From Olsenella profusa F0195 (GTDB lineage: Bacteria; Actinomycetota; Coriobacteriia; Coriobacteriales; Atopobiaceae): a stretch of 64,000 bases of DNA. The stretch covers positions 124,001 to 188,000 of the forward strand of contig NZ_AWEZ01000043.1 in the NCBI RefSeq assembly GCF_000468755.1, given 5' to 3'. The notes under the pieces were generated by a model. The model saw only the letters and a list, made by a program, of their open reading frames with translations, had not been told where the DNA came from and did not search any database. This document shows, in pieces, positions 1 through 64,000 of this stretch (the first letter of the stretch is position 1; each line of letters opens with the position of its first letter). Made by a program: the position numbers and the translations under genes.

Positions 1-410
1 AGCGCCTTGTTGGCGAGGCCCGGAACGGAGTTCTGCTCATGGAGCACGACGGGGATGCCCTGGCTGGCACACCAGTTGAGGAGGGGAAGCTCGACATAGG
101 CGCCAAAGCCCACGGCCACGTCGGGACGGCGCGTGGCGGCGAGGTGCCTCCCGATGGCCGCCTGCGCGCGTCGCATGCGCCACAGGGCGGAGACGAGCGT
201 CCAGGGACGCGCGCGGTCGAAGCCCGTGACCCGTATGGGGGTGAAGTCGAAGCCCGCCTGGGGCACGAGCTGCGCCTCGAGCCTGGTGGCCTGGCCAAAG
301 AAGTGCACCTCGTGGCCACGGTCCCGCAGTTCCTCGGCAAGTGCCAGCGCTGGGTTGATGTGCCCTGCGGTTCCGCCGGCCGCAATGGCCACACACAGGC
401 TCTTCGCCAT
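1..410 (-). CDS. murG: MurG, UDP-GlcNAc:lipid I transferase (partial, N-terminal part)
   Basis: The reverse-strand frame opens with ATG at 410 and stays open to the window edge, so about 136 N-terminal residues are present and the C-terminal GT-B half is missing. It begins MAKSLCVAIAAGGTAGHINP, which carries the MurG glycine-rich GGTAGH(I/V)NPAL signature, followed by GFGAYVELP and the HEQNSVPG motif. MurG adds GlcNAc to lipid I at the inner face of the membrane to make lipid II. The start lies 4 nt after the ftsW stop, so it is probably translated from the same dcw transcript. Confidence is high because three family motifs occur in order. Confidence 0.93.
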   Translation of the reverse strand, partial: MAKSLCVAIAAGGTAGHINPALALAEELRDRGHEVHFFGQATRLEAQLVPQAGFDFTPIRVTGFDRARPWTLVSALWRMRRAQAAIGRHLAATRRPDVAVGFGAYVELPLLNWCASQGIPVVLHEQNSVPGLANKA

Positions 411-414
411 GAGA

Positions 415-1938
415 TCAGCTCCCTTTGCCACCGCGCGTCCCCCTGACGTGTGGCTTCGAGTCATCGCCGCGCAGGCGGTCGCCTGCATCCGGTCCAAGGT
501 CTATGCGCGGCGCCCGCGCGTTTCCCAAGCGCACGTTGGCGGGCTTCGTCGGCCGCACGCGAGATGCCACCTCGCCCCCGCCATACATCCGAAAGCCCGT
601 ACGCCCGACAGGGCGCCCCGAACGCGGCATTGGCGCGCCCGCACCCTCCGTGGGGCCAAGCGGGGTGCCCTGTGCCGCGGTCACGCTCCACGCGCTGCGG
701 CGCTCATCATACTCCGAGAGGGGCATGCGCGACTCCTTGGAGACCGAGAAGACGAGCCCCACGATCATGATGCTCGACATGATGGAGGACCCGCCATACG
801 AGACGAAGGGTATGGGCTTGCCCGACAGGGGAAAGATGCCGATGACGCCGCACACGTTGAGCAGCATCTGTATGACCAGGATGGACGAGCAGCCCATGGC
901 CACGAGCCGGCCGGCGAGGTCGGGCGCATTGATCGCGATGCGATAGCCCGCCCACAGGAGCACGGCAAAGCCCGCGAGCATGCCCACCGTGCCCACGACG
1001 CCGCACTCCTCCCCGATGACGGCGAAGATGAAGTCGTTATGCGCAAAGGGCAGGTAGTTGTACTTCTGCTTGCTCATGCCGATGCCCACACCAAAGAGCC
1101 CACCCGCGCCGAAGGCATAGAAGCCCTGGATGAGCTGGTAGCCGTTGTTGTAGGGATCGGACCATGGATCGAGCATGGCCATGAGGCGCGCACGGGAGTA
1201 GTCGTCCTTGAGCGAGAGCGCCAGGAACACGACGATGCCCACGGCCAAGAACAGCAGGAGATAGCGCACGGGAAAGCCCGCGATGTAGGCCATGACCACC
1301 AGCGAGAGCGCGATGACCATGACCGTGCCCTTGTCGGGCTGACAGATGATGAGGACGAGGGGCACCGCGATGCCCAGGGCCACCCCCCTGAGAAACGTGC
1401 GCTGATCGATGTCACGGGCGACGTAGAAGCGGTCGAAGAGGCGGACGGCCACCAGGATGACCGTGATCTTGGCAAACTCCGAGGGCTGCAGCGAGAAGGG
1501 CCCCAGGGAGATCCAACGGGTCGCGCCGTAGGCGTCCCTGCCGGCAAAGGGCAGCAGCACGAACGCCAGAAGGAGTATGGTCACACCCCAGAGGGGCCGC
1601 ATGAGCCTCCCCAGGAGCCTGTGGTAGCCAAACGCCACGATGGCGGCCGCCCCCAGGATGCCCAGCCCCGCAAACAGCGCCTGGCGCTTGAGGTAATAGG
1701 TGGGGTCATTGCCCAAGGCCGCGCTGGAGAGCGCCGTGATCGACGAGCTGGAATACACCATGAGCAGGCCAAAGGCGAGCAGGGCCAGCGCCGTCACCAA
1801 AAAGACGAGCCGTGGCATCATGATGCGCGCGGGCACGCCCATGATGAGGCGGGCCGAGCGTTCCCCGTACGCGGTGCGGGTGGGGGCCTGCTCGCCTCCC
1901 TTCAAGCGCGCGGTGTCTGTCCGTCGACGGCGTGCCAT
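415..1938 (-). CDS. ftsW: FtsW, septal peptidoglycan polymerase (SEDS family)
   Basis: A 507-residue polytopic membrane protein of the SEDS family, which polymerises lipid II glycan strands at the division septum together with FtsI. Visible hallmarks are about ten hydrophobic helices, the FAHNDFIFAVIGEE loop and the C-terminal PIPFVSYGGSS motif. There is a basic cytoplasmic head (ARRRR) and a long C-terminal tail of about 100 residues rich in Arg, Gly and Pro after the last helix, longer than in the E. coli protein. The ATG lies immediately before the murD stop, suggesting translational coupling. Its position between murD and murG supports FtsW over RodA. Confidence 0.93.
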   Translation of the reverse strand: MARRRRTDTARLKGGEQAPTRTAYGERSARLIMGVPARIMMPRLVFLVTALALLAFGLLMVYSSSSITALSSAALGNDPTYYLKRQALFAGLGILGAAAIVAFGYHRLLGRLMRPLWGVTILLLAFVLLPFAGRDAYGATRWISLGPFSLQPSEFAKITVILVAVRLFDRFYVARDIDQRTFLRGVALGIAVPLVLIICQPDKGTVMVIALSLVVMAYIAGFPVRYLLLFLAVGIVVFLALSLKDDYSRARLMAMLDPWSDPYNNGYQLIQGFYAFGAGGLFGVGIGMSKQKYNYLPFAHNDFIFAVIGEECGVVGTVGMLAGFAVLLWAGYRIAINAPDLAGRLVAMGCSSILVIQMLLNVCGVIGIFPLSGKPIPFVSYGGSSIMSSIMIVGLVFSVSKESRMPLSEYDERRSAWSVTAAQGTPLGPTEGAGAPMPRSGRPVGRTGFRMYGGGEVASRVRPTKPANVRLGNARAPRIDLGPDAGDRLRGDDSKPHVRGTRGGKGS

Positions 1939-3363
1939 CTAGCGGATGCCCTCACGCGAGGCGGCAAGGTCGCTCACGAGCCGCTTGAAGAGCCTGCCGC
2001 GCTCCCCCATGTCATGGAACTCGTCAAACGAGGAGCAGGCGGGCGAGAGCAGCACCGTGTCGCCGGGGCATGCCGCGGACACGGCCGCCTTGAAGGCATC
2101 CCTCAGCCTGTCGGCCACGAGCACCCTGTCCTTCCCCATGCCCTCCGTGGCACAGGCCTGGGCGAGGCGTGCGCCGGCATCGCCAAAGCAGACGGCGACA
2201 CGGGCGCGGGAGGCGACGGAGCGGGCAAGGGGGTCGAGGTCGAGCCCCTTGTCGTGGCCTCCCAGGAGCAGCACGATCCTGCCCTGGTCGAAGGCGGTGA
2301 GCGCCTTCTCGACGGAGTCGGGGTTGGTCGCCTTGGAATCGTTCACGAAGTGGACGCCCCCCACCGCGCCGCACGGCTCGATGCGATGCTCGATGGGGTT
2401 GAAGGCACGCAGGCCCACGCTGGCATCCTCGGCGGAGACGCCCAGCTCGAGCGCCATGGATGCCGCCGCCAGGGCGTTCTCCACGTTATGGGCGCCCCTG
2501 ATGCGCAGCTCGTCCGCGCGAAGGAGCACGTGCTCGACGCCGTCGATGCGCACCACGAGGACGCCGCCGCGCACGAAGGCGGCGTGAGGCCCCCCCGGAT
2601 CCCGCTCGACGTCCACCACCAGCGTGCGCAGGCCGCGAGCGCGCTGGCGACCGGCAGCGGCACGGCACCGGTCGTCCGTGTCGCCGATGACGGCCAGGTC
2701 CCCGTCCGTGAGGTTGGCAAAGACCTTCTCCTTGGCGGCCGCATAGGCCTCCAGGGAACCGTGCCACTCGATGTGGTCGGGCGTGATGTTGAGCAGACAA
2801 GCGCAGCGCGGATGCAGCAGGCGCGTCTCCTCAAGCTGGAAGCTGGAAAGCTCCGCCACGAGCCAACGGCCCGCGGGGCGATCCTCCACGGCGTCGATGG
2901 TGGGCGTGCCAATGTTGCCCACGCAGGCGGCGTCCAACCCGCCCTGGGCGAGCAATGCCTGGGTGAGTAAGGTCGTGGTGGTCTTGCCGTTCGTCCCCGT
3001 GATGGCCACCCAGTCGTGCGGGCTCTCGCGCCATGCGAGCTCGGGCTCGCCGATGACCTCGGTGGCATGCGCCCTGGCAGAGGCAAGGAAGTCACTTGAC
3101 TCGGGAATGCCCGGGGAGGCGATGGCAAGGTCGAAGCTGCCGGAGACCTCTTCGGTACCCACGTGCACGACGGCACCCAGCGCCTCGAGCTCACGGGTGG
3201 TGCCCCCCACGGTGGAGCTCGCCCCTCCAAAGACCGTGACGGAGGAGACCCTGCCCTTGGGAAGGCCCAGCAGGTAGCGCCCGACGTCGTACCCCGTGCG
3301 GCCGAGACCCAGGACGCAGACGCTGCCCAGGGACCGATTCGCTTGAATGGCACTCTCAGACAT
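1939..3363 (-). CDS. murD: MurD, UDP-N-acetylmuramoyl-L-alanine:D-glutamate ligase
   Basis: A 474-residue cytoplasmic Mur ligase that adds D-Glu to UDP-MurNAc-L-Ala using ATP. The N-terminal Rossmann-like UDP-binding domain starts near VCVLGLGRTGYDVGRYL. The central ATPase domain has the P-loop ITGTNGKTTTT and the NITPDHIEWHGSLEAY motif. The C-terminal domain has FVNDSKATNPDS and LLLGGHDKGLD, all typical of MurD rather than MurC, MurE or MurF. Length is normal. It lies 9 nt after mraY and abuts ftsW, as in the classical dcw operon. Confidence 0.95.
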   Translation of the reverse strand: MSESAIQANRSLGSVCVLGLGRTGYDVGRYLLGLPKGRVSSVTVFGGASSTVGGTTRELEALGAVVHVGTEEVSGSFDLAIASPGIPESSDFLASARAHATEVIGEPELAWRESPHDWVAITGTNGKTTTTLLTQALLAQGGLDAACVGNIGTPTIDAVEDRPAGRWLVAELSSFQLEETRLLHPRCACLLNITPDHIEWHGSLEAYAAAKEKVFANLTDGDLAVIGDTDDRCRAAAGRQRARGLRTLVVDVERDPGGPHAAFVRGGVLVVRIDGVEHVLLRADELRIRGAHNVENALAAASMALELGVSAEDASVGLRAFNPIEHRIEPCGAVGGVHFVNDSKATNPDSVEKALTAFDQGRIVLLLGGHDKGLDLDPLARSVASRARVAVCFGDAGARLAQACATEGMGKDRVLVADRLRDAFKAAVSAACPGDTVLLSPACSSFDEFHDMGERGRLFKRLVSDLAASREGIR

Positions 3364-3372
3364 CGCGACCTC

Positions 3373-4404
3373 CTAGGCCAGTTGGAAGAACAGGGCGAAG
3401 CCGAGCGACGCAAAGGCGGCCGACACGATCCAGAAGCGAATGACCACCTTCGTCTCGCTCCAGCCCAGCTTCTCGAAGTGATGGTGTATGGGCGCCATGA
3501 GGAACACGCGCCTGCCCGTGAGCTTGAAGCTCGCCACCTGGATGATGACGGACAGCGCCTCGCAAATGAAGAGCCCCCCCATCACCAGGGACGTTATCTC
3601 GGTCTTGGTGAGCACGGCGAGGGCGGCGAGGGCGGCGCCCAACGCAAGCGAGCCCGTGTCGCCCATGAAGATGGATGCCGGATAGCAGTTGTGCCAGAGG
3701 AAGCCGATGCAGGCGCCTGCGATGGACGCGGCGAACACGGCGAGGTCGACCGAGCCAAAGCGAAACGCGACCATGGACATCACGATCATGACCACGAGCA
3801 CGCAGCCGCTCGAGAGTCCGTCGAGGCCATCCGTGAGGTTGACGGCGTTGGAGAGGCCGGCCATCAGCAGAAAGACGAAGAGCATATAGATCCAGGGAAC
3901 CGCGATGGTGGCGTCGCCCACGGCAACGGAGGTCGTGAGGGCACCCATGTCGATGCCAAGGCCACCGGGCAGCTCGACCACCGGGGAGATGCCGCAGCCG
4001 TTGACGGCGACCAGGCAGAACGTCACGGAGATGAGGACGAGGCCCACCATCTTCTGGGAGGGCGTGAGGCCAAGCGAGCGCTTGTGGGCCACGGACTCGA
4101 TGTCATCGAGCAGGCCGAGCGATCCCGTGACGAGCATGACAAGCACGGCCAGGACGAGCCCCAGGCTCCAGGTGCCCTGCACGGCGCAGGCCACGACCGT
4201 CGCCAGGAGCATGACGACGCCGCCCATGGTGGGCGTGCCCTGCTTCACGAGGTGCCGTTGGGGACCATCGGCGCGAATCTGCTGGCCGATCCCCTCGTGA
4301 CGCATGGCCTTGATGAAGAGGGGCATGGCAAGCGCCGTGAGTGCCGCCGCCACGGCGGCGGCGATGAACACCTGGTAGGTAGGGTAGCTGGGATCTCCGA
4401 TCAT
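3373..4404 (-). CDS. mraY: MraY, phospho-MurNAc-pentapeptide transferase
   Basis: A 343-residue integral membrane enzyme that transfers phospho-MurNAc-pentapeptide to undecaprenyl phosphate, making lipid I. Supporting motifs are GTPTMGG near the N-terminus, NAVNLTDGLDGLSSG (catalytic Asp region), FMGDTGSLALG and the cytoplasmic APIHHHFEKLGWSE histidine motif. About ten hydrophobic segments alternate with these loops. The ATG overlaps the murF stop as TAATG, so the two are probably translationally coupled. Length and gene order match the family. Confidence 0.95.
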   Translation of the reverse strand: MIGDPSYPTYQVFIAAAVAAALTALAMPLFIKAMRHEGIGQQIRADGPQRHLVKQGTPTMGGVVMLLATVVACAVQGTWSLGLVLAVLVMLVTGSLGLLDDIESVAHKRSLGLTPSQKMVGLVLISVTFCLVAVNGCGISPVVELPGGLGIDMGALTTSVAVGDATIAVPWIYMLFVFLLMAGLSNAVNLTDGLDGLSSGCVLVVMIVMSMVAFRFGSVDLAVFAASIAGACIGFLWHNCYPASIFMGDTGSLALGAALAALAVLTKTEITSLVMGGLFICEALSVIIQVASFKLTGRRVFLMAPIHHHFEKLGWSETKVVIRFWIVSAAFASLGFALFFQLA

Positions 4405-5855
4405 TAGGCAAGCACCTCCCTCACGAAGGCGTCGAGTCGTGCGGCGCGCGACGCCTTGACCAGCACGAGGTCTCCCTCGTCCACTATCGGGGCGATGACC
4501 CGTATGGCCTCGTCCACATCGCGCACGCGCTCCAGGCGATCCTCGGAGAACCCCATCGTGAGGGCGGCCTCGGCCATGCGGTCCGCGTCATCGGTGCCCA
4601 CAAGCACCAGGAGGTCGAGCGGCTTGGCGGCGGCATAGGCGCCCATGTAGCCGTGCAGGCGGGGCGCCGCCTCCCCCAGCTCGGCAACCTCACCCAGCAC
4701 GGCCACGCGGCGACCCTCGCAGGGCAGTGACGCAAGCACGTCGAGGGCCGCGGCCGTGGAGTTGGGGCTCGCATTGTAGGAGTCGTCGATCACGCGGGGC
4801 CTGCCGGGGCCGCCGGCGATCTCCATGCGCATGTGCGTCTGGGGCATGTGCGCCATGGCCGTGCAGGCCGCCGTGCGGTCTGCGCCCACACGCCACGAGA
4901 CGGCCAGGGCAAGCAGGAAGTCGCTCACCACATGGCGACCGGGCATCGGCAGCGTGACCTCGTCCCTCCAGCCATCCGAGCAGGTGACGGCGACATGGGC
5001 GCGGCCATCCCCGACAAGCGCCACGCGTGCGGCGCGCACGGAACAGCGCCCGTCCGCGCCGACGGAGAGCACCTCGATGCCTCGGGGGCGGGCATACTCG
5101 TCCTCGATGAGGGCGGCGTAGTCGTTGTCGGAGGTCATGACCAGGCAGGATCTCGCCCTCCCGCACCCCGCATCGGTGAGCTGCATGGACGAGAGGATCT
5201 CTGCCTTGGCACGGGCGATGGCCTCGCGGGAGCCCAGGTTGCCAATGTGGCTGGTGCCCACGTTGGTTATCACGGCAACGGTGGGACGGCCGCAGGCCGA
5301 GAGGCGCGTAAGCTCCCCAGCGTGGTTCATGCCCATCTCGGCCACCACGACCTCGTCGTCGGCCGAGGCCAAGAGCAGCGTGAGCGGCAGGCCGATGAGA
5401 TTGTTGTGGTTGCCCTCCGTGGCATGCACCTTGTAGCGCGTCGCGAGTGCGACGGCGAGCATGTCCTTGGTGGTGGTCTTCCCCACCGAGCCCGTCACGC
5501 CCACGACGACCCACTGGGGATTGCGCGTGCGCCAGGCGCCAGCGAGGCGCAGCATGAACTCCTCGGCATCGCCGCCCTCGGCAACGAGGACCGCGGCGTC
5601 CAGGTCGCGGGCTTCCGCCAGCACCTCGGCCTCGGGTTCGCGGGTCATGACGACGGCCGCGGCCCCCGCCCCCATGGCCGCCACGGCATAGTCGTTGCCA
5701 TCGACCCGCTCACCTGGAAAGCAGACGAAGAGCCCTCCCCGCCCCACCATACGTGAGTCGATGGCGACCCCCCTCACCTGGACGTCATCGGCGCCACCCG
5801 CAAGGCGTGCCCGCGTCGCGCCAACGATGTCCCCCACTGTCATGCAAACCATCAC
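4404..5855 (-). CDS. murF: MurF, UDP-MurNAc-tripeptide:D-Ala-D-Ala ligase
   Basis: A Mur ligase of about 480 residues that adds D-Ala-D-Ala to the UDP-MurNAc tripeptide. The central P-loop is VTGSVGKTTTKDM, followed by TEGNHNNLIGLPLTLL and EMGMNHAGEL, both diagnostic of MurF. IDDSYNASPNS and the C-terminal LVKASRAARLD complete the set. The start is uncertain among GTG 5855, ATG 5852 and ATG 5843; an AAGGGG Shine-Dalgarno sequence sits just upstream. It follows ftsI directly. murE, which usually lies between ftsI and murF, is not in this cluster and must be encoded elsewhere. Confidence 0.94.
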   Translation of the reverse strand: MMVCMTVGDIVGATRARLAGGADDVQVRGVAIDSRMVGRGGLFVCFPGERVDGNDYAVAAMGAGAAAVVMTREPEAEVLAEARDLDAAVLVAEGGDAEEFMLRLAGAWRTRNPQWVVVGVTGSVGKTTTKDMLAVALATRYKVHATEGNHNNLIGLPLTLLLASADDEVVVAEMGMNHAGELTRLSACGRPTVAVITNVGTSHIGNLGSREAIARAKAEILSSMQLTDAGCGRARSCLVMTSDNDYAALIEDEYARPRGIEVLSVGADGRCSVRAARVALVGDGRAHVAVTCSDGWRDEVTLPMPGRHVVSDFLLALAVSWRVGADRTAACTAMAHMPQTHMRMEIAGGPGRPRVIDDSYNASPNSTAAALDVLASLPCEGRRVAVLGEVAELGEAAPRLHGYMGAYAAAKPLDLLVLVGTDDADRMAEAALTMGFSEDRLERVRDVDEAIRVIAPIVDEGDLVLVKASRAARLDAFVREVLA

Positions 5856-5906
5856 AACCCCTTTAGCATGCGAAACCGTTCGATCGTGTCCCTGCGGGCC
5901 AGACGC

Positions 5907-7733
5907 CTACGTCCCCGGCGGGATCTGGAGCTCGGAGAGGGCCTCACCCATGATAGTCGAGAAGAGCGGGGCGGCGGAGTTCGTCGCGAGGTACGGGGTC
6001 CCGTTGAGGCCCACATACACCAGGACCTGTGCGTCACCCGCCGGCGCGAAGCCTATGAGTGACGAGACGTACTTGTTGGCCTCATAGCCGCCGCTCTCGC
6101 TCGCCTGTTCGCCCGTACCCGTCTTGCCTGCGATGTCATAACCCCGTACCTGGGCCTTTTCGGCGGTTCCCTCCTTCACCACCGTACGCATCATGTCCGT
6201 CACCTGAGAGGCGGTCGATGGGGAGACGGAGGCGCCCGGGCTGGGCCAGCTCGCCTGCTCGCCGCCCTTGCTCAGGAGAAAGTGCGGCGTCTCGAGGACG
6301 CCATCGTTGGCGATGGAGCCCACGGCCTTGACCATCTGATCGAGCGGGATGGAGAGCGACTGCCCAAACGACATGGATCCCAGGCTGGCGCCGTCGTACT
6401 CGCTGCGTTGCCTCACGATGCCGTTGGCCTCGCCCGGAAAGTCGATGCCCGTGGCGGTTCCGATGCCAAACCACTGAAGCCCCTGGGCGAAGCGATCCGC
6501 CCCAATGACGTTCTGGGCCACGAGCGCGGTTCCCACGTTCGAGGAGCGTCGCAGCATCTCGCGAATCGTCATGTCCATACGCTGCTTGCGCTTGTCATCG
6601 TCACGCACCATGTCATCGCCCACCTTCACCTGGGCGGGTACGTCAAAGGTCGAGTCTGGCGTGATGAGGCCGTCCTCGATGCCGATGGACATCGTGATGA
6701 GCTTGAAGATGGAACCGGGCTCGAAGGACGAGGAGACGGGCTTGAGCGAGGTGGCCCCCTCCTCCATCCGTGAGGTGTTCGTCACGTCGAAGAGGGGTGT
6801 CGAGCAGGCGGCTATGACCTCCCCCGTCCTGGGGTCGCTCACCATCACCGATCCAGAGTCCGCCTTGTAGTCCTTGACGCCCCTGCTGATGACCTCCTCG
6901 GCCTTCTGCTGGACGTCGATGTCGAGCGAGATCTGTATGTCCGTGCCGCCCACCGCCGTCGTCTGGGTGCGCGCGCCGCCCGCGATGGGGATGCCTCCAT
7001 TGCCCGTTTCCAGCGTGAGCGTGCCGTTGGTGCCCGAGAGAACGCCGTCGTAGTACTTCTCGAGACCCGTGAGGCCATCGCCATCGACGCCCACCACGCC
7101 AAGCACCTGGCTCGCCGCCGCTCCATAGGGGTACTCGCGGCGCATGTCATCCATGTAGTAGACGCCCGGGAGCCTGGCGGCGGCGAGGTCGCTCTTGAGC
7201 TGGTCGGCCTTGTCCGTGTCAACCTGACGGCGCACGTAGGAGAAGGTCGTGTCACCCGAGAGGGCCGAGAGGTACGAGGAGGGCTCTCCACCCAGGTCCT
7301 GTGCCATGATCTGCGCCACGGCGGTCTGATCGGTCACCTCCTTGGGGTTGCAGGTGACGGTCGTGCAGGCGACGCTCGTGGCAAGCACCTTGCCATTTCG
7401 ATCGTAGATGGTGCCGCGCTTGGCCTTGACCGGGAACTCGTTGGAACGGACGCTCGTTCCGAGCTCTTTGAGGCGTGGCCCGTCGATCACCTGTAGGTAG
7501 ACGAGGCGCATGGACACGATGGCAAGCAGGGCGGCGAGCACGATGGCGATCGTCCTGCCCGAGACGGCAACGTCACGCTCCTCGACGCCAAGGGGCGCGT
7601 CACCCTTCCCGCGCACCCCTGCGCCCAACCGAGCCTGCGCGCCGTAGGCCTGGCGAGGGGCCCCGCCTTCGGAGCCCCTCCCCGTCGTCCCCTGGCGGGG
7701 ACGCCCGTCTCGATATGTGCCCGTGTCTCTCAC
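5907..7733 (-). CDS. ftsI: FtsI/PBP class B transpeptidase for septation
   Basis: A 608-residue class B penicillin-binding protein that cross-links septal peptidoglycan. It has a basic Gly/Arg-rich cytoplasmic head (about 1-58), one transmembrane helix (about 60-80), a pedestal region beginning with RGTIYDRNG, and a C-terminal transpeptidase domain. Catalytic motifs are SIFK with Ser341, SSN at 397-399, and KTG at 537-539. No PASTA repeats follow. The GTG start has only a weak ribosome-binding site, so the exact N-terminus is uncertain. It lies between ftsL and murF in the dcw operon and would act with the FtsW encoded four genes downstream. Confidence 0.92.
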   Translation of the reverse strand: MRDTGTYRDGRPRQGTTGRGSEGGAPRQAYGAQARLGAGVRGKGDAPLGVEERDVAVSGRTIAIVLAALLAIVSMRLVYLQVIDGPRLKELGTSVRSNEFPVKAKRGTIYDRNGKVLATSVACTTVTCNPKEVTDQTAVAQIMAQDLGGEPSSYLSALSGDTTFSYVRRQVDTDKADQLKSDLAAARLPGVYYMDDMRREYPYGAAASQVLGVVGVDGDGLTGLEKYYDGVLSGTNGTLTLETGNGGIPIAGGARTQTTAVGGTDIQISLDIDVQQKAEEVISRGVKDYKADSGSVMVSDPRTGEVIAACSTPLFDVTNTSRMEEGATSLKPVSSSFEPGSIFKLITMSIGIEDGLITPDSTFDVPAQVKVGDDMVRDDDKRKQRMDMTIREMLRRSSNVGTALVAQNVIGADRFAQGLQWFGIGTATGIDFPGEANGIVRQRSEYDGASLGSMSFGQSLSIPLDQMVKAVGSIANDGVLETPHFLLSKGGEQASWPSPGASVSPSTASQVTDMMRTVVKEGTAEKAQVRGYDIAGKTGTGEQASESGGYEANKYVSSLIGFAPAGDAQVLVYVGLNGTPYLATNSAAPLFSTIMGEALSELQIPPGT

Positions 7734-7769
7734 GACGCACCATTCTAGGGCCCTGGCACCGGGAGCGTG

Positions 7770-8240
7770 CTAGTGCGCCTGAGTCTGCGCAGGCTCTGCA
7801 GACGACGCCTGGCCGGAGTCGGATGCGGCCGCGGAGGGGTCCTGAGTCGAGACGCGCTCGGGGGCGGGAGCGTAGACCATGCCGTAGTTCTCGGTCGCAA
7901 TCTGGTCGATGCGCGCGGAGTTGGAGAGGTCGGCATTCGTTATCCGCAGCGACACATTGAGCGCCTGGGCATCGGAGAGCTCCGTCTGCGTGACGCCGTT
8001 TGCCTGTAGGGCGGTAACCGTCGCCGTCGTGAGCACCACGCGGGCGACGCCCAGGGCAATGACGGCGACGATGCAGACGAGGGCAAGCCTGATGCGTCCC
8101 ATGAACTGTGTCGAGACGCCCTCGCGCTCGCGGGCGTCGCGGCCCCCGCCCTCGACGATAGAAAACGGCTCGTGATCCTGCCACCGGGCCTGTCTCTCGG
8201 CCATGTCGAGGCGATATGCCTCGGACCCTCGATATGCCAT
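7770..8240 (-). CDS. ftsL: FtsL-like septum formation protein
   Basis: A 156-residue bitopic membrane protein: about 55 charged cytoplasmic residues, one hydrophobic helix (IRLALVCIVAVIALGVARVVL), then a short extracytoplasmic region with the spacing of a coiled coil and a low-complexity Ala/Ser/Gln tail. FtsL scaffolds the FtsQBL complex that activates FtsWI. I chose the ATG at 8240 because it follows an AGGAG sequence and because the frame further upstream runs into the rsmH coding region. FtsL sequences diverge quickly, so the call rests on topology and position between rsmH and ftsI. Confidence 0.8.
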   Translation of the reverse strand: MAYRGSEAYRLDMAERQARWQDHEPFSIVEGGGRDAREREGVSTQFMGRIRLALVCIVAVIALGVARVVLTTATVTALQANGVTQTELSDAQALNVSLRITNADLSNSARIDQIATENYGMVYAPAPERVSTQDPSAAASDSGQASSAEPAQTQAH

Positions 8241-8371
8241 CGTCTCTCCTCTTGGACACCAGCTGGTGCCGGGTGGTGTGTTGGTAGTGCGTTTAGGCTG
8301 CGTTTGTGGTGCGGTGGTGCTGTGATGGTGCCATGCAACGGCTTGCGCCGGATGCATCTCGGTGTCGCACC

Positions 8372-9337
8372 CTATGCTTCCGTGACGTCGAGCTTTACCG
8401 CCACGCGCATGAGTGCGCTGCGCGACCGTGGGTTGGCCGCAACCTCCTCGCCCGATGGGACGAGGGGCCTCCTTGTCCTGACTTCGACTATCGGCACATG
8501 GCCGCATGCGCACACCGGAAGGTCCGGCGGGCAGACGCAGCCCTGGGAAAGCTCAGAGAACACGTGCTTCACCAGGCGATCCTCGAGCGAGTGGTACGAG
8601 ATGACGCAGATCCTGCCACCCGTGTCCGCCCAGCGAACAGCCGAGCGCAGCCCCCTCTCGAGAGCCTCCAGCTCATGGTTGACCTCGATGCGCAGGGCCT
8701 GGAAGGTCCTGCGCGCCGGGTGGCCCCCATGGCGACGGGCCGCGGCCGGGATGGCGCGCCGCACGATGTCCGCCAGCTGAAGCGTGGTCCGTATGGGCGC
8801 TCGCCCTCGCGCGTGCACGATGGCGTGGGCTATGCGCGACGCAAACCTCTCGTCGCTGTATATGCGCAGGATCCGGGCGAGGTCTGCCTCGTTGTAGGTG
8901 TTCACGACCTCGGCTGCGGTTAGGGTGTCGTCACCCGGATCCATGCGCATATCCAGCGGGGCGTCCTCGCGATATGAGAAGCCCCGAGAGGCGATGTCAA
9001 GCTGGGGGGACGATACGCCGAGGTCGAAGAGGAAGCAGTCGACGCCCGGCACCTCGACCTTGACGAGAAGCGCATCGAGGTCGCCGAAGTTCCCCTTGAG
9101 GAAGCGATGCTCCGCACCCGGCACCTCGCGCTCGAAGCGCTCGGTTGCGGCGGCAAGGGCCAGCTCGTCCTGGTCGATGCCCAGGGAGAGACCATCCGGC
9201 TGAATCCGCCTTGCCAGCTCGACCGTGTGGCTCGCACCACCGAGGGTACAGTCGCACACGACCTCGCCAGGGCGGGGATCCAGCTCGTGGAGCACCTGCT
9301 CGATCATCACTGGAATGTGCCGATATTCTTCTGTCAA
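8372..9337 (-). CDS. rsmH: RsmH (MraW), 16S rRNA m4C1402 methyltransferase
   Basis: A 321-residue SAM-dependent methyltransferase that N4-methylates C1402 of 16S rRNA. The N-terminus has the family HIPVMIEQVLHEL segment, motif I is CDCTLGGASHTVEL, and FLFDLGVSSPQLD plus GFSYREDAPLDMRMD are diagnostic of RsmH. The C-terminus has ALRIEVNHELEALERGL and ICVISYHSLEDRLVK. The start is a TTG with a GGGGAG sequence about 7 nt upstream. It is the second gene of the dcw operon, 12 nt after mraZ. Confidence 0.95.
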   Translation of the reverse strand: MTEEYRHIPVMIEQVLHELDPRPGEVVCDCTLGGASHTVELARRIQPDGLSLGIDQDELALAAATERFEREVPGAEHRFLKGNFGDLDALLVKVEVPGVDCFLFDLGVSSPQLDIASRGFSYREDAPLDMRMDPGDDTLTAAEVVNTYNEADLARILRIYSDERFASRIAHAIVHARGRAPIRTTLQLADIVRRAIPAAARRHGGHPARRTFQALRIEVNHELEALERGLRSAVRWADTGGRICVISYHSLEDRLVKHVFSELSQGCVCPPDLPVCACGHVPIVEVRTRRPLVPSGEEVAANPRSRSALMRVAVKLDVTEA

Positions 9338-9349
9338 GATGGCTCTCCC

Positions 9350-9781
9350 CTACTCGGAGAACATCAGGCTGTCAAGATCGGAGCTCGTCTCGGCCATCTG
9401 CTGGTCGAACGTCTGGGCATCCCAGATCTCGAAGTGGTCGATGTTCCCCACGATGGCCACCTCGCGGGCAAGGCCGCACTGTACGAGCTGCTGTGCGGGA
9501 AGCTTGCCCAGGGCAATGCGGCCAGCGCTGTCGACATCGACCGTCGTGGTGCTGGACGCGATGGCTCTCTGCAGCCGGACGTCCTTCGCATTGCGAGGGT
9601 TGAGCCCCGCGGGAAAGACGCTGCCGAGCCACTCCCGGTAGGTATCGGGGGTAAAGCCATAGAGCGCGCCGTTGAAGGGAACCAGGAGGACCTGCTCGTC
9701 CACCTGCCTGCGAAAGGTTGCCGGAAGCGTGACGCGTGACTTGGCATCCAGATTGTGACGATAGGTGCCCGTCAGGAACAT
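9350..9781 (-). CDS. mraZ: MraZ, AbrB-fold regulator of the dcw cluster
   Basis: A 143-residue protein with two tandem SpoVT/AbrB-like half domains. The first starts MFLTGTYRHNLDAKSRVTLP and the second contains VDVDSAGRIALGKLPAQQLV, the DxxGRxxLP-type motif repeated once per domain. MraZ forms a ring-shaped oligomer, binds repeated boxes upstream of its own gene and controls the division operon. The ATG at 9781 is preceded by AAGGAGG at good spacing; extending the frame upstream gives no conserved sequence and crosses the promoter. It is the first gene of the dcw operon here. Confidence 0.95.
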   Translation of the reverse strand: MFLTGTYRHNLDAKSRVTLPATFRRQVDEQVLLVPFNGALYGFTPDTYREWLGSVFPAGLNPRNAKDVRLQRAIASSTTTVDVDSAGRIALGKLPAQQLVQCGLAREVAIVGNIDHFEIWDAQTFDQQMAETSSDLDSLMFSE

Positions 9782-9839
9782 CACTCGACCTCCTTCTCGG
9801 TTCTCCGTTGGGAGAGCTCTCCCTCGAAAACGTGAGCTC

Positions 9840-9894
9840 ATTCTATGGCTGCTTCCGACACAAAACAACACTTTGCCCCACTTTATGACACCAA
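9840..9894 (-). promoter_or_regulatory. mraZ promoter with four-box MraZ operator
   Basis: On the reverse strand four consecutive 10-bp units cover 9855-9894, each with GTG at positions 4-6. The two central units begin AAAGTG, matching the AAAGTG box described for MraZ of Mollicutes. A plausible promoter overlaps them: -35 TTGTTT (9863-9868), 17-bp spacer, -10 TAGAAT (9840-9845), giving a leader of about 50 nt. The rest of the gap up to 10198 shows no gene or structure I can support. Confidence 0.7.
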
Positions 9895-10198
9895 AAGACA
9901 CCTGAATGGTCGGCGGCCCCTCCGAGATGAATCAATCCACAACATCTTGTGAGAACAGACGTTTGGTGACACAAAACTGTTGCAGGCTTTCGGGTTATGG
10001 GGAACCCTGGTGTGGAGGAATGATGAATATGCAGGTAGAATGCCCTATTCTAGGATTCGTAAGCTCCTGGGACAGCCCCTACCTGGACAGATGCCACCCC
10101 GTGACATGCACCCTGAAAGGCGGCATGAGGGTGGGGTGCCATCCCACAGCTTGTGGTGGGGCATGGTCCCACGGCACGGACCGCGGTAGCCCATGTGC

Positions 10199-11155
10199 CT
10201 ACCCACGATGGGCCCGTGGGTGAGCCTCGAGGTAGACCATGCGCACGTGCGTGCGATCGACATGCGTATACAGCTGGGTGGTGGAGACGTTCGCATGACC
10301 GAGCAGCTCCTGTACCACGCGCAGGTCGGCGCCGCCCTCCAGGAGGTGGGTTGCGAAGCTGTGGCGCAACGTGTGGGGATGCAGCCCATGGATGCCCACC
10401 ATCTCACCATATCGTTCCACGAGGCCAAACACTGCCTGCCGCGTGATGCGCGTTCCCCGTGCGCTCAGAAAGGCCGCACCACCGCCCCGCGAGTGTGCGT
10501 GCGCCGCCAGAAGCGGCCGCCACTGGCCGAGGTAGTCCGCAAGCGCACGGTTGGCGGTGCCCAACAGGGGCACCACACGCTCCTTGGAACCCTTGCCAAA
10601 GACGCGCACCACCTCGTCGGCAACGAGGACGTCCCGCACGTCCAGCCCGCAGAGCTCCGAGACGCGCAGGCCACACCCGTAGAGCACCTCGAGGATGGCC
10701 TTGTCGCGATGGAAGCAGGCAACGTTGGTGCGGTCTGGCTCACCGCTCCTGCGCGGCTTGGGGCTTGGTTCCTGGGCAAACGGCACATCCAGCAGCTCGA
10801 AGGCCTTCTCGCGCGAGATGACGTCGGGCAGGTGCTCGGGCCTCTTGGGCATCACGAGACCGGCGGCGGGATGGTTGGTGGTCTCCTGCTCGGCGACAAG
10901 AAAGCGATGGAAGCCCCTGATGGCCGAGACGGCCCGCTGCACCGAGGAGGAAGCCAGCCCCTGCCTCTCCAGCGAGGCCACGTGCGCCTCGATGTCATGA
11001 CGGGAGACGGCATCGACGTCCGTGATGCCGCCGCCGTTCAGATGGGAGACGTATCGCGCGAGATCGCGCCGATATGCCGCGACCGTGTTGGCAGAGCTGC
11101 CCCGCTCGATGGTGAGGTAGTCGAGGTACTCCCCCAGCGCGGCCTTCAGCTCCAC
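10199..11155 (-). CDS. XerD-type tyrosine recombinase
   Basis: A 318-residue site-specific recombinase with an N-terminal SAM-like core-binding domain (about 1-95) and a C-terminal catalytic domain. All catalytic residues are visible: Arg164 (GLRVSELCG), Lys188 (GKGSKERVVPL), His261 and Arg264 (HTLRHSFATHLLEGGA), His287 (LLGH) and Tyr296 (TTQLYTHV). The sequence is of chromosome-dimer resolution type (XerC/XerD). A loop of about 20 residues (near 126-148) is inserted before the first catalytic arginine. The start is GTG, 2 nt after the pyrG stop, so it is probably co-transcribed with pyrG. Assignment as XerD rather than XerC is by similarity only. Confidence 0.85.
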   Translation of the reverse strand: MELKAALGEYLDYLTIERGSSANTVAAYRRDLARYVSHLNGGGITDVDAVSRHDIEAHVASLERQGLASSSVQRAVSAIRGFHRFLVAEQETTNHPAAGLVMPKRPEHLPDVISREKAFELLDVPFAQEPSPKPRRSGEPDRTNVACFHRDKAILEVLYGCGLRVSELCGLDVRDVLVADEVVRVFGKGSKERVVPLLGTANRALADYLGQWRPLLAAHAHSRGGGAAFLSARGTRITRQAVFGLVERYGEMVGIHGLHPHTLRHSFATHLLEGGADLRVVQELLGHANVSTTQLYTHVDRTHVRMVYLEAHPRAHRG

Positions 11156-11157
11156 CG

Positions 11158-12816
11158 CTAGCAGGCGCTCTCGTCCGCGGGCGTCACCTCATGGCGATCG
11201 ACGCCCTCGTGGCGGGCGATGGCGGCACGCACGAACTCACGGAAGAGCGGTGCGGGCTTGGTGGGACGGCTCTTGAACTCCGGGTGCGCCTGGCTGGCAA
11301 CGAACCAGGGATGCACGTCCTCCGGCAGCTCGACCATCTCGACCAGGCGGTCGTTCGGCGACAGGCCGCCAATGACGAGACCGGCCTCGGTCAGCCGGTT
11401 ACGGAAGGCATTGTTGACCTCAAAGCGATGCCGATGACGCTCGTAGACGAGGTCCTCGCCATAGGCCTCGCGCGCGAGCGGACCCACGACCTTGCAGGGA
11501 TAGGCGCCCAGGCGCATAGTGCCGCCCTTGTCCGTGATCTCCTCCTGGTCGCTCATGAGGGCAATCACGGGATAGGCGCAATCGTGCTCGAACTCGGCGG
11601 AGTTGGCGCCCGCAAGACCGCACACGGTGCGTGCAAACTCCGAGACGGCCACCTGCAGTCCCAGGCAGATACCCAGGTAGGGAATCCTACTCGTACGGGC
11701 ACGATTGGCCGAGAGGATCTTGCCCTCCACACCACGCTGGCCGAAGCCGCCGGGCACCAGGATGCCATCGGCACCAGCGAGCGCCTCGTCGATGTTGGAA
11801 CCGTCAAGCTCCTCGCCGTCTATCAGCGATATGTGCACATGGCGGCCATAGTAGACACCGGAGTGACGCAGGGCCTCGATGACGGAGAGGTAGGCATCGG
11901 GAAGCTGCACGTACTTGCCGACGACCTTGATCTCGACCGTGTCGTCCTGGGCGTTGGAGGCGTGCATGCAGTCGGTGAAGGCATACCAGTCCTCCATGTG
12001 GCGCTCTCCGGCCTCAAGGCCCAGCTTGGAGAGCACCTTCTCATCAAAGCCCTGTTGCGCGAGGTGCTCGGGCACGTCGTAGATGGAGGGGCAGTCGGAG
12101 TTCTCGAAGACGCAGTCCTCATCCACATCGCAGAAGTGGGCGATCTTGGCACGAATGGAGGCCTCCACCTCATGGTCGCTGCGACAGACGATGAGATCGG
12201 GCTGGATACCCATGGAGCGCAGCTCCTTGACCGAATGTTGCGTGGGCTTGGTCTTGACCTCGTGGGCGGCGGCGATGTAGGGCACGAGCGAGACGTGGAT
12301 CACGAGCGTGTTGCCCGGGCCCTTGTCCTTGCGAAACTGGCGAATGGCCTCCACGAACGACTGGCCCTCGATGTCGCCGATGGTGCCACCGAGCTCGGTG
12401 ATGACGACGTCCGCCTGGGTCTGTTCCTCGATGCGGCGGAAGCGTCCCTTGATCTCGTTGGTGACGTGTGGGATGACCTGCACGGTCCCACCGAGGAAGT
12501 CCCCAGCGCGCTCACGGCTGATGAGCGACTGGTAGACGAGGCCGGTGGTGAAGTTGGACTCGCGCGTGAGGTTCTCGTCGATGAAGCGCTCGTAGTGGCC
12601 GAGGTCGAGGTCGGTCTCCTTGCCGTCCTCCGTCACGAACACCTCGCCATGCTGGAAGGGACTCATGGTGCCGGGGTCGACATTGAGATAGGGGTCGGCC
12701 TTTTGCATCATGACCTTGAGGCCACGCGCCTTGAGCAGGCGACCGAGGGAGGCGGCTGTGATGCCCTTGCCCAGCGAGGAGACGACGCCACCGGTGACAA
12801 AGATGTGCTTGGCCAT
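11158..12816 (-). CDS. pyrG: CTP synthase
   Basis: A 552-residue enzyme that aminates UTP to CTP using ATP and glutamine, the last step of pyrimidine nucleotide synthesis. The N-terminal synthetase domain begins MAKHIFVTGGVVSSLGKGI and includes NVDPGTMSPFQHGEVFVTEDG. The C-terminal class I glutamine amidotransferase domain has the Cys nucleophile in YLGICLGLQ and a His-x-Glu near AHPEFKSRP. The ATG at 12816 is the conserved family start. Length and motifs are complete. Confidence 0.97.
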   Translation of the reverse strand: MAKHIFVTGGVVSSLGKGITAASLGRLLKARGLKVMMQKADPYLNVDPGTMSPFQHGEVFVTEDGKETDLDLGHYERFIDENLTRESNFTTGLVYQSLISRERAGDFLGGTVQVIPHVTNEIKGRFRRIEEQTQADVVITELGGTIGDIEGQSFVEAIRQFRKDKGPGNTLVIHVSLVPYIAAAHEVKTKPTQHSVKELRSMGIQPDLIVCRSDHEVEASIRAKIAHFCDVDEDCVFENSDCPSIYDVPEHLAQQGFDEKVLSKLGLEAGERHMEDWYAFTDCMHASNAQDDTVEIKVVGKYVQLPDAYLSVIEALRHSGVYYGRHVHISLIDGEELDGSNIDEALAGADGILVPGGFGQRGVEGKILSANRARTSRIPYLGICLGLQVAVSEFARTVCGLAGANSAEFEHDCAYPVIALMSDQEEITDKGGTMRLGAYPCKVVGPLAREAYGEDLVYERHRHRFEVNNAFRNRLTEAGLVIGGLSPNDRLVEMVELPEDVHPWFVASQAHPEFKSRPTKPAPLFREFVRAAIARHEGVDRHEVTPADESAC

Positions 12817-13002
12817 AGGCGAGAGACCCTTCCCGTGAGAGTTGTGACGGTGCTCATCCACGGGTCTCCATGATAGCGCGGCTTCGCACACTCCAGGCTC
12901 AGACGGGAATCCTCATAGAAAATTTTGTGGAACAGGGGGCATGTCGTGCTACCTCCGCCTCCGCTGCGCGCCCCTGCCATCGTTCCTGGCGCAGAACCGC
13001 AA

Positions 13003-13491
13003 TCATTGTCTTCCCTGACGGCGTTCTACAGCCTTTCGCAGGAGCCTCACGTCTAGGCGCTCCTGTGACGTGGTCTGGACATGCCGAGGGATGCCGCCGT
13101 TCCTGATGCGATCCTCTGCGGCGAGAAGGGATTCGGCCATTCTGCCAAGATAGACCGCTTCGGAAAAGCCTCGCAGCAGGCGGTTGTGCTGCCGGTCATG
13201 TACGTCGCTCTCCCAGTCGTACGTCACCGTGCAACCATGGTCGCCTGATTCCACGAGGTAGGTGGCACATGTGCATTCCGCCCGTTCCTCACGTTCCACG
13301 GAAAAGAGGTGTGACGGCTCAAAGGAGCGTACGAGCAGATGTGCCTGGTCGGATCGCCATGAGAGACCCTCGCACAGGTCTCCTGCCTCGAGCTTCCCGC
13401 CCGTCAGCCCCTGCCAATCGTTTTCGAACATGGCCACAAGGTCCGAGAAGAACTCATCGCCCGACACGTCCAGTGACCTCACTATGCGCAT
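13003..13491 (-). CDS. DUF3284-like protein of a PTS operon
   Basis: A 162-residue soluble protein beginning MRIVRSLDVSGDEFFSDLV, which resembles the start of DUF3284 proteins (START-like fold) often found in cellobiose/lactose PTS operons. The biochemical role of that family is not established. It is the last gene of the operon, 95 nt after the phospho-glucosidase, with a GGGAG sequence before the ATG. That gap holds a weak stem (13543-13549 with 13562-13568). The family name is recalled from memory and from context. Confidence 0.6.
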   Translation of the reverse strand: MRIVRSLDVSGDEFFSDLVAMFENDWQGLTGGKLEAGDLCEGLSWRSDQAHLLVRSFEPSHLFSVEREERAECTCATYLVESGDHGCTVTYDWESDVHDRQHNRLLRGFSEAVYLGRMAESLLAAEDRIRNGGIPRHVQTTSQERLDVRLLRKAVERRQGRQ

Positions 13492-13586
13492 AGTGTCTCT
13501 CCCTCACCACAAGCGGCGTTCTCAGGGTCGGGCGAGCGTGGCGCCTGGGCAGACAGAGCCCCCCAGGCATCCACGCACCCCCACAG

Positions 13587-15107
<1,521 letters not shown>

Positions 15108-15143
15108 TCAGAGAAGCCGCATGCCCGCTCCGGTAAGAACGAG

Positions 15144-15164
15144 GGGGCATGGGAACGATGCCCC
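15144..15164 (-). terminator. Short hairpin between PTS IIC and glucosidase genes
   Basis: Inverted repeat GGGGCAT/ATGCCCC with a 7-nt loop in the 111-nt gap between the IIC gene and the glucosidase. No T-tract follows, so it might be an mRNA-stability or attenuation structure rather than a terminator. Confidence 0.3.
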
Positions 15165-15185
15165 TGCCCCTCCCAAGGCGGAACC

Positions 15186-16496
15186 CTACGCCTCGGCGGA
15201 TGCCTCAGCTGCAAGCTCTGCCTGCTCCTTGTCATAGAGCTGCTTGTCATAGGCACGGATGAACGGGAGCCAGATGAGCCCCATGGGAATGACGGAGAAG
15301 TAGTCCCAGAGGAAGTTCCAGATGTTCAACGTGCTCAGATATCCGGCGAAACCCATGGGCAACAGGGCTGAGATCATGATGTACCCCGGAATGAGCAGGC
15401 CTGTGGCATAGCCAATCCAATAGAACAGGCAGTTGAGGGGGATGCACAGGATATAGGGAATGCAGAGGATGGGGTTGTACATGATGGGCAGGCCAAAGGT
15501 CATGGGCTCGTTGATGTTGAACCAACCAGGAACAATGGAGGCTTTGCCAACAGCCTTGACCTGCTCTGACTTGGCAAAGAACGCGGCGTAGATCGCCGCG
15601 GGGAAGGTGTTGCCCGACCCACCACAGTACGAGAGGCCAGCGGCGAGGGCAACGGGATAGAACACGAGGGCGGCCGTGCCCCCCGACTGGAAGGCGGCAT
15701 AATTCTGTGCCGTGGTCTGGATGCCAATGGGCATCAGGGTGGTCATCGCGATGAGCGCGCCATGGATGCCAAAGCACCAGAGGACACCGGCGAACGTGCA
15801 GATGACCACGATGCCCGGAGCAGAGGTGAGACCGGCAAGAGGAGCCGCAAGCAAGGCGATGAAGCCGGAGATCAGTGTGAAGGCACCACCCGTCAGGGTC
15901 GTCACCGTAGTGTTCAGGACCTGGAAGATGATGACATTGAAGAGCAGGGGCACGATGCCGGCAAAGCCGTCCTGGAGGAACTGTGGGACGATGTCCGGCA
16001 TGCGTATGTAGATCTTCCTATCGACGCACATCTTGTCGATCTGCGCAACGATGAAGCATGTCAGAAAACCCATGAACATGCCAGACGCACTGAAGTACGT
16101 GGTGTCCATGACCACGGTCCCGGCCTCGTTGGTAGAAAGCGCACCAGCAATGAGCAGGTAGCAGAACAGGCATTCCGACGCCGTTATGACGGGAGTCTTG
16201 ATATCGATGTTACGGGCATAGTTGTAGCCCAAAAAGAGCACGACCCACAGCGAGAGCATGTTCATCGTAAAGTTATAGGGCATGTACAGAACCTGGTAGA
16301 TCTCGCTGTCGGCGGAGAACCAGCCGAAGATGTTACAGCCCACCGAGCAGAGGATCTGCGAGATGGCCCCCACCATGATGATGGCCATCAGGGTCTGCAT
16401 GGTGGCCTGTAGGGCAGACAGGTACTTGTTGCGTCCAAGCGCCTGTCCAAACTTCTGGAGCGTAATCATGAACTTGCTGTTGAAGAAGCCTTCCAC
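15186..16496 (-). CDS. PTS lactose/cellobiose-family IIC permease
   Basis: A 436-residue integral membrane component that carries a beta-glucoside or related disaccharide across the membrane while IIB phosphorylates it. It has about ten hydrophobic segments and the family loop NINEPMTFGLPIMYNP (IIC substrate and catalytic region), plus CGGSGNTFPAAIYAAFFAKS. The start is GTG behind AGGAGGGGAG. It follows the IIB gene by 36 nt. The gene itself looks intact, unlike its regulator and the glucosidase. Substrate is inferred from the GH1 neighbour. Confidence 0.9.
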   Translation of the reverse strand: MEGFFNSKFMITLQKFGQALGRNKYLSALQATMQTLMAIIMVGAISQILCSVGCNIFGWFSADSEIYQVLYMPYNFTMNMLSLWVVLFLGYNYARNIDIKTPVITASECLFCYLLIAGALSTNEAGTVVMDTTYFSASGMFMGFLTCFIVAQIDKMCVDRKIYIRMPDIVPQFLQDGFAGIVPLLFNVIIFQVLNTTVTTLTGGAFTLISGFIALLAAPLAGLTSAPGIVVICTFAGVLWCFGIHGALIAMTTLMPIGIQTTAQNYAAFQSGGTAALVFYPVALAAGLSYCGGSGNTFPAAIYAAFFAKSEQVKAVGKASIVPGWFNINEPMTFGLPIMYNPILCIPYILCIPLNCLFYWIGYATGLLIPGYIMISALLPMGFAGYLSTLNIWNFLWDYFSVIPMGLIWLPFIRAYDKQLYDKEQAELAAEASAEA

Positions 16497-16532
16497 GATA
16501 GCTCCCCTCCTTATCTTGCCAATGTCGATGAG

Positions 16533-16829
16533 TTACTTGCCGAGGAGCTTGTCAAGCTGTGCAAAGATATGCTCGCAGTTGCCGATGCCATAATCGGCAG
16601 GAGGAATGACTCCCACGGGAATGGAGACGCTCTTGGTAACGTCATCCTTCTGGTAGCCCACTTGTGGACCCATGAGCAGAACGTCATAGTCCTGCCACTT
16701 GTCCTTGTAGGCACTGAGGCCCACGGCGGCGACCTCGAAGTCAATGCCCTTCGAGGCAGCATACTTCTCAAGCTTCTTCATGAGAATGCTGGTGGACATC
16801 CCGCCAGCGCACACAAGCAACACCTTCAT
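16533..16829 (-). CDS. PTS lactose/cellobiose-family IIB protein
   Basis: A 98-residue cytoplasmic phosphocarrier. The phospho-accepting Cys7 lies in MKVLLVCAGGMSTSILMKK, the typical IIB P-loop of this family, and the later segment YDVLLMGPQVGYQKDDV is also conserved. It receives phosphate from IIA and passes it to sugar bound by IIC. Length is standard. It lies between the IIA and IIC genes with short gaps on both sides. Confidence 0.92.
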   Translation of the reverse strand: MKVLLVCAGGMSTSILMKKLEKYAASKGIDFEVAAVGLSAYKDKWQDYDVLLMGPQVGYQKDDVTKSVSIPVGVIPPADYGIGNCEHIFAQLDKLLGK

Positions 16830-16856
16830 CGTTCTCTTCTCTCTGAAATGAAATGC

Positions 16857-17246
16857 CTACTGGTCTTGTGCCGCGGCTTGTGCAGAGACCTGTGTCTTGA
16901 GCTCGTCAAGCTCCTTGTGGAGATCGATGAGTTCCTGGATGAGCTCACCGGCGAGCATCGAGGTCATCAGATGGTTCTGTGCGTGCACGAGCAGAACGTC
17001 AACGGGCGTATGGTCACCTTGCGCCTCCTTGGTCAGCAGCGCGGTCTGCTGATTGTGCGATTCGACGGATCCCTCGTTGAACTTGGCCATGAGTTCGTCA
17101 GCCATTTGGTAGTCCCCCTGCTTGGCCGCCTTCAGTGCCTGGAACGCATTGCTGCGGGCATCACCCGCCGTTGCGATGATCTGGAACGAGGTCATCACAC
17201 TCTCCGAGTCCTCATAGTCCATTCCCGTCACCTCTTCGTCTGACAT
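16857..17246 (-). CDS. PTS lactose/cellobiose-family IIA protein
   Basis: A 129-residue helical phosphocarrier that forms trimers and takes phosphate from HPr. The phosphorylated histidine is expected in LLVHAQNHLMTSMLAGEL. The segment IATAGDARSNAFQALKAAKQGDY is also characteristic. I chose the ATG at 17246 because GAGGGGGTGAC precedes it. The reconstructed regulator ends only 5 nt upstream, so the regulator and IIA genes were probably co-translated. Confidence 0.9.
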   Translation of the reverse strand: MSDEEVTGMDYEDSESVMTSFQIIATAGDARSNAFQALKAAKQGDYQMADELMAKFNEGSVESHNQQTALLTKEAQGDHTPVDVLLVHAQNHLMTSMLAGELIQELIDLHKELDELKTQVSAQAAAQDQ

Positions 17247-17251
17247 AGTCG

Positions 17252-18896
17252 TCACCCCCTCTCTTCCGTCTTCGTGACCCAATTCGCATGCACATCGATG
17301 CCGTGCTGCCCAAGCAACACGGAGAGGGTCTGCCAGGTCTGATCCGGATGAGCCGGCCCATGTCGTCCTCGCTCACGAAGAGCTCGGCAAGGACGCTAAA
17401 CAGGGCGCCCGTCCCCTCCCCCTCACGGGGAAGAGAAATGAGAAAGACGGCCTGAACCATATGTCCAAAGCCGTCCCAGAGGATGGGCGCGTCGAGGATG
17501 CCGACGCACACGTGGACGTCATGGGAGGTCGGCCTCATGGGATGGGGCATGGCAACGCCATTGTCAAAGGACGTCACCGCAAGATCCTCGCGCCTCAGCA
17601 CGAGGTCATGGAAGTCATCGTCCACCGGTACGCGCTCTGCCATACGGGCACAAAGGAAGTCAAGGACGTCCTCCTTCTGGGAAAAGGCCAGATGGGGGAA
17701 GAAGAGCGCCTGATCGAAGGCTCCCGAGGCGGACGCGATGGAACCCCTGGAACTCAACAGTCGCTCGAGATCCTCGAAGTCTCCGGGGGCGAGGAAGGTG
17801 CGCACCTCGCGCACGGGAACGGGAAGCGGGCGGCCGATGGGCACCGTGGTAAAGACGTAGTCGATGTCTCGGAAGTCCACCTTGTCAATACCCGCCACAT
17901 TGCAATGGCGCACCACAGCGATGCTCTCGCCAAAGCGCTGACGTATCCTCAGCTCCAGGAGGCGGGCGCTGCCGATGCCGGTGGAGCACACAATCAGAAC
18001 GTTCTTCTTGGAATGATGGGTATGACGCCGTTCGAGGGCCAACGCAAAGAGCAGGGCGATAAAGCCCGTCTCGTCATCGCTGAGCTTCTCCCCATATGCC
18101 TCAAGGAGCACCGAGGATGACTCAAGCGCCATGGCCCATGCGAGGGGAAAGCGCCGTTTGGTGTCCGCCAGCAGTGGGTTGTTCCCGCCCAGGTGGTATT
18201 GGAGGCGCACGGCGAGGGGCCCGACATGGCGCGCCAGGTTCATGTGCAGCTCCAGGTCATCGGAGAAGTCCACATGAAAGGTCTGGTTGATGAGGGACAG
18301 CATGTCATCCACGACGTTCCAGACCTTGTCCGGAATGGAGAGCGGAGAGCTGTCATCGGAAAACTCTGCGAGCACCTTCTTGCCCGCAAGGTGAATGGCG
18401 ATGTAGGCGGTCTCCTCCTCCGGAAACTCCAGATGAAACGCCTGCTCGATGGCCTGCGAGATGGCCCTGGCAAGCACGTACTCATCACTCCGTTTGATGC
18501 GGTTGAGATGCGCTCGACAAGCCTCAGATCCGCCGAAACCGTGGCGCGGGACACATAGAGAATCTGAGCGAGGCTGTCGAGCGTCACACAGTCGTTGCGT
18601 GAGAGCAAGTCTGTCACCATGCGCCGCGCTCGCTCGGCGCTTGTGATGGAGGCACCGTAGAGCTGCGCACGCCTGATCGCCCATGAGGAGAGTGCCTCGC
18701 TGTCAATCACATGAACGAAGTAGCCCGCCTTGGGTGAAAGGTCGACGCTCGCAATGCCCGCAAGCGACTCGTTCAGGCGGCGCACACGACTCCGAATGGT
18801 GCGGGTGCTCACCTTGAAATGGCTGGCAAGCTCCTGCTGGCTCACGCCAGGGTGCGTGCGCACATAGACCACCAGATGAAAGAGCGCATCTGCCAT
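17252..18896 (-). pseudogene. PRD-domain (LicR/BglG-type) regulator with internal deletion and frameshifts
   Basis: Reconstructed from two reverse-strand frames. The first frame, from ATG at 18896 (after GGGAGGGTC), encodes an HTH domain (SQQELASHFKVSTRTIRSRV) and a second helical domain ending VSRATVSADLRLVE. Near 18500 the match jumps to another frame at HLNRIKRSDEYVLARAISQ, the middle of PRD1, so the linker and first part of PRD1 (roughly 100 residues in homologues) are missing. PRD2, a IIB-like domain (VLIVCSTGIGSARLLE) and a IIA-like domain (AMPHP) follow. Near 17345 the frame shifts again; the restored C-terminus (QTWQTLSVLLGQHGI) ends at TGA 17252-17254. Such regulators activate PTS operons under PTS phosphorylation control. 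This copy cannot give a full product without recoding. Confidence 0.82.
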
Positions 18897-19106
18897 GAAT
18901 CTGACCCTCCCCATCAAGCATCATCATTCGTGGCCACACGTACTACCGCCAAGACATCTGCCAACAGGGCGGAAGAAAAACTGAACAATAGGGTGACGCA
19001 TCTCCCCGTAAGGCAGCGGATACCCCGACGGATCGTTGCCATTAGCGGGTTCGTGCACATGAGCCGGATGTGCGGAATGCGTTGCCCAACGCGAGGCGCC
19101 TACGCG

Positions 19107-20732
19107 CTAGCGCGCCACCTCAAGCATCTCGCGCGCATGGGCCAGCGAGGCCTCCGTCTCATCGCCCGAGAGCATGCGGGCAACCTCGCGCACGCGCTCA
19201 TCGCCGGAGATCTCGCGAATGGTCGTCTCGGGCACGTCGCCGGCAGTCTTGGACACCAGGTAGTGCCTGTCGCCCATGACGGCAACCTGTGCCACATGCG
19301 TGACCACGATCACCTGATGCGTTTGGGCAAGACGGGCGAGCACCTGGGCCAGGGCAACGGCCGCAGAGCCGCCCACGCCCGCATCCACCTCGTCAAAGAC
19401 GAGGGTCTGCGCATCGTCCGCCGCACCCAGCACCACCTTGCAGGCAAGCATGACGCGGCTGATCTCGCCACCGGAGGCGATCCTTCTGAGGGGCCGCGCC
19501 GTAAGGCCAGCGGCGGGGCGATAGAGCAGCTCCACGGTGCTGGGCCCCTCCCTGCCCCATTGGGAACGGGGCCTGCACTCGAGGGAGACCTCGATCTGGG
19601 CGGTGCCCATCTCCAGGAGGGCGAGCTGCTCGTTGATGGCCTCGGCCAGTTTGGGGGCTGCCGCCGTGCGCGTCCTGTCGAGCGCGGCGGCCGCCTCGGA
19701 CAGCGCAGCCTCGCAGCGCTCGAGCTCCTGCTGGGCATGGCGCAGCCGCTCACCCCCGTCGCGCGCGACACCGACGAGCTCGCGCGCCTCTGCCCGGCGC
19801 TCGAACACCTCCTGCATGCGTGGGCCATAGCTGCGCATGAGGCCCTGCAGCTGGCTCATGCGCAGCTGCATGGATGCCAGCGCCTCCTCGTCCACCTCGA
19901 TGCCATCCTGGTAGCTCCGCAACTCGGAGGCCGTATCCTCAAGGTCTATGAGCGAGCTTTCCACCGCGTCCGCAAGCGCGGAGAGCGTCTGGTCGTAGGT
20001 TCCCACGTCGCGCAGGCCCTGCACCACGGCCGAGAGCATGTCCGTGACGCCCTCGTCGCCCGTGAGCGCGTCATGCGTGGTGGCTGCCGCGCGCAGCAGC
20101 GCCTCGGCATGCTCCGCCTTCGGCAGCCGCTCCTCCAGCTCCTCGTACTCGCCCTCCTGGGGGTGCACCTCATCTATGCGGTCGAGCACGAACTGCGCGT
20201 CCCCCACCTTGGAGTCCACCGCACGCCCCAGCTCCTGCAGGCGCGCGACCTCGGCGGCCGCCTCGCCCCTCGCCGCGAGCGCCTGAAGATACGTCTCCCG
20301 CACCATGCGCACGGACTCGCCCGCCCATCCGTCCAGCAGCTCGACATGCGTCTGCGTGCGCATGAGCCGCTGGTGCTCATGCTGGCCGCAGAGGTCGATG
20401 GACGAACCCACGCCCTGCGCCAGCTCGCGCACCGAGGCGACACGACCGTCCACATGGGCGCGGCCGCGCCCATCGGCTCCCACGGTACGGCTCACCACGC
20501 AGCCATCCGGATCGCCACCCTTGAGGTACAGCCTGCCCTCGACGGAGAGGCCCTCAGACCCCTCGCGTACGGCGGAAGAGTCCGCACGTTCGCCGGTGAG
20601 CAGCTTGATGGCTGAGAGCAGGGCGCTCTTGCCCGCTCCCGTCTCGCCCGTGAGCACCGTGAGGCCCTCCGCCGGTTTGATGGTGGCATCATGGATGAGC
20701 GCGACGTCCTGTACGTGAAGCTCGTCGATCAT
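19107..20732 (-). CDS. recN: RecN, SMC-like DNA repair ATPase
   Basis: A 541-residue SMC-like protein for double-strand-break repair. Walker A is GETGAGKSALLSAI near residue 30. The Q-loop region (SIDLCGQHEHQRLM) is followed by a long antiparallel coiled coil (about 160-340). The C-terminal half carries the signature RRIASGGEISRVMLA and Walker B TLVFDEVDAGVGG. The start overlaps the nadK stop as ATGA, so the two are coupled. Length is normal. The 190-nt gap downstream before the PTS regulator holds nothing I can support. Confidence 0.94.
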   Translation of the reverse strand: MIDELHVQDVALIHDATIKPAEGLTVLTGETGAGKSALLSAIKLLTGERADSSAVREGSEGLSVEGRLYLKGGDPDGCVVSRTVGADGRGRAHVDGRVASVRELAQGVGSSIDLCGQHEHQRLMRTQTHVELLDGWAGESVRMVRETYLQALAARGEAAAEVARLQELGRAVDSKVGDAQFVLDRIDEVHPQEGEYEELEERLPKAEHAEALLRAAATTHDALTGDEGVTDMLSAVVQGLRDVGTYDQTLSALADAVESSLIDLEDTASELRSYQDGIEVDEEALASMQLRMSQLQGLMRSYGPRMQEVFERRAEARELVGVARDGGERLRHAQQELERCEAALSEAAAALDRTRTAAAPKLAEAINEQLALLEMGTAQIEVSLECRPRSQWGREGPSTVELLYRPAAGLTARPLRRIASGGEISRVMLACKVVLGAADDAQTLVFDEVDAGVGGSAAVALAQVLARLAQTHQVIVVTHVAQVAVMGDRHYLVSKTAGDVPETTIREISGDERVREVARMLSGDETEASLAHAREMLEVAR

Positions 20733-21580
20733 CGGCGCTGATCCCCGTAGAACACGCGCGAGACGCTCTGGTAGAAGCTGGTCGAGCTGCGGTCGAGCAG
20801 GATGATGTCGCCCGGGCCGCGGCGGATGGTCACCCGCTCCCCCACCATCCCCCCACCGAGGGGCTGCCCATCCGCAAAGAAGAGGCGCTCGACGTTGCGC
20901 TCCGGACTGATCGCGATCTCCACGACGTCTGAGGGCGCCGTGAGGAAGGCGCGCGCGCGGATGGAGTGCGGTGCCACGGGAACACAGATCATGCCATTGA
21001 ACTGTGGCGTCACGATGGGGCCGCCCGCCGCGAGGGCATAGCCGGTCGAGCCCGTTGCCGTCGAGACCACAAAGCCATCGCCACGCAGGCGATCGATGTG
21101 GTTGCCCGAGACGGAGACGTCAAACTCGATCATGTCTCCACAGACGCCATGGGTGAGGTACAGGTCATTGAGGGCAAAGTGGTGCTCGATGACCTCGGAG
21201 CCATCGGATGCCGCGAAGTATGCCTCGACGTCGAGCGTGGCACGGTGAGAGATGTGCATCTCGCCCGCCAGCGCGGATGACACGGTCGCAAGCAGGTTGT
21301 CCGGCCCTCCTGACGTGAGAAAGCCCAGATGGCCATAGGAGAGCCCCAGCATGGGAATCTCCCGGTAGCCCACGATGCCCGCCGCGCGCAGCAACGTTCC
21401 ATCCCCACCCAAGGAGACCACGAGATCGACGTCGTCCACCTCAATGGGCGCGTCGGAAAAGAGCTTCTTGTCAGGCACCCAGCGCACCTCGATGCCCTCG
21501 CGCTCGAGCCAGTGGGCCAGATGCACGGCGGCGTCCTTGGCATTCTCGCGCGAGTAGTTGGGAACAAGCAGTACCTTCAT
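20729..21580 (-). CDS. nadK: NAD kinase
   Basis: A 283-residue cytoplasmic enzyme that phosphorylates NAD to NADP. Motifs are SLGGDGTLLRA (GGDG phosphate-binding), HHFALNDLYL (the family's NE motif reads ND here), and TATGSTGYALAAGGPIV. I prefer ATG 21580 (MKVLLVPNYS) because GGAGGGG lies about 10 nt upstream; an earlier in-frame ATG at 21619 has no ribosome-binding site. It precedes and overlaps recN, the usual pairing. Confidence 0.93.
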   Translation of the reverse strand: MKVLLVPNYSRENAKDAAVHLAHWLEREGIEVRWVPDKKLFSDAPIEVDDVDLVVSLGGDGTLLRAAGIVGYREIPMLGLSYGHLGFLTSGGPDNLLATVSSALAGEMHISHRATLDVEAYFAASDGSEVIEHHFALNDLYLTHGVCGDMIEFDVSVSGNHIDRLRGDGFVVSTATGSTGYALAAGGPIVTPQFNGMICVPVAPHSIRARAFLTAPSDVVEIAISPERNVERLFFADGQPLGGGMVGERVTIRRGPGDIILLDRSSTSFYQSVSRVFYGDQRR

Positions 21581-21653
21581 GGAGTCAGGCCCCTCCACCT
21601 GTAGACGCCCATCGATCACTCAGTCGAGTGTAGCATCCGCCGGGCCTGCCCCG

Positions 21654-22064
21654 TCAATGCCGCCGACTTCTCCCACCATCCACATCCTCGGCACGCCGCA
21701 TCGCAGCGCGGAACCCTTCCTCGACGCGGTCCTCCTCATCGCGAATCCGCATGCGTTCCCGCCTGCCCGCCTCCAGTTCATCGGCCATCTGCTCGACCGA
21801 CCGCATGACACCGTATCGCAGCTCATCGCTGTCCACGCCTGTCCTCTGGAGAAGTCCGGGCATCGCATGGTCGCACTCCTCAATGAATGCGAGGTTCTGA
21901 TACGTGAGTGCCTGAAAGTCCTCCATGTGCTCCTTCCGAGCGGTGTCTCGTCTCGCAAGGACGTCCTCGCGACGCTCAAGCTCAAGGAGGCGCGCGTCAC
22001 GCGTTGCCATGGCGGCCCTTTCCGCGGCAGTAAGATCGTCCCTTCCCCATGAGACAACGCTCAT
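21654..22064 (-). CDS. Small helical, coiled-coil protein of unknown function
   Basis: About 136 residues from ATG 22064, which overlaps the stop of the preceding gene as ATGA. The sequence is almost entirely charged amphipathic helix (ELERREDVLARRDTARKEH; later RSVEQMADELEAGRRERMR) with no signal peptide or membrane segment. Its size, helix-turn-helix hairpin character and position beside a membrane immunity-like gene recall the small helical partner proteins of LXG toxins in type VII secretion loci (DUF3958-like). That resemblance is weak. It belongs to the three-gene insert between tlyA and nadK. Confidence 0.45.
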   Translation of the reverse strand: MSVVSWGRDDLTAAERAAMATRDARLLELERREDVLARRDTARKEHMEDFQALTYQNLAFIEECDHAMPGLLQRTGVDSDELRYGVMRSVEQMADELEAGRRERMRIRDEEDRVEEGFRAAMRRAEDVDGGRSRRH

Positions 22065-22768
22065 GTCGCCATCCCCCAATCCGTGTCATCCGTGGCAGAG
22101 GTTCCCCCGACATCCTCGGAAAAGCGCGAGCTCTGTGCATTGGCCTTCAGGTAGCCGCCCACAATGAGATCATCGATCACATGGTTGGCCCAAGCGTCAA
22201 GCGTGGCGCGCGTGAGTTCCGTCGCAGAGAGGAACTCGCTCGCTGGAATCCGATGGCGCCCCTCGTCGTCATCACGGAGGAATGTCATCTCTCGTACAAG
22301 CGCGCGGGTGTCAGACGAATAGGCCCAATTGATCTGGACGCAGTACCCCTTGCCATTGCCAGCCCGCAAGAAGCCGCTGTCGGCGTAGATGTCAATCTCA
22401 TCGCCTCTCCACGAGGAACCGTGAAGAATGGTGAGGTACAGGCCCGAAGGCTCATAGAGCTCAGCTGTAAGGGGACTTTCCAAATCGCCGCCGGCATAGC
22501 TGTAGTCGGCCCGATCATCCGCAATGCTATCTACCCCACCTTCCTGTGCCTCGAAGTCGACAGGCACATTGACATGTCTCCTTCCTGGCATAGCGAGGCA
22601 GGGGACACAGCCTGGACCCTCAAGGAGGAGTTCGTCGTATACATTATGGATGGAGGTCTCATGTCCCACGACGAGCACGCCAGCAGCAGTGAACATGACA
22701 CTGAGCACGATGACAAGAGCGCGTTTCCGGCGTGGCACTGTTCTTCCATCTTTCCCGCTCATCAGCAT
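22061..22768 (-). CDS. Single-pass membrane protein, possible TipC-like immunity protein
   Basis: A 235-residue protein with a basic N-terminus (RRKR), one hydrophobic helix (about 18-38, ALVIVLSVMFTAAGVLVVG) and a presumed extracytoplasmic domain starting SIHNVYDELLLEGPG. This layout resembles TipC-family immunity proteins, which are anchored outside the membrane and protect against TelC-type lipid II-degrading toxins; the NVYDE segment right after the helix is the main hint. ATG 22768 or ATG 22762 may be the start; both lie behind AGGAG. The downstream small gene overlaps its stop. Function is inferred, not shown. Confidence 0.4.
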   Translation of the reverse strand: MLMSGKDGRTVPRRKRALVIVLSVMFTAAGVLVVGHETSIHNVYDELLLEGPGCVPCLAMPGRRHVNVPVDFEAQEGGVDSIADDRADYSYAGGDLESPLTAELYEPSGLYLTILHGSSWRGDEIDIYADSGFLRAGNGKGYCVQINWAYSSDTRALVREMTFLRDDDEGRHRIPASEFLSATELTRATLDAWANHVIDDLIVGGYLKANAQSSRFSEDVGGTSATDDTDWGMAT

Positions 22769-22819
22769 CCTTCTCCTGATGCGTGGACATGCCTTGCGGC
22801 ACCATGGCCACGCATCTCA

Positions 22820-23188
22820 CTATGGAAGGTCATTGTCACCGTCTCTGAGCGATTGGATGAAGCGCGAGGTGTCGGACAGATTGTCATAGCTCCCTATGAT
22901 TTCGATTTCTTTATTCATGATCTCTTTCTTCTGTTCCTCCGTCTTCGTAGAGTAATCCTTGCTCATATCCTCACCGGAGATGCTCACTGGCTGCTTGACC
23001 AATGCGGCCATATCTCGCTGAGAGAGATTTGTGTACAACTGGTTGATGACATTCACATCTCCGCCATTATTATTCAGGAACTTATTGGCGCGAGTGTAGG
23101 TGCCATCCTGCAGGTCTATGTAATACTGCCTGGCTGCCGCCTGATAGGGGGAACCGTTCGTCCTCTTCTTGCGGGAGGGCATCTTCAA
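22820..23188 (-). CDS. Orphan protein of 120-122 residues, possible C-terminal toxin remnant
   Basis: The frame begins right after the tlyA stop, in the same frame, with TTG 23188 or ATG 23182. The product is hydrophilic and Asn-rich (KFLNNNGGDVNVINQLYTN...DYSTKTEEQKKEIMNKEIEI), with no signal or membrane segment, and its DNA is visibly more A/T-rich than the flanking genes. It precedes a membrane immunity-like gene, the usual order for a toxin and its immunity gene, but is far too short for an LXG toxin. It may be the tail of a lost toxin or an unrelated small protein. No family was recognised. Confidence 0.4.
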   Translation of the reverse strand: MKMPSRKKRTNGSPYQAAARQYYIDLQDGTYTRANKFLNNNGGDVNVINQLYTNLSQRDMAALVKQPVSISGEDMSKDYSTKTEEQKKEIMNKEIEIIGSYDNLSDTSRFIQSLRDGDNDLP

Positions 23189-23200
23189 GTACGCACCCCG

Positions 23201-24016
23201 TCAGTCACACGGCTCTCCACACGCTGCATGGGCGTCGTATACCACGGTAGCCAGATCGAGCCCTACGTCTGTGCCCTCCCTGTCGCGCTCTCCCAGCAGC
23301 AGGAACTCGCGATTGCCCTTGTGGCCGCGGATGGGGCTGGGGCACGCGCCGCAGGGCGTGAGGCCGGCGGCGGCAAAGGCGCAGGCGACCTCCTCCAGCA
23401 CGCGCAGCTGCACGGCGGGGTCGCTCACGACACCCCCCTCGCCCACCTCTGCACGCACCGCCTCGAACTGGGGCTTCACGAGCGCCAGGAAGGAGCCCCG
23501 CGCCGCCAAGAGCTCCATGACCGCGGGCAGGACCGTGCACACGGACGTGAACGACACGTCGCACACGGCAAGGTCGATGGTACCCGCACGCTCGGGTGTG
23601 GGCACCGCCGTGATGTTGGTGCGCTCGAGGAGCGTGACGCGCGCGTCCTGCCGAAGCGACCAGTCGAACTGCGCGTATCCCACATCCACGGCAAGCACCG
23701 AGGCGGCACCATGCTTGAGCAGGCAGTCCGTAAAGCCCCCTGTGGAACAGCCCACATCCAGGCAGCGAAGGCCCGCAGGGTCAACGTCGAGGGCGTCCAG
23801 GCCACGCTCCAGCTTGAGGCCGCCACGACTCACATAGGCGAGGCGGCCGCGCACGTGCAGGGGAAGTCCGGGCCTGACCCGCTCCCCCGCCGACGTGAGC
23901 CGCCGGTCCGTGGTGGAGATCTCGCCCGCAAGCACGGAGCGTAGGGCGTCATCCGTAGACGCGAAGAGACCCTGGGCGACAAGCTCCTCGTCGAGCCGAC
24001 GCCTAGCCACGTTCAT
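23201..24016 (-). CDS. tlyA: TlyA, rRNA 2'-O-methyltransferase (hemolysin A family)
   Basis: A 271-residue protein with an N-terminal S4 RNA-binding domain (RRRLDEELVAQGLFASTDDALRSVLAGE) and a C-terminal FtsJ-like SAM methyltransferase domain (LDVGCSTGGFTDCLLKHGA, then VCDVSFTS and ALVKPQFE). TlyA methylates cytidines in 16S and 23S rRNA and sets capreomycin sensitivity in mycobacteria. The ATG at 24016 overlaps the end of xseB by 14 nt and begins at the conserved S4 domain, so the longer upstream frame was rejected. Confidence 0.92.
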   Translation of the reverse strand: MNVARRRLDEELVAQGLFASTDDALRSVLAGEISTTDRRLTSAGERVRPGLPLHVRGRLAYVSRGGLKLERGLDALDVDPAGLRCLDVGCSTGGFTDCLLKHGAASVLAVDVGYAQFDWSLRQDARVTLLERTNITAVPTPERAGTIDLAVCDVSFTSVCTVLPAVMELLAARGSFLALVKPQFEAVRAEVGEGGVVSDPAVQLRVLEEVACAFAAAGLTPCGACPSPIRGHKGNREFLLLGERDREGTDVGLDLATVVYDAHAACGEPCD

Positions 24017-24293
24017 CCTGGGCCTGAGAGGCCGCCTCTGAGGGGGTCGCATCGTCAGCATCAGCCTCGGCATCCTCCTGCGCCTTGGCCGCCAGCTTGG
24101 CCCTCTCCTCTTCCGTGAAGTTGGTTGTGTCCACCAGCTCCACAGCCTTGGAACCAAGGGCTATGGCCTCGTCAAAGAGGTCAAGCGATCGCTCGAGCGA
24201 GGTGTCCTTGCTCCGGACGTCCGCAACGATCTCGTCCAGACGACCCGTGATATCATCGAAGGTGCGGTAGGCGGAGGTGTCGGGGCGTGCCAT
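24003..24293 (-). CDS. xseB: Exodeoxyribonuclease VII small subunit
   Basis: A 96-residue helical protein. The core RTFDDITGRLDEIVADVRSKDTSLERSLDLFDEAIAL is typical XseB, followed by an Asp/Glu/Ala-rich tail longer than usual. XseB binds XseA to form exonuclease VII, which degrades single-stranded DNA. The large-subunit gene xseA, often adjacent, is not here; nusB is the direct upstream neighbour (3 nt away). Confidence 0.9.
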   Translation of the reverse strand: MARPDTSAYRTFDDITGRLDEIVADVRSKDTSLERSLDLFDEAIALGSKAVELVDTTNFTEEERAKLAAKAQEDAEADADDATPSEAASQAQDERG

Positions 24294-24296
24294 CGG

Positions 24297-24734
24297 CTAT
24301 GCCTCCGCCACGTTCACGCCATCGGCGATCTGGGATGCCACGCGACCCAGCACGCCGTTCACGAAGCGCGAGGACTCGTCGGTGCCATAGGCCTTGGCCA
24401 GTTCGACGCACTCGTCGATGGTGACGGCCACGTCGACCTCGTCCACGTTCAGCATCTCGTAGAGCGCCATGCGCAGGAGGTTGCGATCGACCGACGGCAT
24501 GCGCGACACACCCCAGTTCTCCGAGGTACGGCTCAGAATGCGGTCAAGCATCGGGCACAGAGCATCCGCCCCGAGCGCAAGCGCGCGGCCGTAGTCATCC
24601 AGCGGCCCGTCGGAGAGCGAGTAGTCGCCGGCAAGCACGTCCTCCACCGAGCGACCCGTCTGCTCCGCCTGAAACAGCAGTTGCAGTGCCTGGCTGCGCG
24701 CAAGCGTACGGCCATGGAAGATGCCGCGAGACAC
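24297..24734 (-). CDS. nusB: NusB, transcription antitermination factor
   Basis: A 145-residue all-helical protein that joins NusE (S10) in rRNA antitermination complexes. Supporting segments are GRTLARSQALQLLFQAEQTGR at the N-terminus, DRNLLRMALYEML in the middle and AVTIDECVELAKAYGTDESSRFVNGVLGRVA at the C-terminus. The start is GTG at 24734, and its ribosome-binding site overlaps the asp23 stop. The order asp23-nusB is common in Gram-positive bacteria. Confidence 0.93.
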   Translation of the reverse strand: MSRGIFHGRTLARSQALQLLFQAEQTGRSVEDVLAGDYSLSDGPLDDYGRALALGADALCPMLDRILSRTSENWGVSRMPSVDRNLLRMALYEMLNVDEVDVAVTIDECVELAKAYGTDESSRFVNGVLGRVASQIADGVNVAEA

Positions 24735-24736
24735 GC

Positions 24737-25099
24737 TTACTCCTTGGGGAAGACGAGCCCATCGATGCAGACGTCGACGACGTCCACATCGACGCCCACC
24801 TGCTCACGGATGGCGCGGGCGACGGCCTCGCGTACGACGGCGGCAAGCCTTGTGAAGGGATAGCCATAGAACACGGCAACATGCACCACGATGCGCAGCT
24901 GCCCATCCTCCACATAGGCCTCCACGGCCTCGTCCTGGGGCAGGCTGCGGTTGGTGAACACCGACACCAGGCTTGAGGCGATGTCGTTGCCGCCCACGTG
25001 CGCGACGCCCTCGACCTTCTCGGCCGCGGTCGAGACGATGATGGCAAGTACGCTCCTGGAGATGCCGATTCCAGCGATGAAGAGCTCCGCTTGGCTCAT
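24737..25099 (-). CDS. Asp23/Gls24 family envelope stress protein
   Basis: A 120-residue Asp23/Gls24-family protein. The typical core is visible: ISRSVLAIIVSTAAEKVEGVAHVGG, later LRIVVHVAVFYGYPFTRLAAVVREAVARAIREQVGVDVDVVDVCIDGL. Family members in Firmicutes are linked to envelope stress and fatty-acid-binding DAK systems; the role next to nusB is not known. I chose ATG 25099 because AAAGGA precedes it and the family homology starts there. Confidence 0.85.
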   Translation of the reverse strand: MSQAELFIAGIGISRSVLAIIVSTAAEKVEGVAHVGGNDIASSLVSVFTNRSLPQDEAVEAYVEDGQLRIVVHVAVFYGYPFTRLAAVVREAVARAIREQVGVDVDVVDVCIDGLVFPKE

Positions 25100-25188
25100 G
25101 ACGATCCTTTCGATCCGACGCGCCGTGTCTGGCGCGCTGTGCATGTCCCCCTCAGTATAGGCAACCGACTCGCCCCGGCGCGCACAAA

Positions 25189-25213
25189 GGCCCGTGGGCA
25201 GTGCCCACGGGCC
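25189..25213 (-). terminator. Hairpin terminator after efp
   Basis: A perfect 12-bp inverted repeat (GGCCCGTGGGCA and its complement, 1 nt between arms) lies 22 nt past the efp stop. On the reverse strand it is followed by CTTTGTG, only a weak T-run. It separates efp from the asp23-nusB operon. Confidence 0.65.
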
Positions 25214-25234
25214 GCCAGCCACTGCGAGAGGAGG

Positions 25235-25798
25235 CTAGACGCGGCCGACGAACTTGCCATCGCGCGTGTCCACCTTGATCATCTCGCCCTGATTGAGGTA
25301 TAGAGGCACCTGGATGGTCGCACCGGTCTCGATGGTGGCGGGCTTGGTGCCACCCTGGACGGTGTCGCCCTTGAAGCCAGGGTCGGTCTCGGTGATCTCC
25401 ACCTCGACGAAGGTGGGGGGCTGCACGGCATACAGGACGTCGTTGGCATACTGCAGCAGGCAGGTGTCGTTCTCCTTGAGGAACTTCTCGTTGTCGCCCA
25501 CAAGGCCCTTCTCCACGGGGATCTGCTCGTAGGTCTCGGTGTCCATGAACCAGTAGGCGTCACCGTCGTTGTAGAGGTACTGCATCTCGCGCGTCTGCAT
25601 GTTGACGCTCTCGAACTTGGCGGACTGCTGGAAGTTCTCCTCGTTCACGCGACCGGTGCGGATGTCACGGTACTTGGTGCGCACGTAGGTGTTGCCCTTG
25701 CCAGGCTTGACGTGCTGGGCCTCCAGGATGACGCAATCCTTGCCCTTGATGTTGACGCCCAGGCCAACCTTGAGGTCGTTGATGCTCAGAGTTGCCAC
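25235..25798 (-). CDS. efp: Elongation factor P
   Basis: A 187-residue three-domain OB-fold protein that relieves ribosome stalling at polyproline. The N-terminal KOW-like domain has the KPGKGNTYVRTKYR loop whose lysine contacts the P-site tRNA. The central domain contains MQYLYNDGDAYWFMDTETYEQ and the C-terminal domain ends with the ATIQVPLYLNQGEMIKVDTRDGKFVGRV signature. The KPGKG loop has lysine, so a lysine modification is possible. The window also encodes a KamA-family enzyme at 45.0 kb, but no EpmA-like ligase was seen. Confidence 0.95.
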   Translation of the reverse strand: MATLSINDLKVGLGVNIKGKDCVILEAQHVKPGKGNTYVRTKYRDIRTGRVNEENFQQSAKFESVNMQTREMQYLYNDGDAYWFMDTETYEQIPVEKGLVGDNEKFLKENDTCLLQYANDVLYAVQPPTFVEVEITETDPGFKGDTVQGGTKPATIETGATIQVPLYLNQGEMIKVDTRDGKFVGRV

Positions 25799-26051
25799 AA
25801 AACGCTCGCTTTCCTATCTGCCCGCACGCGGGCCAAACCAATCAACGACGTTGAGTATAGCCCACACGTCCTATCTGCGCGAAGTCTCCTTGAGGGCGCG
25901 CGGGACCATTCTCGCCAGACGGAACGGCTGGCCCCTCTGCCTCGATGGCCAAGGCATGGAGGTAAGAGCGGAAGATAGCAACGCGCGAACAGAGGGTACC
26001 ATAAGGTAGAAAGAGTAAAGGGCGGATAACACACGCTGGGAGGCGGGGGCA

Positions 26052-26738
26052 TTGGCACAGGGCATGACCGATGGGCATCTGGATACGCGGTACCTCGATA
26101 GCATCCCCCTCTTCGCGGCACTGCCGACGGAGACGCACACACGGCTCATGCGGGGCGCACACCAGAGCACCTACCCCCGCGGCTCTGTCATCGCCCACGA
26201 GGGGGATCCCATCGACGCGGTGCTCATCGTACGCGAGGGACGCATCAAGACCTTCCACGTCAACGTTGACGGGGAGGAACACGTGCTTGACGTGCTTCAC
26301 GATGGGCAGGCCGTCTGGCATGGCCTCTTCCTGCCCGACCACACCTACCACTACTCTGTGGGCTGTCTCACACGCGTCTCGCTCTCCTCCATCCGCCGGC
26401 AGGAGTTCGAAGGCGCGCTGCTAGCACACCCTGAGGGAGCCCTCAAGCTCGTCCATATCCTGAGCGGCGAGCTGGATGCCGCCGAGGAGAAGCTCATGAT
26501 GCTGGGCGTGCGCGACCCCAGGCAGCGGCTCGCGGACTATCTGCTACACCGGGACGCGCGATGCCTAGGAGGCGAGATCGACCTCAAGCTCGAGGACATC
26601 GCCCGTTCCATCAACCTCCGACCCGAGACCGTATCGCGCACGTTCACGAGCTTCGAGCACGATGGGCTGGTCGTGCGCCTGGGCAGGGGCAGGCTCAAGG
26701 TCCTCGACCACGCGGCGCTGAGAGACGTCTCGGCCTAG
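26052..26738 (+). CDS. Crp/Fnr family transcriptional regulator
   Basis: A 228-residue regulator: an N-terminal cyclic-nucleotide-binding-like beta-barrel (PLFAALPTETHTRLMRGAHQSTYPRGSVIAHEGDP), a dimerisation helix, and a C-terminal winged helix (LKLEDIARSINLRPETVSRTFTSFEHDGLV). It lacks the N-terminal cysteine cluster of oxygen-sensing Fnr, so it does not look like a [4Fe-4S] sensor. TTG 26052 has GGGAGG 8 nt upstream; ATG 26064 is the alternative. It is immediately upstream of an FNR-like box and pflA-pflB, so it is the obvious candidate regulator of pyruvate formate-lyase. Confidence 0.88.
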   Translation: MAQGMTDGHLDTRYLDSIPLFAALPTETHTRLMRGAHQSTYPRGSVIAHEGDPIDAVLIVREGRIKTFHVNVDGEEHVLDVLHDGQAVWHGLFLPDHTYHYSVGCLTRVSLSSIRRQEFEGALLAHPEGALKLVHILSGELDAAEEKLMMLGVRDPRQRLADYLLHRDARCLGGEIDLKLEDIARSINLRPETVSRTFTSFEHDGLVVRLGRGRLKVLDHAALRDVSA

Positions 26739-26970
26739 CCGTCCCCCTCTTCCTGAGTCGTATGCAATCTGTTCTGTGTCCCTTTTGAGTCGTTCGTATC
26801 TTTCGTCCGAGAAGTGTCTACGATGCTCTTTCAAGAATAGATGTACCTGCTATTTTTCAAAAGGGTCGAGAGAAAAAGTGCGCACGACTCACGTCGACCG
26901 GCTCAGGAAGTGCATACGACTCGCCCCTCCCCGCCAGCGTACGGATGCCGCTGGGAAAAAACCTTCCTAC

Positions 26971-27009
26971 TTGATTTCAATCATAGAACGAACAGCGCAT
27001 CCCCCATAA
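26971..27009 (+). promoter_or_regulatory. FNR-like operator and promoter of pflA-pflB
   Basis: TTGATTTCAATCAT (26971-26984) matches the Fnr consensus TTGAT-N4-ATCAA at 9 of 10 positions. A -10-like CATAAA follows at 27004-27009, placing the box centre about 39 nt upstream of the expected start site, close to the -41.5 position of class II activation. The rest of the 305-nt gap 26739-27043 is A/T-rich and shows no gene. Confidence 0.68.
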
Positions 27010-27043
27010 AGTCGGCATGGTAGGCAGGCCAGAGGAGAGTCAG

Positions 27044-27790
27044 ATGCCACAGGGAAGGGTTCACTCATGCGAGTCGTTCGGCTCAGCCGATGGCCCGGGT
27101 GTGCGCTACCTCATCTTCCTGCAGGGCTGCGCCATGCGCTGCGCCTACTGCCACAACCCGGACACTTGGGATACAAACGCTGGTGAACTCAGGGGTGCCG
27201 ACGAGCTCCTGGATGAGGCTGAGCGCTACCGCAGCTACTGGGGGGAGGACGGCGGCATCACCGTGAGTGGCGGCGAGCCCCTCCTGCAGATCGACTTCCT
27301 CGTTGAGCTGTTCCAGAAGGCCAGGGAGCGTGGCATCAACACTTGCATCGACACGGCACTTGCGCCCTTCACGCACGATCAACCCTTTCTGGGTGAGTTC
27401 GAGGAGCTCATGGGCCTCACCGACCTCCTGCTCTGCGACATCAAGCACATCGACCCCACGGAGCACCGGCACCTCACCGGCCACGACAACGCCAACATCC
27501 TGAACGGGCTGAGGTACCTCTCAAAGATCGGCAAGCCCGTCTGGATCCGCCATGTGCTGGTGCCAGGCATCACCGACAACGATGACTACCTCAGGCGCAC
27601 CGCCGCCTTCATCCACACACTCTCCAACGTGGAGCGCATCGACGTGCTCCCCTATCACAGCCTGGGCGTCTTCAAGTGGGACGAGCTGGGCCTCACCTAC
27701 ACGCTGCGGGACGTCAAGCCGCCCACGGCAGAACGCGTGAACAATGCGCGAGAGATTCTCGACCAGCGGGTCGAGACGGTCGCGCCATAG
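27044..27790 (+). CDS. pflA: Pyruvate formate-lyase activating enzyme (radical SAM)
   Basis: A 248-residue radical SAM enzyme that installs the glycyl radical on PFL. The [4Fe-4S] motif CAMRCAYC (CX3CX2C) lies near residue 30, preceded by ESFGSADGPGVRYLIFLQG. TVSGGEPLLQ is the GGE motif that binds SAM. I chose ATG 27044 because AGGAG lies just upstream; the earlier ATG 27017 has no ribosome-binding site. pflB follows after 24 nt behind AAGGAGG, so they form an operon. Confidence 0.94.
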   Translation: MPQGRVHSCESFGSADGPGVRYLIFLQGCAMRCAYCHNPDTWDTNAGELRGADELLDEAERYRSYWGEDGGITVSGGEPLLQIDFLVELFQKARERGINTCIDTALAPFTHDQPFLGEFEELMGLTDLLLCDIKHIDPTEHRHLTGHDNANILNGLRYLSKIGKPVWIRHVLVPGITDNDDYLRRTAAFIHTLSNVERIDVLPYHSLGVFKWDELGLTYTLRDVKPPTAERVNNAREILDQRVETVAP

Positions 27791-27814
27791 AGCCACTACC
27801 CAAGGAGGTACCGA

Positions 27815-30079
27815 ATGCACGAGGCATGGCAGGGTTTCAAGAGGGGTCACTGGACGAGGGACGTCAACGTCCGCGACTTCATCCAGCAGAACTACACGCC
27901 CTATGACGGCGATGCGAGCTTCCTCGCCGGGCCCACCGAGGCGACCGACCGCCTCTGGGGCAAGGTGCAGGAGCTCCAGGCCGCCGAGCGCGCCAAGGGC
28001 GGTGTGCTCGACTGCGAGACCGAGGTCGTCTCCGGTATCACCGCCTATGGGCCTGGCTACATCGATGACTCCATGAAGGACCTCGAGAAGGTCGTCGGAC
28101 TCCAGACCGACCGACCCCTGAAGCGCGCCTTCATGCCCTATGGCGGCATCAAGATGGCGCAGCAGGCCGCCGAGAACTACGGTTACCATGTGAACGACCG
28201 GTTCGACCAGATCTTCAACGAGTATCACAAGACCCATAACCAGGCCGTCTTTGACGCCTACACCCCCGAGATGCGCGCTGCCCGCCACAGCCACGTGATC
28301 ACGGGGCTGCCCGACACCTATGGTCGCGGTCGCATCGTGGGCGACTACCGTCGCGTGGCGCTCTACGGCATCGACTACCTGATCAGGGCAAAGCAGGAGG
28401 ACCTTGCCAACTGCGGCGACGGCACCATGACCGACGACGTCATCCGCCAGCGCGAGGAGATCGCCGACCAGATCCGCGCCCTCGGGCAGATGAAGGAGAT
28501 GGCCCAGGCCTATGGCTACGACATCTCCCAGCCCGCCACCTGCGCCCGCGAGGCCTTCCAGTGGCTCTACTTCGGCTACCTCGCCGCCATCAAGACACAG
28601 AACGGTGCCGCCATGTCCGTGGGGCGCATCTCCACCTTCCTGGACATCTACCTCGAGCGCGACCTTGCGGCAGGCACGCTCACCGAGACCGAGGCGCAGG
28701 AGCTCGTCGATCACCTGGTCCTCAAGTTCCGTATCGTCAAGTTCGCGCGCATCCCCTCCTACAACCAGCTCTTCTCCGGCGACCCCGTGTGGGCGACGCT
28801 CGAGGTGGCGGGCCTTGGCCAGGACGGCCGTCACATGGTGACCAAGAACGACTTCCGCTTCCTGCACACCCTCGAGGACATGGGGCCGGCCCCCGAGCCC
28901 AATCTCACCGTGCTCTACAGCCAGCGCCTGCCCGAGAGCTTCCGCCGCTATGCCGCCAGGATCTCCATCGACACGTCCTCGATCCAGTATGAGAACGACG
29001 ACGTCATGCGTCCCATCTGGGGTGATGACTACAGCATCTGCTGCTGCGTCTCGGCCACCCAGACCGGCAAGGAGATGCAGTTCTTTGGGGCCCGCGCCAA
29101 CCTGGCCAAGTGCCTCATCTATGCCATCAACGGCGGCAAGGACGCCAAGTTCCTGGACAAGCAGGGCAATCACATGCAGGTTGGCCCCGAGTACACCCCC
29201 ATCACCTCGGAGTACCTCGACTACGACGAGGTCATGCACAAGTTCGATCTCATGATGGACTGGCTGGCGGGGCTCTATGTCAACATCCTCGACCTCATCC
29301 AGTACATGCACGACAAGTACTACTATGAGGCCGCCGAGATGGCCCTCATCGACACCGACGTGCGTCGCACCTTTGCCACGGGCATCGCCGGCTTCTCCCA
29401 CGTGGTGGACTCGCTCTCGGCTATCAGGTACGCCAAGGTCAAGACCGTGCGCGACGAGAGCGGCCTGGTCGTGGACTACCAGGTGGAGGGGGACTTCCCT
29501 CGCTACGGCAACGATGACGACCGCGCCGACGACATCGCCGTGTGGCTGCTGCGCACCTTCATCACCAAGATCAAGAAGCACCACACCTATCGCGACTCCG
29601 AGGCCACGACCTCGATTCTCACCATCACGAGCAACGTGGTCTATGGCAAGGCGACGGGGGCCACGCCCGACGGGCGCGAGGCCTACACGCCCTTCGCCCC
29701 TGGCGCGAACCCCTCCTATGGGGCCGAGAGGAACGGTCTGCTCGCCTCGCTCAACTCCGTGGCCAAGCTGCCCTATGAGTACGCGCTCGATGGCATCTCC
29801 AACACGCAGACCATCAACCCCGGCGCCCTAGGCACCGATGAGGACCAGCGTGTGGGAAACCTCGTGAGCGTCATGGATGGCTACTTTGCCAACGGTGCGC
29901 ACCACCTCAACGTGAACGTCTTTGGCGTGGAGAAGCTCCGGGATGCCATGGAGCACCCCGAGAAGCCCGAGTACGCCAACTTCACCATCCGCGTCTCCGG
30001 CTATGCCGTGAAGTTCATCGACCTCACGCGTGAGCAGCAGCTCGACGTCATCGCCCGCACCTGCCACGACCACATGTAG
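27815..30079 (+). CDS. pflB: Pyruvate formate-lyase (formate C-acetyltransferase)
   Basis: A 754-residue glycyl-radical enzyme converting pyruvate and CoA to acetyl-CoA and formate under anaerobic conditions. The active-site cysteines are in [15 protein letters not shown] (Cys409-411; the family has CC). The glycyl radical is Gly729 in RVSGYAVKF, near the C-terminus as expected. Full length and continuous. With pflA it is the central anaerobic pyruvate route of this organism, and the upstream FNR-like site suggests redox or carbon control. Confidence 0.97.
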
Positions 30080-30137
30080 GGCCCTGTGGGGGGCTCGACC
30101 AGTCCCATCGGCCGGCCTCCTGCGAAAAACCGCCGTA

Positions 30138-30181
30138 ACGACCCGCCTTCCGTGCGATGCATCGCGTGGGGGGCGGGTCGT
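30138..30181 (+). terminator. Compound hairpin after pflB
   Basis: Perfect 10-bp arms ACGACCCGCC/GGCGGGTCGT enclose an inner palindrome GCGATGCATCGC, about 60 nt after the pflB stop. No long T-run follows. It is probably the pfl transcription end or a 3'-end stabiliser. Confidence 0.55.
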
Positions 30182-30255
30182 CCATCCCCAGATGCGCGGC
30201 GCCAAGCGCGCCAGTGGTGACAGAGGGCTTACAACCAACAGGGCAAGGAGCGTTT

Positions 30256-30418
30256 GGCACGTTTGGGCCCCAAGTGCGTGCCGATGGGTCGGAATGGCCG
30301 CACCAGATGTGCCCCACGACGCCTTCAACGCACTCACTGCACCCAGGAAGGGCACGAATCATGCGTTCGGCGCCCGGGAACGACCGAAGGCAGCACGCAC
30401 TTGGGCCCTAAACGTGCC
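30256..30418. repeat. Dispersed palindromic element, copy A
   Basis: Two 26-nt arms in inverted orientation (30256-30281 and 30393-30418, differing at 2-3 positions) flank about 110 nt without a gene. The core of the left arm, CCCCAAGTGCGTG, recurs in the element at 55004-55188. It lies in the gap between pflB and the TetR operon. The interior does not resemble that of the second copy. Confidence 0.6.
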
Positions 30419-30530
30419 CAAGGACGCAGAAAGCGTCCTGACGACATTGACGCGTCCGTAGAAACCGCCGAAATCTTTCCGCTGGAGGCCTTCAAAATTC
30501 CAGTCAATGCCCCAGACTGGATGCGGCGAC

Positions 30531-30548
30531 GTTGACCGACCGGTCAAC
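30531..30548 (+). promoter_or_regulatory. Palindromic TetR-type operator
   Basis: TTGACCGACCGGTCAA: 6-bp inverted half sites separated by 4 bp, ending 22 nt before the start codon of the TetR gene. The position implies autoregulation of the TetR-ABC operon. An open frame could begin at the TTG inside the palindrome, but that start was rejected. Confidence 0.7.
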
Positions 30549-30570
30549 GACTCTGGCGAGAGGGGTTCTC

Positions 30571-31263
30571 ATGGACGACTTCGACGGCTCGATCCTCCCC
30601 GGCGAGGACAACGCCTTCCGTCGCCTGCCCGAGGAGCGGCGTGACGCCATCGCGCGGGCGTCCATCGAGGCGTTCGGGCGCAACGACTACAAGAGCGCGT
30701 CCACGGACGACATCGCACGCTCGGCAGGCATCTCCAAGGGTCTGCTGTTCTTCTATTGCAAGAGCAAGCGCCAGCTGTATCTGCGCACCATGGAGTACCT
30801 CTACGACAGGGCGGTGGAGGTCGCCGTGGACGACGGCCTCTGGAGGATCGACGACTTCTTCGAGCTCATGGAGTATGCCGCCACCAAGAAGATGGCCCTG
30901 ATGGAAAGGTTCCCGTGGGCGCTCGCGTTCAGCATCCGCGCCTTCTACCCCGAGCATCGCGACGTCAAGGACACCATGGACCGCTGGACGCAGCGGCAGA
31001 CTGACGCGATGTTCGAGCGCTTCTTCAAGAACGTGGACTGGGGACGGTTCCGCGACGACGTGGATCCACGTCACGTGCTGGACATGATCATCTGGCTGGC
31101 CGACGGCTGGATGCACCAGCGACGGGCCGCCCGCGAGGCCATAGACCTCGACGCCCTCATGGCCGAGTTCCTGTCGTGGTGCGACATGCTGCGGACCTGG
31201 GCCTACAAACCGGAGTACGCAGGCAGGGAAGGCAGGCCGAATGGCAAGGAGGTGCGATCATGA
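30571..31263 (+). CDS. TetR family regulator of an ABC exporter operon
   Basis: A 230-residue regulator with an N-terminal TetR HTH (RDAIARASIEAFGRNDYKSASTDDIARSAGISKGLLFFYCKSKRQLYL) and a helical ligand domain rich in aromatic residues. ATG 30571 follows AGAGGGG and lies after the palindromic operator. Its stop overlaps the start of the ABC ATPase gene (ATGA), so regulator and transporter form one transcript. Ligand unknown; a drug or membrane-active compound is the usual case for this layout. Confidence 0.85.
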   Translation: MDDFDGSILPGEDNAFRRLPEERRDAIARASIEAFGRNDYKSASTDDIARSAGISKGLLFFYCKSKRQLYLRTMEYLYDRAVEVAVDDGLWRIDDFFELMEYAATKKMALMERFPWALAFSIRAFYPEHRDVKDTMDRWTQRQTDAMFERFFKNVDWGRFRDDVDPRHVLDMIIWLADGWMHQRRAAREAIDLDALMAEFLSWCDMLRTWAYKPEYAGREGRPNGKEVRS

Positions 31264-32186
31264 CCCGCAGCGGCATCGTCACGGCACGAGGGCTGACCAA
31301 GGACTACGGGCAGGGGCGTGGCATATTCGACGTGTCGTTCGCCGTGGAGGAGGGCGAGGTCTTAGGCTTTCTGGGAAGCAACGGCGCGGGCAAGACCGTG
31401 ACCATGCGCCACCTCATGGGCTTCGTCAGGCCACAGGCGGGTGTCGCACGCATCTTCGGTCTCGACTGCTTTGCCGAGCAGGCCGCCATACAGGGGCGCC
31501 TGGGGTACCTCCCGGGCGAGACCGCCGTGCCCGAGGACATGACCGGCATAGCGTTTTTGGAATACATGGCGCGTCTGCGGCGTCTGCGCGACCACACGCG
31601 CATGCACGAGCTCATCGAGCGCTTCGAGCTCGACCCCAAGGCCCGCGTCCGCAGGATGTCGAAGGGCACCAGGCAGAAGGTGGGACTGGTGTGCGCGTTC
31701 ATGGGACGGCCCGATGTCCTGCTCCTGGACGAGCCCACCAGCGGCTTCGACCCCCTGATGCAGGGGCGCTTCGTGGAGCTGGTGCGACAGGAGCGCGATC
31801 GGGGTGCCACGGTCTTTCTGTCATCGCACATCTTCGAGGAGGTCGAGCGCACCTGCGACAGGGTTGCCTTCATCCGCGCCGGCCGCCTGGTGTCCACGGA
31901 GCGCATGGGGGACGTACGCGCATCGCGGCGACATGCGTTCAGGGTGACGTTTCCCTCGGCGGACGAGCGAGCCCGCTACCAGAGGGCCTGCACGCTGAGG
32001 GGCGTCAAGGTCCATGTGTTGAGCGAGCACGACGTGGAGGTCTGGGCAGGTGCGGACGTCGACGCCTTCGTCAAGGAACTGGCCGGCTTTCGGGTGGAGG
32101 GCCTCGCCTCCCGCGAGCAGACACTGGAGGAGATGTTCCTTCACTTCTATGGAAAGGACGCGGCAGGGGAAGGGGACGTCGGATGA
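31260..32186 (+). CDS. ABC transporter ATP-binding protein
   Basis: A 308-residue ATPase of the drug-exporter (CcmA/YhaQ-like) type. Walker A is GSNGAGKTVT; the signature is degenerate (RMSKGTRQKVGL in place of LSGGQ); Walker B is LLLDEPTSGFDP; the H-loop histidine is in LSSHIFEEVE. About 80 residues follow the nucleotide-binding domain, as in this subfamily. It starts on the ATGA overlap with the TetR gene behind AAGGAGG and overlaps the permease start in the same way. Confidence 0.9.
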   Translation: MTRSGIVTARGLTKDYGQGRGIFDVSFAVEEGEVLGFLGSNGAGKTVTMRHLMGFVRPQAGVARIFGLDCFAEQAAIQGRLGYLPGETAVPEDMTGIAFLEYMARLRRLRDHTRMHELIERFELDPKARVRRMSKGTRQKVGLVCAFMGRPDVLLLDEPTSGFDPLMQGRFVELVRQERDRGATVFLSSHIFEEVERTCDRVAFIRAGRLVSTERMGDVRASRRHAFRVTFPSADERARYQRACTLRGVKVHVLSEHDVEVWAGADVDAFVKELAGFRVEGLASREQTLEEMFLHFYGKDAAGEGDVG

Positions 32187-32980
32187 GCATCGCACTGTAC
32201 CTGAGGGAGCTGCGCAGGGGCGCGTTTCCGACCTTCGTGATCGGCGCCATACTCGCCCTGTACATCGTGTCCGTGGTCCACATGTACGATCCCGCGATCG
32301 CCAGGAACCTCGGCACCATCGTGGACACCATGCCGGACGTGTTCGCCGCCTTCGGGATGTCCAACGCCGCGACCACCATGACGGTCTTTTTGGTGAACTA
32401 CCTGTACGGCTTCCTGCTCACATGGGTGCCGCTGCTGCTGGTCATGATGACGGTCAACCGCATGGTCGTGCGGCCCGTCGAGGACGGCTCCCTGTCCTAC
32501 CTGCTGTCCACCCCCACAAGCCGCCTGCGCATTGCGGCCACCTTTGTGGCGATCCTGCTGACGGTCCTCGCCATGACGATGGCGCTGATCGTTGTCGTCC
32601 AGGTTGTCTGCTCCGAGTCCCAGTTCCCCGGCGAGCTGGACCGTGCGGGACTTCTGCGCGCGAGCGTTGGGCTGCTCTGCCTGTGGGTGTTCATGGCCGG
32701 CCTCTGCTTTGCCTCTGCCTGCTGCTTCCGCGACGCGCGGGTGGCGCTGTGGGCGGGCGGCGGCGCCTTCCTCCTGATGCTCCTGGCGAAGATGGTGTCA
32801 CAGGTGGGCAAGGGCCTGGAGCTCCTCCAGGACGCGAACCCCATAGGGCTCTTCGACCCCTATGAGTTGGTGGCGGCGTCCGGTGACGCGGCCTGGCACG
32901 CCGCGGTCCTGGCCGTGGCAGGCGTGGCCCTCCTCGCGGTGGGCGTGGCCGTGTTCTGCAGGCGGGACTTCGACGTATAG
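32183..32980 (+). CDS. ABC-2 type transporter permease
   Basis: A 265-residue membrane protein with six hydrophobic segments in the ABC-2 arrangement. It starts MSIALYLRELRRGAFPTFVIGA and contains the typical EDGSLSYLLSTPTSRLRI cytoplasmic segment between helices 2 and 3. It pairs with the preceding ATPase (ATGA overlap) to form an exporter. Substrate unknown. A 270-nt gap to the MerR gene follows, holding that gene's promoter. Confidence 0.87.
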   Translation: MSIALYLRELRRGAFPTFVIGAILALYIVSVVHMYDPAIARNLGTIVDTMPDVFAAFGMSNAATTMTVFLVNYLYGFLLTWVPLLLVMMTVNRMVVRPVEDGSLSYLLSTPTSRLRIAATFVAILLTVLAMTMALIVVVQVVCSESQFPGELDRAGLLRASVGLLCLWVFMAGLCFASACCFRDARVALWAGGGAFLLMLLAKMVSQVGKGLELLQDANPIGLFDPYELVAASGDAAWHAAVLAVAGVALLAVGVAVFCRRDFDV

Positions 32981-33201
32981 CGCAACCAGCATGCCAAGAA
33001 AGCTGGCGCGACGTGCCTTCCACCGCCGCGCGCCCCCTCCCCGTCCTGCCGCGCATCGCGCCTAAAGCCCTGCCCTCCTTCGACATGTGCGGGCCCGTCC
33101 GCAGTGCCAGGGGCTTCTCGCGCCTGCGGCACAAGTATGGGATGCCCGACCGTCAGTGATCCCAAGAGCCACCCGTGACCTTCTCGCTGCGCGAAGCCTG
33201 T

Positions 33202-33232
33202 TTGACCTTCTCGCCACGTGAAGGGTCATGAT
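33202..33232 (+). promoter_or_regulatory. MerR-type promoter with 19-bp spacer
   Basis: -35 TTGACC and -10 CATGAT are separated by exactly 19 bp, the overlong spacer of MerR-controlled promoters. A dyad GACCTTC/GAAGGGTC fills the spacer. A second partial copy (GTGACCTTCTCGC) lies about 25 bp upstream. The start codon of the MerR gene is 18 nt after the -10, so this is an autoregulatory promoter. Confidence 0.75.
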
Positions 33233-33250
33233 GTTCCCGGGAGGTGCGAG

Positions 33251-34030
33251 ATGGACGAGCCGAAGCAAGCGGGAGGACGCTACAGCGTGGGCCAGCTGGC
33301 CCAGATGGCGGGCGTGAGTGCACGCACGCTGCGCCACTACGAGGACCTGGGACTCCTCAGGCCCGCCCGGGCGGAGAACGGGTACCGCACCTATGGCCCC
33401 CACGACGTGAGGCGCCTGTCGCAGATACTTGCGATGCGCGCCTGCAGCCTTCCCCTCACGACCATCCGTCACCTGCTCAGGGATCCGCAGGCAAGCCTTC
33501 GGGATACCCTTGAGTCGCATCTCAGAACCCTGCGCGCGCAGGAGAGGTCACTGACGGACGCGATGGCCCGCACAGAGGCGGCCATCGCGACGATCGAAGG
33601 GATCGAGGACATGGACGACGAGAAGAGGTTCGAGGCCATCAAGGCCCAGGGCCTGAGGGAGTTCGAGGAGGCGTACGGAACCGAGGCGCGCAGGCGCTAT
33701 GGCGATGCGGTCATCGATGCGGCCAACGAGCGCATCATGTCGCTCACGCGCGACGAGTGGGACGCGAAGGACCTGCTTGAGGAGGTCATCAAGGTGCAGC
33801 TCCGTCTGGCGATGGCGTCGGGCGACCCCAAGGGGGACGAGGCCGCGGAGCTCGCCCGCCTGCACGAGCGCTGGATGCGCATCCACTGGGGCGAGGCCTA
33901 CGACCGCGAGACGCACCTGGCGCTGGTGCACGGCTACCTGGACGACCAGCGCTTCAAGGACTACTACGACGCCGCGGCCGGGGATGGCGGGGCGGAGTTC
34001 CTCGTGAGGGCGATGGAGGCCAACCTGTAG
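33251..34030 (+). CDS. MerR family regulator with TipAS-like effector domain
   Basis: A 259-residue protein. The N-terminal MerR winged helix is clear (YSVGQLAQMAGVSARTLRHYEDLGLLRPARAENGYRTY), followed by a long dimerisation helix and a C-terminal helical domain (about 125-259; RFEAIKAQGLREFEEAYGTEARRRYGD...HWGEAYDRETHLALVHGYLDDQRF) resembling the TipAS domain, which binds thiopeptide-type antibiotics. ATG 33251 has GGGAGGTG upstream. No obvious target gene is beside it; the TetR-ABC operon upstream is on the same strand but separately controlled. Confidence 0.85.
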   Translation: MDEPKQAGGRYSVGQLAQMAGVSARTLRHYEDLGLLRPARAENGYRTYGPHDVRRLSQILAMRACSLPLTTIRHLLRDPQASLRDTLESHLRTLRAQERSLTDAMARTEAAIATIEGIEDMDDEKRFEAIKAQGLREFEEAYGTEARRRYGDAVIDAANERIMSLTRDEWDAKDLLEEVIKVQLRLAMASGDPKGDEAAELARLHERWMRIHWGEAYDRETHLALVHGYLDDQRFKDYYDAAAGDGGAEFLVRAMEANL

Positions 34031-34048
34031 CGCATGGAACGCGTGGCT

Positions 34049-34079
34049 GGGGCGGGGCGACGGGCCGTCGCCCTGCCCC
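34049..34079. terminator. Bidirectional hairpin between convergent genes
   Basis: 15-nt arms (34049-34063 and 34065-34079) pair with one mismatch in the 54-nt gap between the MerR gene (plus) and the XRE gene (minus). Very GC-rich, no T-run. Position and strength suggest a shared terminator. Confidence 0.65.
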
Positions 34080-34084
34080 GCAGG

Positions 34085-34606
34085 CTACTCCTGATCCTTG
34101 CGGAACTCGCGAATCATCTTGGCCAGGCCCTTGAAGTCGAGGTGCACGTGCTCCTTGTCGTTGTCCACGTGGATGCCGTCCCAGCCCACATGGACCTCTT
34201 CGCCCCTCTTGGAGTCGCGGACATGCACGCCCTGGGAGAGGCTGATGTTGACGTAGTCCTGATCGGGGCTCTCGGGGCGTTGCCAAGCGGCCTCCTCCCC
34301 TGCCTCCTCGGACGCCTCCTCGGCGACGTGTGCGCCCTCCGTGCCCTCTCCCGAGCTGCCTGCATCCGTCTCGCACTCAGGTGATGCGATTGCCGTCCCC
34401 TCGGGATCGGCGAACAAGAGCTCGTCCACCGTCACCTCATAGAGCAGGGCGAGCGCGATGAGGTTGTCGGTGTCGGGGGACGACTCGGCGCACTTCCACT
34501 TCGACACCGCCTGACGCGACACGCCGATCCTGGTGGCTACCTGCTCCTGGGAGAGCCCGGAAGCCCGACGGTACTCGTAGAGCCTCTTCGCTGTCTCGAT
34601 CTTCAT
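34085..34606 (-). CDS. XRE family regulator with acidic linker and C-terminal domain
   Basis: A 173-residue protein with an N-terminal helix-turn-helix (AKRLYEYRRASGLSQEQVATRIGVSRQAVSKWKCAESSPDTDNLIAL). A Glu/Ala-rich linker (about 75-110) follows, then a hydrophilic C-terminal domain with alternating VHV/HVDN segments (EEVHVGWDGIHVDNDKEHVHLD). ATG 34606 is preceded by AAAGG. It is divergent from the CO dehydrogenase gene, with an inverted repeat between them. A link to CODH expression is only positional. Confidence 0.78.
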   Translation of the reverse strand: MKIETAKRLYEYRRASGLSQEQVATRIGVSRQAVSKWKCAESSPDTDNLIALALLYEVTVDELLFADPEGTAIASPECETDAGSSGEGTEGAHVAEEASEEAGEEAAWQRPESPDQDYVNISLSQGVHVRDSKRGEEVHVGWDGIHVDNDKEHVHLDFKGLAKMIREFRKDQE

Positions 34607-34704
34607 GATGGGAGCCTTTCTCTGTCGTCGTTGGTATGAGCCTAGCAGCTGCCTGGCACCATGCTCGACCACACCCAATGCGAAGCGCCACCACTTCTGG
34701 CTTG

Positions 34705-34741
34705 CAATTTCCCCCGCAACCGATAGTTGCAGGGGAAATTG
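34705..34741. promoter_or_regulatory. Inverted repeat between the XRE and CODH genes
   Basis: 16-nt arms (34705-34720 and 34726-34741) pair with one mismatch around a 5-nt loop CGATA; half site CAATTTCCCC. It lies in the 369-nt intergenic region between the divergent XRE and cooS genes, about 100 nt from the XRE start. It could be an XRE operator or an RNA hairpin. I see nothing else in this gap. Confidence 0.5.
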
Positions 34742-34975
34742 GTTGAGCGACACGTTCACCAAAAGACGCTATAAGGGCGTCGGCAGCCCACATACAGGAC
34801 AACGCAATCGTTGCCTTTCCCCTCCCACATGCCAGTGTTCTCCCGTTCCTAACGCACGCCATCAAAACAATGCAAGGGCTCGTGCGCCATCGCCTTGCTA
34901 CCGTGAAAGGCGTTCCTCATCGAGGATGCGCAGGCTGATCAAGGCCACGTGGGAACGGGTGACGGGAGCACACGG

Positions 34976-37102
34976 ATGCAGACAGGCAAGCACAACGGCA
35001 CACTCAACCAGGATCTCGCGCACGGGCACACTCATGGCCACACGCATTCCAAGGCCCACATCCACAGCCACAGGAACCTGATAGGCTTCAGTGAGCAGGG
35101 CATCCCCGTCGTCACGCGCGAGGCCGACCACAGCACGGGCGACGAGGAGGCCGATCGCAAGGCCTTCGTCAAGGACTACATGGATGCCATCAGGGCGTAC
35201 CGAACGTCCTTCCCCACCAAGGGCCAGCAGAGGGAGCTCACCCCCGACCCAGCGGTCAGGGAGATGATCGAGCGGTCCGACGAGTTGGGATTCAGCACCA
35301 CCTTCGACCGTTTCGACGCGCAGCAGCCACAGTGCAGCTTCGGCCTGGCGGGCATCTGCTGCAAGGTCTGCAACATGGGGCCCTGCCGCATCTCGGCAAA
35401 GGCGCCGCGCGGGGTATGCGGCGCCGATGCCGACCTGATCGTCGCGCGCAACCTGGCGCGCGCTGCCGCCGCCGGCGTGGCACAGCATGGCATGCACGCC
35501 CGTGAGGTCATCCTCACGCTGAAATGGGCAGCGGAGGGCAGGCTTGACCTGCCCATCCTGGGCAAGCAGAAGCTCAAGGCGACAGCCGAGAGGTTTGGCA
35601 TCAAGACCAGGGGCCGCCAGCTGAGGAACATCGCGCGCGACCTGGCAGACGCCCTACTCGAGGATCTGTCACGCACCAACCCGGAGCAGGAGTACCGTAC
35701 CATCAAGGCGCTGGCGCCGGCCGAGCGCCAAAAGGTGTGGGAGGACATGGACATCATTCCCATCTCCGCCTACCACGAGGTCTTCGAGACCTACCACCGC
35801 ACGGGCTGCGCGACCGACGGCGACTGGCGCTCCGTGATGGAGCAGTTCCTGCGCTGTGGCCTGGCCTTCACGTTCTCGGGCGTGACCGGGGCAAACCTGG
35901 CCACGGACAGCCTCTTTGGTGTGGGTGACCGCGTGACCTCCAAGGTGAACCTGGGCGCACTCAGGGAGGGTTACGTGAACATCGCGGTCCATGGGCACCT
36001 CCCCACGCTGGTGCATGCCATCATCGCGGTGGGTCACGAGGACGCCTTCATCGAGAAGGCCAAGGCTGCTGGCGCGAAGGGCATCCGCTTCTACGGCATC
36101 TGCTGCTCGGCCCTGTCTGCGATGTACCGCTACGGCGGCGTCATCCCCCTGTCGAACGCGGTGTCCGCCGAACTCGTGCTGGGCACCGGTGCGCTCGACC
36201 TGTGGGTGGCCGACGTCCAGGATGTGTTCCCCACGATCATGGAGGTGGCGAGATGCTTCAGGACGACGGTCGTGACCACGTCGGACAGCGCACGTCTGCC
36301 AGGCGCCGAGCGCTTCGAGTATGACCACCATCACTCCAACGTCGAGCAGACGCGCAGCCTGGCCGAGGCCATCGTCAACCGTGGCATCGAGAGCTTCCAG
36401 CAGCGTCGCGGCATCCCGGTGCACATACCACCGTATGAGGTGGACGCGGAGGTGGGCTTCTCGGTCGAATACGTGGCGCGTCGCTTTGGCGGGTTCGATC
36501 CGCTCGCAGAGGCCGTCAAGGACGGCCAGGTGCTCGGCATCGTGAACATGGTGGGCTGCAACAACCCGAAGGTCCCCTATGAGCGCTGCATCGTCGACGT
36601 GGTCGATGTCCTCCTGAGGAACAACGTCCTCGTCCTGTCCAACGGCTGCGCGTCGTTCCCCCTGATGAAGCTGGGCTACTGCAACGTGCGTGACGGGCAG
36701 GAACGCTGCGGGGCCAGCCTTGCGGAGTTCCTGGGCGACGACCTGCCTCCCGTGTGGCATGTCGGCGAGTGCATCGACAACACGCGCAGCACCGGCATCC
36801 TGGGAGGTGTCGCGGCGGCGGCACGGCAGCGCGTATGCGACATGCCGTACGCCTTCAGCTCGCCGGAGTGGTCCAACGAGAAGTCGGTGGACGCCGCCCT
36901 GGGCTTCCGCCTGCTCGGCATCAGCTCGTATCATTGCGTCGAGCAGCAGATCTACGGGTCCAAGAACGTCATCGAGTTCCTCAAGGAGGGCACGATGGAG
37001 ACCCTGGGCAGCCGCATGGTCATCGATGTCGACCCCAAGCGGCTCGGCCAGCAGATCGTCAATGACATGAGGGCCAAGCGAGTCGCGCTTGGCTGGGACT
37101 AA
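34976..37102 (+). CDS. cooS: Anaerobic Ni-CO dehydrogenase catalytic subunit, divergent CooS
   Basis: 708 residues; the family is usually near 640. The first 34 residues are His-rich (eight His between 16 and 32), an unusual possible metal-binding tail. The B/D-cluster cysteines are intact (QCSFGLAGICCKVCNMGPC, then GVCGAD). Among C-cluster ligands, the His (VHGHLP) and the Cys in GICCSALS, VGCNNPKV, SNGCAS and GECIDNTR are present, as is the Lys in SPEWSNEKSV. The ligand that is DVQC in known CooS reads DVQD (Asp416, codon 36221-36223). The enzyme class interconverts CO and CO2. No cooC, cooF, hydrogenase or acetyl-CoA synthase gene is adjacent. ATG 34976 has GGGAG upstream. Activity with Asp at the cluster is uncertain. 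Confidence 0.88.
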   Translation: MQTGKHNGTLNQDLAHGHTHGHTHSKAHIHSHRNLIGFSEQGIPVVTREADHSTGDEEADRKAFVKDYMDAIRAYRTSFPTKGQQRELTPDPAVREMIERSDELGFSTTFDRFDAQQPQCSFGLAGICCKVCNMGPCRISAKAPRGVCGADADLIVARNLARAAAAGVAQHGMHAREVILTLKWAAEGRLDLPILGKQKLKATAERFGIKTRGRQLRNIARDLADALLEDLSRTNPEQEYRTIKALAPAERQKVWEDMDIIPISAYHEVFETYHRTGCATDGDWRSVMEQFLRCGLAFTFSGVTGANLATDSLFGVGDRVTSKVNLGALREGYVNIAVHGHLPTLVHAIIAVGHEDAFIEKAKAAGAKGIRFYGICCSALSAMYRYGGVIPLSNAVSAELVLGTGALDLWVADVQDVFPTIMEVARCFRTTVVTTSDSARLPGAERFEYDHHHSNVEQTRSLAEAIVNRGIESFQQRRGIPVHIPPYEVDAEVGFSVEYVARRFGGFDPLAEAVKDGQVLGIVNMVGCNNPKVPYERCIVDVVDVLLRNNVLVLSNGCASFPLMKLGYCNVRDGQERCGASLAEFLGDDLPPVWHVGECIDNTRSTGILGGVAAAARQRVCDMPYAFSSPEWSNEKSVDAALGFRLLGISSYHCVEQQIYGSKNVIEFLKEGTMETLGSRMVIDVDPKRLGQQIVNDMRAKRVALGWD

Positions 37103-37155
37103 CGCCCCCAGACAAAGACGTGAAGATCTTCCTCCTGCCTCCTTCTCCTGGGGCG
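37103..37155 (+). terminator. Possible stem-loop after cooS
   Basis: CGCCCC(C)AG just after the cooS stop pairs with CTGGGGCG at 37148-37155. An inner palindrome GAAGATCTTC lies in the loop. No T-run; weak support. Confidence 0.35.
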
Positions 37156-37274
37156 CGTTCGAGTGCGTCCGGAACTATGACTTTACCTGCGAAGAGCGCT
37201 TCTATAGCATGTGCAGGTGAGATGTACGTCGTCTTCGAGAGGAACGATATGAGAGCGTTGCTGGTTGTGTCGAT

Positions 37275-37600
37275 GTGCAGACCGATGTGATACGGCAAGG
37301 ACAAAGCACCAAGGGCCTCATCGAGGCATGCAACGACGTCATTGCGCGCTACGCAGAGAACGTCGTGTACATCGTGAACAAGCTGCCTTGGGAGTCGGCC
37401 TCGAAGGTTAGGGAGTTCGTCGCGAGGCTCAGCGTGGTGTCGAAGCTGCTTTTCGATAAGAAGAGAGGCGACGCGTTCTCTCATCCTGCTCTACTGCAAG
37501 CGCTTCGAAGCATGGGGCCGATTCGGTCGAGATCATTGGCGCCGACGGGAATCATTGCATCAAGGCGACGGCGCTCGGTGCCCTAAGGAACGGCTTGTCC
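37275..37600 (+). pseudogene. HPr-like phosphocarrier remnant with frameshift
   Basis: The first frame reads NVVYIVNKLPWESASKVREFVARLS, which resembles the HPr loop-helix region but has Trp where the phosphorylated His of GLHARPA would be. Near 37515 the resemblance moves to another frame (HGADSVEIIGADGNHCIKATALGAL), like the HPr segment ending in a Gly-rich turn and C-terminal helix. The two halves therefore look like one frameshifted gene without the catalytic His. The match is weak and made by eye. The surrounding gap 37156-37800 holds nothing else except a repeat at 37731. Confidence 0.35.
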
Positions 37601-37730
37601 GCAACGGTCAACATACGTGCCATGTCGTCAAGGAACGAAAGGGCTTTCGATGCGACGAAGCAGCGCCTTCGCAGCGCGGGGGTTGGCTTGGCTGGCCACA
37701 TAAGCTCGAACGTGCGAGCTGGGTGCAGGT

Positions 37731-37783
37731 GAACGGACGCGGGACGAGTACGGAACACGGTACTGATGCGGGCGTGGGCGCAC
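37731..37783 (+). repeat. Direct repeat copy 1
   Basis: About 53 bp matching 38913-38968 in the same orientation with roughly 8-10 differences (shared core GAACGG-CGCG-GACGAG-ACGGAACACGGTAC-GATGCGG). The pair flanks the truncated DUF4143 gene. Confidence 0.6.
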
Positions 37784-37800
37784 CATCACACTTGTACGCC

Positions 37801-38652
37801 CTACGCCCCCAAGGTGTCAATCGGGATGACGTACACCCCATCCGAGCCTCGCCTGCGCGCCATCGTGCCCTTTCCCAACAGCACGGCCATGAAGCTGGGC
37901 TTGGGGTTGCGCGCCGCGGGATTTGCGGCCACCTTCGCAGCAAGCCGCATGAGATTGGCAGCTGCTTTCTCGACCTTCGACTCCCCCGTCTTGATCTCGA
38001 CGGCAGCCCACCGACCGTCAGCTAGCTCGATGATGGCATCAACCTCAAGGCCGTCGGCATCCGCGTAATACCGCAGGGAGCTCCCGTACGACTCGGGCAG
38101 GGCAGAGACGTAGACGAACAAATCGTGAATGCAGAGCGATTCGATCAAAAGACCAAGCAGCTGACCGTCTTTGAGCAAGTGTGAGGGGTCGACACCGAGC
38201 AGACTAGCCACGAGGGAGGTATCGCAGAGATAGCGCTTCGGCTTTGTGCGGAGCCTTGACCTCGATCTGATTGGGGCGTCCCAACCCGGCAGCTCCTCGA
38301 TGAAGTAGTTGCGCCTGAATTCCTCGAGATACGAGGATATGGTCGCATCGGCTGGGGCGACGTCGCCAAGGGCAGCGATGTCGCTTCTCATGGTGCCCAT
38401 CGTCGCACTTGTCGCCACGTTACGCGCGAGGGACGTGGCAATGCGACGGGACAGGACGGGGCTTTTCCCTGCATGGGGCATACTCACCTCGAACAGTGCG
38501 TCGAGATAGCCCGCTGCAACGACCTTGGGGTTCGTCGACTCGCCCGTCTGAAGAGCCGGCCATCCACCACGGCATACTTCGAGCAAATCCAACAACGATT
38601 TTCGAGTCAACTCGCTTTGGTCTTTCGAGGAGCTTGGGTACAGACGCACCAT
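37801..38652 (-). pseudogene. 5'-truncated ATPase with DUF4143 domain
   Basis: 283 codons corresponding to the C-terminal two thirds of a P-loop ATPase of the AAA_14/DUF4143 type. The N-terminal ATPase domain with Walker A and B is absent. What remains starts in the linker (SLLDLLEVCRGGWPAL), continues through the winged-helix-like SSYLEEFRRNYFIEELPGWD region and ends in the DUF4143 nuclease-like segment (SSLRYYADADGLEVDAIIELADGRWAAVEIKTGESKVEKAA). The remaining frame is clean, so truncation was at the 5' end. Short direct repeats flank it on both sides. Role of the intact family is unclear. Confidence 0.72.
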
Positions 38653-38912
38653 GTCAGGACACAGTCAAGTGGGACGGCAGTTGAGAGGTCCGACATGTCT
38701 TGTTGGCGGGACCCATGCCTCCGATGTGGTCCAATCGACACAGGAGATTCGAGAGGAAGAAAGCGACAGGCAAAGACAACGCACGATGAAAGGCACGCTT
38801 CGCGTCATACCCAGGATACCGCTCGGGTTCGTCGCGATTGCAACGATCGCCTCCGCTGCCTATGCCTATGGCAGCCGCTGAGGCGAAGGGCGACTTCGTG
38901 AGGAAAAACACC

Positions 38913-38968
38913 GAACGGGCGCGAGACGAGCACGGAACACGGTACCGATGCGGACGGGAGCGCACACC
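38913..38968 (+). repeat. Direct repeat copy 2
   Basis: Second copy of the repeat at 37731-37783, same orientation, about 1.18 kb away, with one small length difference near its end. The stretch 38653-38980 contains no other feature I can support. Confidence 0.6.
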
Positions 38969-38980
38969 GTATGGTTCCGG

Positions 38981-39548
38981 TCAGGAGGTATAGGCACCGA
39001 GCAGGAACGCTCCCAGGAGGAGCAACGCGGGGCGCCACGAGCAGCACGATACCGACCGATGCTGCCTGCCTCCAGGTCTTTCCGTGCACCCCGCGCCAGA
39101 TTGCATAGGCGACCAGTGCCCCCGGTATGAGTGGATACGTCAGGGGGACGCTCATGGTCATCATGAGCTCCGACCCGTTCCACCGGAGGGAGGACAGCAT
39201 CTCCACCAGCATCGTGACTAACGCCAATATGGCAATGAGCATCACGACGTCCCTGGTTTCCCTCTCTACCTGTGCCTCGGTGAGGTCAAGGGCACCCTTG
39301 CAAGCCTCATCCGCCTCATGCGTCGACATGACTTCCCCCGTCCTCTCCGCCCTCATCAGCTCGATGACGGACACGTCCAAGGCATCCGCCAGCGGTTCGA
39401 TGGTCCCGATGTCAGGAAAACCCACGCCCTGCTCTCAGCGGCTGACCGCCTTGTCGGTCACGCAAATCCTGTCTGCAAGTAAGGCCTGGGTCGTCCCCTG
39501 CTGCTTGCGCCGTCGCGCCACGAAGTTGCCAAACCGGTGTGCATCCAT
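38981..39548 (-). pseudogene. XRE regulator with membrane domain, broken by in-frame UGA and a frameshift
   Basis: ATG 39548 (AAAGGAGG upstream) opens MDAHRFGNFVARRRKQQGTT, a typical XRE helix-turn-helix. At 39435-39437 TGA occurs where homologues have Trp (AVSR-stop-EQGVGFPDI; family KAVSRWE-GxGFPDI), so TGG to TGA is the likely event. The frame continues with a helical linker and two hydrophobic helices (VVMLIAILALVTMLVEML and a second near YPLIPGALVAYAIW). Near 39030 the last helix continues in another frame (LLLLGAFLLGAYTS) and stops at 38981. Two lesions make it a pseudogene. Confidence 0.75.
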
Positions 39549-39754
39549 GTGCGCCTCCTTTCAGGGACAAACATGCCCCAGAAGTCCGCGACGGTCAATC
39601 GACGCTTCGTTTGCCCGCACAAAAGACCTGTTGGCTCTGTGTCTCTGCCGTACATTGCCAGTGGGATGGCACGTGGCTCCAGAAGGTCACGCATATCAGT
39701 CTATAGTTTCCCTATAAAGACAAGTTTAGGCTTACTTTGATGGGAGTGTGTCGC

Positions 39755-40414
39755 ATGAGGACGGCAGAGCAGTACAAGCGCCTCTCCATAGAGGAGTTCA
39801 CGAAGGCGGCCGAGACGTACGAGACGTACGAGACGGACGATGCCGGCATCTACGAGCCGTGCCGTGCCGAGTACCCCAGCATCCTGAAAGAATTTGAGAG
39901 GGAACCCTTCGAGGACCTTCTCGACTGTGGGTGCGGGACGGGTCCCATGACCTCGCTCCTGCACAAGAGATGGCCGAATCGCCGCTACACCGACCTCGGC
40001 CTCACGCCCAAGATGATCGAGGTCGCCCGGGCAAAGGCGTGCGCCAACGTCAGGTTCGTGGTAAGCGACTGCAAGGACATCCCCTTCGAGGACTCATCGT
40101 TTGACGTCGCAATCTGCTCCATGAGCTTCCACCACTACCCCAATCTCCAGGACTTTTTTGACAGCGTGTCTCGCGTTCTGAGGCCCGGAGGCAAGCTTGT
40201 GCTCAACGACAGCACCGGCAACGCCCTTATGGTCTGGTTCATCAATCACGTAGAGCTGCCGCTGGCAAACCTCCTCCACAAGGGCGATGTGCGCATCTAT
40301 TCCAGAAAGGAAATCGAGCGGATGCGCCAGGAGTCCAGGCTCACCCTCGAAGTCTTCCGAAACGACAGGCTCTGGCATCTTCATGCCGTGATGCGCAAGC
40401 CCAGGGCCATTTAG
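39755..40414 (+). CDS. Class I SAM-dependent methyltransferase
   Basis: A 219-residue methyltransferase: motif I is LLDCGCGTGPMTSLL, motif II region VVSDCKDIPFEDSSFDVAIC, and SFHHYPNLQDFFDSVSRVLRPGGKLVLND is the motif III/IV region of UbiE-like enzymes. The C-terminal part has a hydrophobic helix. Substrate unknown. I chose ATG 39755 because GGGAG lies 8 nt upstream; ATG 39740 is possible. The upstream gap has a small dyad TATAG-N6-TATA (about 39702-39717) near a TATAAA sequence, possibly the promoter and an operator for a neighbouring XRE-type regulator. Confidence 0.82.
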   Translation: MRTAEQYKRLSIEEFTKAAETYETYETDDAGIYEPCRAEYPSILKEFEREPFEDLLDCGCGTGPMTSLLHKRWPNRRYTDLGLTPKMIEVARAKACANVRFVVSDCKDIPFEDSSFDVAICSMSFHHYPNLQDFFDSVSRVLRPGGKLVLNDSTGNALMVWFINHVELPLANLLHKGDVRIYSRKEIERMRQESRLTLEVFRNDRLWHLHAVMRKPRAI

Positions 40415-40813
40415 GTGGTCATGCGAGCTGGTCCACCTAGTAAACCAGCTATCACACCTCAGGTGAAACCGAGGATTGCTCCAACCGCCCTTTGGGCTCT
40501 ACATGTGAGTTACTGGCCTTGTTCGCTCGTCTTCATGTCCGTGGGCAAGTGCGGCGCACAGGCATCGTGTGCCTCATCGCAATGGTTGACAGTGAGATCC
40601 TTGAGCACTGACGATGTGGCATAGATGAGGCCGAGCTTCATCTCCTTCCCCGCGGTTGATTTTTCTGGGTGACATTTGACATAGCTTCCATTGTTGCTGA
40701 CTCCGTGGCGATTCATAATTTCTTAATGAGTTCACAGTCCTTCTGAGTGGACCCACGGTCGAATCACAGCGAAGGCTCCGCTCGCCACACCTGATAGAAA
40801 CCGGAGGGAGCAT
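40415..40813. other. Intergenic region with a possible small Cys-containing ORF (reverse strand)
   Basis: 399 nt without a recognised gene. On the reverse strand 40510-40716 could encode 68 residues, or 43 from an internal ATG directly after GGGGAAGGAG. The end contains NHCDEAHDACAPHLP. Because a radical-SAM tail and a peptide exporter lie downstream, a decayed RiPP precursor is conceivable, but coding is unproven. Confidence 0.2.
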
Positions 40814-42031
40814 ATATCTGCTTTCGATTCCATCAACATCGGGGCGGTTATTGCTCGGAAGAGAAAAAGACGCAGCATGACCCAAGGGGATGTCGCGAAC
40901 TTTGTCGGGGTGTCGAAGGCCGCCGTTTCCAAGTGGGAACTCGGCATCAGTCTTCCCGATATCACGTTGCTGCCAAAGCTGTCCGCGCTTTTCTCCATCA
41001 GCATCGAGGAATTGCTGGGCTACGAAGCAATGCTGCCAGAGAAAACAGTCCAGGAGATACGCGACAAACTCCTTGAGGAATTCAAGGCTGATTCAGCAGA
41101 GGCATACGAACACCTGGACATCATTGTCAGGCTCCACTACTCGAGCTGGTCTCTGCTGTTCACCGCTGCCGCTTTGTTGCTTGCAGTGAACAATGGGACA
41201 GCAGGAGCGAGCAAACATGAGGATGCGATGAGGTTCACAGGCAGGGGCGTAGAGTATTGCGAACGAGTTGAGCGAGATTGTCCGATTGAGGCCCTTGTAA
41301 GAAAGGCGAGAAAGTTACATGTGATGTTCTTGCTCCTGTCGCTTGGAGATGGCGGGGAAGGTCTCGACGAAATCGTCGCTCTATTGGGCCCGAACGCAGA
41401 AACGGACTCGTCTTCCGCCCCTCTGCTCGCCGAGGCCTACTACATAAGCGGCGATTTCGAATCGGCACGCCACCTATTCCAGCTTATGCTTGCGGATGGC
41501 GTAGAGCTTATCCTCGCAAGCGTGCCTTTTATGCTCCGGCTCGTCTCGAGCGAAGACGATGCAGCGATATCCGATTGCGCACTGCTCGCCACACAGCTCT
41601 ATGATCACTTCGGGAGAAGCGTCATCGACCCTCTTATCGTACTAGGGATTTTCTTCTCGGTTGCATGCATAAGCCTGTCGCGGAAGGACCTGGACGGTGC
41701 GACGCGCGCTTTCGCCGCCTACGCTGTCGCAGTGAATGACCTGGATGCAGTGAAGAGTGACCCGAGCGATACTGCCCCCTTACATGCCTTCGCCAAGGCA
41801 AGGAGGAACGAAACCCTGGAAGACCTTGTCGAGGGAGGAAACACACTCCGATATATTGAGGAAGCGCTTCGCATCTTGCACGCCCATGCAGAAGCGATGT
41901 CATCCAGAACGTGGCTCTGCCTGGCAGAGACGAAGGAATATAAGGGCGCATTGGGCGGGGCGCAGAGGGCAATTGCTCGCTTTAATGAATATAAAAGACT
42001 CTCTGAGCAGGAAAGAGAGTTTCAACGATGA
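40814..42031 (+). CDS. XRE family regulator with long helical-repeat domain; unusual start
   Basis: About 405 residues. The helix-turn-helix reads SINIGAVIARKRKRRSMTQGDVANFVGVSKAAVSKWELGISLPDITLLPKLS, followed by about 330 residues of helical, TPR-like character (LAEAYYISGDFESARHLFQLML). The domain begins upstream of the first ATG (40877). A strong GGAGGG ribosome-binding site lies 6 nt before ATA at 40814, where ATG would be expected (ATA TCT GCT TTC GAT). Either ATA is used, the gene starts at 40877 without its first HTH helix, or the start is mutated. It is the first gene of a group with the SPASM fragment and ABC exporter. Confidence 0.7.
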   Translation: MSAFDSINIGAVIARKRKRRSMTQGDVANFVGVSKAAVSKWELGISLPDITLLPKLSALFSISIEELLGYEAMLPEKTVQEIRDKLLEEFKADSAEAYEHLDIIVRLHYSSWSLLFTAAALLLAVNNGTAGASKHEDAMRFTGRGVEYCERVERDCPIEALVRKARKLHVMFLLLSLGDGGEGLDEIVALLGPNAETDSSSAPLLAEAYYISGDFESARHLFQLMLADGVELILASVPFMLRLVSSEDDAAISDCALLATQLYDHFGRSVIDPLIVLGIFFSVACISLSRKDLDGATRAFAAYAVAVNDLDAVKSDPSDTAPLHAFAKARRNETLEDLVEGGNTLRYIEEALRILHAHAEAMSSRTWLCLAETKEYKGALGGAQRAIARFNEYKRLSEQEREFQR

Positions 42032-42078
42032 AAAACTATCTGACTCTTTCGTATGATTAACATCGTGAGGAACTTTAG

Positions 42079-42330
42079 CGACTACCAGGACTTAGGGCGG
42101 CCCAAGAGGCAGTAGACCAGTATAACGTGCACGTATTGTCACACTGCTCGAAGTGCAATGTGTCTCGCCTCTGCCCAAAGTGCTTCGCAACAACTGAGGA
42201 TGACCCTTACTACCATCTCGGCGATTCGTTTTGTGCGGCCATTCGCAGAACGATCGAGAAGAGGTTATCTGTCTATGCCACCATTATGAAGAGGAATCCG
42301 CATGCATTTTCTCAGGCATTTGGTCAGTAA
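42079..42330 (+). pseudogene. C-terminal SPASM-like fragment of a radical SAM peptide maturase
   Basis: Open from 42079 to the TAA at 42328. The sequence HCSKCNVSRLCPKCFA followed about 17 residues later by FCAAIRRTIEKRL has the CX2CX5CX2C...C spacing of the auxiliary [4Fe-4S] (SPASM) domain at the end of radical SAM RiPP maturases. No radical SAM core (CX3CX2C) lies upstream; the XRE gene comes right before. It overlaps the ABC transporter start by 29 nt, as adjacent RiPP genes often do. I read it as the remaining 3' end of a deleted maturase. Confidence 0.6.
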
Positions 42331-43957
42331 CAGAGGCAGCTCCCTGCGCCTCTTGACTCCATACGTTCGGGGCAACAAGGGCAAACTGACCGGCGCAGGC
42401 GCGCTCCTCCTCTGCTATTCGGCCTTGACCGTGCTTCCATCATTGGTTATGCAGCTACTCATCGATGATGGGTTCGGTACTGGAAGGCTGAACATCATAA
42501 TACTGCTCGCGGTTTCGCTGGTTGTCATTGCAGGTGCCCAATCCCTGCTCTCGGTCAGTGTGGCGAAGCTACTTGCAAGGGTCGGGCAAGGCATCGTCTC
42601 GGATTTTCGCGGCGCTTTGGTCTCTCGAGCGCTATCGATGCCTACCGATTGGCTTTCGGACAAGGATGACGGCTATATCGCATCGAGGATTAATGAGGCA
42701 AACAACGTCTCCTCGCTTTTCTCACAGACGAGTTTTACCTTTTTGAGCAGTATCCTTCAGGCGATGGTCGCTATGTCACTCATGGCGTCAACCGATGTGC
42801 GCATCTTGTTTTTCGCCATGCTGCCGATTCCCGTGTATGCAGCCTATGCGGTTCATTCTGTACGGAAATACAGAGTTGCCATGGCCGAAGCGTTCGAGGC
42901 AGGCGCACGACTTGCGGGCAGGACGACGGAGGCGGTTGCGAGCAGGGAGGAAGCGAAGATAAATGCCTCCTCCGCCTATGGGACGAAGAGGGTTGACCGA
43001 GCGAACAGGCTATTCAGGGACAAGTCAATCAGGCAGGCTGTTCTTGCCTCCGTGACAGGCGAGAGCATGAAGGTCTTGACAACGGCATCTGCCGCCCTGG
43101 TATATATCGTTTGCGGCGTGCTCATGGGTGACTCTAGGTTGTCTCTGGGGCAGATCGTTGCATCCGTGCAGTATGCCTCATACCTCTACAGCCCCTTTCT
43201 TGTCGCAGTGTCAGTGTCTATATCACTTCAGCCTGCCCTTGCCGCACTCGACCGTATAGCCGGGGTATTCCCAGCGGATTCCCCTGCCTATGGCGCCCCC
43301 GTCATGATGAGGACAGAACCCACGGAGATTGAGATAAGGGATCTGAGCTTTAGGTGGGGCGGTGGGGATAGGATCTTATTTGGGGGACTCAATGCCAACC
43401 TAGTACGACCGTCGCTTGTCCTGATCAAGGGCGCCAATGGAAGTGGAAAGACCACCCTCGCCAAGATACTCCTGGGATCGATTCAGAATTGGTCGGGCTC
43501 GATCCTTGTTGATGGCATTCCCCTCAAGTCAATAGCCACCGACTCATGGAAAGGGTACTGTTCAGCGGTCTCGCAGCATCCCTTCCTCTTGAATGCCAGC
43601 ATACGTGAAAACGTCTCGTTCGGGATCGAGAAGATGGATGAGGAAGCCTATGAGATGGCTCTTCACCTATCGGGTCTGGATGAGATCATCAGCAGGCTTC
43701 CGGAGGGAGAGCTGACGGAAGTCGGACCGGCCGCCTCAAGGCTTTCTGGTGGAGAGCGACAGAAGGTGGCAATTGCGCGGGCGGTCTTACGTGGAGCATC
43801 AGTACTCATATTTGATGAGCCTGCAAGTGGCTTGGACGAGCTATCAAGAACCTGTCTCACAGAGCTGCTCAGAACCCTCTCTCGAGACAGGCTGGTAATC
43901 GTGATCGACCATGAGAATTTGTTCAATGACATTGCTACCTCAACGATATGCCTGTAA
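42302..43957 (+). CDS. ABC exporter, fused permease/ATPase (peptide or RiPP type)
   Basis: 551 residues: an N-terminal six-helix exporter domain (about 20-300) and a C-terminal nucleotide-binding domain with Walker A GANGSGKTTLA, signature SRLSGGERQKVAIARA, Walker B VLIFDEPASGLDE and the H-loop in VIVIDHENLF. No N-terminal C39 peptidase. The ATG follows GAAGAGGA within the end of the SPASM fragment. Such exporters move bacteriocins, modified peptides or lipids. The context suggests export of a radical-SAM-modified peptide whose maturase is now broken. The 248-nt gap after it shows nothing supported. Confidence 0.85.
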   Translation: MHFLRHLVSNRGSSLRLLTPYVRGNKGKLTGAGALLLCYSALTVLPSLVMQLLIDDGFGTGRLNIIILLAVSLVVIAGAQSLLSVSVAKLLARVGQGIVSDFRGALVSRALSMPTDWLSDKDDGYIASRINEANNVSSLFSQTSFTFLSSILQAMVAMSLMASTDVRILFFAMLPIPVYAAYAVHSVRKYRVAMAEAFEAGARLAGRTTEAVASREEAKINASSAYGTKRVDRANRLFRDKSIRQAVLASVTGESMKVLTTASAALVYIVCGVLMGDSRLSLGQIVASVQYASYLYSPFLVAVSVSISLQPALAALDRIAGVFPADSPAYGAPVMMRTEPTEIEIRDLSFRWGGGDRILFGGLNANLVRPSLVLIKGANGSGKTTLAKILLGSIQNWSGSILVDGIPLKSIATDSWKGYCSAVSQHPFLLNASIRENVSFGIEKMDEEAYEMALHLSGLDEIISRLPEGELTEVGPAASRLSGGERQKVAIARAVLRGASVLIFDEPASGLDELSRTCLTELLRTLSRDRLVIVIDHENLFNDIATSTICL

Positions 43958-44205
43958 GCAGAGCATGCTGAGGTGGGGTACGTGGTCAACAGAACATCTC
44001 TGAGACGGGACAGGCCAGGCTCTCCTTCCTCGCCTGGACACTATGCCGCTATCAACGTGGGCAAGGAGCTGCACGGTACCTCCTCATGCTCCTGTACGAG
44101 GTCGCCTGGCTCCGCTAGGCCACGCTGGCACACACCACGGATACCTCCGCAAGGTCCACGACCGTTAGGCGGGAAGGCCCGTCCGCATCCTCTCTACAGC
44201 CGTAC

Positions 44206-44409
44206 TTACCGATCGGGGAAGAAGACCTCCTCCACCTGCGTCTGAAACAGTCGCGCTATCCTGATCGCAAGCCCAAGGGAGGGGTCATACTTGTCGTTCT
44301 CGATCGCTATGACCGTCTGGCGGCTGACTCCCAGCAGCGCCGCCATGTCCTCCTGACGGTACCCCGCCCTCTTCCGTCGCTCCCTGACGTTGTTCCTCAT
44401 GCCGGTCAT
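44206..44409 (-). CDS. Small XRE regulator (YozG/Cro-like)
   Basis: A 67-residue protein that is little more than a helix-turn-helix: VRERRKRAGYRQEDMAALLGVSRQTVIAIENDKYDPSLGLAIRIARLF, ending with QVEEVFFPDR, typical of this widespread small family. Its ATG overlaps the stop of the preceding membrane protein (ATGA), so the pair is one operon, a common arrangement. The upstream palindrome is its likely operator. Confidence 0.88.
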   Translation of the reverse strand: MTGMRNNVRERRKRAGYRQEDMAALLGVSRQTVIAIENDKYDPSLGLAIRIARLFQTQVEEVFFPDR

Positions 44410-44735
44410 GCCCTGGAGACGAGGTACATGCCAGCCGCAATCAGAGCCACGACAACGGCCACTGCCCCCAGAAGTACGCGGAGGAGTCGGTTGGGCTCAT
44501 GATACTCCTCGTCCCCCGCAAGCATCCGCTGCCGAATCGCAAGCCTCGAGAGACCCTGTGCCAACACCCCTCCCAACAGGACCCAGCCCGGGACAGGCTC
44601 ATATCCCCTCCCGTTCAGAGCCGCCTGAAGGCAGTTGTAGAGGGTCCAGGCAGAGAGCGCAAGGAGCAGGACCCGATAGCCCCACTCTTCCGACCTCAGG
44701 AACATGCGTTGGTCCATCTCGTCGGTCTTCTTCAT
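44406..44735 (-). CDS. Small membrane protein paired with an XRE regulator
   Basis: 109 residues from ATG 44735 (GGAAGGGGTGG upstream) with three hydrophobic helices (YRVLLLALSAWTLYNCL, VPGWVLLGGVLAQGL, VLLGAVAVVVALIAAGMYLV) separated by charged loops. No named family recognised. The fixed pairing of such proteins with YozG-like regulators suggests the membrane protein modulates or senses for the regulator; this is inference. Confidence 0.72.
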   Translation of the reverse strand: MKKTDEMDQRMFLRSEEWGYRVLLLALSAWTLYNCLQAALNGRGYEPVPGWVLLGGVLAQGLSRLAIRQRMLAGDEEYHEPNRLLRVLLGAVAVVVALIAAGMYLVSRA

Positions 44736-44758
44736 CCAGACCACCCCTTCCGCCTTTG

Positions 44759-44828
44759 AATGTAAAATACCATTTACATTTTGCATGATACGACATCCAG
44801 TGGCTATATGTCAAGAATACTTTACATT
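44759..44828 (-). promoter_or_regulatory. Promoter and operator of the membrane protein/XRE operon
   Basis: Reverse-strand promoter: -35 TTGACA (44809-44814), 18-bp spacer, -10 TATCAT (44785-44790). A perfect palindrome AATGTAAA-N6-TTTACATT (44759-44780) covers the expected start site, and a third TTTACATT half site lies at 44821-44828 just upstream of -35. The arrangement implies repression by the small XRE protein. Confidence 0.8.
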
Positions 44829-45003
44829 TCCCGGGGGAAACTCGCCCCATCAGCGCATGTCCCCAACCGCGGCACACCCAGGTCACAGGACAGGCGCCAT
44901 GGCATGCGACGTCAGGAGGGAGCGCAGAGAGCTCTACCTGTTACCGGAGAAGCCGACCGCCCAGGCAGCCGGAACGTCATGCACGCACCTCTTCTCGGTA
45001 CCC

Positions 45004-46095
45004 CTAGAGCCAGCGCTGGCCCTCGGCGATCGGCTGGCGGAAGATCCTTCCCTGGTCGGACTCCTCCTTCGCCTGGTGGTACTTGAAGAGCATGTCCTCG
45101 CCTTGGGCGGGCCCGAGGATCTCGACCTTCCCCGTGACGTGCGAGAGCACGAAGCGGAAGCACTTCCCCTGGCCGTTCTGCATGCGCTTCGCCTGCTCCA
45201 CGATGCGGTAGCCCTCGCGCAGGGGGACCTGGAACCGGTTGACCACCCCGGCCACCGGACGGCATTGGAAGACGTAGTACGGGATGACCCCGATCGTCGT
45301 GAGCCCCCTCAGCAGCGTCCCCAGCGTGCGCGCGTCGTCGTTCACCCCTCGCAGCAGAACCGTCTGGTTGCGGACGGGAATCCCCAACCTGAGAAGGCGG
45401 TCTATCGCCTCGGTCGACTCCTTGGTGATCTCCCTCGGATGGTTGAACTGCGTGACGACGTATATCCTCTTCCTCTTGGAATATTCCTCGAGGATCCCCA
45501 GCAGCTCGTCGTCCTCCGTGATCCTCTGGGGCAGGGTGACGGGGGTCCGGGTCCCAAAGCGAATGAGGTCGAGGTGTGCGATGTCGCGGAGTCCGTCAAG
45601 GTAGCGCCGGATGGTGGCGTTGCTGTTCATGAACGCGTCCCCGCCGCTGATCAGCACGTTCGAGATCTCCTCGTGCTCCCGTATATAGGCGAACATGCCC
45701 TCGAGGTGCTGTGAGGTCTCGTCCTCGCTGAGGCCCACCATGCGCCTTCTGAAGCAGTGTCGGCAGTACATCGCGCACTGGTTGGTGGAGAGGATCAGTG
45801 CCGTTTCGCGGTACTTGTGCTGCAGTCCGGCCATGACCGTGTTGGACTGCTCGCCGCTGGTGTCGAGGCTACCGCTGCGGTCCGCCTCCGACACGTCGGG
45901 GATGCTCATCCTCCTGATGGGGTCATCTGGGTCGTTCGGGTCAATCAGGGAGAGATAGTACGGGTTGACGAACATGGGAAACGTCTGCTGTAGCTCCCGC
46001 ACGACGGCGACGTCCCCGTCCGACAGGCCGAGGGTGCCTTGAAGGCCACGGATGTCGCTATACCCTTGCGAGATGAGCGTCTTCCAACTCTCCAT
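45004..46095 (-). CDS. KamA-family radical SAM aminomutase
   Basis: 363 residues. The radical SAM motif is CAMYCRHCFRRR (CX3CX2C), with NVLISGGDAFMN as the GGD motif and PVTLPQRITEDDELL, both typical of lysine 2,3-aminomutases and EpmB. It is shorter than KamA (about 410) and lacks part of the C-terminal oligomerisation region. PLP-binding lysine expected in the C-terminal third. Substrate is uncertain: lysine, glutamate or EF-P-related. The frame extends upstream of ATG 46095, but that part is not conserved and AGGGG supports this ATG. Confidence 0.8.
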   Translation of the reverse strand: MESWKTLISQGYSDIRGLQGTLGLSDGDVAVVRELQQTFPMFVNPYYLSLIDPNDPDDPIRRMSIPDVSEADRSGSLDTSGEQSNTVMAGLQHKYRETALILSTNQCAMYCRHCFRRRMVGLSEDETSQHLEGMFAYIREHEEISNVLISGGDAFMNSNATIRRYLDGLRDIAHLDLIRFGTRTPVTLPQRITEDDELLGILEEYSKRKRIYVVTQFNHPREITKESTEAIDRLLRLGIPVRNQTVLLRGVNDDARTLGTLLRGLTTIGVIPYYVFQCRPVAGVVNRFQVPLREGYRIVEQAKRMQNGQGKCFRFVLSHVTGKVEILGPAQGEDMLFKYHQAKEESDQGRIFRQPIAEGQRWL

Positions 46096-46177
46096 GGTCC
46101 ATCCCCTTCGTTTTCGATGCCCTGACGGCCGTGACGGGAGAGACGGTGCACAACGCTTGGGATGCAATGTCCCTCGG

Positions 46178-46966
46178 CTACGCCTTGCCCAGCTCCTTCG
46201 TCTCGGCGATGCCCGCGGCCGCAGCCTCGGGGTCAAGGTAGCGGCCGCTCCCCTGCACCCGTAGGCCGCCAAACGCATCGCTCGTAAACTCGTAGGCGCG
46301 CGGAACGCCGGTGGGCACGTTGACGGTGCGAATCTCCTCGTCGGAGAGGCCTTCGATGACCTTGATGAGGGAGCGCACCACCGAGCCATGCGTGACGACG
46401 AGGACCGTCTCGCCGAGCGAGAGGCATGGCGTGACGAAGGCCTGCCAGAACGGCTCGAGACGCACGACCACGTCCCTCAGGCACTCACTGCGAATCTGGG
46501 CGGGATCGAGGCTGTCGAGCCCATCCTGCGCGATGACGCCATAGCGCGGGTCATCTCCCTGCCACCAGGGCGAGCTCGTGGCAATCTCGGGCGGGCGCAC
46601 GTCGTAGCTGCGACGGTAGGTCGTGAAGAGCTCCTCGCCGTAGCGCTCCCGCATGGCGGGACGCGCCTCCCCCTGGAAGGAACCGTAGTGGCGTTCGTTC
46701 AGCCGCCAGCTCCTAATCACGGGGACCCAGAGGCGGTCGACCACGTCGAGCACGATGTCACAGGTCTCTATCGAACGGCGTAGCAGGGAGGTGAACGCCG
46801 CATCGGGTCTGATGCCCGCGTCACGGATGAGCTCGCCGGCATGTCTTGCCTGGTCGCGGCCGCGCTCTGTGAGTGGGATGTCCGCCCAGCCGGCAAAGCG
46901 GTTCTGGGCCTTATCCGTCCACGTGGACTCGCCGTGCCTCATGACCACCAACGTCGCGCTTCTCAT
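46178..46966 (-). CDS. gpmA: 2,3-bisphosphoglycerate-dependent phosphoglycerate mutase
   Basis: 262 residues of the histidine phosphatase fold; interconverts 3- and 2-phosphoglycerate in glycolysis. Phospho-His is in VVMRHGESTWTDKAQNRFAGW, the second catalytic His in VLVVTHGSVVRSLIK, and RLNERHYGSFQG is specific to dPGM. It ends with SGRYLDPEAAAAGI, the usual tail. ATG 46966 has GGGAGG upstream; the frame continues further but without homology. Confidence 0.92.
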   Translation of the reverse strand: MRSATLVVMRHGESTWTDKAQNRFAGWADIPLTERGRDQARHAGELIRDAGIRPDAAFTSLLRRSIETCDIVLDVVDRLWVPVIRSWRLNERHYGSFQGEARPAMRERYGEELFTTYRRSYDVRPPEIATSSPWWQGDDPRYGVIAQDGLDSLDPAQIRSECLRDVVVRLEPFWQAFVTPCLSLGETVLVVTHGSVVRSLIKVIEGLSDEEIRTVNVPTGVPRAYEFTSDAFGGLRVQGSGRYLDPEAAAAGIAETKELGKA

Positions 46967-47132
46967 GGCAGCCTCCCCCCGGTCTTGGCCCCCTGCAACA
47001 CGCAAACGGTCCTCGCGCGTCAGCAGCACGAAGAGCTCCCTCTTGAAGTTCCCGCCACACCTGTTTGCATCATACCCACCCACTGACCTTCAGGAATCAA
47101 CAAGTCAGCGAACAGGCAGCATGGGCCGGTAA

Positions 47133-47450
47133 CGCAACCTGGCATTCCTCGCCTTCGCCCTCGCTGGGCTCCGCCTCGTCATTCCGGCAGGCATCAGGCA
47201 CGATGCGTTCGTCAGGGTGCATCCGTACGTGGAGGACTTCTACACCACGACCCAGAGGGAGACTGCCAACAAGCTCTTCTCCCGCGGCATCGTCGGGGGC
47301 ATCACGGCCATCTTCGTGGGCGTCATGCTCTCTGCCGTCCTCAACGACAGCGTCGCCTAGGTCGGAAGCGCCTTTCTCGTCTGCGCGGCGGTGGGTGTCG
47401 CGCTGATGCTCTACGCATCGCTCATGCATGGTCGCATCGATGTAGGCGCG
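47133..47450 (+). pseudogene. Remnant of a membrane protein (XRE-associated type)
   Basis: The frame has no start (TAA at 47130-47132 directly before it) and an internal TAG at 47358-47360. It reads NLAFLAFALAGLRLVIPAG, an extracytoplasmic-looking segment, GIVGGITAIFVGVMLSAVLN, the stop, then GSAFLVCAAVGVALMLYASLMHGRIDV: at least two hydrophobic helices and a short tail, like the C-terminal membrane domain of some HTH/membrane proteins. It is probably a decayed gene end. The flanking stretches 46967-47132 and 47451-47696 show nothing else. Confidence 0.45.
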
Positions 47451-47696
47451 CATCCTCTCGAACGCGTCACCCCAGTCACAGCGCCTGGTTGCCATGAGTC
47501 CCCACCCTACGAGAAGATGCCATGCACGCACTGGCACACCGTAGGATGGCATCCCTGACGTCGGCCTTCCTTCCTCTGCGAGCAGCATATGCCAAGGGAT
47601 GAGGCGGGCAACGGGAACATGCCCCAGCGTGCAACGGACGAGTGCCCAGCACCCGCAGCTGCTGACGCTACGTCCTGTCTCACTTTTCTCATCCCC

Positions 47697-47740
47697 TTGA
47701 CATATACCACAAATGTAATATTCTACTTATAGAATATTAC
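47697..47740 (+). promoter_or_regulatory. PadR promoter with perfect palindromic operator
   Basis: -35 TTGACA (47697-47702), 16-bp spacer, -10 TATTCT (47719-47724). Perfect 11-bp arms, left arm GTAATATTCTA, with a 4-bp centre span 47715-47740 and overlap the -10. This is a strong candidate for PadR autorepression, 18 nt before the start codon. Confidence 0.82.
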
Positions 47741-47758
47741 CGAGCGAGAGGGGACGGA

Positions 47759-48322
47759 ATGCTCAAACATGGCGTACTCGGGCTGCTGAGCTATGGAGAC
47801 ATGACCGGATACGAGATCATGGAGGTGTTCAGGGACTCCCTCGCGTTCTTCTGGAACGCGAGCACCAGTCAGATCTATCGCGAGCTCCAAGGACTCGAAC
47901 GCAAGGGGTTCGCGAGCAGCCGTATCGAGGAGCAGGAGGGACGACCCAACCGTCGGGTCTACTCCCTCACCGAGGCGGGACGGGAGGAACTGTCCCGTTG
48001 GCTCTCGCCCACGGAGGCTGACGTGCGTGGCGACGTGCAGATTCGCTTCCCCTTCCTCCTGAGGCTGTTCTTCATGGCAGAGGCACAGGCCAGCGAGCAG
48101 GAAGCCTACGTGCAGGTACTCGTCGCGCTCAGCGAGCGCTTCGTCACGGCGATGGAGGATGTGCCGGAAATCATTGGCGCATACGGCTCGCACGAGGACA
48201 ATGCCGGGAAGTCCGTCTTCTGGATGATGACGGCCGACTTCGGCATCCGCTATGCGCGGATGCTGCACGAGTGGAGCCAGGCATGCAGGGACAAGCTCGA
48301 TACGCTACAGGAGGAGAAGTAA
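47759..48322 (+). CDS. PadR family transcriptional regulator
   Basis: 187 residues. The N-terminal PadR winged helix is clear: MLKHGVLGLLSYGDMTGYEIMEVFRDSLAFFWNASTSQIYRELQGLERKG...RRVYSLTEAGREELSRWL. A C-terminal helical dimerisation domain (about 100-187, PadR C-terminal type) follows. The stop overlaps the next start as TAATG, so it controls the downstream flavoprotein through the palindrome at its promoter. Ligand unknown; PadR proteins often sense phenolics or drugs. Confidence 0.9.
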   Translation: MLKHGVLGLLSYGDMTGYEIMEVFRDSLAFFWNASTSQIYRELQGLERKGFASSRIEEQEGRPNRRVYSLTEAGREELSRWLSPTEADVRGDVQIRFPFLLRLFFMAEAQASEQEAYVQVLVALSERFVTAMEDVPEIIGAYGSHEDNAGKSVFWMMTADFGIRYARMLHEWSQACRDKLDTLQEEK

Positions 48323-49977
48323 TGAACATCCTGCTCATCAACGGCAGCCCCAAAGGGTCAGCCAGCAACTCCCTCAAGCTCGCGTCGGCGTTCGTGGACG
48401 GCATGAGGGACGCGAGGTCGGACGTGGAGCTGCGCACCCTCGACGTGAGGTCGCTGGACATCTCCCCCTGCAGGGGCTGCTTCGCCTGCTGGGGCAAGAC
48501 GCCCGGCGCGTGCTGCATGCACGATGACATGGCGCAGGTGCTCGAGGACCAGCAATGGACCGATGTCACCGTCTGGAGCTTCCCCCTGTACTACTTTGGC
48601 GTCCCCGGCCCCCTTAAGAACCTGATAGACCGCCAGCTTCCCACCTCGCTGCCCTTCATGGTCGACCGCACCGACGGCGTGGGCAACGGGGCGCACCCCT
48701 CGCGCGTCGACCGCACGGGCAAGCGCACGGTGTTGGTGTCCACCTGCGGCTTCTACACCTCCGAGGGCAACTACGACGCCGTGACCAGCATGTTCGACCA
48801 CATCTGCGGACGGGGCGACTACGAGACGGTCTTCTGCGGGCAGGGCGAGCTGTTCCACGTGAGGGAGCTGCGCGAAAAGACCGACGCGTACCTCTCCGTC
48901 GTGCGCCAGGCCGGTGCGGAGTTCGCGGAGGCGGACGTAATCGCCGCCGATACGCGCGGGCGGCTTGAGAGGCTCCTCTATCCCAAGGAGACATACGAGG
49001 CCATGGCGAACGCGAGCTGGGGCATCAAGGGGGATGGGAGCACGACCGCGCCCTCGTCCGAGGCCCTTGCGTTCACCAGGCAGATGGCACTGCTGTACAA
49101 CCCGGCGACGTACGCCGGCACGACGCGCGTGGTCGAGATGGACTACACCGATGTCAAAGAGGTGTGCCAGATCAACCTGACCGACCAGGCGGCCGAGGTC
49201 GTCGAGGGGCGCCCCGCCACCGCGACCACGGTGATCAGGACGCCGCTTGCGGTGTGGCAGCAGATCGCCCGCGGGGAGCTCGAGGGCACCCAGGCGCTCG
49301 GCCAGGGACTCTACACGGTGGAGGGCGACTTCTCGCTCATGATGGAGTGGAACAAGGTGTTCGGCTCCAACGAGGAGCCAACCGAGGCTGGCCCCACATC
49401 GGATGCGACGAAGCCCGCGCGCAGGCCACCCGTGATGATGGCGTCCCTGCTCCCCCTGATGGCGTTCTGGATCGCCACCCCCATCAATGCCCTGGTGGGC
49501 TCCCTGGCCGTGCTCGTCACCTGCGCGATAGAGCCCCTGCTGCTCGTCCGGCGCGAGACGACGGTGTATGACACCCTCTCCCTTGCCATGGCATCCCTGC
49601 TCTCGCTGGCGGTGCTCACCGGCGTCGGGGGGTCGTGGGCGCAGCCGGTGTCGTATGTGCTGTACGGGGCCATGTGGGCGGCGTCGTGCGCCACGGGCGT
49701 CCCGTTCACCGCCCACTACGTCAAGGCCCGCTATGGCGGGGACAGGGCGCTGGGAAACCCCCTCTTCATGGACTGCAACCGGATCCTCACCTTGACGTGG
49801 GCGGTCGTGTTCGCGCTCAGCGCCGTGCTGGTCGCGACCCTGTCCGCCACCCCCCTGCATCCCTACTCGGGCATGACCGTGAGCGCGCTTTCCCTGCTCA
49901 TGGGTGCCTTCACCACGTGGTTCCAGCGCTTCTACCCCGCCTGGGTGGCGGCAGGGAGACCATCGCCCCTCGGATGA
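48322..49977 (+). CDS. Flavodoxin-like reductase fused to SCP2-like and membrane domains
   Basis: 551 residues in three parts. Part 1 (1-~200) is an NADPH-dependent FMN reductase/flavodoxin-fold domain (MNILLINGSPKGSASNSLKLA, then CRGCFACWGKTPGACCMHDDM and WSFPLYYFGVPGPLKNLIDR). Part 2 (~250-350) resembles an SCP2 sterol-carrier domain (VIRTPLAVWQQIARGELEGTQALGQGLYTVEGDF). Part 3 (~375-551) has four to five transmembrane helices (MMASLLPLMAFWIATPINALVG...). It would be a membrane-tethered flavoprotein acting on a hydrophobic substrate; that role is inferred. Starts behind AGGAGGAG, coupled to the PadR gene. Confidence 0.8.
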   Translation: MNILLINGSPKGSASNSLKLASAFVDGMRDARSDVELRTLDVRSLDISPCRGCFACWGKTPGACCMHDDMAQVLEDQQWTDVTVWSFPLYYFGVPGPLKNLIDRQLPTSLPFMVDRTDGVGNGAHPSRVDRTGKRTVLVSTCGFYTSEGNYDAVTSMFDHICGRGDYETVFCGQGELFHVRELREKTDAYLSVVRQAGAEFAEADVIAADTRGRLERLLYPKETYEAMANASWGIKGDGSTTAPSSEALAFTRQMALLYNPATYAGTTRVVEMDYTDVKEVCQINLTDQAAEVVEGRPATATTVIRTPLAVWQQIARGELEGTQALGQGLYTVEGDFSLMMEWNKVFGSNEEPTEAGPTSDATKPARRPPVMMASLLPLMAFWIATPINALVGSLAVLVTCAIEPLLLVRRETTVYDTLSLAMASLLSLAVLTGVGGSWAQPVSYVLYGAMWAASCATGVPFTAHYVKARYGGDRALGNPLFMDCNRILTLTWAVVFALSAVLVATLSATPLHPYSGMTVSALSLLMGAFTTWFQRFYPAWVAAGRPSPLG

Positions 49978-50026
49978 CACGCGCCCCATCCCGACGATGT
50001 CGCACCAGGCTGCCATCGTCTCCCCC

Positions 50027-50077
50027 TTGACATTCATATGATATTGAGTAACGTATTCATATGGTATCAAGTAACAT
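50027..50077 (+). promoter_or_regulatory. Promoter region with two adjacent 23-bp direct repeats
   Basis: TTGACA (50027-50032) is followed by two head-to-tail 23-bp units, 50032-50054 and 50055-50077, matching at about 19 positions. Each unit carries the palindrome CATATG and AGTAAC. They end 27 nt before the MFS gene and probably bind its co-encoded TetR regulator. Confidence 0.7.
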
Positions 50078-50104
50078 ACGGATACGCGAAACGGGGTGGT
50101 GCGC

Positions 50105-51655
50105 ATGGCCACTGGACAGGGAGACATCCGGACGACACCGGATGCACGGACGTCGGTGCGGGCATGGAGGGCCTTGGGCGGCTTGTGCCTCGGCACGTTC
50201 GTGTGCTTCGCCAACACGACGGCCTTCAACGTCGCCCTCCCCACGATCTCCGTCTCGCTGGGGGCCGGCCAGGTGGAGCAGCAGTGGATGGTCTCGGCAT
50301 ACAACCTGATCTTTGCGGCGTTCATGCTGCTCTCGGGATCCCTGGGCGACAGGTGGGGCGTCAAGCGCACGCTGTTGCTGGGCACGGGCGCCTTCGTCGT
50401 CGCATCGGTCATCGGCGTCCTCGCGCCCAACTCCATGGTCACCATCGTTGCACGGGGCCTCATGGGACTTGGGGCGGGCTTCTACGTCCCCATGGGACTG
50501 GCCCTCATCAAGTACCTGTTCGACCCTGAGGGACAGCTGCGCGCCCTCACGCTGCGCGCCATCGCGATGACCCTGGGGGCGCCCTTTGGCCTGGTGCTCG
50601 GGGGCCTGCTCGTCCACTTTGCCGGCTGGCGCTCCATCTTCGTGTTCGACCTGGTGGCCTTCGTCGTCACCATGCTGCTCAATGCGGCCCTCCTGCCCCA
50701 TGACGGGGAGCTGCTCCATGAGGGGGACGGTGCGTCCGGCGGTCGGCTGCCCCTCCTCTCGGCGCTGCTCGCACTCGTTGGCCTCTCCCTGCTCTCGGCC
50801 GGCCTCATCAACGCGCAGGTCTCCCTCGCCTCCCCGGACTCCTGGGGCCTGATGGTGGCGGGTGCCGTGGCAATCGCGCTGTTCGTCCGCCACGACACGC
50901 GGTCCTCCAACCCACTTGCCGAGCTTGGCCTGCTACGCACACCCTCGTTCGCGGCCGCTTCGATGTCCCTGCTCGCACTCAACCTCGCCATATCGGGCAT
51001 ACTGTTCGTCCTGCCCTCCTACGTCGAGACGGCGCTCGGGAACGGCGCGCTGGTAGGCGCCCTCATGCTCATGCCCATGGTCATCGCCGCCATGGCGGGA
51101 TCCGCCATCACCAAGCAGGTCGCGGATGGGCTGGGCAAGCGACGGGCATGCATGGGGAGCCTCGCCCTCATCGCCCTCGGCCTGGTCGTCATGGCCGTGT
51201 CGACGACCCTCATGGGCTATCCCTTCATGGTCGTGGGGCAGTGCGCCTGCGGCCTGGGCATGGGCATGGGACTGCCCACCATGCAGGGATGGGGCATGGA
51301 GCGCGTCCCCAACCAGCGAGCAGGTGGCGGCTCCGCCCTCATCTCCACCTTTCAGCAGCTCGGATGCCTTGTGGGTATTGGCTCTCTCGGCTCGATCGTG
51401 GGTTCGGTCTATGCCGCGACATGCCGGGGAGGTGCCGCCGAAGGCTTCGCGTCCATCTCGCTTGCCTTCGAAGCCGCAGACACACAAAGTGACGTGCAGG
51501 CACAGGCGATACGTACCGCCGCGAGTGGCGCATATGCCCATGCTATCCTGGTGACGTTCTGCGTGACGGCCGTCGTGCTCCTCCTAGTGGCGGCATACGT
51601 CGCATACACATCAAAATGGGAGCAGGAAGACCATGCGAGAGACTGGGCAGGCTGA
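50105..51655 (+). CDS. MFS drug exporter, DHA2 (14-helix) type
   Basis: 516 residues with about 14 hydrophobic helices. Helix 1 region TTAFNVALPTISVSLGAGQVEQQWMVSAYNLIFAAFMLLSG and the motif A-like GDRWGVKRTLLLGTGAF are characteristic of EmrB/QacA-type proton-coupled drug exporters. ATG 50105 is preferred (GGGG about 10 nt upstream); GTG 50096 is possible. Its 3' end overlaps the TetR gene by 23 nt. The repeats upstream are the likely control site. Substrate unknown. Confidence 0.9.
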   Translation: MATGQGDIRTTPDARTSVRAWRALGGLCLGTFVCFANTTAFNVALPTISVSLGAGQVEQQWMVSAYNLIFAAFMLLSGSLGDRWGVKRTLLLGTGAFVVASVIGVLAPNSMVTIVARGLMGLGAGFYVPMGLALIKYLFDPEGQLRALTLRAIAMTLGAPFGLVLGGLLVHFAGWRSIFVFDLVAFVVTMLLNAALLPHDGELLHEGDGASGGRLPLLSALLALVGLSLLSAGLINAQVSLASPDSWGLMVAGAVAIALFVRHDTRSSNPLAELGLLRTPSFAAASMSLLALNLAISGILFVLPSYVETALGNGALVGALMLMPMVIAAMAGSAITKQVADGLGKRRACMGSLALIALGLVVMAVSTTLMGYPFMVVGQCACGLGMGMGLPTMQGWGMERVPNQRAGGGSALISTFQQLGCLVGIGSLGSIVGSVYAATCRGGAAEGFASISLAFEAADTQSDVQAQAIRTAASGAYAHAILVTFCVTAVVLLLVAAYVAYTSKWEQEDHARDWAG

Positions 51656-52295
51656 CAGACGCGGCACCTCGGTGCGGGCCGTACGAGCTCGAGAGACGTG
51701 GCAGGGAGAGCGCCTGCGCTCGACGCGCTCCCGCCTGCGCTCCTGCGGCCTCAGGCTCATCGCCGAGCGCGGCTACGACGAGACGACGGCACGCGACATC
51801 GCCCAGGCCGCCGGCGTCTCCGTCATGACGTTCTTCCGCCACTTCCCCTCCAAGGAGGACGTCATCCTGGGGATGCCGCCCGACAGCGCCGCCATCGTGG
51901 TCGCCGAACGCACGCTGGGCACGGCAGGAGAGGACGCGCGCCCGCTCGATGTCGCCCACACCGTCCTCGATGCCGTCGTGGGCGAGCTTGGCGGGGAGGG
52001 GCTCTCGGACGTCGCCCTCAGGCTCGCCATCGTGCACGAGAACCCCACGCTCCTGAGGGCACTGTACGCGCGCGTCCCGCGCTGGGAGCAGGTCGTGGCC
52101 ACGCTGCTCTCCCCTTCGCTGCGTACGGATGATGATGACTTTGCGACGCACCTCACGGCAGCTGCCATGGTGTTGTACTGGGTCGAGGTCATGCGCGAGT
52201 GGTCACACCGCGGCGGAACCGATGCGGACGCCGCGCTTCTGCGCACGGTCGCCGACGAGGCGGGCGAGGCACTGGCGGCATCAGGGGCGCACTGA
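51633..52295 (+). CDS. TetR family regulator of the MFS exporter
   Basis: 220 residues. A basic N-terminal extension (about 25 residues) precedes the HTH LRSCGLRLIAERGYDETTARDIAQAAGVSVMTFFRHFPSKEDVIL, and a helical ligand domain follows. The start lies within the MFS gene behind AGGAAG, so it is translated from the same mRNA and likely represses it through the 23-bp repeats. This is a typical inducible efflux unit. Confidence 0.88.
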   Translation: MRETGQADRRGTSVRAVRARETWQGERLRSTRSRLRSCGLRLIAERGYDETTARDIAQAAGVSVMTFFRHFPSKEDVILGMPPDSAAIVVAERTLGTAGEDARPLDVAHTVLDAVVGELGGEGLSDVALRLAIVHENPTLLRALYARVPRWEQVVATLLSPSLRTDDDDFATHLTAAAMVLYWVEVMREWSHRGGTDADAALLRTVADEAGEALAASGAH

Positions 52296-52710
52296 GGCGC
52301 TCACCGCCTTCGATGGCACCAAGATCAAGGTTCAGGGTCCGTGAGAACGACACGCCCCTGAAGGACTTCAGGACGTGGTTCGCAGGACCGGTTGTCACGA
52401 GCCACCGAGACAGAGCAACGGCAGCCATCGGCCTCAGGTCACGCCTCGTCATTCCTCGTCCTCCTGATCGCAACCGGGTATGTCCGCAGTCCGCAGGCGA
52501 GCATCTCGTCTCGATATGTGGGGTGTCATCCCCGTCACACCCGTCCGAGCAGGCAGCGAAGCCCAGCCTGCCGCCGCATGACCACCCCCGCCCGGGGCGG
52601 CGACCTCAGCGTCCCCATTTTCGTGCGCCCCATGGTACCCGACCCCGACCGTGCAAGAGCGCTATCGTGGAGGCGGACAGGACGAACCCCACCCAAGGAA
52701 GGAATGTCCC
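52296..52710. other. Intergenic region, no gene recognised
   Basis: 415 nt between the TetR and nitroreductase genes. The only structure I see is a perfect hairpin CCTGAAG/CTTCAGG with a 2-nt loop (52357-52372), which may end the MFS-TetR transcript. Confidence 0.4.
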
Positions 52711-53397
52711 ATGGACCTGACCGAAGCTATCGAGACACGCCACTCGGTGCGCGCGTTCACCGACGAGCCCATCGACCCCGGGCAGCGCGAGGAGCTCGAG
52801 CGCATCATCGCCGAGGAGAACGCGGCCGGCGACCTGCACATGCGCCTGATCTGCGACGAGCCCAAGGCCTTCAGGAGCACCATGGCGCACTACGGCAGGT
52901 TCCGCAACGTGCGCACCTACCTCGTCCTGGCAGGCGTCCCTGCCGACGACCTCGAGGAGCGCTGTGGCTACCACGGCGAGCGCGTCGTCCTGGAGGCGCA
53001 GCGCATGGGGCTTAACAGCTGCTGGGTGGCACTCACCTTCAAGCGGCGCCAGGTGAGGCGCATGCTGGAGCCGGGCGATCGGCTTGTGGTCGTCGTGGCC
53101 CTGGGGCACGGCACCACGCAGGGCGTCCCGCACCGCTCCAAGGACGCGAACAAGGTCGCGACGGGCCTCCCGGGCTCCCCGGACTGGTTCCAGCGAGGCG
53201 TCGAGGCGGCGCTCCTTGCCCCCACCTCCATCAACCAGCAGAGCTTCCTGCTCACCCTTGTGGACGGGCGGGATGACGACGGGGTGGCGCCCACCGTACG
53301 AGTGGAGTCCAAGGGTGGCCCCTATGCCACCGTGGACCTGGGCATCGTCAAGCGCCACTTCGAGCTGGGAGCCGGCAGGCCCCTGCGCTGGGCATAG
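52711..53397 (+). CDS. Nitroreductase family protein
   Basis: 228 residues. The N-terminus MDLTEAIETRHSVRAFTDEPID is the nitroreductase FMN-binding Arg-His-Ser motif. GLNSCWVALTFKRR and LLAPTSINQQSFLLTLVDG are further FMN-contact and dimer motifs, in the order seen in TM1586-like (one-chain, two-half) nitroreductases. Uses NAD(P)H to reduce nitro compounds or quinones; natural substrate unknown. ATG follows AAGGAAGG. It lies 59 nt before the amylase gene. Confidence 0.87.
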   Translation: MDLTEAIETRHSVRAFTDEPIDPGQREELERIIAEENAAGDLHMRLICDEPKAFRSTMAHYGRFRNVRTYLVLAGVPADDLEERCGYHGERVVLEAQRMGLNSCWVALTFKRRQVRRMLEPGDRLVVVVALGHGTTQGVPHRSKDANKVATGLPGSPDWFQRGVEAALLAPTSINQQSFLLTLVDGRDDDGVAPTVRVESKGGPYATVDLGIVKRHFELGAGRPLRWA

Positions 53398-53455
53398 GGA
53401 TCGAACCAACCCGCGGGGCCGGACGTGCCCCGACCACACATCCGAGGAGGGCCTC

Positions 53456-54979
53456 ATGACCACCTTCAACGGCACCATGCTCCAAGGCTTCTCCTGGTAC
53501 CTGCCAGCCGACGGCAAACACTGGGAGCGCCTGCGCAAAAACGCCAAGGCCTTCGCTGCCAGCGGCATCACCAGCATCTGGCTCCCGCCCGCCTACAAGG
53601 GGCAGGCCGGTGCTAACGACGTGGGCTATGGCGTCTACGACACCTACGACCTGGGAGAGTTCGACCAGAAGGGCAGCGTCGCCACCAAGTACGGCACCAA
53701 GGACGAGTACCTTGCCGCCATCCGTGCCCTCAAGGCCGCAGGCATCCAGGTGCTCGCGGACGTGGTGCTCAACCACCGCATGGGCGCCGACGAGGCCGAG
53801 CAGGTGCGAGCCGTGGAGGTCAACCCCCAGGACCGCGACCAGCCCGCAGGCGGCGAGCAGACCATCACGGCCTGGACCCGCTACACCTTCCCCGGGCGCG
53901 CAGGCGCGTACTCGACGTTCACCTGGAACTGGCACTGCTTCCACGGCTGCGACTACGATGCCGCCACAAACCGCAGCGGCATCTTCCGCTTTGCGGGCAA
54001 GCACTGGGACCCCGACGTCACCCACGAGAACGGCAACTACGACTACCTCATGGGCTGCGACGTCGACGTGATGTACCAGCCCGTCTTCGACGAGCTCGTG
54101 GCCTGGGGCGCGTGGTACACCAAGACCTGCGACCTCGACGGCTATCGCCTGGACGCCGTCAAGCACATCGAGCGCGAGTTCTACCGCAGGTGGCTGGCGC
54201 AGATGCGCGCGACGAGCGGCAAAGAGCTCTTCACCGTGGGCGAGTACTGGTCGGGCGACCTCCAGGAGCTCAGGGACTATCTGGGCGACGACGCGCCCAT
54301 GAGCCTCTTCGACGTGCCTCTACACTACAAGCTGTACACTGCCTCGACGTCGAACGGCGACATGGACCTCTCCACCCTCTTCGACAACACGCTCGTAGGT
54401 GCCGATCCCACTCATGCCGTGACCTTCGTGGAGAACCATGACACCCAACCTGGCCAGGCCCTGCAGTCCTTCATCGAGCCCTGGTTCAAGCCCAGCGCCT
54501 ATGCCTGCATCCTGCTGCGCGAGGCCGGCTACCCCTGTGTCTTCTACGGTGACCTCTACGGCATGCCCAACGACGGCAACGTCCCCGCCGTGGCCGAGCT
54601 GCCCCTGCTCATGGAGGTCCGCCGTCGCTTTGCCTATGGTCCCCAGCACGACTTCCTTGCGAACGCCGATGACATCGGCTGGACGCGCGAGGGCGATGGA
54701 GACCATGAGGACAGCGGCGTGGCCGTGCTTCTCACCGACCGCGACCAGACGCAGCTTACCATGAGCGTGGGCACCTCCCACGCCGGCGAAACGTGGCGCT
54801 GCGTGCTGGGAGACGAGGCAGATGTGACCATCGCGGATGACGGATCGGCCACCTTTAGCGTAGGCGGCGGCAGACTTGCGGTCTACCTGCCCGAAGGTGC
54901 CGTCGCCATGCTGGAGAGCGACTTCAAGGCACTGCGCCGGGCAAAGCGTCGCGCGCCCAATCCCTCGCCCACAGCGTAG
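53456..54979 (+). CDS. Cytoplasmic alpha-amylase (GH13)
   Basis: 507 residues with no signal peptide, like cytoplasmic GH13_5 amylases that act on internal maltodextrin or glycogen. Conserved regions: I DVVLNHRMGADE, II GYRLDAVKHIEREF (nucleophile Asp), III GEYWSGDL (acid/base Glu), IV FVENHDTQPGQ (transition-state Asp). The start MTTFNGTMLQGFSWYLPADG is typical of this family. A C-terminal beta-sandwich domain C follows. ATG 53456 has GAGGAGGG upstream; the frame extends upstream inside the nitroreductase gene but that is not coding. Confidence 0.94.
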   Translation: MTTFNGTMLQGFSWYLPADGKHWERLRKNAKAFAASGITSIWLPPAYKGQAGANDVGYGVYDTYDLGEFDQKGSVATKYGTKDEYLAAIRALKAAGIQVLADVVLNHRMGADEAEQVRAVEVNPQDRDQPAGGEQTITAWTRYTFPGRAGAYSTFTWNWHCFHGCDYDAATNRSGIFRFAGKHWDPDVTHENGNYDYLMGCDVDVMYQPVFDELVAWGAWYTKTCDLDGYRLDAVKHIEREFYRRWLAQMRATSGKELFTVGEYWSGDLQELRDYLGDDAPMSLFDVPLHYKLYTASTSNGDMDLSTLFDNTLVGADPTHAVTFVENHDTQPGQALQSFIEPWFKPSAYACILLREAGYPCVFYGDLYGMPNDGNVPAVAELPLLMEVRRRFAYGPQHDFLANADDIGWTREGDGDHEDSGVAVLLTDRDQTQLTMSVGTSHAGETWRCVLGDEADVTIADDGSATFSVGGGRLAVYLPEGAVAMLESDFKALRRAKRRAPNPSPTA

Positions 54980-55003
54980 ACGTAGGTGTCTCATGGCCTC
55001 CGT

Positions 55004-55188
55004 GGAGCGTTTTGGCCCCAAGTGCGTGGCTCCCTTGTCGCTTCTGCGACGGTGGAAGGCTCGTTTGCTGCCAATTTCCTCGCCCGATGCGCTCGAGGTG
55101 GAATTGGATGGCACGTGACGGGCCAATTGCGCCCTTGATTTCTCCCGAATTGGCAAGGAGCATCACGCACTTGGGGCCAAAACGCTCC
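55004..55188. repeat. Dispersed palindromic element, copy B
   Basis: Perfect inverted 25-nt arms at 55004-55028 and 55164-55188, 135 nt apart, in the gap between the plus-strand amylase and the minus-strand GH32 remnant. The arm core CCCCAAGTGCGTG is shared with copy A at 30.3 kb. The interior contains several CCAATT/GGAATTGG segments that could pair further. No open frame of note inside. Confidence 0.65.
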
Positions 55189-55241
55189 CGCGACCGCCGG
55201 GATGGGTGTGTCGGCACTCGCCGTGGGTGCCCATCGTCGCA

Positions 55242-56696
55242 TCAGCGCCGACGGGCATCGCCACGAACCTGCCGACAATATGTGAGGCAGCCGATCCATA
55301 GGCGATAGGATCCCCATACGCTCTGGAATCCATGCTGGTGAGAGCATGATGATGACCACCGTGGTGCCAGCTGCTGCACCATCCCTGCAATGCCACACAC
55401 AACGACCGGGATGGTCGCAACCCCACCAGCAACGGTACCCGCACCCGTACCGCCCATGATGGTGATGGTGGCACTGCCTGGGTGTCGGAGGAGGAGTGGG
55501 GATCGACTTGGGGTGCGCCGTGTCATAGCGGTGTCCCAGACGCCGAGATCCACATAGCCCTTCTCATACGCACGGGCATCGGCCTTGTCCTGGTCGGTGA
55601 GCTGGTAGGCGATGAGCCCCGTGCCATCGATGGAGACGCGAACGGTACCATCCCGTACCATGGCGGCCACATGGTACGTGTGCCCGCAGGAGAGGTCGGC
55701 CGCCACCTGGGTGAAGGTATGGTCGCCCTTGAAGTCGAACAGCCGCAGCGTGCCATCCGAACGAAGCCGGATGGCGTAGCAGCCGCCAAACGGATCGGTG
55801 ATCTGAGAGCCAAACACCAGGTTGGTGGTGGAGTCGCTGTAGTTCACGTCCACCTCATACGAGAAGTTCCCATCCAGGCTGTACTCCTCGGAGGACATGA
55901 GGAACGCGTTGAGCCCGGCGCCATCGACGTGATAGGCCCGGCCATCGATGTGCCACGTGCCTGCCGTGGGAGTGAGGCCATCGACGTTGGTCTTGAACTC
56001 GTTGGCATGGACGGTGACGGTGATGGTCTTGGTGATGGAAGGATCTGCCGCACTCGCGATGGTGATCGTCGTGGTGCCAGGCCTGCTGGCGACGATGCTG
56101 AGGCCTGTATCGGCGCGTACGACCCACGCCACGCCTGGTTCGCTCGAGGAGACGGTCCAACCCTGGTCCGTATAACCCGGCGTCACCCACACGCGCACGT
56201 CGCTCGTGGCGCCAGGGTTGGCAACCACAGACGTGGCGTCAACGCTGATGCCGGTAGGCGTCAAGGACTGCTCGCCCTTGACGGTCCAGATGCCGGCCAG
56301 CTGATGCACCGTGGCATCGAGCGTTGCCACACCGTTCTCGGCGAATGCGGCCAGACCATCGGGATAGCCCGTGGGGAAGATCTGGTTGGCATCAGAGATG
56401 GTGTCATCCGCCGTGAAGACCTCGACGCTCATGCGATCCACGAAGATGTGGAGGTCGACGGAGCCGTCGGGGTTGGTCACGACCTTGGCCTGCCGATCTG
56501 AGGCTGAGAACGTGTCACTGACGGTGATGCCGGACTGGGAGCGGTCGATGGCGATGGTATGCGTCGAGAAGTCTGGGGCCGGATGGCACGAAGGCACGTA
56601 CACCAGGAGAACGGGGCAGCCATCTCGTCCTCCAGCACGACGCCCGTGGTCCCGTCCTTTGCGACGGCCATGGCAGCTGGGAAAGCGACGGCTCAA
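55242..56696 (-). pseudogene. C-terminal remnant of a secreted GH32 beta-fructosidase
   Basis: The frame covers the GH32 C-terminal beta-sandwich (THTIAIDRSQSG, SVDLHIFVDRMSVEVFTADDT, ENGVATLDATVHQLAGIW), a bacterial Ig-like domain (ISVDATSVVANPGATSDVRVWVTPGY...ITKTITVTV) and a LamG/GH16-like carbohydrate-binding region (EYSLDGNFSYEVDVNYSD...GGCYAIRLRSDGTLRLFDFKGDH). The signal peptide and catalytic WMNDPNG, RDP and EC motifs are absent. The first 40 codons read out of frame, with a better match in another frame (AVAKDGTTGVVL), and the end after DLGVWDT also loses coding character. I read it as a 5'-truncated, frameshifted levanase/fructanase gene. Confidence 0.72.
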
Positions 56697-56763
56697 GCAG
56701 ATGACGTTGAACTTGGCTCCGCCCCTTCGGCCGTCCGATCAACGGGGATACGATACCCTCTCA

Positions 56764-56778
56764 TTAACCGTTCGGTCA
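56764..56778 (+). promoter_or_regulatory. Probable TetR operator
   Basis: TTAACCGTTCGGTCA, an imperfect dyad (ACCG-TT-CGGT core) 17 nt before the short TetR gene. It shares ACCG/CGGTCA half-site sequence with the operator at 30531. Confidence 0.5.
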
Positions 56779-56795
56779 GCAGGAGGGATCCGGTC

Positions 56796-57131
56796 ATGAA
56801 CGAGCACTTCCTCGCGTTGCCTGCCGCATGGCGCGACGCGATGCTCGACGCGGGGTTCGGGATGTTCTTGCGCTGCCCCTACGCCAAGGCTCCCATGTCG
56901 GAGGTCGCCGTGGCAGGTGGCGTCTCCAAGCCCCCGCTCTCCCACTATTTCGGCAACAAGCTCGGCCTCTACCTCCATCTCTGGGAGACGACCCTGGGTG
57001 AGGTGGCGCGCTCGACCCGGAAGCACGGGGTGCTTGAGGCCGACGACATCGACGTCGACGGAATAGAGTGCGACATGGGGGCGATCATCGACCGCTGGTG
57101 CGTCGCGCTTTCCGAGGAGGTGGCCTCATGA
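56796..57131 (+). CDS. Short TetR-like DNA-binding protein
   Basis: 111 residues. Only the TetR HTH region is present (AWRDAMLDAGFGMFLRCPYAKAPMSEVAVAGGVSKPPLSHYFGNKLGLYLHLWETTL) plus about 40 further residues; the usual ligand-binding half is missing. The stop overlaps the hydrolase start (ATGA), so the gene may have been shortened with the hydrolase reading now beginning there, or it may be a natural short form. ATG 56796 follows AGGAGGGATC. The operator-like dyad just upstream suggests autoregulation of a regulator-hydrolase operon. Confidence 0.72.
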   Translation: MNEHFLALPAAWRDAMLDAGFGMFLRCPYAKAPMSEVAVAGGVSKPPLSHYFGNKLGLYLHLWETTLGEVARSTRKHGVLEADDIDVDGIECDMGAIIDRWCVALSEEVAS

Positions 57132-58042
57132 GCGGCGATCTCGAAGGCCTGCCGTCGCCTTGCGATGCACCGTACCCGGGCGACGTCGAGCCCGCAATCG
57201 CTGCAGGGATGGTCGAACGGACATTGCGCACCGAGCACGGAGAGGTGCGCTACTGGGTGAGCGAGCGGGCGGACGCGGAGCGCGGGTGGGTGGCCTTCCT
57301 GCCCGGCCTCTCGGCCGACCACACCCTGTTCGACCCCCAGTTCGCCCACTTCGCGAGGCGCTGGAACCTCGTCGTCTGGGACGCTCCGGGCCACGGGCTC
57401 TCGCGCCCGTGGGGCAAGAGGCTCGACCTCGACGACATGGCCGGCGCGCTTTGCGAAATCCTCAAGGCGTGTGGGGCGGTGCATCCCGTCCTCGTCGGCC
57501 AGTCGCTCGGCGGCTACGTCGCGCAGGCCTACCTCGACCTCTTCCCCACCCGCACGGCCGCCTTCGTCTCCATCGACTCGTCACCTATGCAGCGACGCTA
57601 CTACAAAAGATGGCACCTGGCCGTGCTGCGCCACATGGAGGGGATATGCCGGCTCTGGGGCACCGAAGGCTTCCTGCGCGGCCAGATCGCGGGGAACTGC
57701 TCGACCACCGAGCACGGGCGAAGGAACATGCTCCGGCAGATCGAGCGTTACTCGAAGAGGGAGCTCTGTGCGCTGTACGGCGGGGGCTTTAGGGCGATCT
57801 CCGACGCCGTGGCGAAAGACCGCGCGTACCGCATCGACTGCCCGCTCATGATCGTATGCGGGACCGAGGATGCGGCGGGCTTCGTCAAGGCCTACGACAA
57901 GGCGTGGTCGAGGGAGACCGGCGTGCCCGTCATCTGGGTCGAGGGCGCGGGACACAACGCCAACGTCGATGACCCCGCCTTCGTCAACGCCGCCATCGAC
58001 CGGTTCCTGGAGTCCACGGCCGAAAACCACTCGCCGGGCTAA
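57128..58042 (+). CDS. Alpha/beta hydrolase
   Basis: 304 residues of the alpha/beta-hydrolase fold. The oxyanion region is VAFLPGLSADHTLFDPQ, the nucleophile elbow GQSLGGYVAQAY (Ser), the acid in MIVCGTEDAAGF and the catalytic His in VEGAGHNANVDDP. WDAPGHGLSRPW is the usual strand-4 loop. Substrate unknown. GAGGAGG precedes the ATG, which overlaps the short TetR stop. A small-molecule hydrolase controlled by its cognate regulator is the simplest reading. Confidence 0.87.
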   Translation: MSGDLEGLPSPCDAPYPGDVEPAIAAGMVERTLRTEHGEVRYWVSERADAERGWVAFLPGLSADHTLFDPQFAHFARRWNLVVWDAPGHGLSRPWGKRLDLDDMAGALCEILKACGAVHPVLVGQSLGGYVAQAYLDLFPTRTAAFVSIDSSPMQRRYYKRWHLAVLRHMEGICRLWGTEGFLRGQIAGNCSTTEHGRRNMLRQIERYSKRELCALYGGGFRAISDAVAKDRAYRIDCPLMIVCGTEDAAGFVKAYDKAWSRETGVPVIWVEGAGHNANVDDPAFVNAAIDRFLESTAENHSPG

Positions 58043-58261
58043 GGTCCCTGTGGCGACAATGACCCGCCGAGCGCGCGCAACTGCCCGAGAGTTGGACGAT
58101 GCGCAAGGGGGAGGCATTACCGCAGACATGGCCTACTCAGGGGAGCTGCTGGACACCCATGCCGAAGAAGCTGAAGGAGTATCGAAGGTAGGAGAGCTCC
58201 AGCTTGCGGAATTGCATGATAGACCTGGACCCTCTCGGACCGAAAGCGAGCGGAGACACCG

Positions 58262-58400
58262 ATGAAGCTGTTCCTGACGTCCTATCTGGCTGGCACAAGG
58301 GGACTCACCGACGCGCTCCTCTCGGAGACGGAACCTAGGGAGATCGTGCTCGTCCCCGCCACCGCCAGCGCCAGCGTGGAACGCGTGACTCGTCCGGGCA
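58262..58400 (+). pseudogene. N-terminal fragment of a peptidase S51 (peptidase E-like) gene
   Basis: From ATG 58262 the frame reads MKLFLTSYLAGTRGLTDALLSETEPREIVLVPATASA, which matches the start of peptidase E/cyanophycinase-like proteins (KLFLTSY-xG...VxFIPTAS). The resemblance stops after about 45 codons and the catalytic Ser/His part is missing; the next 40 bases enter the 3' end of a minus-strand lipoprotein gene. A truncated remnant. The region 58043-58261 before it has no supported gene. Confidence 0.5.
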
Positions 58401-58429
58401 GGCTAGCTGGCACAGCAACCCACACCAGT

Positions 58430-59470
58430 CTAATCCAAGATGGAGGGAGCCTTGGGGGCGTCCAAGCCGTCATCCAAGAACCCCGCGGGCACATTGCCCC
58501 TGTACGTTGCCAACGTGGTATGGGTCTTACCATAGGCCGTCCTGGCGTAGGAGACCGGAAACCCCTGCTCATCATAGATGGTCGTAGACGATTCCGCTGA
58601 TGCCGGGTCACTTGAGTCCCGCGTCTTTGTCCTCGAGGATACCTTGTTCGTGTTGGGATAGTACTCGACCGTCTCATCATACGTACAGGTCTCGATGGAC
58701 GAACCATCGAGGGCCCAGGTCCCGTCGTCCCGCAATGTCGAGCGAACCGATCTGACCACGCGCCCTTCGGAATCGAGCCAGTTCGTGCAGCAACTGTCCG
58801 GCTGCTGCGTGTCCCTATCATAATAGTACGTACGCTCGAAGTCGCCCTGGTCATCGGTGCCATACTCGTATGTTTGGGAGCTGGGCCAGTCGATCTCGTC
58901 GCCATGGGATCCGTAGTGCCAATGCGCCGTCTGGCGGCCCTGATCGTCGTACTCGAAGGTCTCGCGGTCATTGGAGGTGACAGCGTTCGATTCGACGATT
59001 CTCCCGGCGGCGTCATAGCTCTTCGTCATGGTCAACGTGCCATCTTCTCGACGGGAGACGTTAAGGCTGCCGTCATCGTGATAGCTGTAGGTGGTCTCGA
59101 ACGACCTCTCGGTGTTCGGCCCGCCGCCCTCGCACGAGCCGGTAACCGAAGAGAGCCTCCCTTGGTCGTAGTGATAGTAGCTGACCGACCACGTGCCCCC
59201 ATCGGAATTGAAACTCTCCGATGCGACAAGCGTCCCACCGGCATCGAACTGGTAGGTTTTCCAGAACCGAGAGGAGTCGTCACCCATGATGAGGATGGCG
59301 CCACCTCCCTCTGGGACCTGCTGGTTCCAGAGGACCGACGTATCGCGCGAGGAGCCGAACTCGCCCATACCCGTGCTCTCGCATCCCGCAAGACAGACGC
59401 AGAGCAGGAGCGTGGCAAGGGTGCAGACGGCAACGTGCAGGCTGATATGGACAACTCTCATACGTTCCAT
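58430..59470 (-). CDS. Lipoprotein with YD/RHS-like repeats
   Basis: 346 residues with a lipoprotein signal: basic start, hydrophobic core (VAVCTLATLLLCVCLAGC) and lipobox LAGC, so Cys29 (from ATG 59470) would be lipidated. The mature part repeats a pattern of aromatic-Asp-containing strands (YHYDQGRLSSVTGS, YSYHDDGSLNVSRRE, KSYDAAGRIVESNAV, FEYDDQGRQTAHWHY, IYDEQGFPVSYA) like single YD repeats of RHS proteins. Surface-exposed beta-structure is likely; function unknown. ATG 59461 is an alternative start. It overlaps the end of the MerR-like fragment. Confidence 0.75.
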   Translation of the reverse strand: MERMRVVHISLHVAVCTLATLLLCVCLAGCESTGMGEFGSSRDTSVLWNQQVPEGGGAILIMGDDSSRFWKTYQFDAGGTLVASESFNSDGGTWSVSYYHYDQGRLSSVTGSCEGGGPNTERSFETTYSYHDDGSLNVSRREDGTLTMTKSYDAAGRIVESNAVTSNDRETFEYDDQGRQTAHWHYGSHGDEIDWPSSQTYEYGTDDQGDFERTYYYDRDTQQPDSCCTNWLDSEGRVVRSVRSTLRDDGTWALDGSSIETCTYDETVEYYPNTNKVSSRTKTRDSSDPASAESSTTIYDEQGFPVSYARTAYGKTHTTLATYRGNVPAGFLDDGLDAPKAPSILD

Positions 59471-59640
59471 GGGTAGGGCCTATCATGACTGGCGGCCACA
59501 AGTCGATGGCTGCCATCGGGGCCATTGCGGCGGGTATGACGTGAGGGCAGCAGACCGATGTGGTCGTAATGTCGGACCGTACGAATCGTCAGACCCGCAG
59601 CAGCGGCAATCTCACCGCTCGTATATCTCTTCTCGCTCAT
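59458..59640 (-). pseudogene. MerR HTH fragment
   Basis: From ATG 59640 (GGGAGG upstream) the frame encodes MSEKRYTSGEIAAAAGLTIRTVRHYDHIGLLPS, the MerR winged helix, but loses homology after about 45 residues and stops at 59458. No dimerisation helix or effector domain remains. It is probably a decayed regulator that now lies over the start of the lipoprotein gene. The promoter of that lipoprotein may lie inside it. Confidence 0.55.
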
Positions 59641-59889
59641 GCCAATGCCTCCCTGCCATCCCATTACAGTTCATTACGCGACGTCATGAGCAAGGGTTTT
59701 TGTCCCATCCGAAAACTGGCGGCTAGACGTTGTCACCTGGTACAGCGCATGGGGCCATCACCGCACACACCGAGAAGCGAAAACCTCGCCATACGAGAAC
59801 GTCGTGGCACCCATGCCACCAGACGCCCGTGTGCCCTGTGCGCCATCCTGCATGGGTTCGACGCAGAATGTCCGCTGCATCCATGAGCC

Positions 59890-60750
59890 CTACCCTTGGG
59901 GTGTGAGCAAACCTCTGACCTCCTCCACCTTATCCGTTTGACCAGCGGCTTTTTGTGCCCAGGGCTCCTGAAGCGTCTCGTTGAAGACGTCAATGGCCCG
60001 TTTGCCGTTGCCATCGACCGCACCTGGCCGGGCACCCTGCTGGAGCATCTTCTTGATGATGACGATGTCGCCGTCATCTAGGCCATTGCCACACATGGCT
60101 GTAACAAAGTAGTTGAGAGGCAACTTCGCTTGTGACCGCTTCATGTCGACCCCCGCATCAAGCAGGGCATTGACGATCTTGGGGTTGTAGGCATCCAGGC
60201 CCTGCTGAAGGAAGCTTTCTCCATAGCGGCTGTCCCAGTCCGTATAGTCACATGCAAAAAGAAGCAGTTCCTCAGTGGGGTGAGCCCCCCTGGCAAGCAG
60301 GGTGTCAACCATCTCATAGTCATCTTTCCTGACCGCACGATGCAGAAGCGACTCCCCCGACGCTAGGCTTTCGCGACAGGCATAGTCATCAATGGCAATG
60401 TCCGGATTGGCGTCGAACACAGCCAGGAGGCCCTTTACGTCATGCGAATCCACGCATGCAAATGCCTTGTCGGTAGCCTCGTCTTTGGCCTGGCTCCTTG
60501 CCGCACCCGCAGACAGATAGGCATACGTGCCGACAACGATTACCGCCGGCACAAGACCCACAACGAACAAAGTGATGGGGATGGCCTTCTTGAGCCCAAG
60601 CTTCTTCCCCTGGGCAGCACGCCTCTTTGAGCCCACGGCAAAGACGATGGTGACGACAAGTCCCGCCCCTATGAACACGACCGCAACGACCGCAAGAATC
60701 AGATAGACAAAGAAGATACCATTGAGTAGGAGGACCGTACCAAAAGCCAT
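59890..60750 (-). CDS. Membrane-anchored ankyrin-repeat-like protein
   Basis: 286 residues from ATG 60750 (GAGAGGGGAG upstream). Two hydrophobic helices (LLLNGIFFVYLILAVVAVVFIGAGLVVTIVF and ITLFVVGLVPAVIVVGTYAYL) are separated by a basic loop, then a soluble domain with ankyrin-like units: GESLLHRAVRKDDYEMVDTLLARGAHP, YNPKIVNALLDAGVDMKRSQAKLPLNYFV, DIVIIKKMLQQGARPGAVDGNGKRAIDVF. A protein-interaction role at the membrane is inferred. No operon partner is evident. Confidence 0.75.
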   Translation of the reverse strand: MAFGTVLLLNGIFFVYLILAVVAVVFIGAGLVVTIVFAVGSKRRAAQGKKLGLKKAIPITLFVVGLVPAVIVVGTYAYLSAGAARSQAKDEATDKAFACVDSHDVKGLLAVFDANPDIAIDDYACRESLASGESLLHRAVRKDDYEMVDTLLARGAHPTEELLLFACDYTDWDSRYGESFLQQGLDAYNPKIVNALLDAGVDMKRSQAKLPLNYFVTAMCGNGLDDGDIVIIKKMLQQGARPGAVDGNGKRAIDVFNETLQEPWAQKAAGQTDKVEEVRGLLTPQG

Positions 60751-61004
60751 GTGCTCCCCTCTCGCCAGATGGGATGAGTGCCCTTGAGACAGAGCATAGC
60801 ATCTCCGTCGGGTCGTCCCTCTCATTGCGGGACACACAGTAGGCATGCAAGCAAACGAGAGCAGGTCGTGCGATCACCACGTCAACTACCTCATGGTATC
60901 GAGGGCGTGCCACACAATGACTCGCGGACTCGCGCATCTCATCCGGCCCCCACGAACCAGCGAGCGCGATGCCACGGCCAGCCACCACTACGAGCCATCA
61001 GCCA

Positions 61005-61292
61005 TCATATCCCGACAGGGCCCATGCCGTCGGGACGGTCCCCCCTGAAGGCCAGGGCGCACCCCGCCTTGCACACCTTTGAATGCAGGATGATCGCTGC
61101 CACGACATCGGTAACGAACAGCAGGTGCAACACAAGGAGAACCGTCGCCGCGGCGCCCGTGATGAGGTCCTGCCTGCACGCACGAACCACAGACGCGAAA
61201 CCGTACGAGGAGGTGAGCAGCAACAGCACGTAGTCGACGGCGGCCAGCAGCAGCACCATGACGGACGCAAAGAGGATGAGCCCCGGCACCAC
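61005..61292 (-). CDS. Small hydrophobic membrane protein
   Basis: 95 residues with two long hydrophobic segments (GLILFASVMVLLLAAVDYVLLLL and GAAATVLLVLHLLFVTDVVAAIIL) around RACRQDLIT. The in-frame start is GTG 61292 with no ideal ribosome-binding site; the GGGAGG nearby belongs to an out-of-frame ATG, so a frameshift near the start is possible. It follows the DUF1648 gene by 27 nt and is probably in the same operon. No family recognised. Confidence 0.5.
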   Translation of the reverse strand: MVPGLILFASVMVLLLAAVDYVLLLLTSSYGFASVVRACRQDLITGAAATVLLVLHLLFVTDVVAAIILHSKVCKAGCALAFRGDRPDGMGPVGI

Positions 61293-61319
61293 CGCCGAGG
61301 GCTGGCCATGCCTCCCTGC

Positions 61320-62450
61320 CTATCCCGTCAGGATGGACACAAGCAGGACAAACCCAACGGTAAGGGCAGGAACCCCCACGACGAGCGCCCAGGCCGCCGG
61401 CCGCGCGAAGTTCAGGGTCCAGCCAAAGCCGAATCGCTTGGGGAGAAAGACGCTCGCATCCCCCCGGTTGACGTAGAACATGCCGAGCCACCAGTGCTCG
61501 TCATCGTCTGACAAGAGCTCGCCGCCCCCTTGCATCCTCCTGAACACACGCGAGCCCATCTGCCCATAGACGACCGAGAGGACCACGCCGCCCATGGCAA
61601 AGGGAACGCAGAGGATTATGATGCCGAGCCCTGCCTGGCCTAGCCCGATAAGCCCCGCTGACGAGAGCAGGAACAGAAGGCCGGAACCCGCACTCATGAG
61701 CACTCCCGTGGCAAGCAGGAGCACGCTCTGGGCGCGAGCGAAGAGCCCGTACGCCAGGACAGACGTGGCGGGCGCGCCGGGATCGACCGGACGCTTCGAG
61801 CGCAGAATCATCCAGTGGGAGAAGACGAAACACACCGCCAGGAACGCCTCGAAGGCAACGGGAAACCCAATGGCGCTGCCAGGCGTCTTCGGCACATAGC
61901 GATTGACATTTCCCAGAAAGTCGGCGTGCATCGGAAGCAAATCGGGCATGCCGGGATAGAGCACGAGCCCCAGGCAGACCGTCCCTAGGATGACGGGAAC
62001 ATAGATGAGGTCCCATGTCAGGGGAATCGCGCCTGGCAAGCCCTCCTCGGCGACGCTGGCGACCGCCTGACGGCTCCTCACCCCCCAACCCTCGGAGCGC
62101 TTGAGCGCGCTCACCCTGCGGCGGTTGCGCAGCATGAGCACGAACGACATGACCACAGGGACGAGCAGGGCGGCGCACATAAGCGCCGTACCAATCCCTT
62201 CCTGGCCAGAGACCATCAGCATGCCAGCCGCCAGGGAGGAGATGGTCGCCGCTGCCGTCAGGACGAGCATCACCACGGCGTAGCGCCTCTTGAGCAAGAC
62301 GAGGCGCGGGTCCCTCTGGGCGGAGGCGGGCACCGTCACGGCGAAGCACTCGGTGCGGCGCATGAGATACGGGGTGAAGGCAAACAGCAGGCCGATGACG
62401 AGCGTCAGCAGTGCCAGCATGCCAATCGTGGCGACAGCAATCACGGTCAT
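61320..62450 (-). CDS. DUF1648/DUF5808-type membrane protein (SdpI-like)
   Basis: 376 residues with about ten hydrophobic helices. The central segment LYPGMPDLLPMHADFLGNVNRYVPKTPG matches the DUF1648 motif (P-x-HF/D-x-xG) and the end DDDEHWWLGMFYVNRGDASVFLPKRFGFGWTLNFARPAAW matches DUF5808. Related Bacillus proteins (YhgE/SdpI-like) act in immunity or membrane sensing. The ATG overlaps the stop of the GntR gene, so the pair is one operon, as is common in this family. Confidence 0.85.
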   Translation of the reverse strand: MTVIAVATIGMLALLTLVIGLLFAFTPYLMRRTECFAVTVPASAQRDPRLVLLKRRYAVVMLVLTAAATISSLAAGMLMVSGQEGIGTALMCAALLVPVVMSFVLMLRNRRRVSALKRSEGWGVRSRQAVASVAEEGLPGAIPLTWDLIYVPVILGTVCLGLVLYPGMPDLLPMHADFLGNVNRYVPKTPGSAIGFPVAFEAFLAVCFVFSHWMILRSKRPVDPGAPATSVLAYGLFARAQSVLLLATGVLMSAGSGLLFLLSSAGLIGLGQAGLGIIILCVPFAMGGVVLSVVYGQMGSRVFRRMQGGGELLSDDDEHWWLGMFYVNRGDASVFLPKRFGFGWTLNFARPAAWALVVGVPALTVGFVLLVSILTG

Positions 62451-62971
62451 GCTCCTTCAGGTGCGGTCCCGGAAGCTCTCGGAGCAACATGCCGGACATG
62501 TGAACCATCGGCCCCCAGGCAATCGCCCCTCTCGTCCAAGCCCAGCACACGCACGTCCCGCTGCACCCCGGCCACGCCCGAATCAGAGAACACGCACGTA
62601 GCCTGGGTGCGCGCGGCTTGAAGGAACGCGTCCTCGGTCCCTCCCTGGGCGCGGTGCTCGAGCGCGAGCTGGTAGAGCCCTGCCGCAAGCCGCTCCGCGT
62701 TTGCCGCGACGCGCTCGGGCGTCGCGGTCTGCCCAACGTCCGCCACGACCGCCCCCGAGCGACCGCGCATGAGAAGGTAGCCCTCGTCGCGCAGCACGGC
62801 ATATGCCTTGTTCACGGTATGGAGGTTCACGCCAAGGTCGCCCGCGAGCGCGCGCACGCTGGGGAGCCGGTCTGCGGCCACGAGCTCACCCCGTGCGATG
62901 GCCGCCACAATCTGGTCGCGGATCTGCTGGTAGACGGGCGTCTGGTCCGCCTGGTCAATGCGGAGGATCAC
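62447..62971 (-). CDS. GntR family regulator, YtrA subfamily
   Basis: 174 residues. The N-terminal winged helix is clear (TPVYQQIRDQIVAAIARGELVAADRLPSVRALAGDLGVNLHTVNKAYAVLRDEGYLLMRGRSG). The short all-helical C-terminal domain is of YtrA type but extended by about 50 residues that are not conserved (VAGVQRDVRVLGLDERGD), possibly from a frameshift that moved the original stop. GTG start behind GGGGAGGG. YtrA-type regulators typically repress adjacent transporter or membrane genes; the DUF1648 gene starts on its stop. Confidence 0.85.
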   Translation of the reverse strand: MILRIDQADQTPVYQQIRDQIVAAIARGELVAADRLPSVRALAGDLGVNLHTVNKAYAVLRDEGYLLMRGRSGAVVADVGQTATPERVAANAERLAAGLYQLALEHRAQGGTEDAFLQAARTQATCVFSDSGVAGVQRDVRVLGLDERGDCLGADGSHVRHVAPRASGTAPEGA

Positions 62972-63041
62972 GACGGTCCCTCCCCTTCCGAGCTCCGTCC
63001 ATCATGAGCCATACGTGCCATCACGCCATCCATCCCATCGG

Positions 63042-64000
63042 TCACCGGTCTTGGAGCGGGACGCGCATCGCGGCCCTCCCGGCAAACGCGGCCGCCGCGA
63101 GGACCACCAGCGCGACGGCCATTCCCGCCACGGAACCCAAGCCGCCCGCAAGCAGCGTCGCCGCAGCCCCGGCAAGCGTCGCGAGGAAGCCCGCGCCGAC
63201 GCAGATGCCCACGCTCACCGAGCGCTTGACCGGCTCGTACGCACTCGACCACCCGTAGTGGGGACGCCGTACGTCCAGGAAGGCGCCCAGGCATGAGGCC
63301 AGGGCACCCGCCGCCAGCGGGGCCATGGCGCACAGGATGGCGTCGAGCGGCGTCCTCGCGACCCCAACGGCGACGATCGTCCCGGCAATCACGGAAGCAG
63401 GTCCCGTGACGAGCAGGCTCAGCGCCAGCTTCGCACCGACTATCGTGGAGGAGGACACCGGCGCGGTCTGGACGATCCAGCGCGCACTCCCCTCGAGCGA
63501 GGTCGACGAGGCAGTGAGTGACGTCATCGCCATGCAGAACGCCAGGACCCAGGGAAGCGCCCCCGCCATCAGGACGGTGATCGCCTCTCGGTTCGCCCCC
63601 GAAACGCTCATTGCCGACGCGATGGCCTCCGGGCCAACCGCGGTCGCCGTTATAGCGGCGACGAGCGCGGGGATGGGGCCGGGTGCGGTGTTCATGAGGT
63701 ATATCGGGACCCCCGTCCACAGCCTGAGCTCCTTGCGGACCAGCGCGACGAAGGGCCTCCGCGGGGCATCCGCCCTTGCGGACGCACTTCTCGCTCGGCG
63801 CAGGCCCCCGGCGGAGAGCAGGGAGTTCATGGGCACCAGAGAGCGTGTCAGCACGGCGCTGGCGGCGACAGTGGCCGCCACCGAGGCGCCCGCGTACAGC
63901 GCAAGCGCGGGCACGCTCCCCTCCATCGCGTCCGCCGCCCATGCGGCGGGCGGCCACAGCGCCGACACGGCTCCCCTCAGCTGCCCGCCCATGGGGACAA
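63042..64000 (-). CDS. ABC-2 type permease (partial, N-terminus beyond window)
   Basis: The reverse-strand frame is open to the window end, so the ATG at 63992 is probably internal. At least 316 residues with about eight hydrophobic helices and the cytoplasmic segment VALVRKELRLWTGVPIYLMNTAPG, typical of large ABC-2 permeases whose two halves each span six helices. Substrate unknown; the ATPase gene is expected upstream (beyond 64000). It lies 70 nt before the GntR gene on the same strand, so they may share a transcript. Confidence 0.72.
   Translation of the reverse strand, partial: VPMGGQLRGAVSALWPPAAWAADAMEGSVPALALYAGASVAATVAASAVLTRSLVPMNSLLSAGGLRRARSASARADAPRRPFVALVRKELRLWTGVPIYLMNTAPGPIPALVAAITATAVGPEAIASAMSVSGANREAITVLMAGALPWVLAFCMAMTSLTASSTSLEGSARWIVQTAPVSSSTIVGAKLALSLLVTGPASVIAGTIVAVGVARTPLDAILCAMAPLAAGALASCLGAFLDVRRPHYGWSSAYEPVKRSVSVGICVGAGFLATLAGAAATLLAGGLGSVAGMAVALVVLAAAAFAGRAAMRVPLQDR

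Follow-up and report, generated by a model that had tools for sequence, protein, structure and literature searches.

The window (the whole 64,000-nucleotide stretch of the Olsenella profusa F0195 genome analyzed here) carries a CooS-type gene whose product is a typical member of clade B, group B-1, of the CO dehydrogenases (CODHs), and which is an orphan copy horizontally acquired from Clostridia. Our favored explanation, held with a little less than even confidence, is that this functional acquired B-1 CooS homologue uses its N-terminal histidine-rich tail to load nickel into a rebuilt cluster, where a small sulfur compound would be turned into sulfide for CysK and MetY. Clade-B CODHs are biochemically uncharacterized in the literature, and in a 2026 survey their function was not deducible from the genomic surroundings (PMC13056359). 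The near-constant operon of CysK, CooS and an importer in the Cys-bearing sister group, the recurring sulfhydrylase genes and the mutual exclusion of tail and CooC make this function directly testable. If the sulfur role is true, Ni-Fe-S CODH chemistry reaches beyond CO2, and common anaerobes of the rumen, gut, and mouth that now count as possible CO users would have to be reclassified; if sulfide release is true, clade B would become the first CODH lineage known to have a role other than in carbon and energy metabolism.

The window gene and its product

The window protein matched the Pfam family PF03063 (prismane/CODH superfamily) with an E-value of 5e-132 and 441.5 bits (cut-off 27), came within 5 bits of the curated cut-off of TIGR01702, the equivalog for the Ni-CODH catalytic subunit (473.2 vs. 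478 bits), and reached only 7.5 of the 360.8 bits set for the hybrid cluster protein (HCP) model TIGR01703. Its AF2 model (pLDDT 85.4) has the full CODH fold, with 6t7j as the closest PDB structure (Z 56.6, rmsd 1.7, 618 residues). An in-frame upstream GTG at 34949 is a possible alternative start, and GGGAG stands just 5' of the ATG. Residue equivalences with CODH-II were obtained from an alignment of the window protein to solved CODHs, giving the following features:

34976..37102, plus strand: clade-B (B-1) CooS-type protein, 708 aa (PF03063, TIGR01702, AF2 model)
34976..35083, plus strand: N-terminal tail, residues 1-36, predicted to be disordered (pLDDT <50)
35021..35071, plus strand: His-rich stretch, residues 16-32, 8 His in 17, ending in the conserved HIHSHR motif
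35333..35419, plus strand: D-cluster C120 and C128 (CX7C) and B-cluster C129, C132, C137, and C148 (alignment)
35486..35488, plus strand: His171, equivalent to the acid-base His93 of CODH-II (alignment)
35996..35998, plus strand: His341, equivalent to the C-cluster His261 of CODH-II (alignment)
36101..36106, plus strand: Cys376-Cys377, equivalent to CODH-II Cys294 and Cys295, the latter being the pendant Fe ligand (alignment)
36221..36223, plus strand: Asp416 codon (GAT) at the position of CODH-II Cys333 (alignment)
36557..36559, plus strand: Cys528, equivalent to Cys446 of CODH-II (alignment)
36647..36649, plus strand: Cys558, equivalent to Cys476 of CODH-II (alignment)
36767..36772, plus strand: Glu598, specific to the Asp-type clade-B sequences, adjoining Cys599, equivalent to the Ni ligand Cys526 (alignment)
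36881..36883, plus strand: Lys636, equivalent to the catalytic Lys563 of CODH-II (alignment)
36932..36937, plus strand: His653-Cys654, invariant in Asp-type clade-B sequences and absent elsewhere (alignment), at the end of strand 651-653

All sequence details of the original prediction were borne out, namely the B- and D-cluster cysteines, the C-cluster His, the catalytic Lys, Asp416, and the eight His within 17 residues. The canonical C-cluster set of one His and five Cys is incomplete, with Asp416 standing at the Cys333 position. Like canonical CODHs (CODH-II, DvCODH; clades E/F), the protein has the CODH fold (Z ~53-57), the B and D clusters, the Ni ligands and the His93/Lys563 pair; unlike them, it has Asp for Cys333 and the clade-specific Glu598, Asn556, His653, and Cys654, and is without CooC or redox partner genes nearby.

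Placement in clade B

Inoue et al. (2019) defined group B-1 by an acidic residue (Asp or Glu) in place of the second C-cluster Cys together with a His-rich region at the N-terminus, which they likened to CooJ and HypB (PMC6344411). Since these are the same traits, the central claim of the original prediction was already known, and its treatment of the protein as an oddity does not hold, the same Asp and the CooJ comparison having been published in 2019. The window protein shares with this group the acidic residue (D416), the His-rich N-terminus with His-X-His repeats (8 His in residues 16-32, within the 4-48 of the group), the type II D-cluster (C120/C128) and the complete acid-base His/Lys pair (H171, K636), and it is 74% identical to the R. 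flavefaciens member. In the trees it nested with R. flavefaciens and Lachnospiraceae members at 99-100 support, while clade B and its Asp group each obtained a support of 100. A Cys-bearing sister group (L156-L166), 37-42% identical to the window protein, joined the Asp group with 100 support under two models at a place where long branches meet. This group appears B-4-like, a name given from its features and not from a published B-4 representative: it shares ancestry and the same transporter with the Asp-type sequences and has CysK directly upstream, but unlike the window protein it bears Cys at the 416 position and has no tail.

Asp occupied the Cys333 position in 89/89 clade-B relatives of the Asp type, 84 of which carried the tail (at least 5 His in 20 residues), while the 21 Cys-bearing sequences all had Cys and no tail; because similarity guided the choice of most of the 80 database relatives, the proportions apply to this group and not to CODHs in general. 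Eight further Asp-type loci came from a draw of 398 Bacillota_A genomes, 164 of them with CODH-type matches. None of the other 37 aligned CODH and HCP sequences had either trait, so that, instead of being common in ordinary active CooS, both are general to one uncharacterized clade.

Remodelling of the C-cluster site

Four further positions (Asn556, Glu598, His653, and Cys654) change together with Asp, without exception, between Asp-type and Cys-type rows, and Trp410, Tyr373, Tyr384, and others also co-change in the Asp-type rows. Judged from these alignments, Asp416 appears as part of a rebuilt site and not as a lone Cys-to-Asp swap. The residues with a known part in holding or loading Ni are all retained in the clade-B Asp rows. 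In the D. vulgaris CODH, Cys301, which lies beside the pendant-Fe ligand, is needed for Ni entry (without it the enzyme contains no Ni), and the iron on Cys340, the Cys333 equivalent, loses a sulfide contact upon cluster rearrangement (PMC6168284). The Cys301 equivalent (Cys376) is present in every clade-B row, an argument for continued Ni loading.

In the sequence alignment, the DVQ-x position is not filled by any other cysteine, but the invariant newcomers Cys654 and His653 are possible substitute ligands. In the AF2 model, Cys654 comes after strand 651-653; C528, C558, and C599 of the same domain are likewise placed after strands, a topology from which Cys654 could lie near the cluster. The Cys at the Cys294 position was dropped as a candidate new ligand, as CODH-II also has Cys at the aligned place. 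Apparent DYQT motifs at loci L058 and L079 proved to be motif artefacts, the alignment giving DVQD in both.

A carboxylate in place of one C-cluster Cys is also found in Carboxydothermus CooS-V (clade D-1), which has no CO activity (PMC9311411), and HCPs are the sister family; the window protein might accordingly be read as a Ni-free enzyme of this kind, with an Fe/S/O cluster reducing hydroxylamine or similar N compounds under stress. We regard this as rather improbable, because the lost residue differs (Cys295, replaced by Glu in the Ni-free CooS-V with its type III D-cluster, vs. Cys333 here), HCPs retain the Cys333 equivalent, the tail and cooC point to Ni loading, an HCP is already encoded by the host, and nitrosative-stress genes are absent among the neighbors. 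The D-1 trait, Glu at the first C-cluster Cys, is not found in the window protein, which retains C377.

The histidine-rich tail and CooC

The tail is closed by a HIHSHR-like motif in 79 of the 89 Asp-type sequences. The five rows low in His comprise one protein cut at a contig end, two short tails and two tail-less B-2 members. At loci L148 and L150, which have CysK directly upstream, the tails contain dozens of His, as many as 14 of them within 20 residues.

The search for CooC spanned 42 genomes. None of the 23 with a well-developed tail, both genomes of the window species among them, gave a CooC-grade match genome-wide (best <70 bits). CooC lay directly upstream of the CooS gene in both tail-less Asp genomes (301 and 607 bits, the second being the query itself) and was present in 11/11 Cys-type genomes and in one with a weak tail (G224), each of these also holding a second CODH. 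This exclusion, which is a correlation over a tree where independent switches are few, is new here; it supports the view that the tail replaces the separate Ni chaperone CooC, and with it the nickel-loading role that the original prediction had suggested for the tail. Like the His-rich Ni chaperones CooJ and HypB, the window tail has His-X-His repeats; unlike them, it is fused to the enzyme itself, and its Ni binding is putative.

Sulfur-linked gene neighborhoods

CysK is encoded directly upstream of CooS in 11/11 loci of the Cys-bearing sister group, and a set of substrate-binding protein (SBP), permease and ATPase follows downstream in 10 of them, the eleventh (L162) stopping at a contig edge; MetY is additionally found in two of these loci, with MetI as well in one. 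The Asp-type loci L148 and L150 show the same upstream CysK, and genes for MetY, PatB, and Rrf2 turn up repeatedly around B-1 members, most B-1 loci having the transporter only, with neither CysK nor MetY. Across 101 clade-B loci we counted SBP 81 times, CysK 23, MetY 15, MetI 7, PatB 5, and Rrf2 5, numbers that ignore kinship and come from loci of which a good part is cut by contig ends. CysK, MetY, and the clade-B SBP were all absent from 20 control CODH loci of similar span (0/20 each), and in the Bacillota draw CysK adjoined CooS in 13/19 clade-B loci vs. 0/20 controls (Fisher 3e-6, uncorrected for kinship). The neighboring CysK and MetY pass curated cut-offs for their identities. A NitT/TauT transporter has been reported in the operon for 64% of clade B (PMC13056359), and in Katayama et al. 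(2024) 'cysteine synthase' and 'ABC transporter' appear as contexts of gut cooS that are neither connected nor explained (PMC11338639); in the literature we found no paper joining the clade-B contexts into a sulfur role. The neighborhoods suggest that clade B is tied to sulfur assimilation, the wider link being new here.

The SBP of the transporter scores best to the SsuA family, and its best solved homologue is 3un6 from S. aureus (E 6e-87, 295 bits; next 79). In S. aureus, an operon of putative TauB/A/C and a formate dehydrogenase-like gene belongs to the CymR cysteine regulon and is 11- to 34-fold down with sulfide (PMC5480029); we infer that 3un6 is the SBP of this CymR-controlled, TauABC-like operon.

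The same transporter could instead supply nickel, as in the account of Inoue et al. (2019), with a NitT/TauT-type system importing Ni2+, the tail inserting it, and the enzyme being an ordinary CODH that tolerates an Asp ligand. The mutual exclusion of tail and CooC, the retained Ni-site and acid-base residues, the description of the SBP homologue 3un6 as metal-binding in that study (PMC6344411) and urease genes downstream of cooS in three Lachnoanaerobaculum loci all fit this account. We nevertheless consider it unlikely, because it leaves unexplained the CysK in all the Cys-bearing sister loci and the MetY, PatB, and Rrf2 genes near B-1, the transporter is also found where CooC, not a tail, serves (L154, L155), and its S. 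aureus homologue is in a cysteine regulon.

Clade-B enzymes as the sole sulfide source were rejected: 27 of 37 clade-B genomes, the window's included, have a sulfite/nitrite reductase (NIR_SIR) domain, so that the enzyme is not their only source of sulfide. A riboswitch search of the window and ten relatives gave no hit at the Rfam gathering scores.

Several other genes accompany clade-B cooS. Two small membrane proteins (~105 and ~130 aa; ..FWGASLMWLVDAVVEY.. and ..LNGMLWGGSGLLAFEHLWHGEITPFFPFLTAA..) flank it on either side, mostly in Ruminococcus; mem5 adjoins 36/101 and mem4 35/101 clade-B loci (e.g., L010:8062-8777), both without a Pfam or NCBIfam match. A urease operon (urease being another nickel enzyme) lies directly downstream of B-1 cooS in three Lachnoanaerobaculum genomes (L043, L049, L053). 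Two rumen MAGs labelled Thermoguttaceae/planctomycete (L102/G154, L098/G155) carry typical clostridial B-1 cooS with MetY/CysK, by contamination or transfer.

Proposed function

In the sulfur role that we favor, Ni2+ would be caught by the N-terminal His tail and passed on to the cluster site, the tail thereby standing in for CooC, which this genome lacks. The cluster would retain the canonical Ni and pendant-Fe ligands, while the cubane iron that other CODHs bind through Cys333 would face Asp416 in a rebuilt pocket with Glu598, Asn556, His653, and Cys654; a Ni-Fe-S cluster may form with Asp416, or with Cys654/His653, at one of the cubane irons. The enzyme probably has no part in CO-based energy metabolism. 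Most likely its substrate is a small sulfur compound, which in relatives would be taken up by the SsuA-like ABC transporter encoded next to the gene, and the reaction would make sulfide available to CysK and MetY. Between the two outcomes offered by the original prediction, an active variant or a protein moving to another function, the neighborhoods favor the latter, in sulfur assimilation, with nickel kept. A more specific version, in which clade-B CooS frees sulfide for CysK/MetY from a small imported C1-sulfur compound and the C-cluster is retuned for this substrate by the Asp/Glu/His/Cys changes, is speculative and falls well short of probable; thiocyanate or carbonyl sulfide (COS) would be our guess for the compound, from their likeness to CO2.

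Acquisition and maintenance of the window copy

The genome-wide CODH-family content of the window genome is one CODH and one HCP, the latter located at G000:C6:28846-30408. CooC, acetyl-CoA synthase, [NiFe] hydrogenase, and a second CODH were all missing genome-wide, so the orphan status first proposed from the surrounding genes extends to the whole genome. Unlike typical B-1 members, the window copy has no adjoining NitT/TauT transporter, and its host is an actinobacterium. Neither CysK nor the clade-B transporter lies beside the gene, and the sulfur role is thus borrowed from its relatives; the CysK of the genome is on a different contig from CooS, and the only related SBP, 23% identical to the clade-B SBP, lies elsewhere in another ABC system. 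This distant NitT/TauT-type ABC system, whose SBP has a CC motif in common with the clade-B SBP, lies near an MtaA-like methyltransferase (L170, G000:C48:7957-10906).

The CooS gene occurs in only 2 of 140 genomes of the host's bacterial family, both of the window species, and is missing from the other 138; a congener has the flanking MerR and XRE genes but no CooS gene with them. The window CooS nests among clostridial sequences in the trees, whereas its GC3 of 0.88 fits the host. It is intact in the second genome of the species (97% aa identity, dN 0.012, dS 0.115, dN/dS ~0.11), and hence is not the product of misassembly, nor is it decaying; it is under purifying selection. Rarity in the family, the gap in the congener, clostridial nesting, GC3, and dN/dS together indicate a gene that was acquired, ameliorated, and maintained.

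This selection also bears on whether the protein could serve to store metal or to regulate, as a CODH scaffold that has lost catalysis and is retained for its metal-binding tail. Tails with dozens of His in some relatives and the absence of a redox partner gene nearby would suit such a role; yet active-site residues are invariant over 89 sequences, dN/dS is low, and the tail-less B-2 members retain the same altered site, which makes it highly improbable in our view, and a working enzyme remains our preferred reading.

A minus-strand ORF at 37801-38652 resembles part of a DUF4143-type ATPase and lies beside the XRE and MerR regulators, which suggests a locally variable island.

What the first reader, a model, noticed from the sequence alone, without database searches (positions are those of the whole stretch)
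40814..43957. Remnant of a radical-SAM peptide system: regulator, SPASM tail, ABC exporter
A cysteine pattern typical of SPASM domains ends directly on the start of an intact peptide-type ABC exporter, and a large XRE regulator precedes it. The radical SAM core and precursor gene are gone or decayed; a small Cys-containing ORF (40510-40716, reverse) could be a trace of the latter. An intact relative of this locus elsewhere could define an undescribed RiPP family.
Basis: inference. Interest (0 to 1): 0.6.

Follow-up and report, generated by a model that had tools for sequence, protein, structure and literature searches.

The report
Broken peptide-modifying enzyme beside exporter gene
A bacterial genome carries the last sixth of a radical SAM peptide-modifying enzyme next to an intact exporter gene and a damaged regulator gene: a decayed peptide-making operon of a known general kind, interesting mainly as a fossil.

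Summary
The open frame 42079-42330 is the C-terminal end (residues 413-484 of 499 in the best intact relative) of a radical SAM/SPASM peptide maturase, with the last five SPASM cysteines. It overlaps by 29 bases the start of an intact 551-aa ABC exporter (42302-43957). The catalytic core and the precursor are absent. A second, complete genome of the same species (G109) has the same remnant (1 difference in 252 bases), so it is not an assembly fault and the loss predates the split of the two strains. The regulator is also damaged: its start codon is ATA here (ATG in G109), and G109 has a stop at codon 367. Only the exporter looks maintained. The reverse ORF 40510-40716 is not a precursor: it is frameshifted between the strains. 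No intact copy of this operon was found in 395 genomes of the order. The nearest intact maturases sit in sactipeptide-like loci (G033; Ruminococcus albus plasmid pRUMAL03, annotated 'huazacin family'). The regulator family is widespread and often precedes ABC transporter genes without any maturase. Verdict: a real relic of a known kind, low to modest interest.

The parts
40814..42031 (+). XRE-family (HTH plus helical C-terminal part) regulator, 405 codons; start codon ATA here, so probably a pseudogene or poorly translated
   Evidence: HTH_3 E=3.3e-8; G109 has ATG at the same place and TGA at codon 367; family alignment
42032..42093 (+). junction between the regulator gene and the maturase homology; no maturase homology detected here, also with a frameshift allowed
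   Evidence: observed summed score reached by 107 of 300 shuffles
42079..42330 (+). C-terminal remnant (83 codons, preceded by an in-frame stop) of a radical SAM/SPASM peptide maturase; last five SPASM cysteines; homology from 42094
42302..43957 (+). intact type I ABC exporter, membrane domain plus ATPase, 551 aa, no peptidase domain; start overlaps the remnant by 29 bases
   Evidence: PF00664 E=2.8e-24, PF00005 E=7.5e-26; 98% identical in G109; pN/pS 0.31
40510..40716 (-).
   Evidence: no family match; one-base indel at 40643 breaks it in G109

Best explanation
This is the relic of a radical SAM RiPP operon in the order regulator - (precursor) - maturase - exporter. A deletion removed everything from just behind the regulator to within the C-terminal SPASM domain of the maturase, leaving its last ~78 codons in front of the exporter. 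In the intact ancestor the maturase would have cross-linked a Cys-containing precursor (thioether chemistry, as in sactipeptide maturases) and the ABC exporter would have carried the product out, under the XRE regulator (inferred from intact relatives). Today no modified peptide can be made from this locus. The regulator is decaying. The exporter is intact and seems still under selection, so it probably keeps a job of its own, such as export or self-protection (inferred). Shown: homology of the tail, absence of the core, sharing of the relic by two genomes of the species, lesions of the regulator, intact exporter. Inferred: the deletion event, the former product, the present job of the exporter.
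For: NCBIfam: five radical SAM peptide maturase families match the fragment only at their C-terminal ends (TIGR03906 399-460 of 467; lachnocin 376-424 of 440; RumMC 436-501 of 510; TIGR04148 344-406 of 411; CcpM 407-458 of 462). Intact 499-aa maturase in G033, same family: 37.5% identity over 72 residues, ending 15 residues before its C-terminus. Alignment with nine intact maturases: the five cysteines are invariant in all ten rows. The spacing agrees with the RumMC motif ...CX2CX5CX2CX18C quoted in PMC8172795 (passages read), with 16 instead of 18 in the last gap. The homology begins 11 codons before the only start codon (GTG 42127) and the frame is closed upstream by a stop, as expected of a truncated gene. 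Second genome G109: same remnant, 1 of 252 bases different, exporter 21 of 1627 different outside the overlap. No maturase core elsewhere: the intact G033 maturase finds nothing at 1e-30 in G000 or G109. Exporter pN/pS 0.31, Fisher p=0.009, 21 differences. Regulator: ATA/ATG start, TGG/TGA at codon 367, tail behind that stop 9 of 120 different against 25 of 1098 in the body (p=0.004).
Against: Pfam's own SPASM model does not match the fragment, and the NCBIfam matches are far below the families' cut-offs (expected for a fragment). The first two SPASM cysteines cannot be seen. No genome was found that has the intact operon with this exporter, so regulator, maturase and exporter as one ancestral unit is inferred. 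In G069 the regulator's relative abuts a 51% identical exporter with no maturase between, and G132, G002 and G060 have the exporter without a detected maturase. So the exporter need not have belonged to a RiPP system. The remnant is slightly less diverged than its surroundings (1 of 252 against 56 of 2892, Fisher p=0.08), which leaves some room for a function.
Confidence: 0.9

Rival explanations
1. Stand-alone small metal-binding protein: the 67-83-aa frame is a functional zinc-ribbon or iron-sulphur mini-protein co-translated with the exporter.
For: No difference in 204 bases from GTG 42127 to 42330 between two strains. The frame overlaps the exporter start. The four-cysteine core resembles zinc ribbons weakly (ZZ_ADA2 E=0.009, DUF7569 E=0.02, both below cut-off).
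Against: Homology continues 11 codons upstream of the only start codon towards a stop. 7 of 8 matches in other species are in long frames of 355-524 codons. Found as a short frame of this kind in only one species.
Confidence: 0.06
2. The remnant is kept only as a leader that couples translation to the exporter (a refinement of the relic reading, not exclusive of it).
For: 29-base overlap with the exporter start; low divergence of the remnant.
Against: The exporter has its own Shine-Dalgarno-like AGAGGA before ATG 42302, and no good one precedes GTG 42127 (read). The low divergence is only marginally unusual (p=0.08).
Confidence: 0.12
3. Regulator and exporter are an old two-gene unit of their own (antibiotic- or peptide-responsive exporter), into which a maturase was once inserted or placed nearby; the RiPP link of these two genes is incidental.
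For: In G069 a relative of the regulator directly abuts a 51% identical exporter. The regulator family precedes ABC ATPase genes within 300 bases in 8 of 14 neighbourhoods examined, which have no maturase match.
Against: The regulator's relatives mostly stand before ABC ATPase plus separate permease-like genes, not this exporter type. Maturase remnant and exporter overlap, as genes of one operon do.
Confidence: 0.3

Closest known systems
Radical SAM/SPASM sactipeptide maturases (CcpM TIGR04068, RumMC NF035951, lachnocin NF038170; huazacin/thuricin Z type loci)
   Same: C-terminal sequence and the last five SPASM cysteines with nearly the same spacing
   Different: Only the tail is left; no core, no precursor; the exporter is a one-gene type I ABC protein instead of the ATPase plus permease pair of the G033 and R. 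albus pRUMAL03 loci
Intact sactipeptide-like locus in G033 (same family): precursor, maturase, second SPASM protein, ABC ATPase, ABC-2 permease
   Same: Its maturase is the best match to the remnant (37.5% over 72 residues)
   Different: No match to the window's XRE regulator beside it and no one-gene exporter of ~550 aa in its ORF list
Type I ABC exporters (MsbA-, CydD-, bacteriocin-exporter-like)
   Same: Membrane and ATPase domains above Pfam cut-offs
   Different: No C39 peptidase domain; below all curated NCBIfam cut-offs shown; substrate unknown
XRE regulator family common in this bacterial order, often standing before ABC transporter genes
   Same: HTH region and length; 79% identity over 107 residues in G143, 28-59% in parts elsewhere
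   Different: Start codon lost in the window's genome; truncated by a stop in G109

Membership tests
Radical SAM/SPASM peptide maturase | Homology to the C-terminal SPASM region, including CX2CX5CX2C...C | tested here: met
   motif of RumMC from PMC8172795 passages
Radical SAM/SPASM peptide maturase | Radical SAM core with CX3CX2C | tested here: not met
   no core next to the tail; the profile of nine maturases finds only the tail at this locus; nothing at 1e-30 in the genome with the G033 maturase
Radical SAM/SPASM peptide maturase | First two SPASM cysteines (CX13GX4C) | tested here: not met
   homology starts downstream of them; upstream extension no better than shuffles
Sactipeptide / RiPP system | Precursor peptide gene near the maturase | tested here: not met
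   small Cys-containing ORFs listed; the proposed one is frameshifted in the second strain and has no family match
Sactipeptide / RiPP system | Exporter gene in the operon | tested here: met
   intact ABC exporter overlapping the remnant
Sactipeptide / RiPP system | Thioether cross-linked product | not testable with these tools
   would need expression; the maturase is broken here
Stand-alone zinc-ribbon protein | Occurs as a short self-starting protein | tested here: not met
   7 of 8 matches in other species lie in frames of 355-524 codons
Type I ABC exporter | ABC membrane domain fused to ABC ATPase | tested here: met
   PF00664 and PF00005 above cut-off
XRE regulator family of the order | Intact N-terminal HTH with start codon | tested here: not met
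   ATA in place of ATG at 40814; no other start listed before ATG 40877

The most novel reading that the evidence does not exclude
An intact version of this operon survives in unsampled relatives: a one-gene ABC exporter, an XRE regulator of the family common in this order and a maturase of the CcpM/RumMC neighbourhood, making a RiPP class not yet described from this bacterial order and controlled by a regulator that senses the product or a peptide.
Probability: 0.2. Interest if true: 0.45.

Novelty: new member of a known kind. Interest (0 to 1): 0.2.

Why it matters
The locus shows that a radical SAM peptide operon once existed in this species and was lost while its exporter stayed. That is a small but clean example of how exporter or self-protection genes can outlive the peptide they belonged to. 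The search also turned up an intact sactipeptide-like locus in a related genome (G033), which is the more useful lead. As a mechanism nothing here is outside known kinds.

Tried and rejected
Precursor trace at 40510-40716: rejected, frameshifted in the second strain and no family match. Extension of the maturase homology upstream of 42094 with a frameshift: by eye a piece in another frame (from 42054) looked suggestive, but the scored test gave 107 of 300 shuffles at or above the observed sum and 190 of 300 for the maximum, so I do not claim it. Cysteine pattern alone as evidence: too weak. Intact operon: none in 395 genomes of the order by tail or by exporter (E<=1e-80: only G000, G109, G002, G132, G069); tail in a sample of 348 genomes of the family of G395 (reached through L024, whose record title says Lachnospiraceae): 7 matches, all weaker than G033. 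I fetched the surroundings of all 7 and used 5 of them in the maturase profile; L043 (191-codon frame, no maturase match) and L044 (355-codon maturase-like frame, no match to the G033 maturase at 1e-4) were left out. Exporter in plasmids at 1e-60: no match. Exporter, regulator and G033 maturase in viral contigs: none confirmed. Exporter in genome contigs: 4 distant relatives only (27-31% in part), not useful; records near the window's genome may be left out there. Phage records: 7 distant maturase matches, not followed up. PDB: the maturase profile matches CteB-like and anSME chains (5wgg, 4k36; names of 5wgg recalled), which places the family only. Regulator neighbourhoods: 15 fetched of the 79 matches listed; counts use 14 of them, G143 (broken regulator) told apart. 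Literature: 'SPASM, radical SAM, pseudogene, RiPP' 1 paper (listing only); 'Coriobacteri, radical SAM, RiPP' 1 paper (listing only); 'Olsenella, sactipeptide' 4 papers (listing only); 'huazacin, sactipeptide, radical SAM' 10 papers (listing), of which PMC8172795 was read in passages only.

Full report
What was checked. The window lies in a 73-contig genome (G000:C43:124001-188000). The frame 42079-42330 is open, is preceded by an in-frame stop, and ends 29 bases inside an ABC gene of 551 codons. Upstream is a 405-codon XRE frame (40814-42031).

The fragment is the tail of a radical SAM/SPASM maturase. Five NCBIfam maturase families match it, each at its own C-terminal end, E 1.4e-3 to 0.024; Pfam SPASM does not match. 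A search of 395 genomes of the order found the tail in 3: the window's genome, another genome of the same species (G109, 1 contig) and, at E=1.7e-9 in a 499-codon frame, G033 of the same family. Full comparison gives 37.5% identity over 72 residues, window 42094-42309 against residues 413-484 of 499. In an alignment with nine intact maturases the five cysteines of the fragment are invariant. The order and spacing fit the second motif given for RumMC in a review of sactipeptides (CX13GX4CX36CX2CX5CX2CX18C; PMC8172795, passages seen), with 16 residues instead of 18 in the last gap and without the first two cysteines. A profile from the nine intact maturases scores this frame at E=2e-15 among 1672 six-frame pieces; the next, at 26987-27787, has E=0.0015, and reversed pieces reach 1.2 at best. 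Six of the nine were found through the fragment, so this last test is partly circular; one search is independent. The cysteine pattern alone would not suffice: 19 of 100 shuffled windows contain it.

It is a remnant, not a small gene. The homology runs 11 codons upstream of the only start codon (GTG 42127) and stops near 42094; between the end of the regulator and 42094 no maturase homology is detectable, also with a frameshift allowed. Seven of the eight matches in other species (G033 plus seven of 348 genomes sampled from the family of G395) lie in frames of 355-524 codons, the eighth in one of 191. No maturase like that of G033 was found elsewhere in G000 or G109 (no match at 1e-30). G109 carries the same remnant with 1 difference in 252 bases, so the loss is older than the split of the two strains and is not an assembly fault.

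The neighbours. The exporter is complete, with membrane and ATPase domains, 98% identical in G109, with 11 synonymous and 10 non-synonymous differences, pN/pS 0.31, p=0.009. It has no peptidase domain, and its NCBIfam matches shown are below cut-off, so its substrate is unknown. The regulator is damaged in both strains by different lesions: ATA instead of ATG at its start in the window, TGA instead of TGG at codon 367 in G109, where 12 of 14 aligned relatives have a tryptophan; behind that stop divergence rises from 25 of 1098 to 9 of 120 (p=0.004). The reverse ORF 40510-40716 is broken by a one-base indel in G109 and is not a precursor.

Relatives of the parts. Exporters at E<=1e-80 occur in 5 of 395 genomes of the order; in none of the other species was a maturase found beside it (G132, G069, G002; likewise the more distant G060). 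In G069 a regulator of the same kind abuts it. The regulator family was found in 74 of 297 genomes; in 8 of 14 neighbourhoods an ABC ATPase follows within 300 bases and no maturase was matched in any. So the XRE gene says 'regulated transporter' more than 'RiPP'. Intact maturases nearest to the tail lie in sactipeptide-like loci: G033 has a 50-residue Cys/Gly-rich candidate precursor behind a good ribosome site, the maturase, a second SPASM-like protein (TIGR04193 E=3.8e-10), an ABC ATPase and an ABC-2 permease; Ruminococcus albus 7 plasmid pRUMAL03 has a closely similar order with two peptides annotated as huazacin family.

Best reading. A radical SAM RiPP operon lost its precursor and most of its maturase by deletion before the two strains split; the regulator is decaying; the exporter persists, probably with a job of its own. 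The chemistry of the lost enzyme (thioether cross-linking) is inferred from relatives. That regulator, maturase and exporter formed one operon is likely from the overlap but not shown by any intact example. The finding is a genuine relic of a known kind, of low to modest interest; the hoped-for undescribed RiPP family was not found in what could be searched.

Noticed in passing
L012 (G033) 6055-11049, minus strand: Intact sactipeptide-like locus: 50-aa Cys/Gly-rich candidate precursor with ribosome site, CcpM-like maturase (236 bits, cut-off 500), second SPASM-like protein, ABC ATPase and permease; similar order to the annotated huazacin-family locus of R. albus pRUMAL03.
   Followed up: partly
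L040 (G675) 5899-8870: Two Cys-rich candidate precursors (66 and 68 aa) before a maturase, a second protein and ABC genes, in the same arrangement as the huazacin-type locus.
   Followed up: no
L013 (G109) about 2600-5320: An IS21-like element (two transposase-like frames; name recalled) sits just downstream of the exporter in G109, flanked by a second copy of the last ~511 bases of the exporter gene region; absent in the window.
   Followed up: partly
window 37801-38652: An ATPase-like gene (283 aa) lacks about 600 internal bases that G109 has (484 aa there), so it is another gene damaged in one strain only.
   Followed up: no
window 39811-39840: 9-base tandem repeat (3.3 copies) inside the methyltransferase gene 39737-40414; G109 has one unit fewer.
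   Followed up: no
L046 (G188) 6046-8821: Another maturase locus in the same order: radical SAM protein (481 aa) followed by a 337-aa protein and a 104-aa protein.
   Followed up: no
L067 (G143) 7993-8621: The closest relative of the regulator (79% identity over 107 residues) is itself broken by a stop and gaps, with no exporter of this kind beside it.
   Followed up: partly
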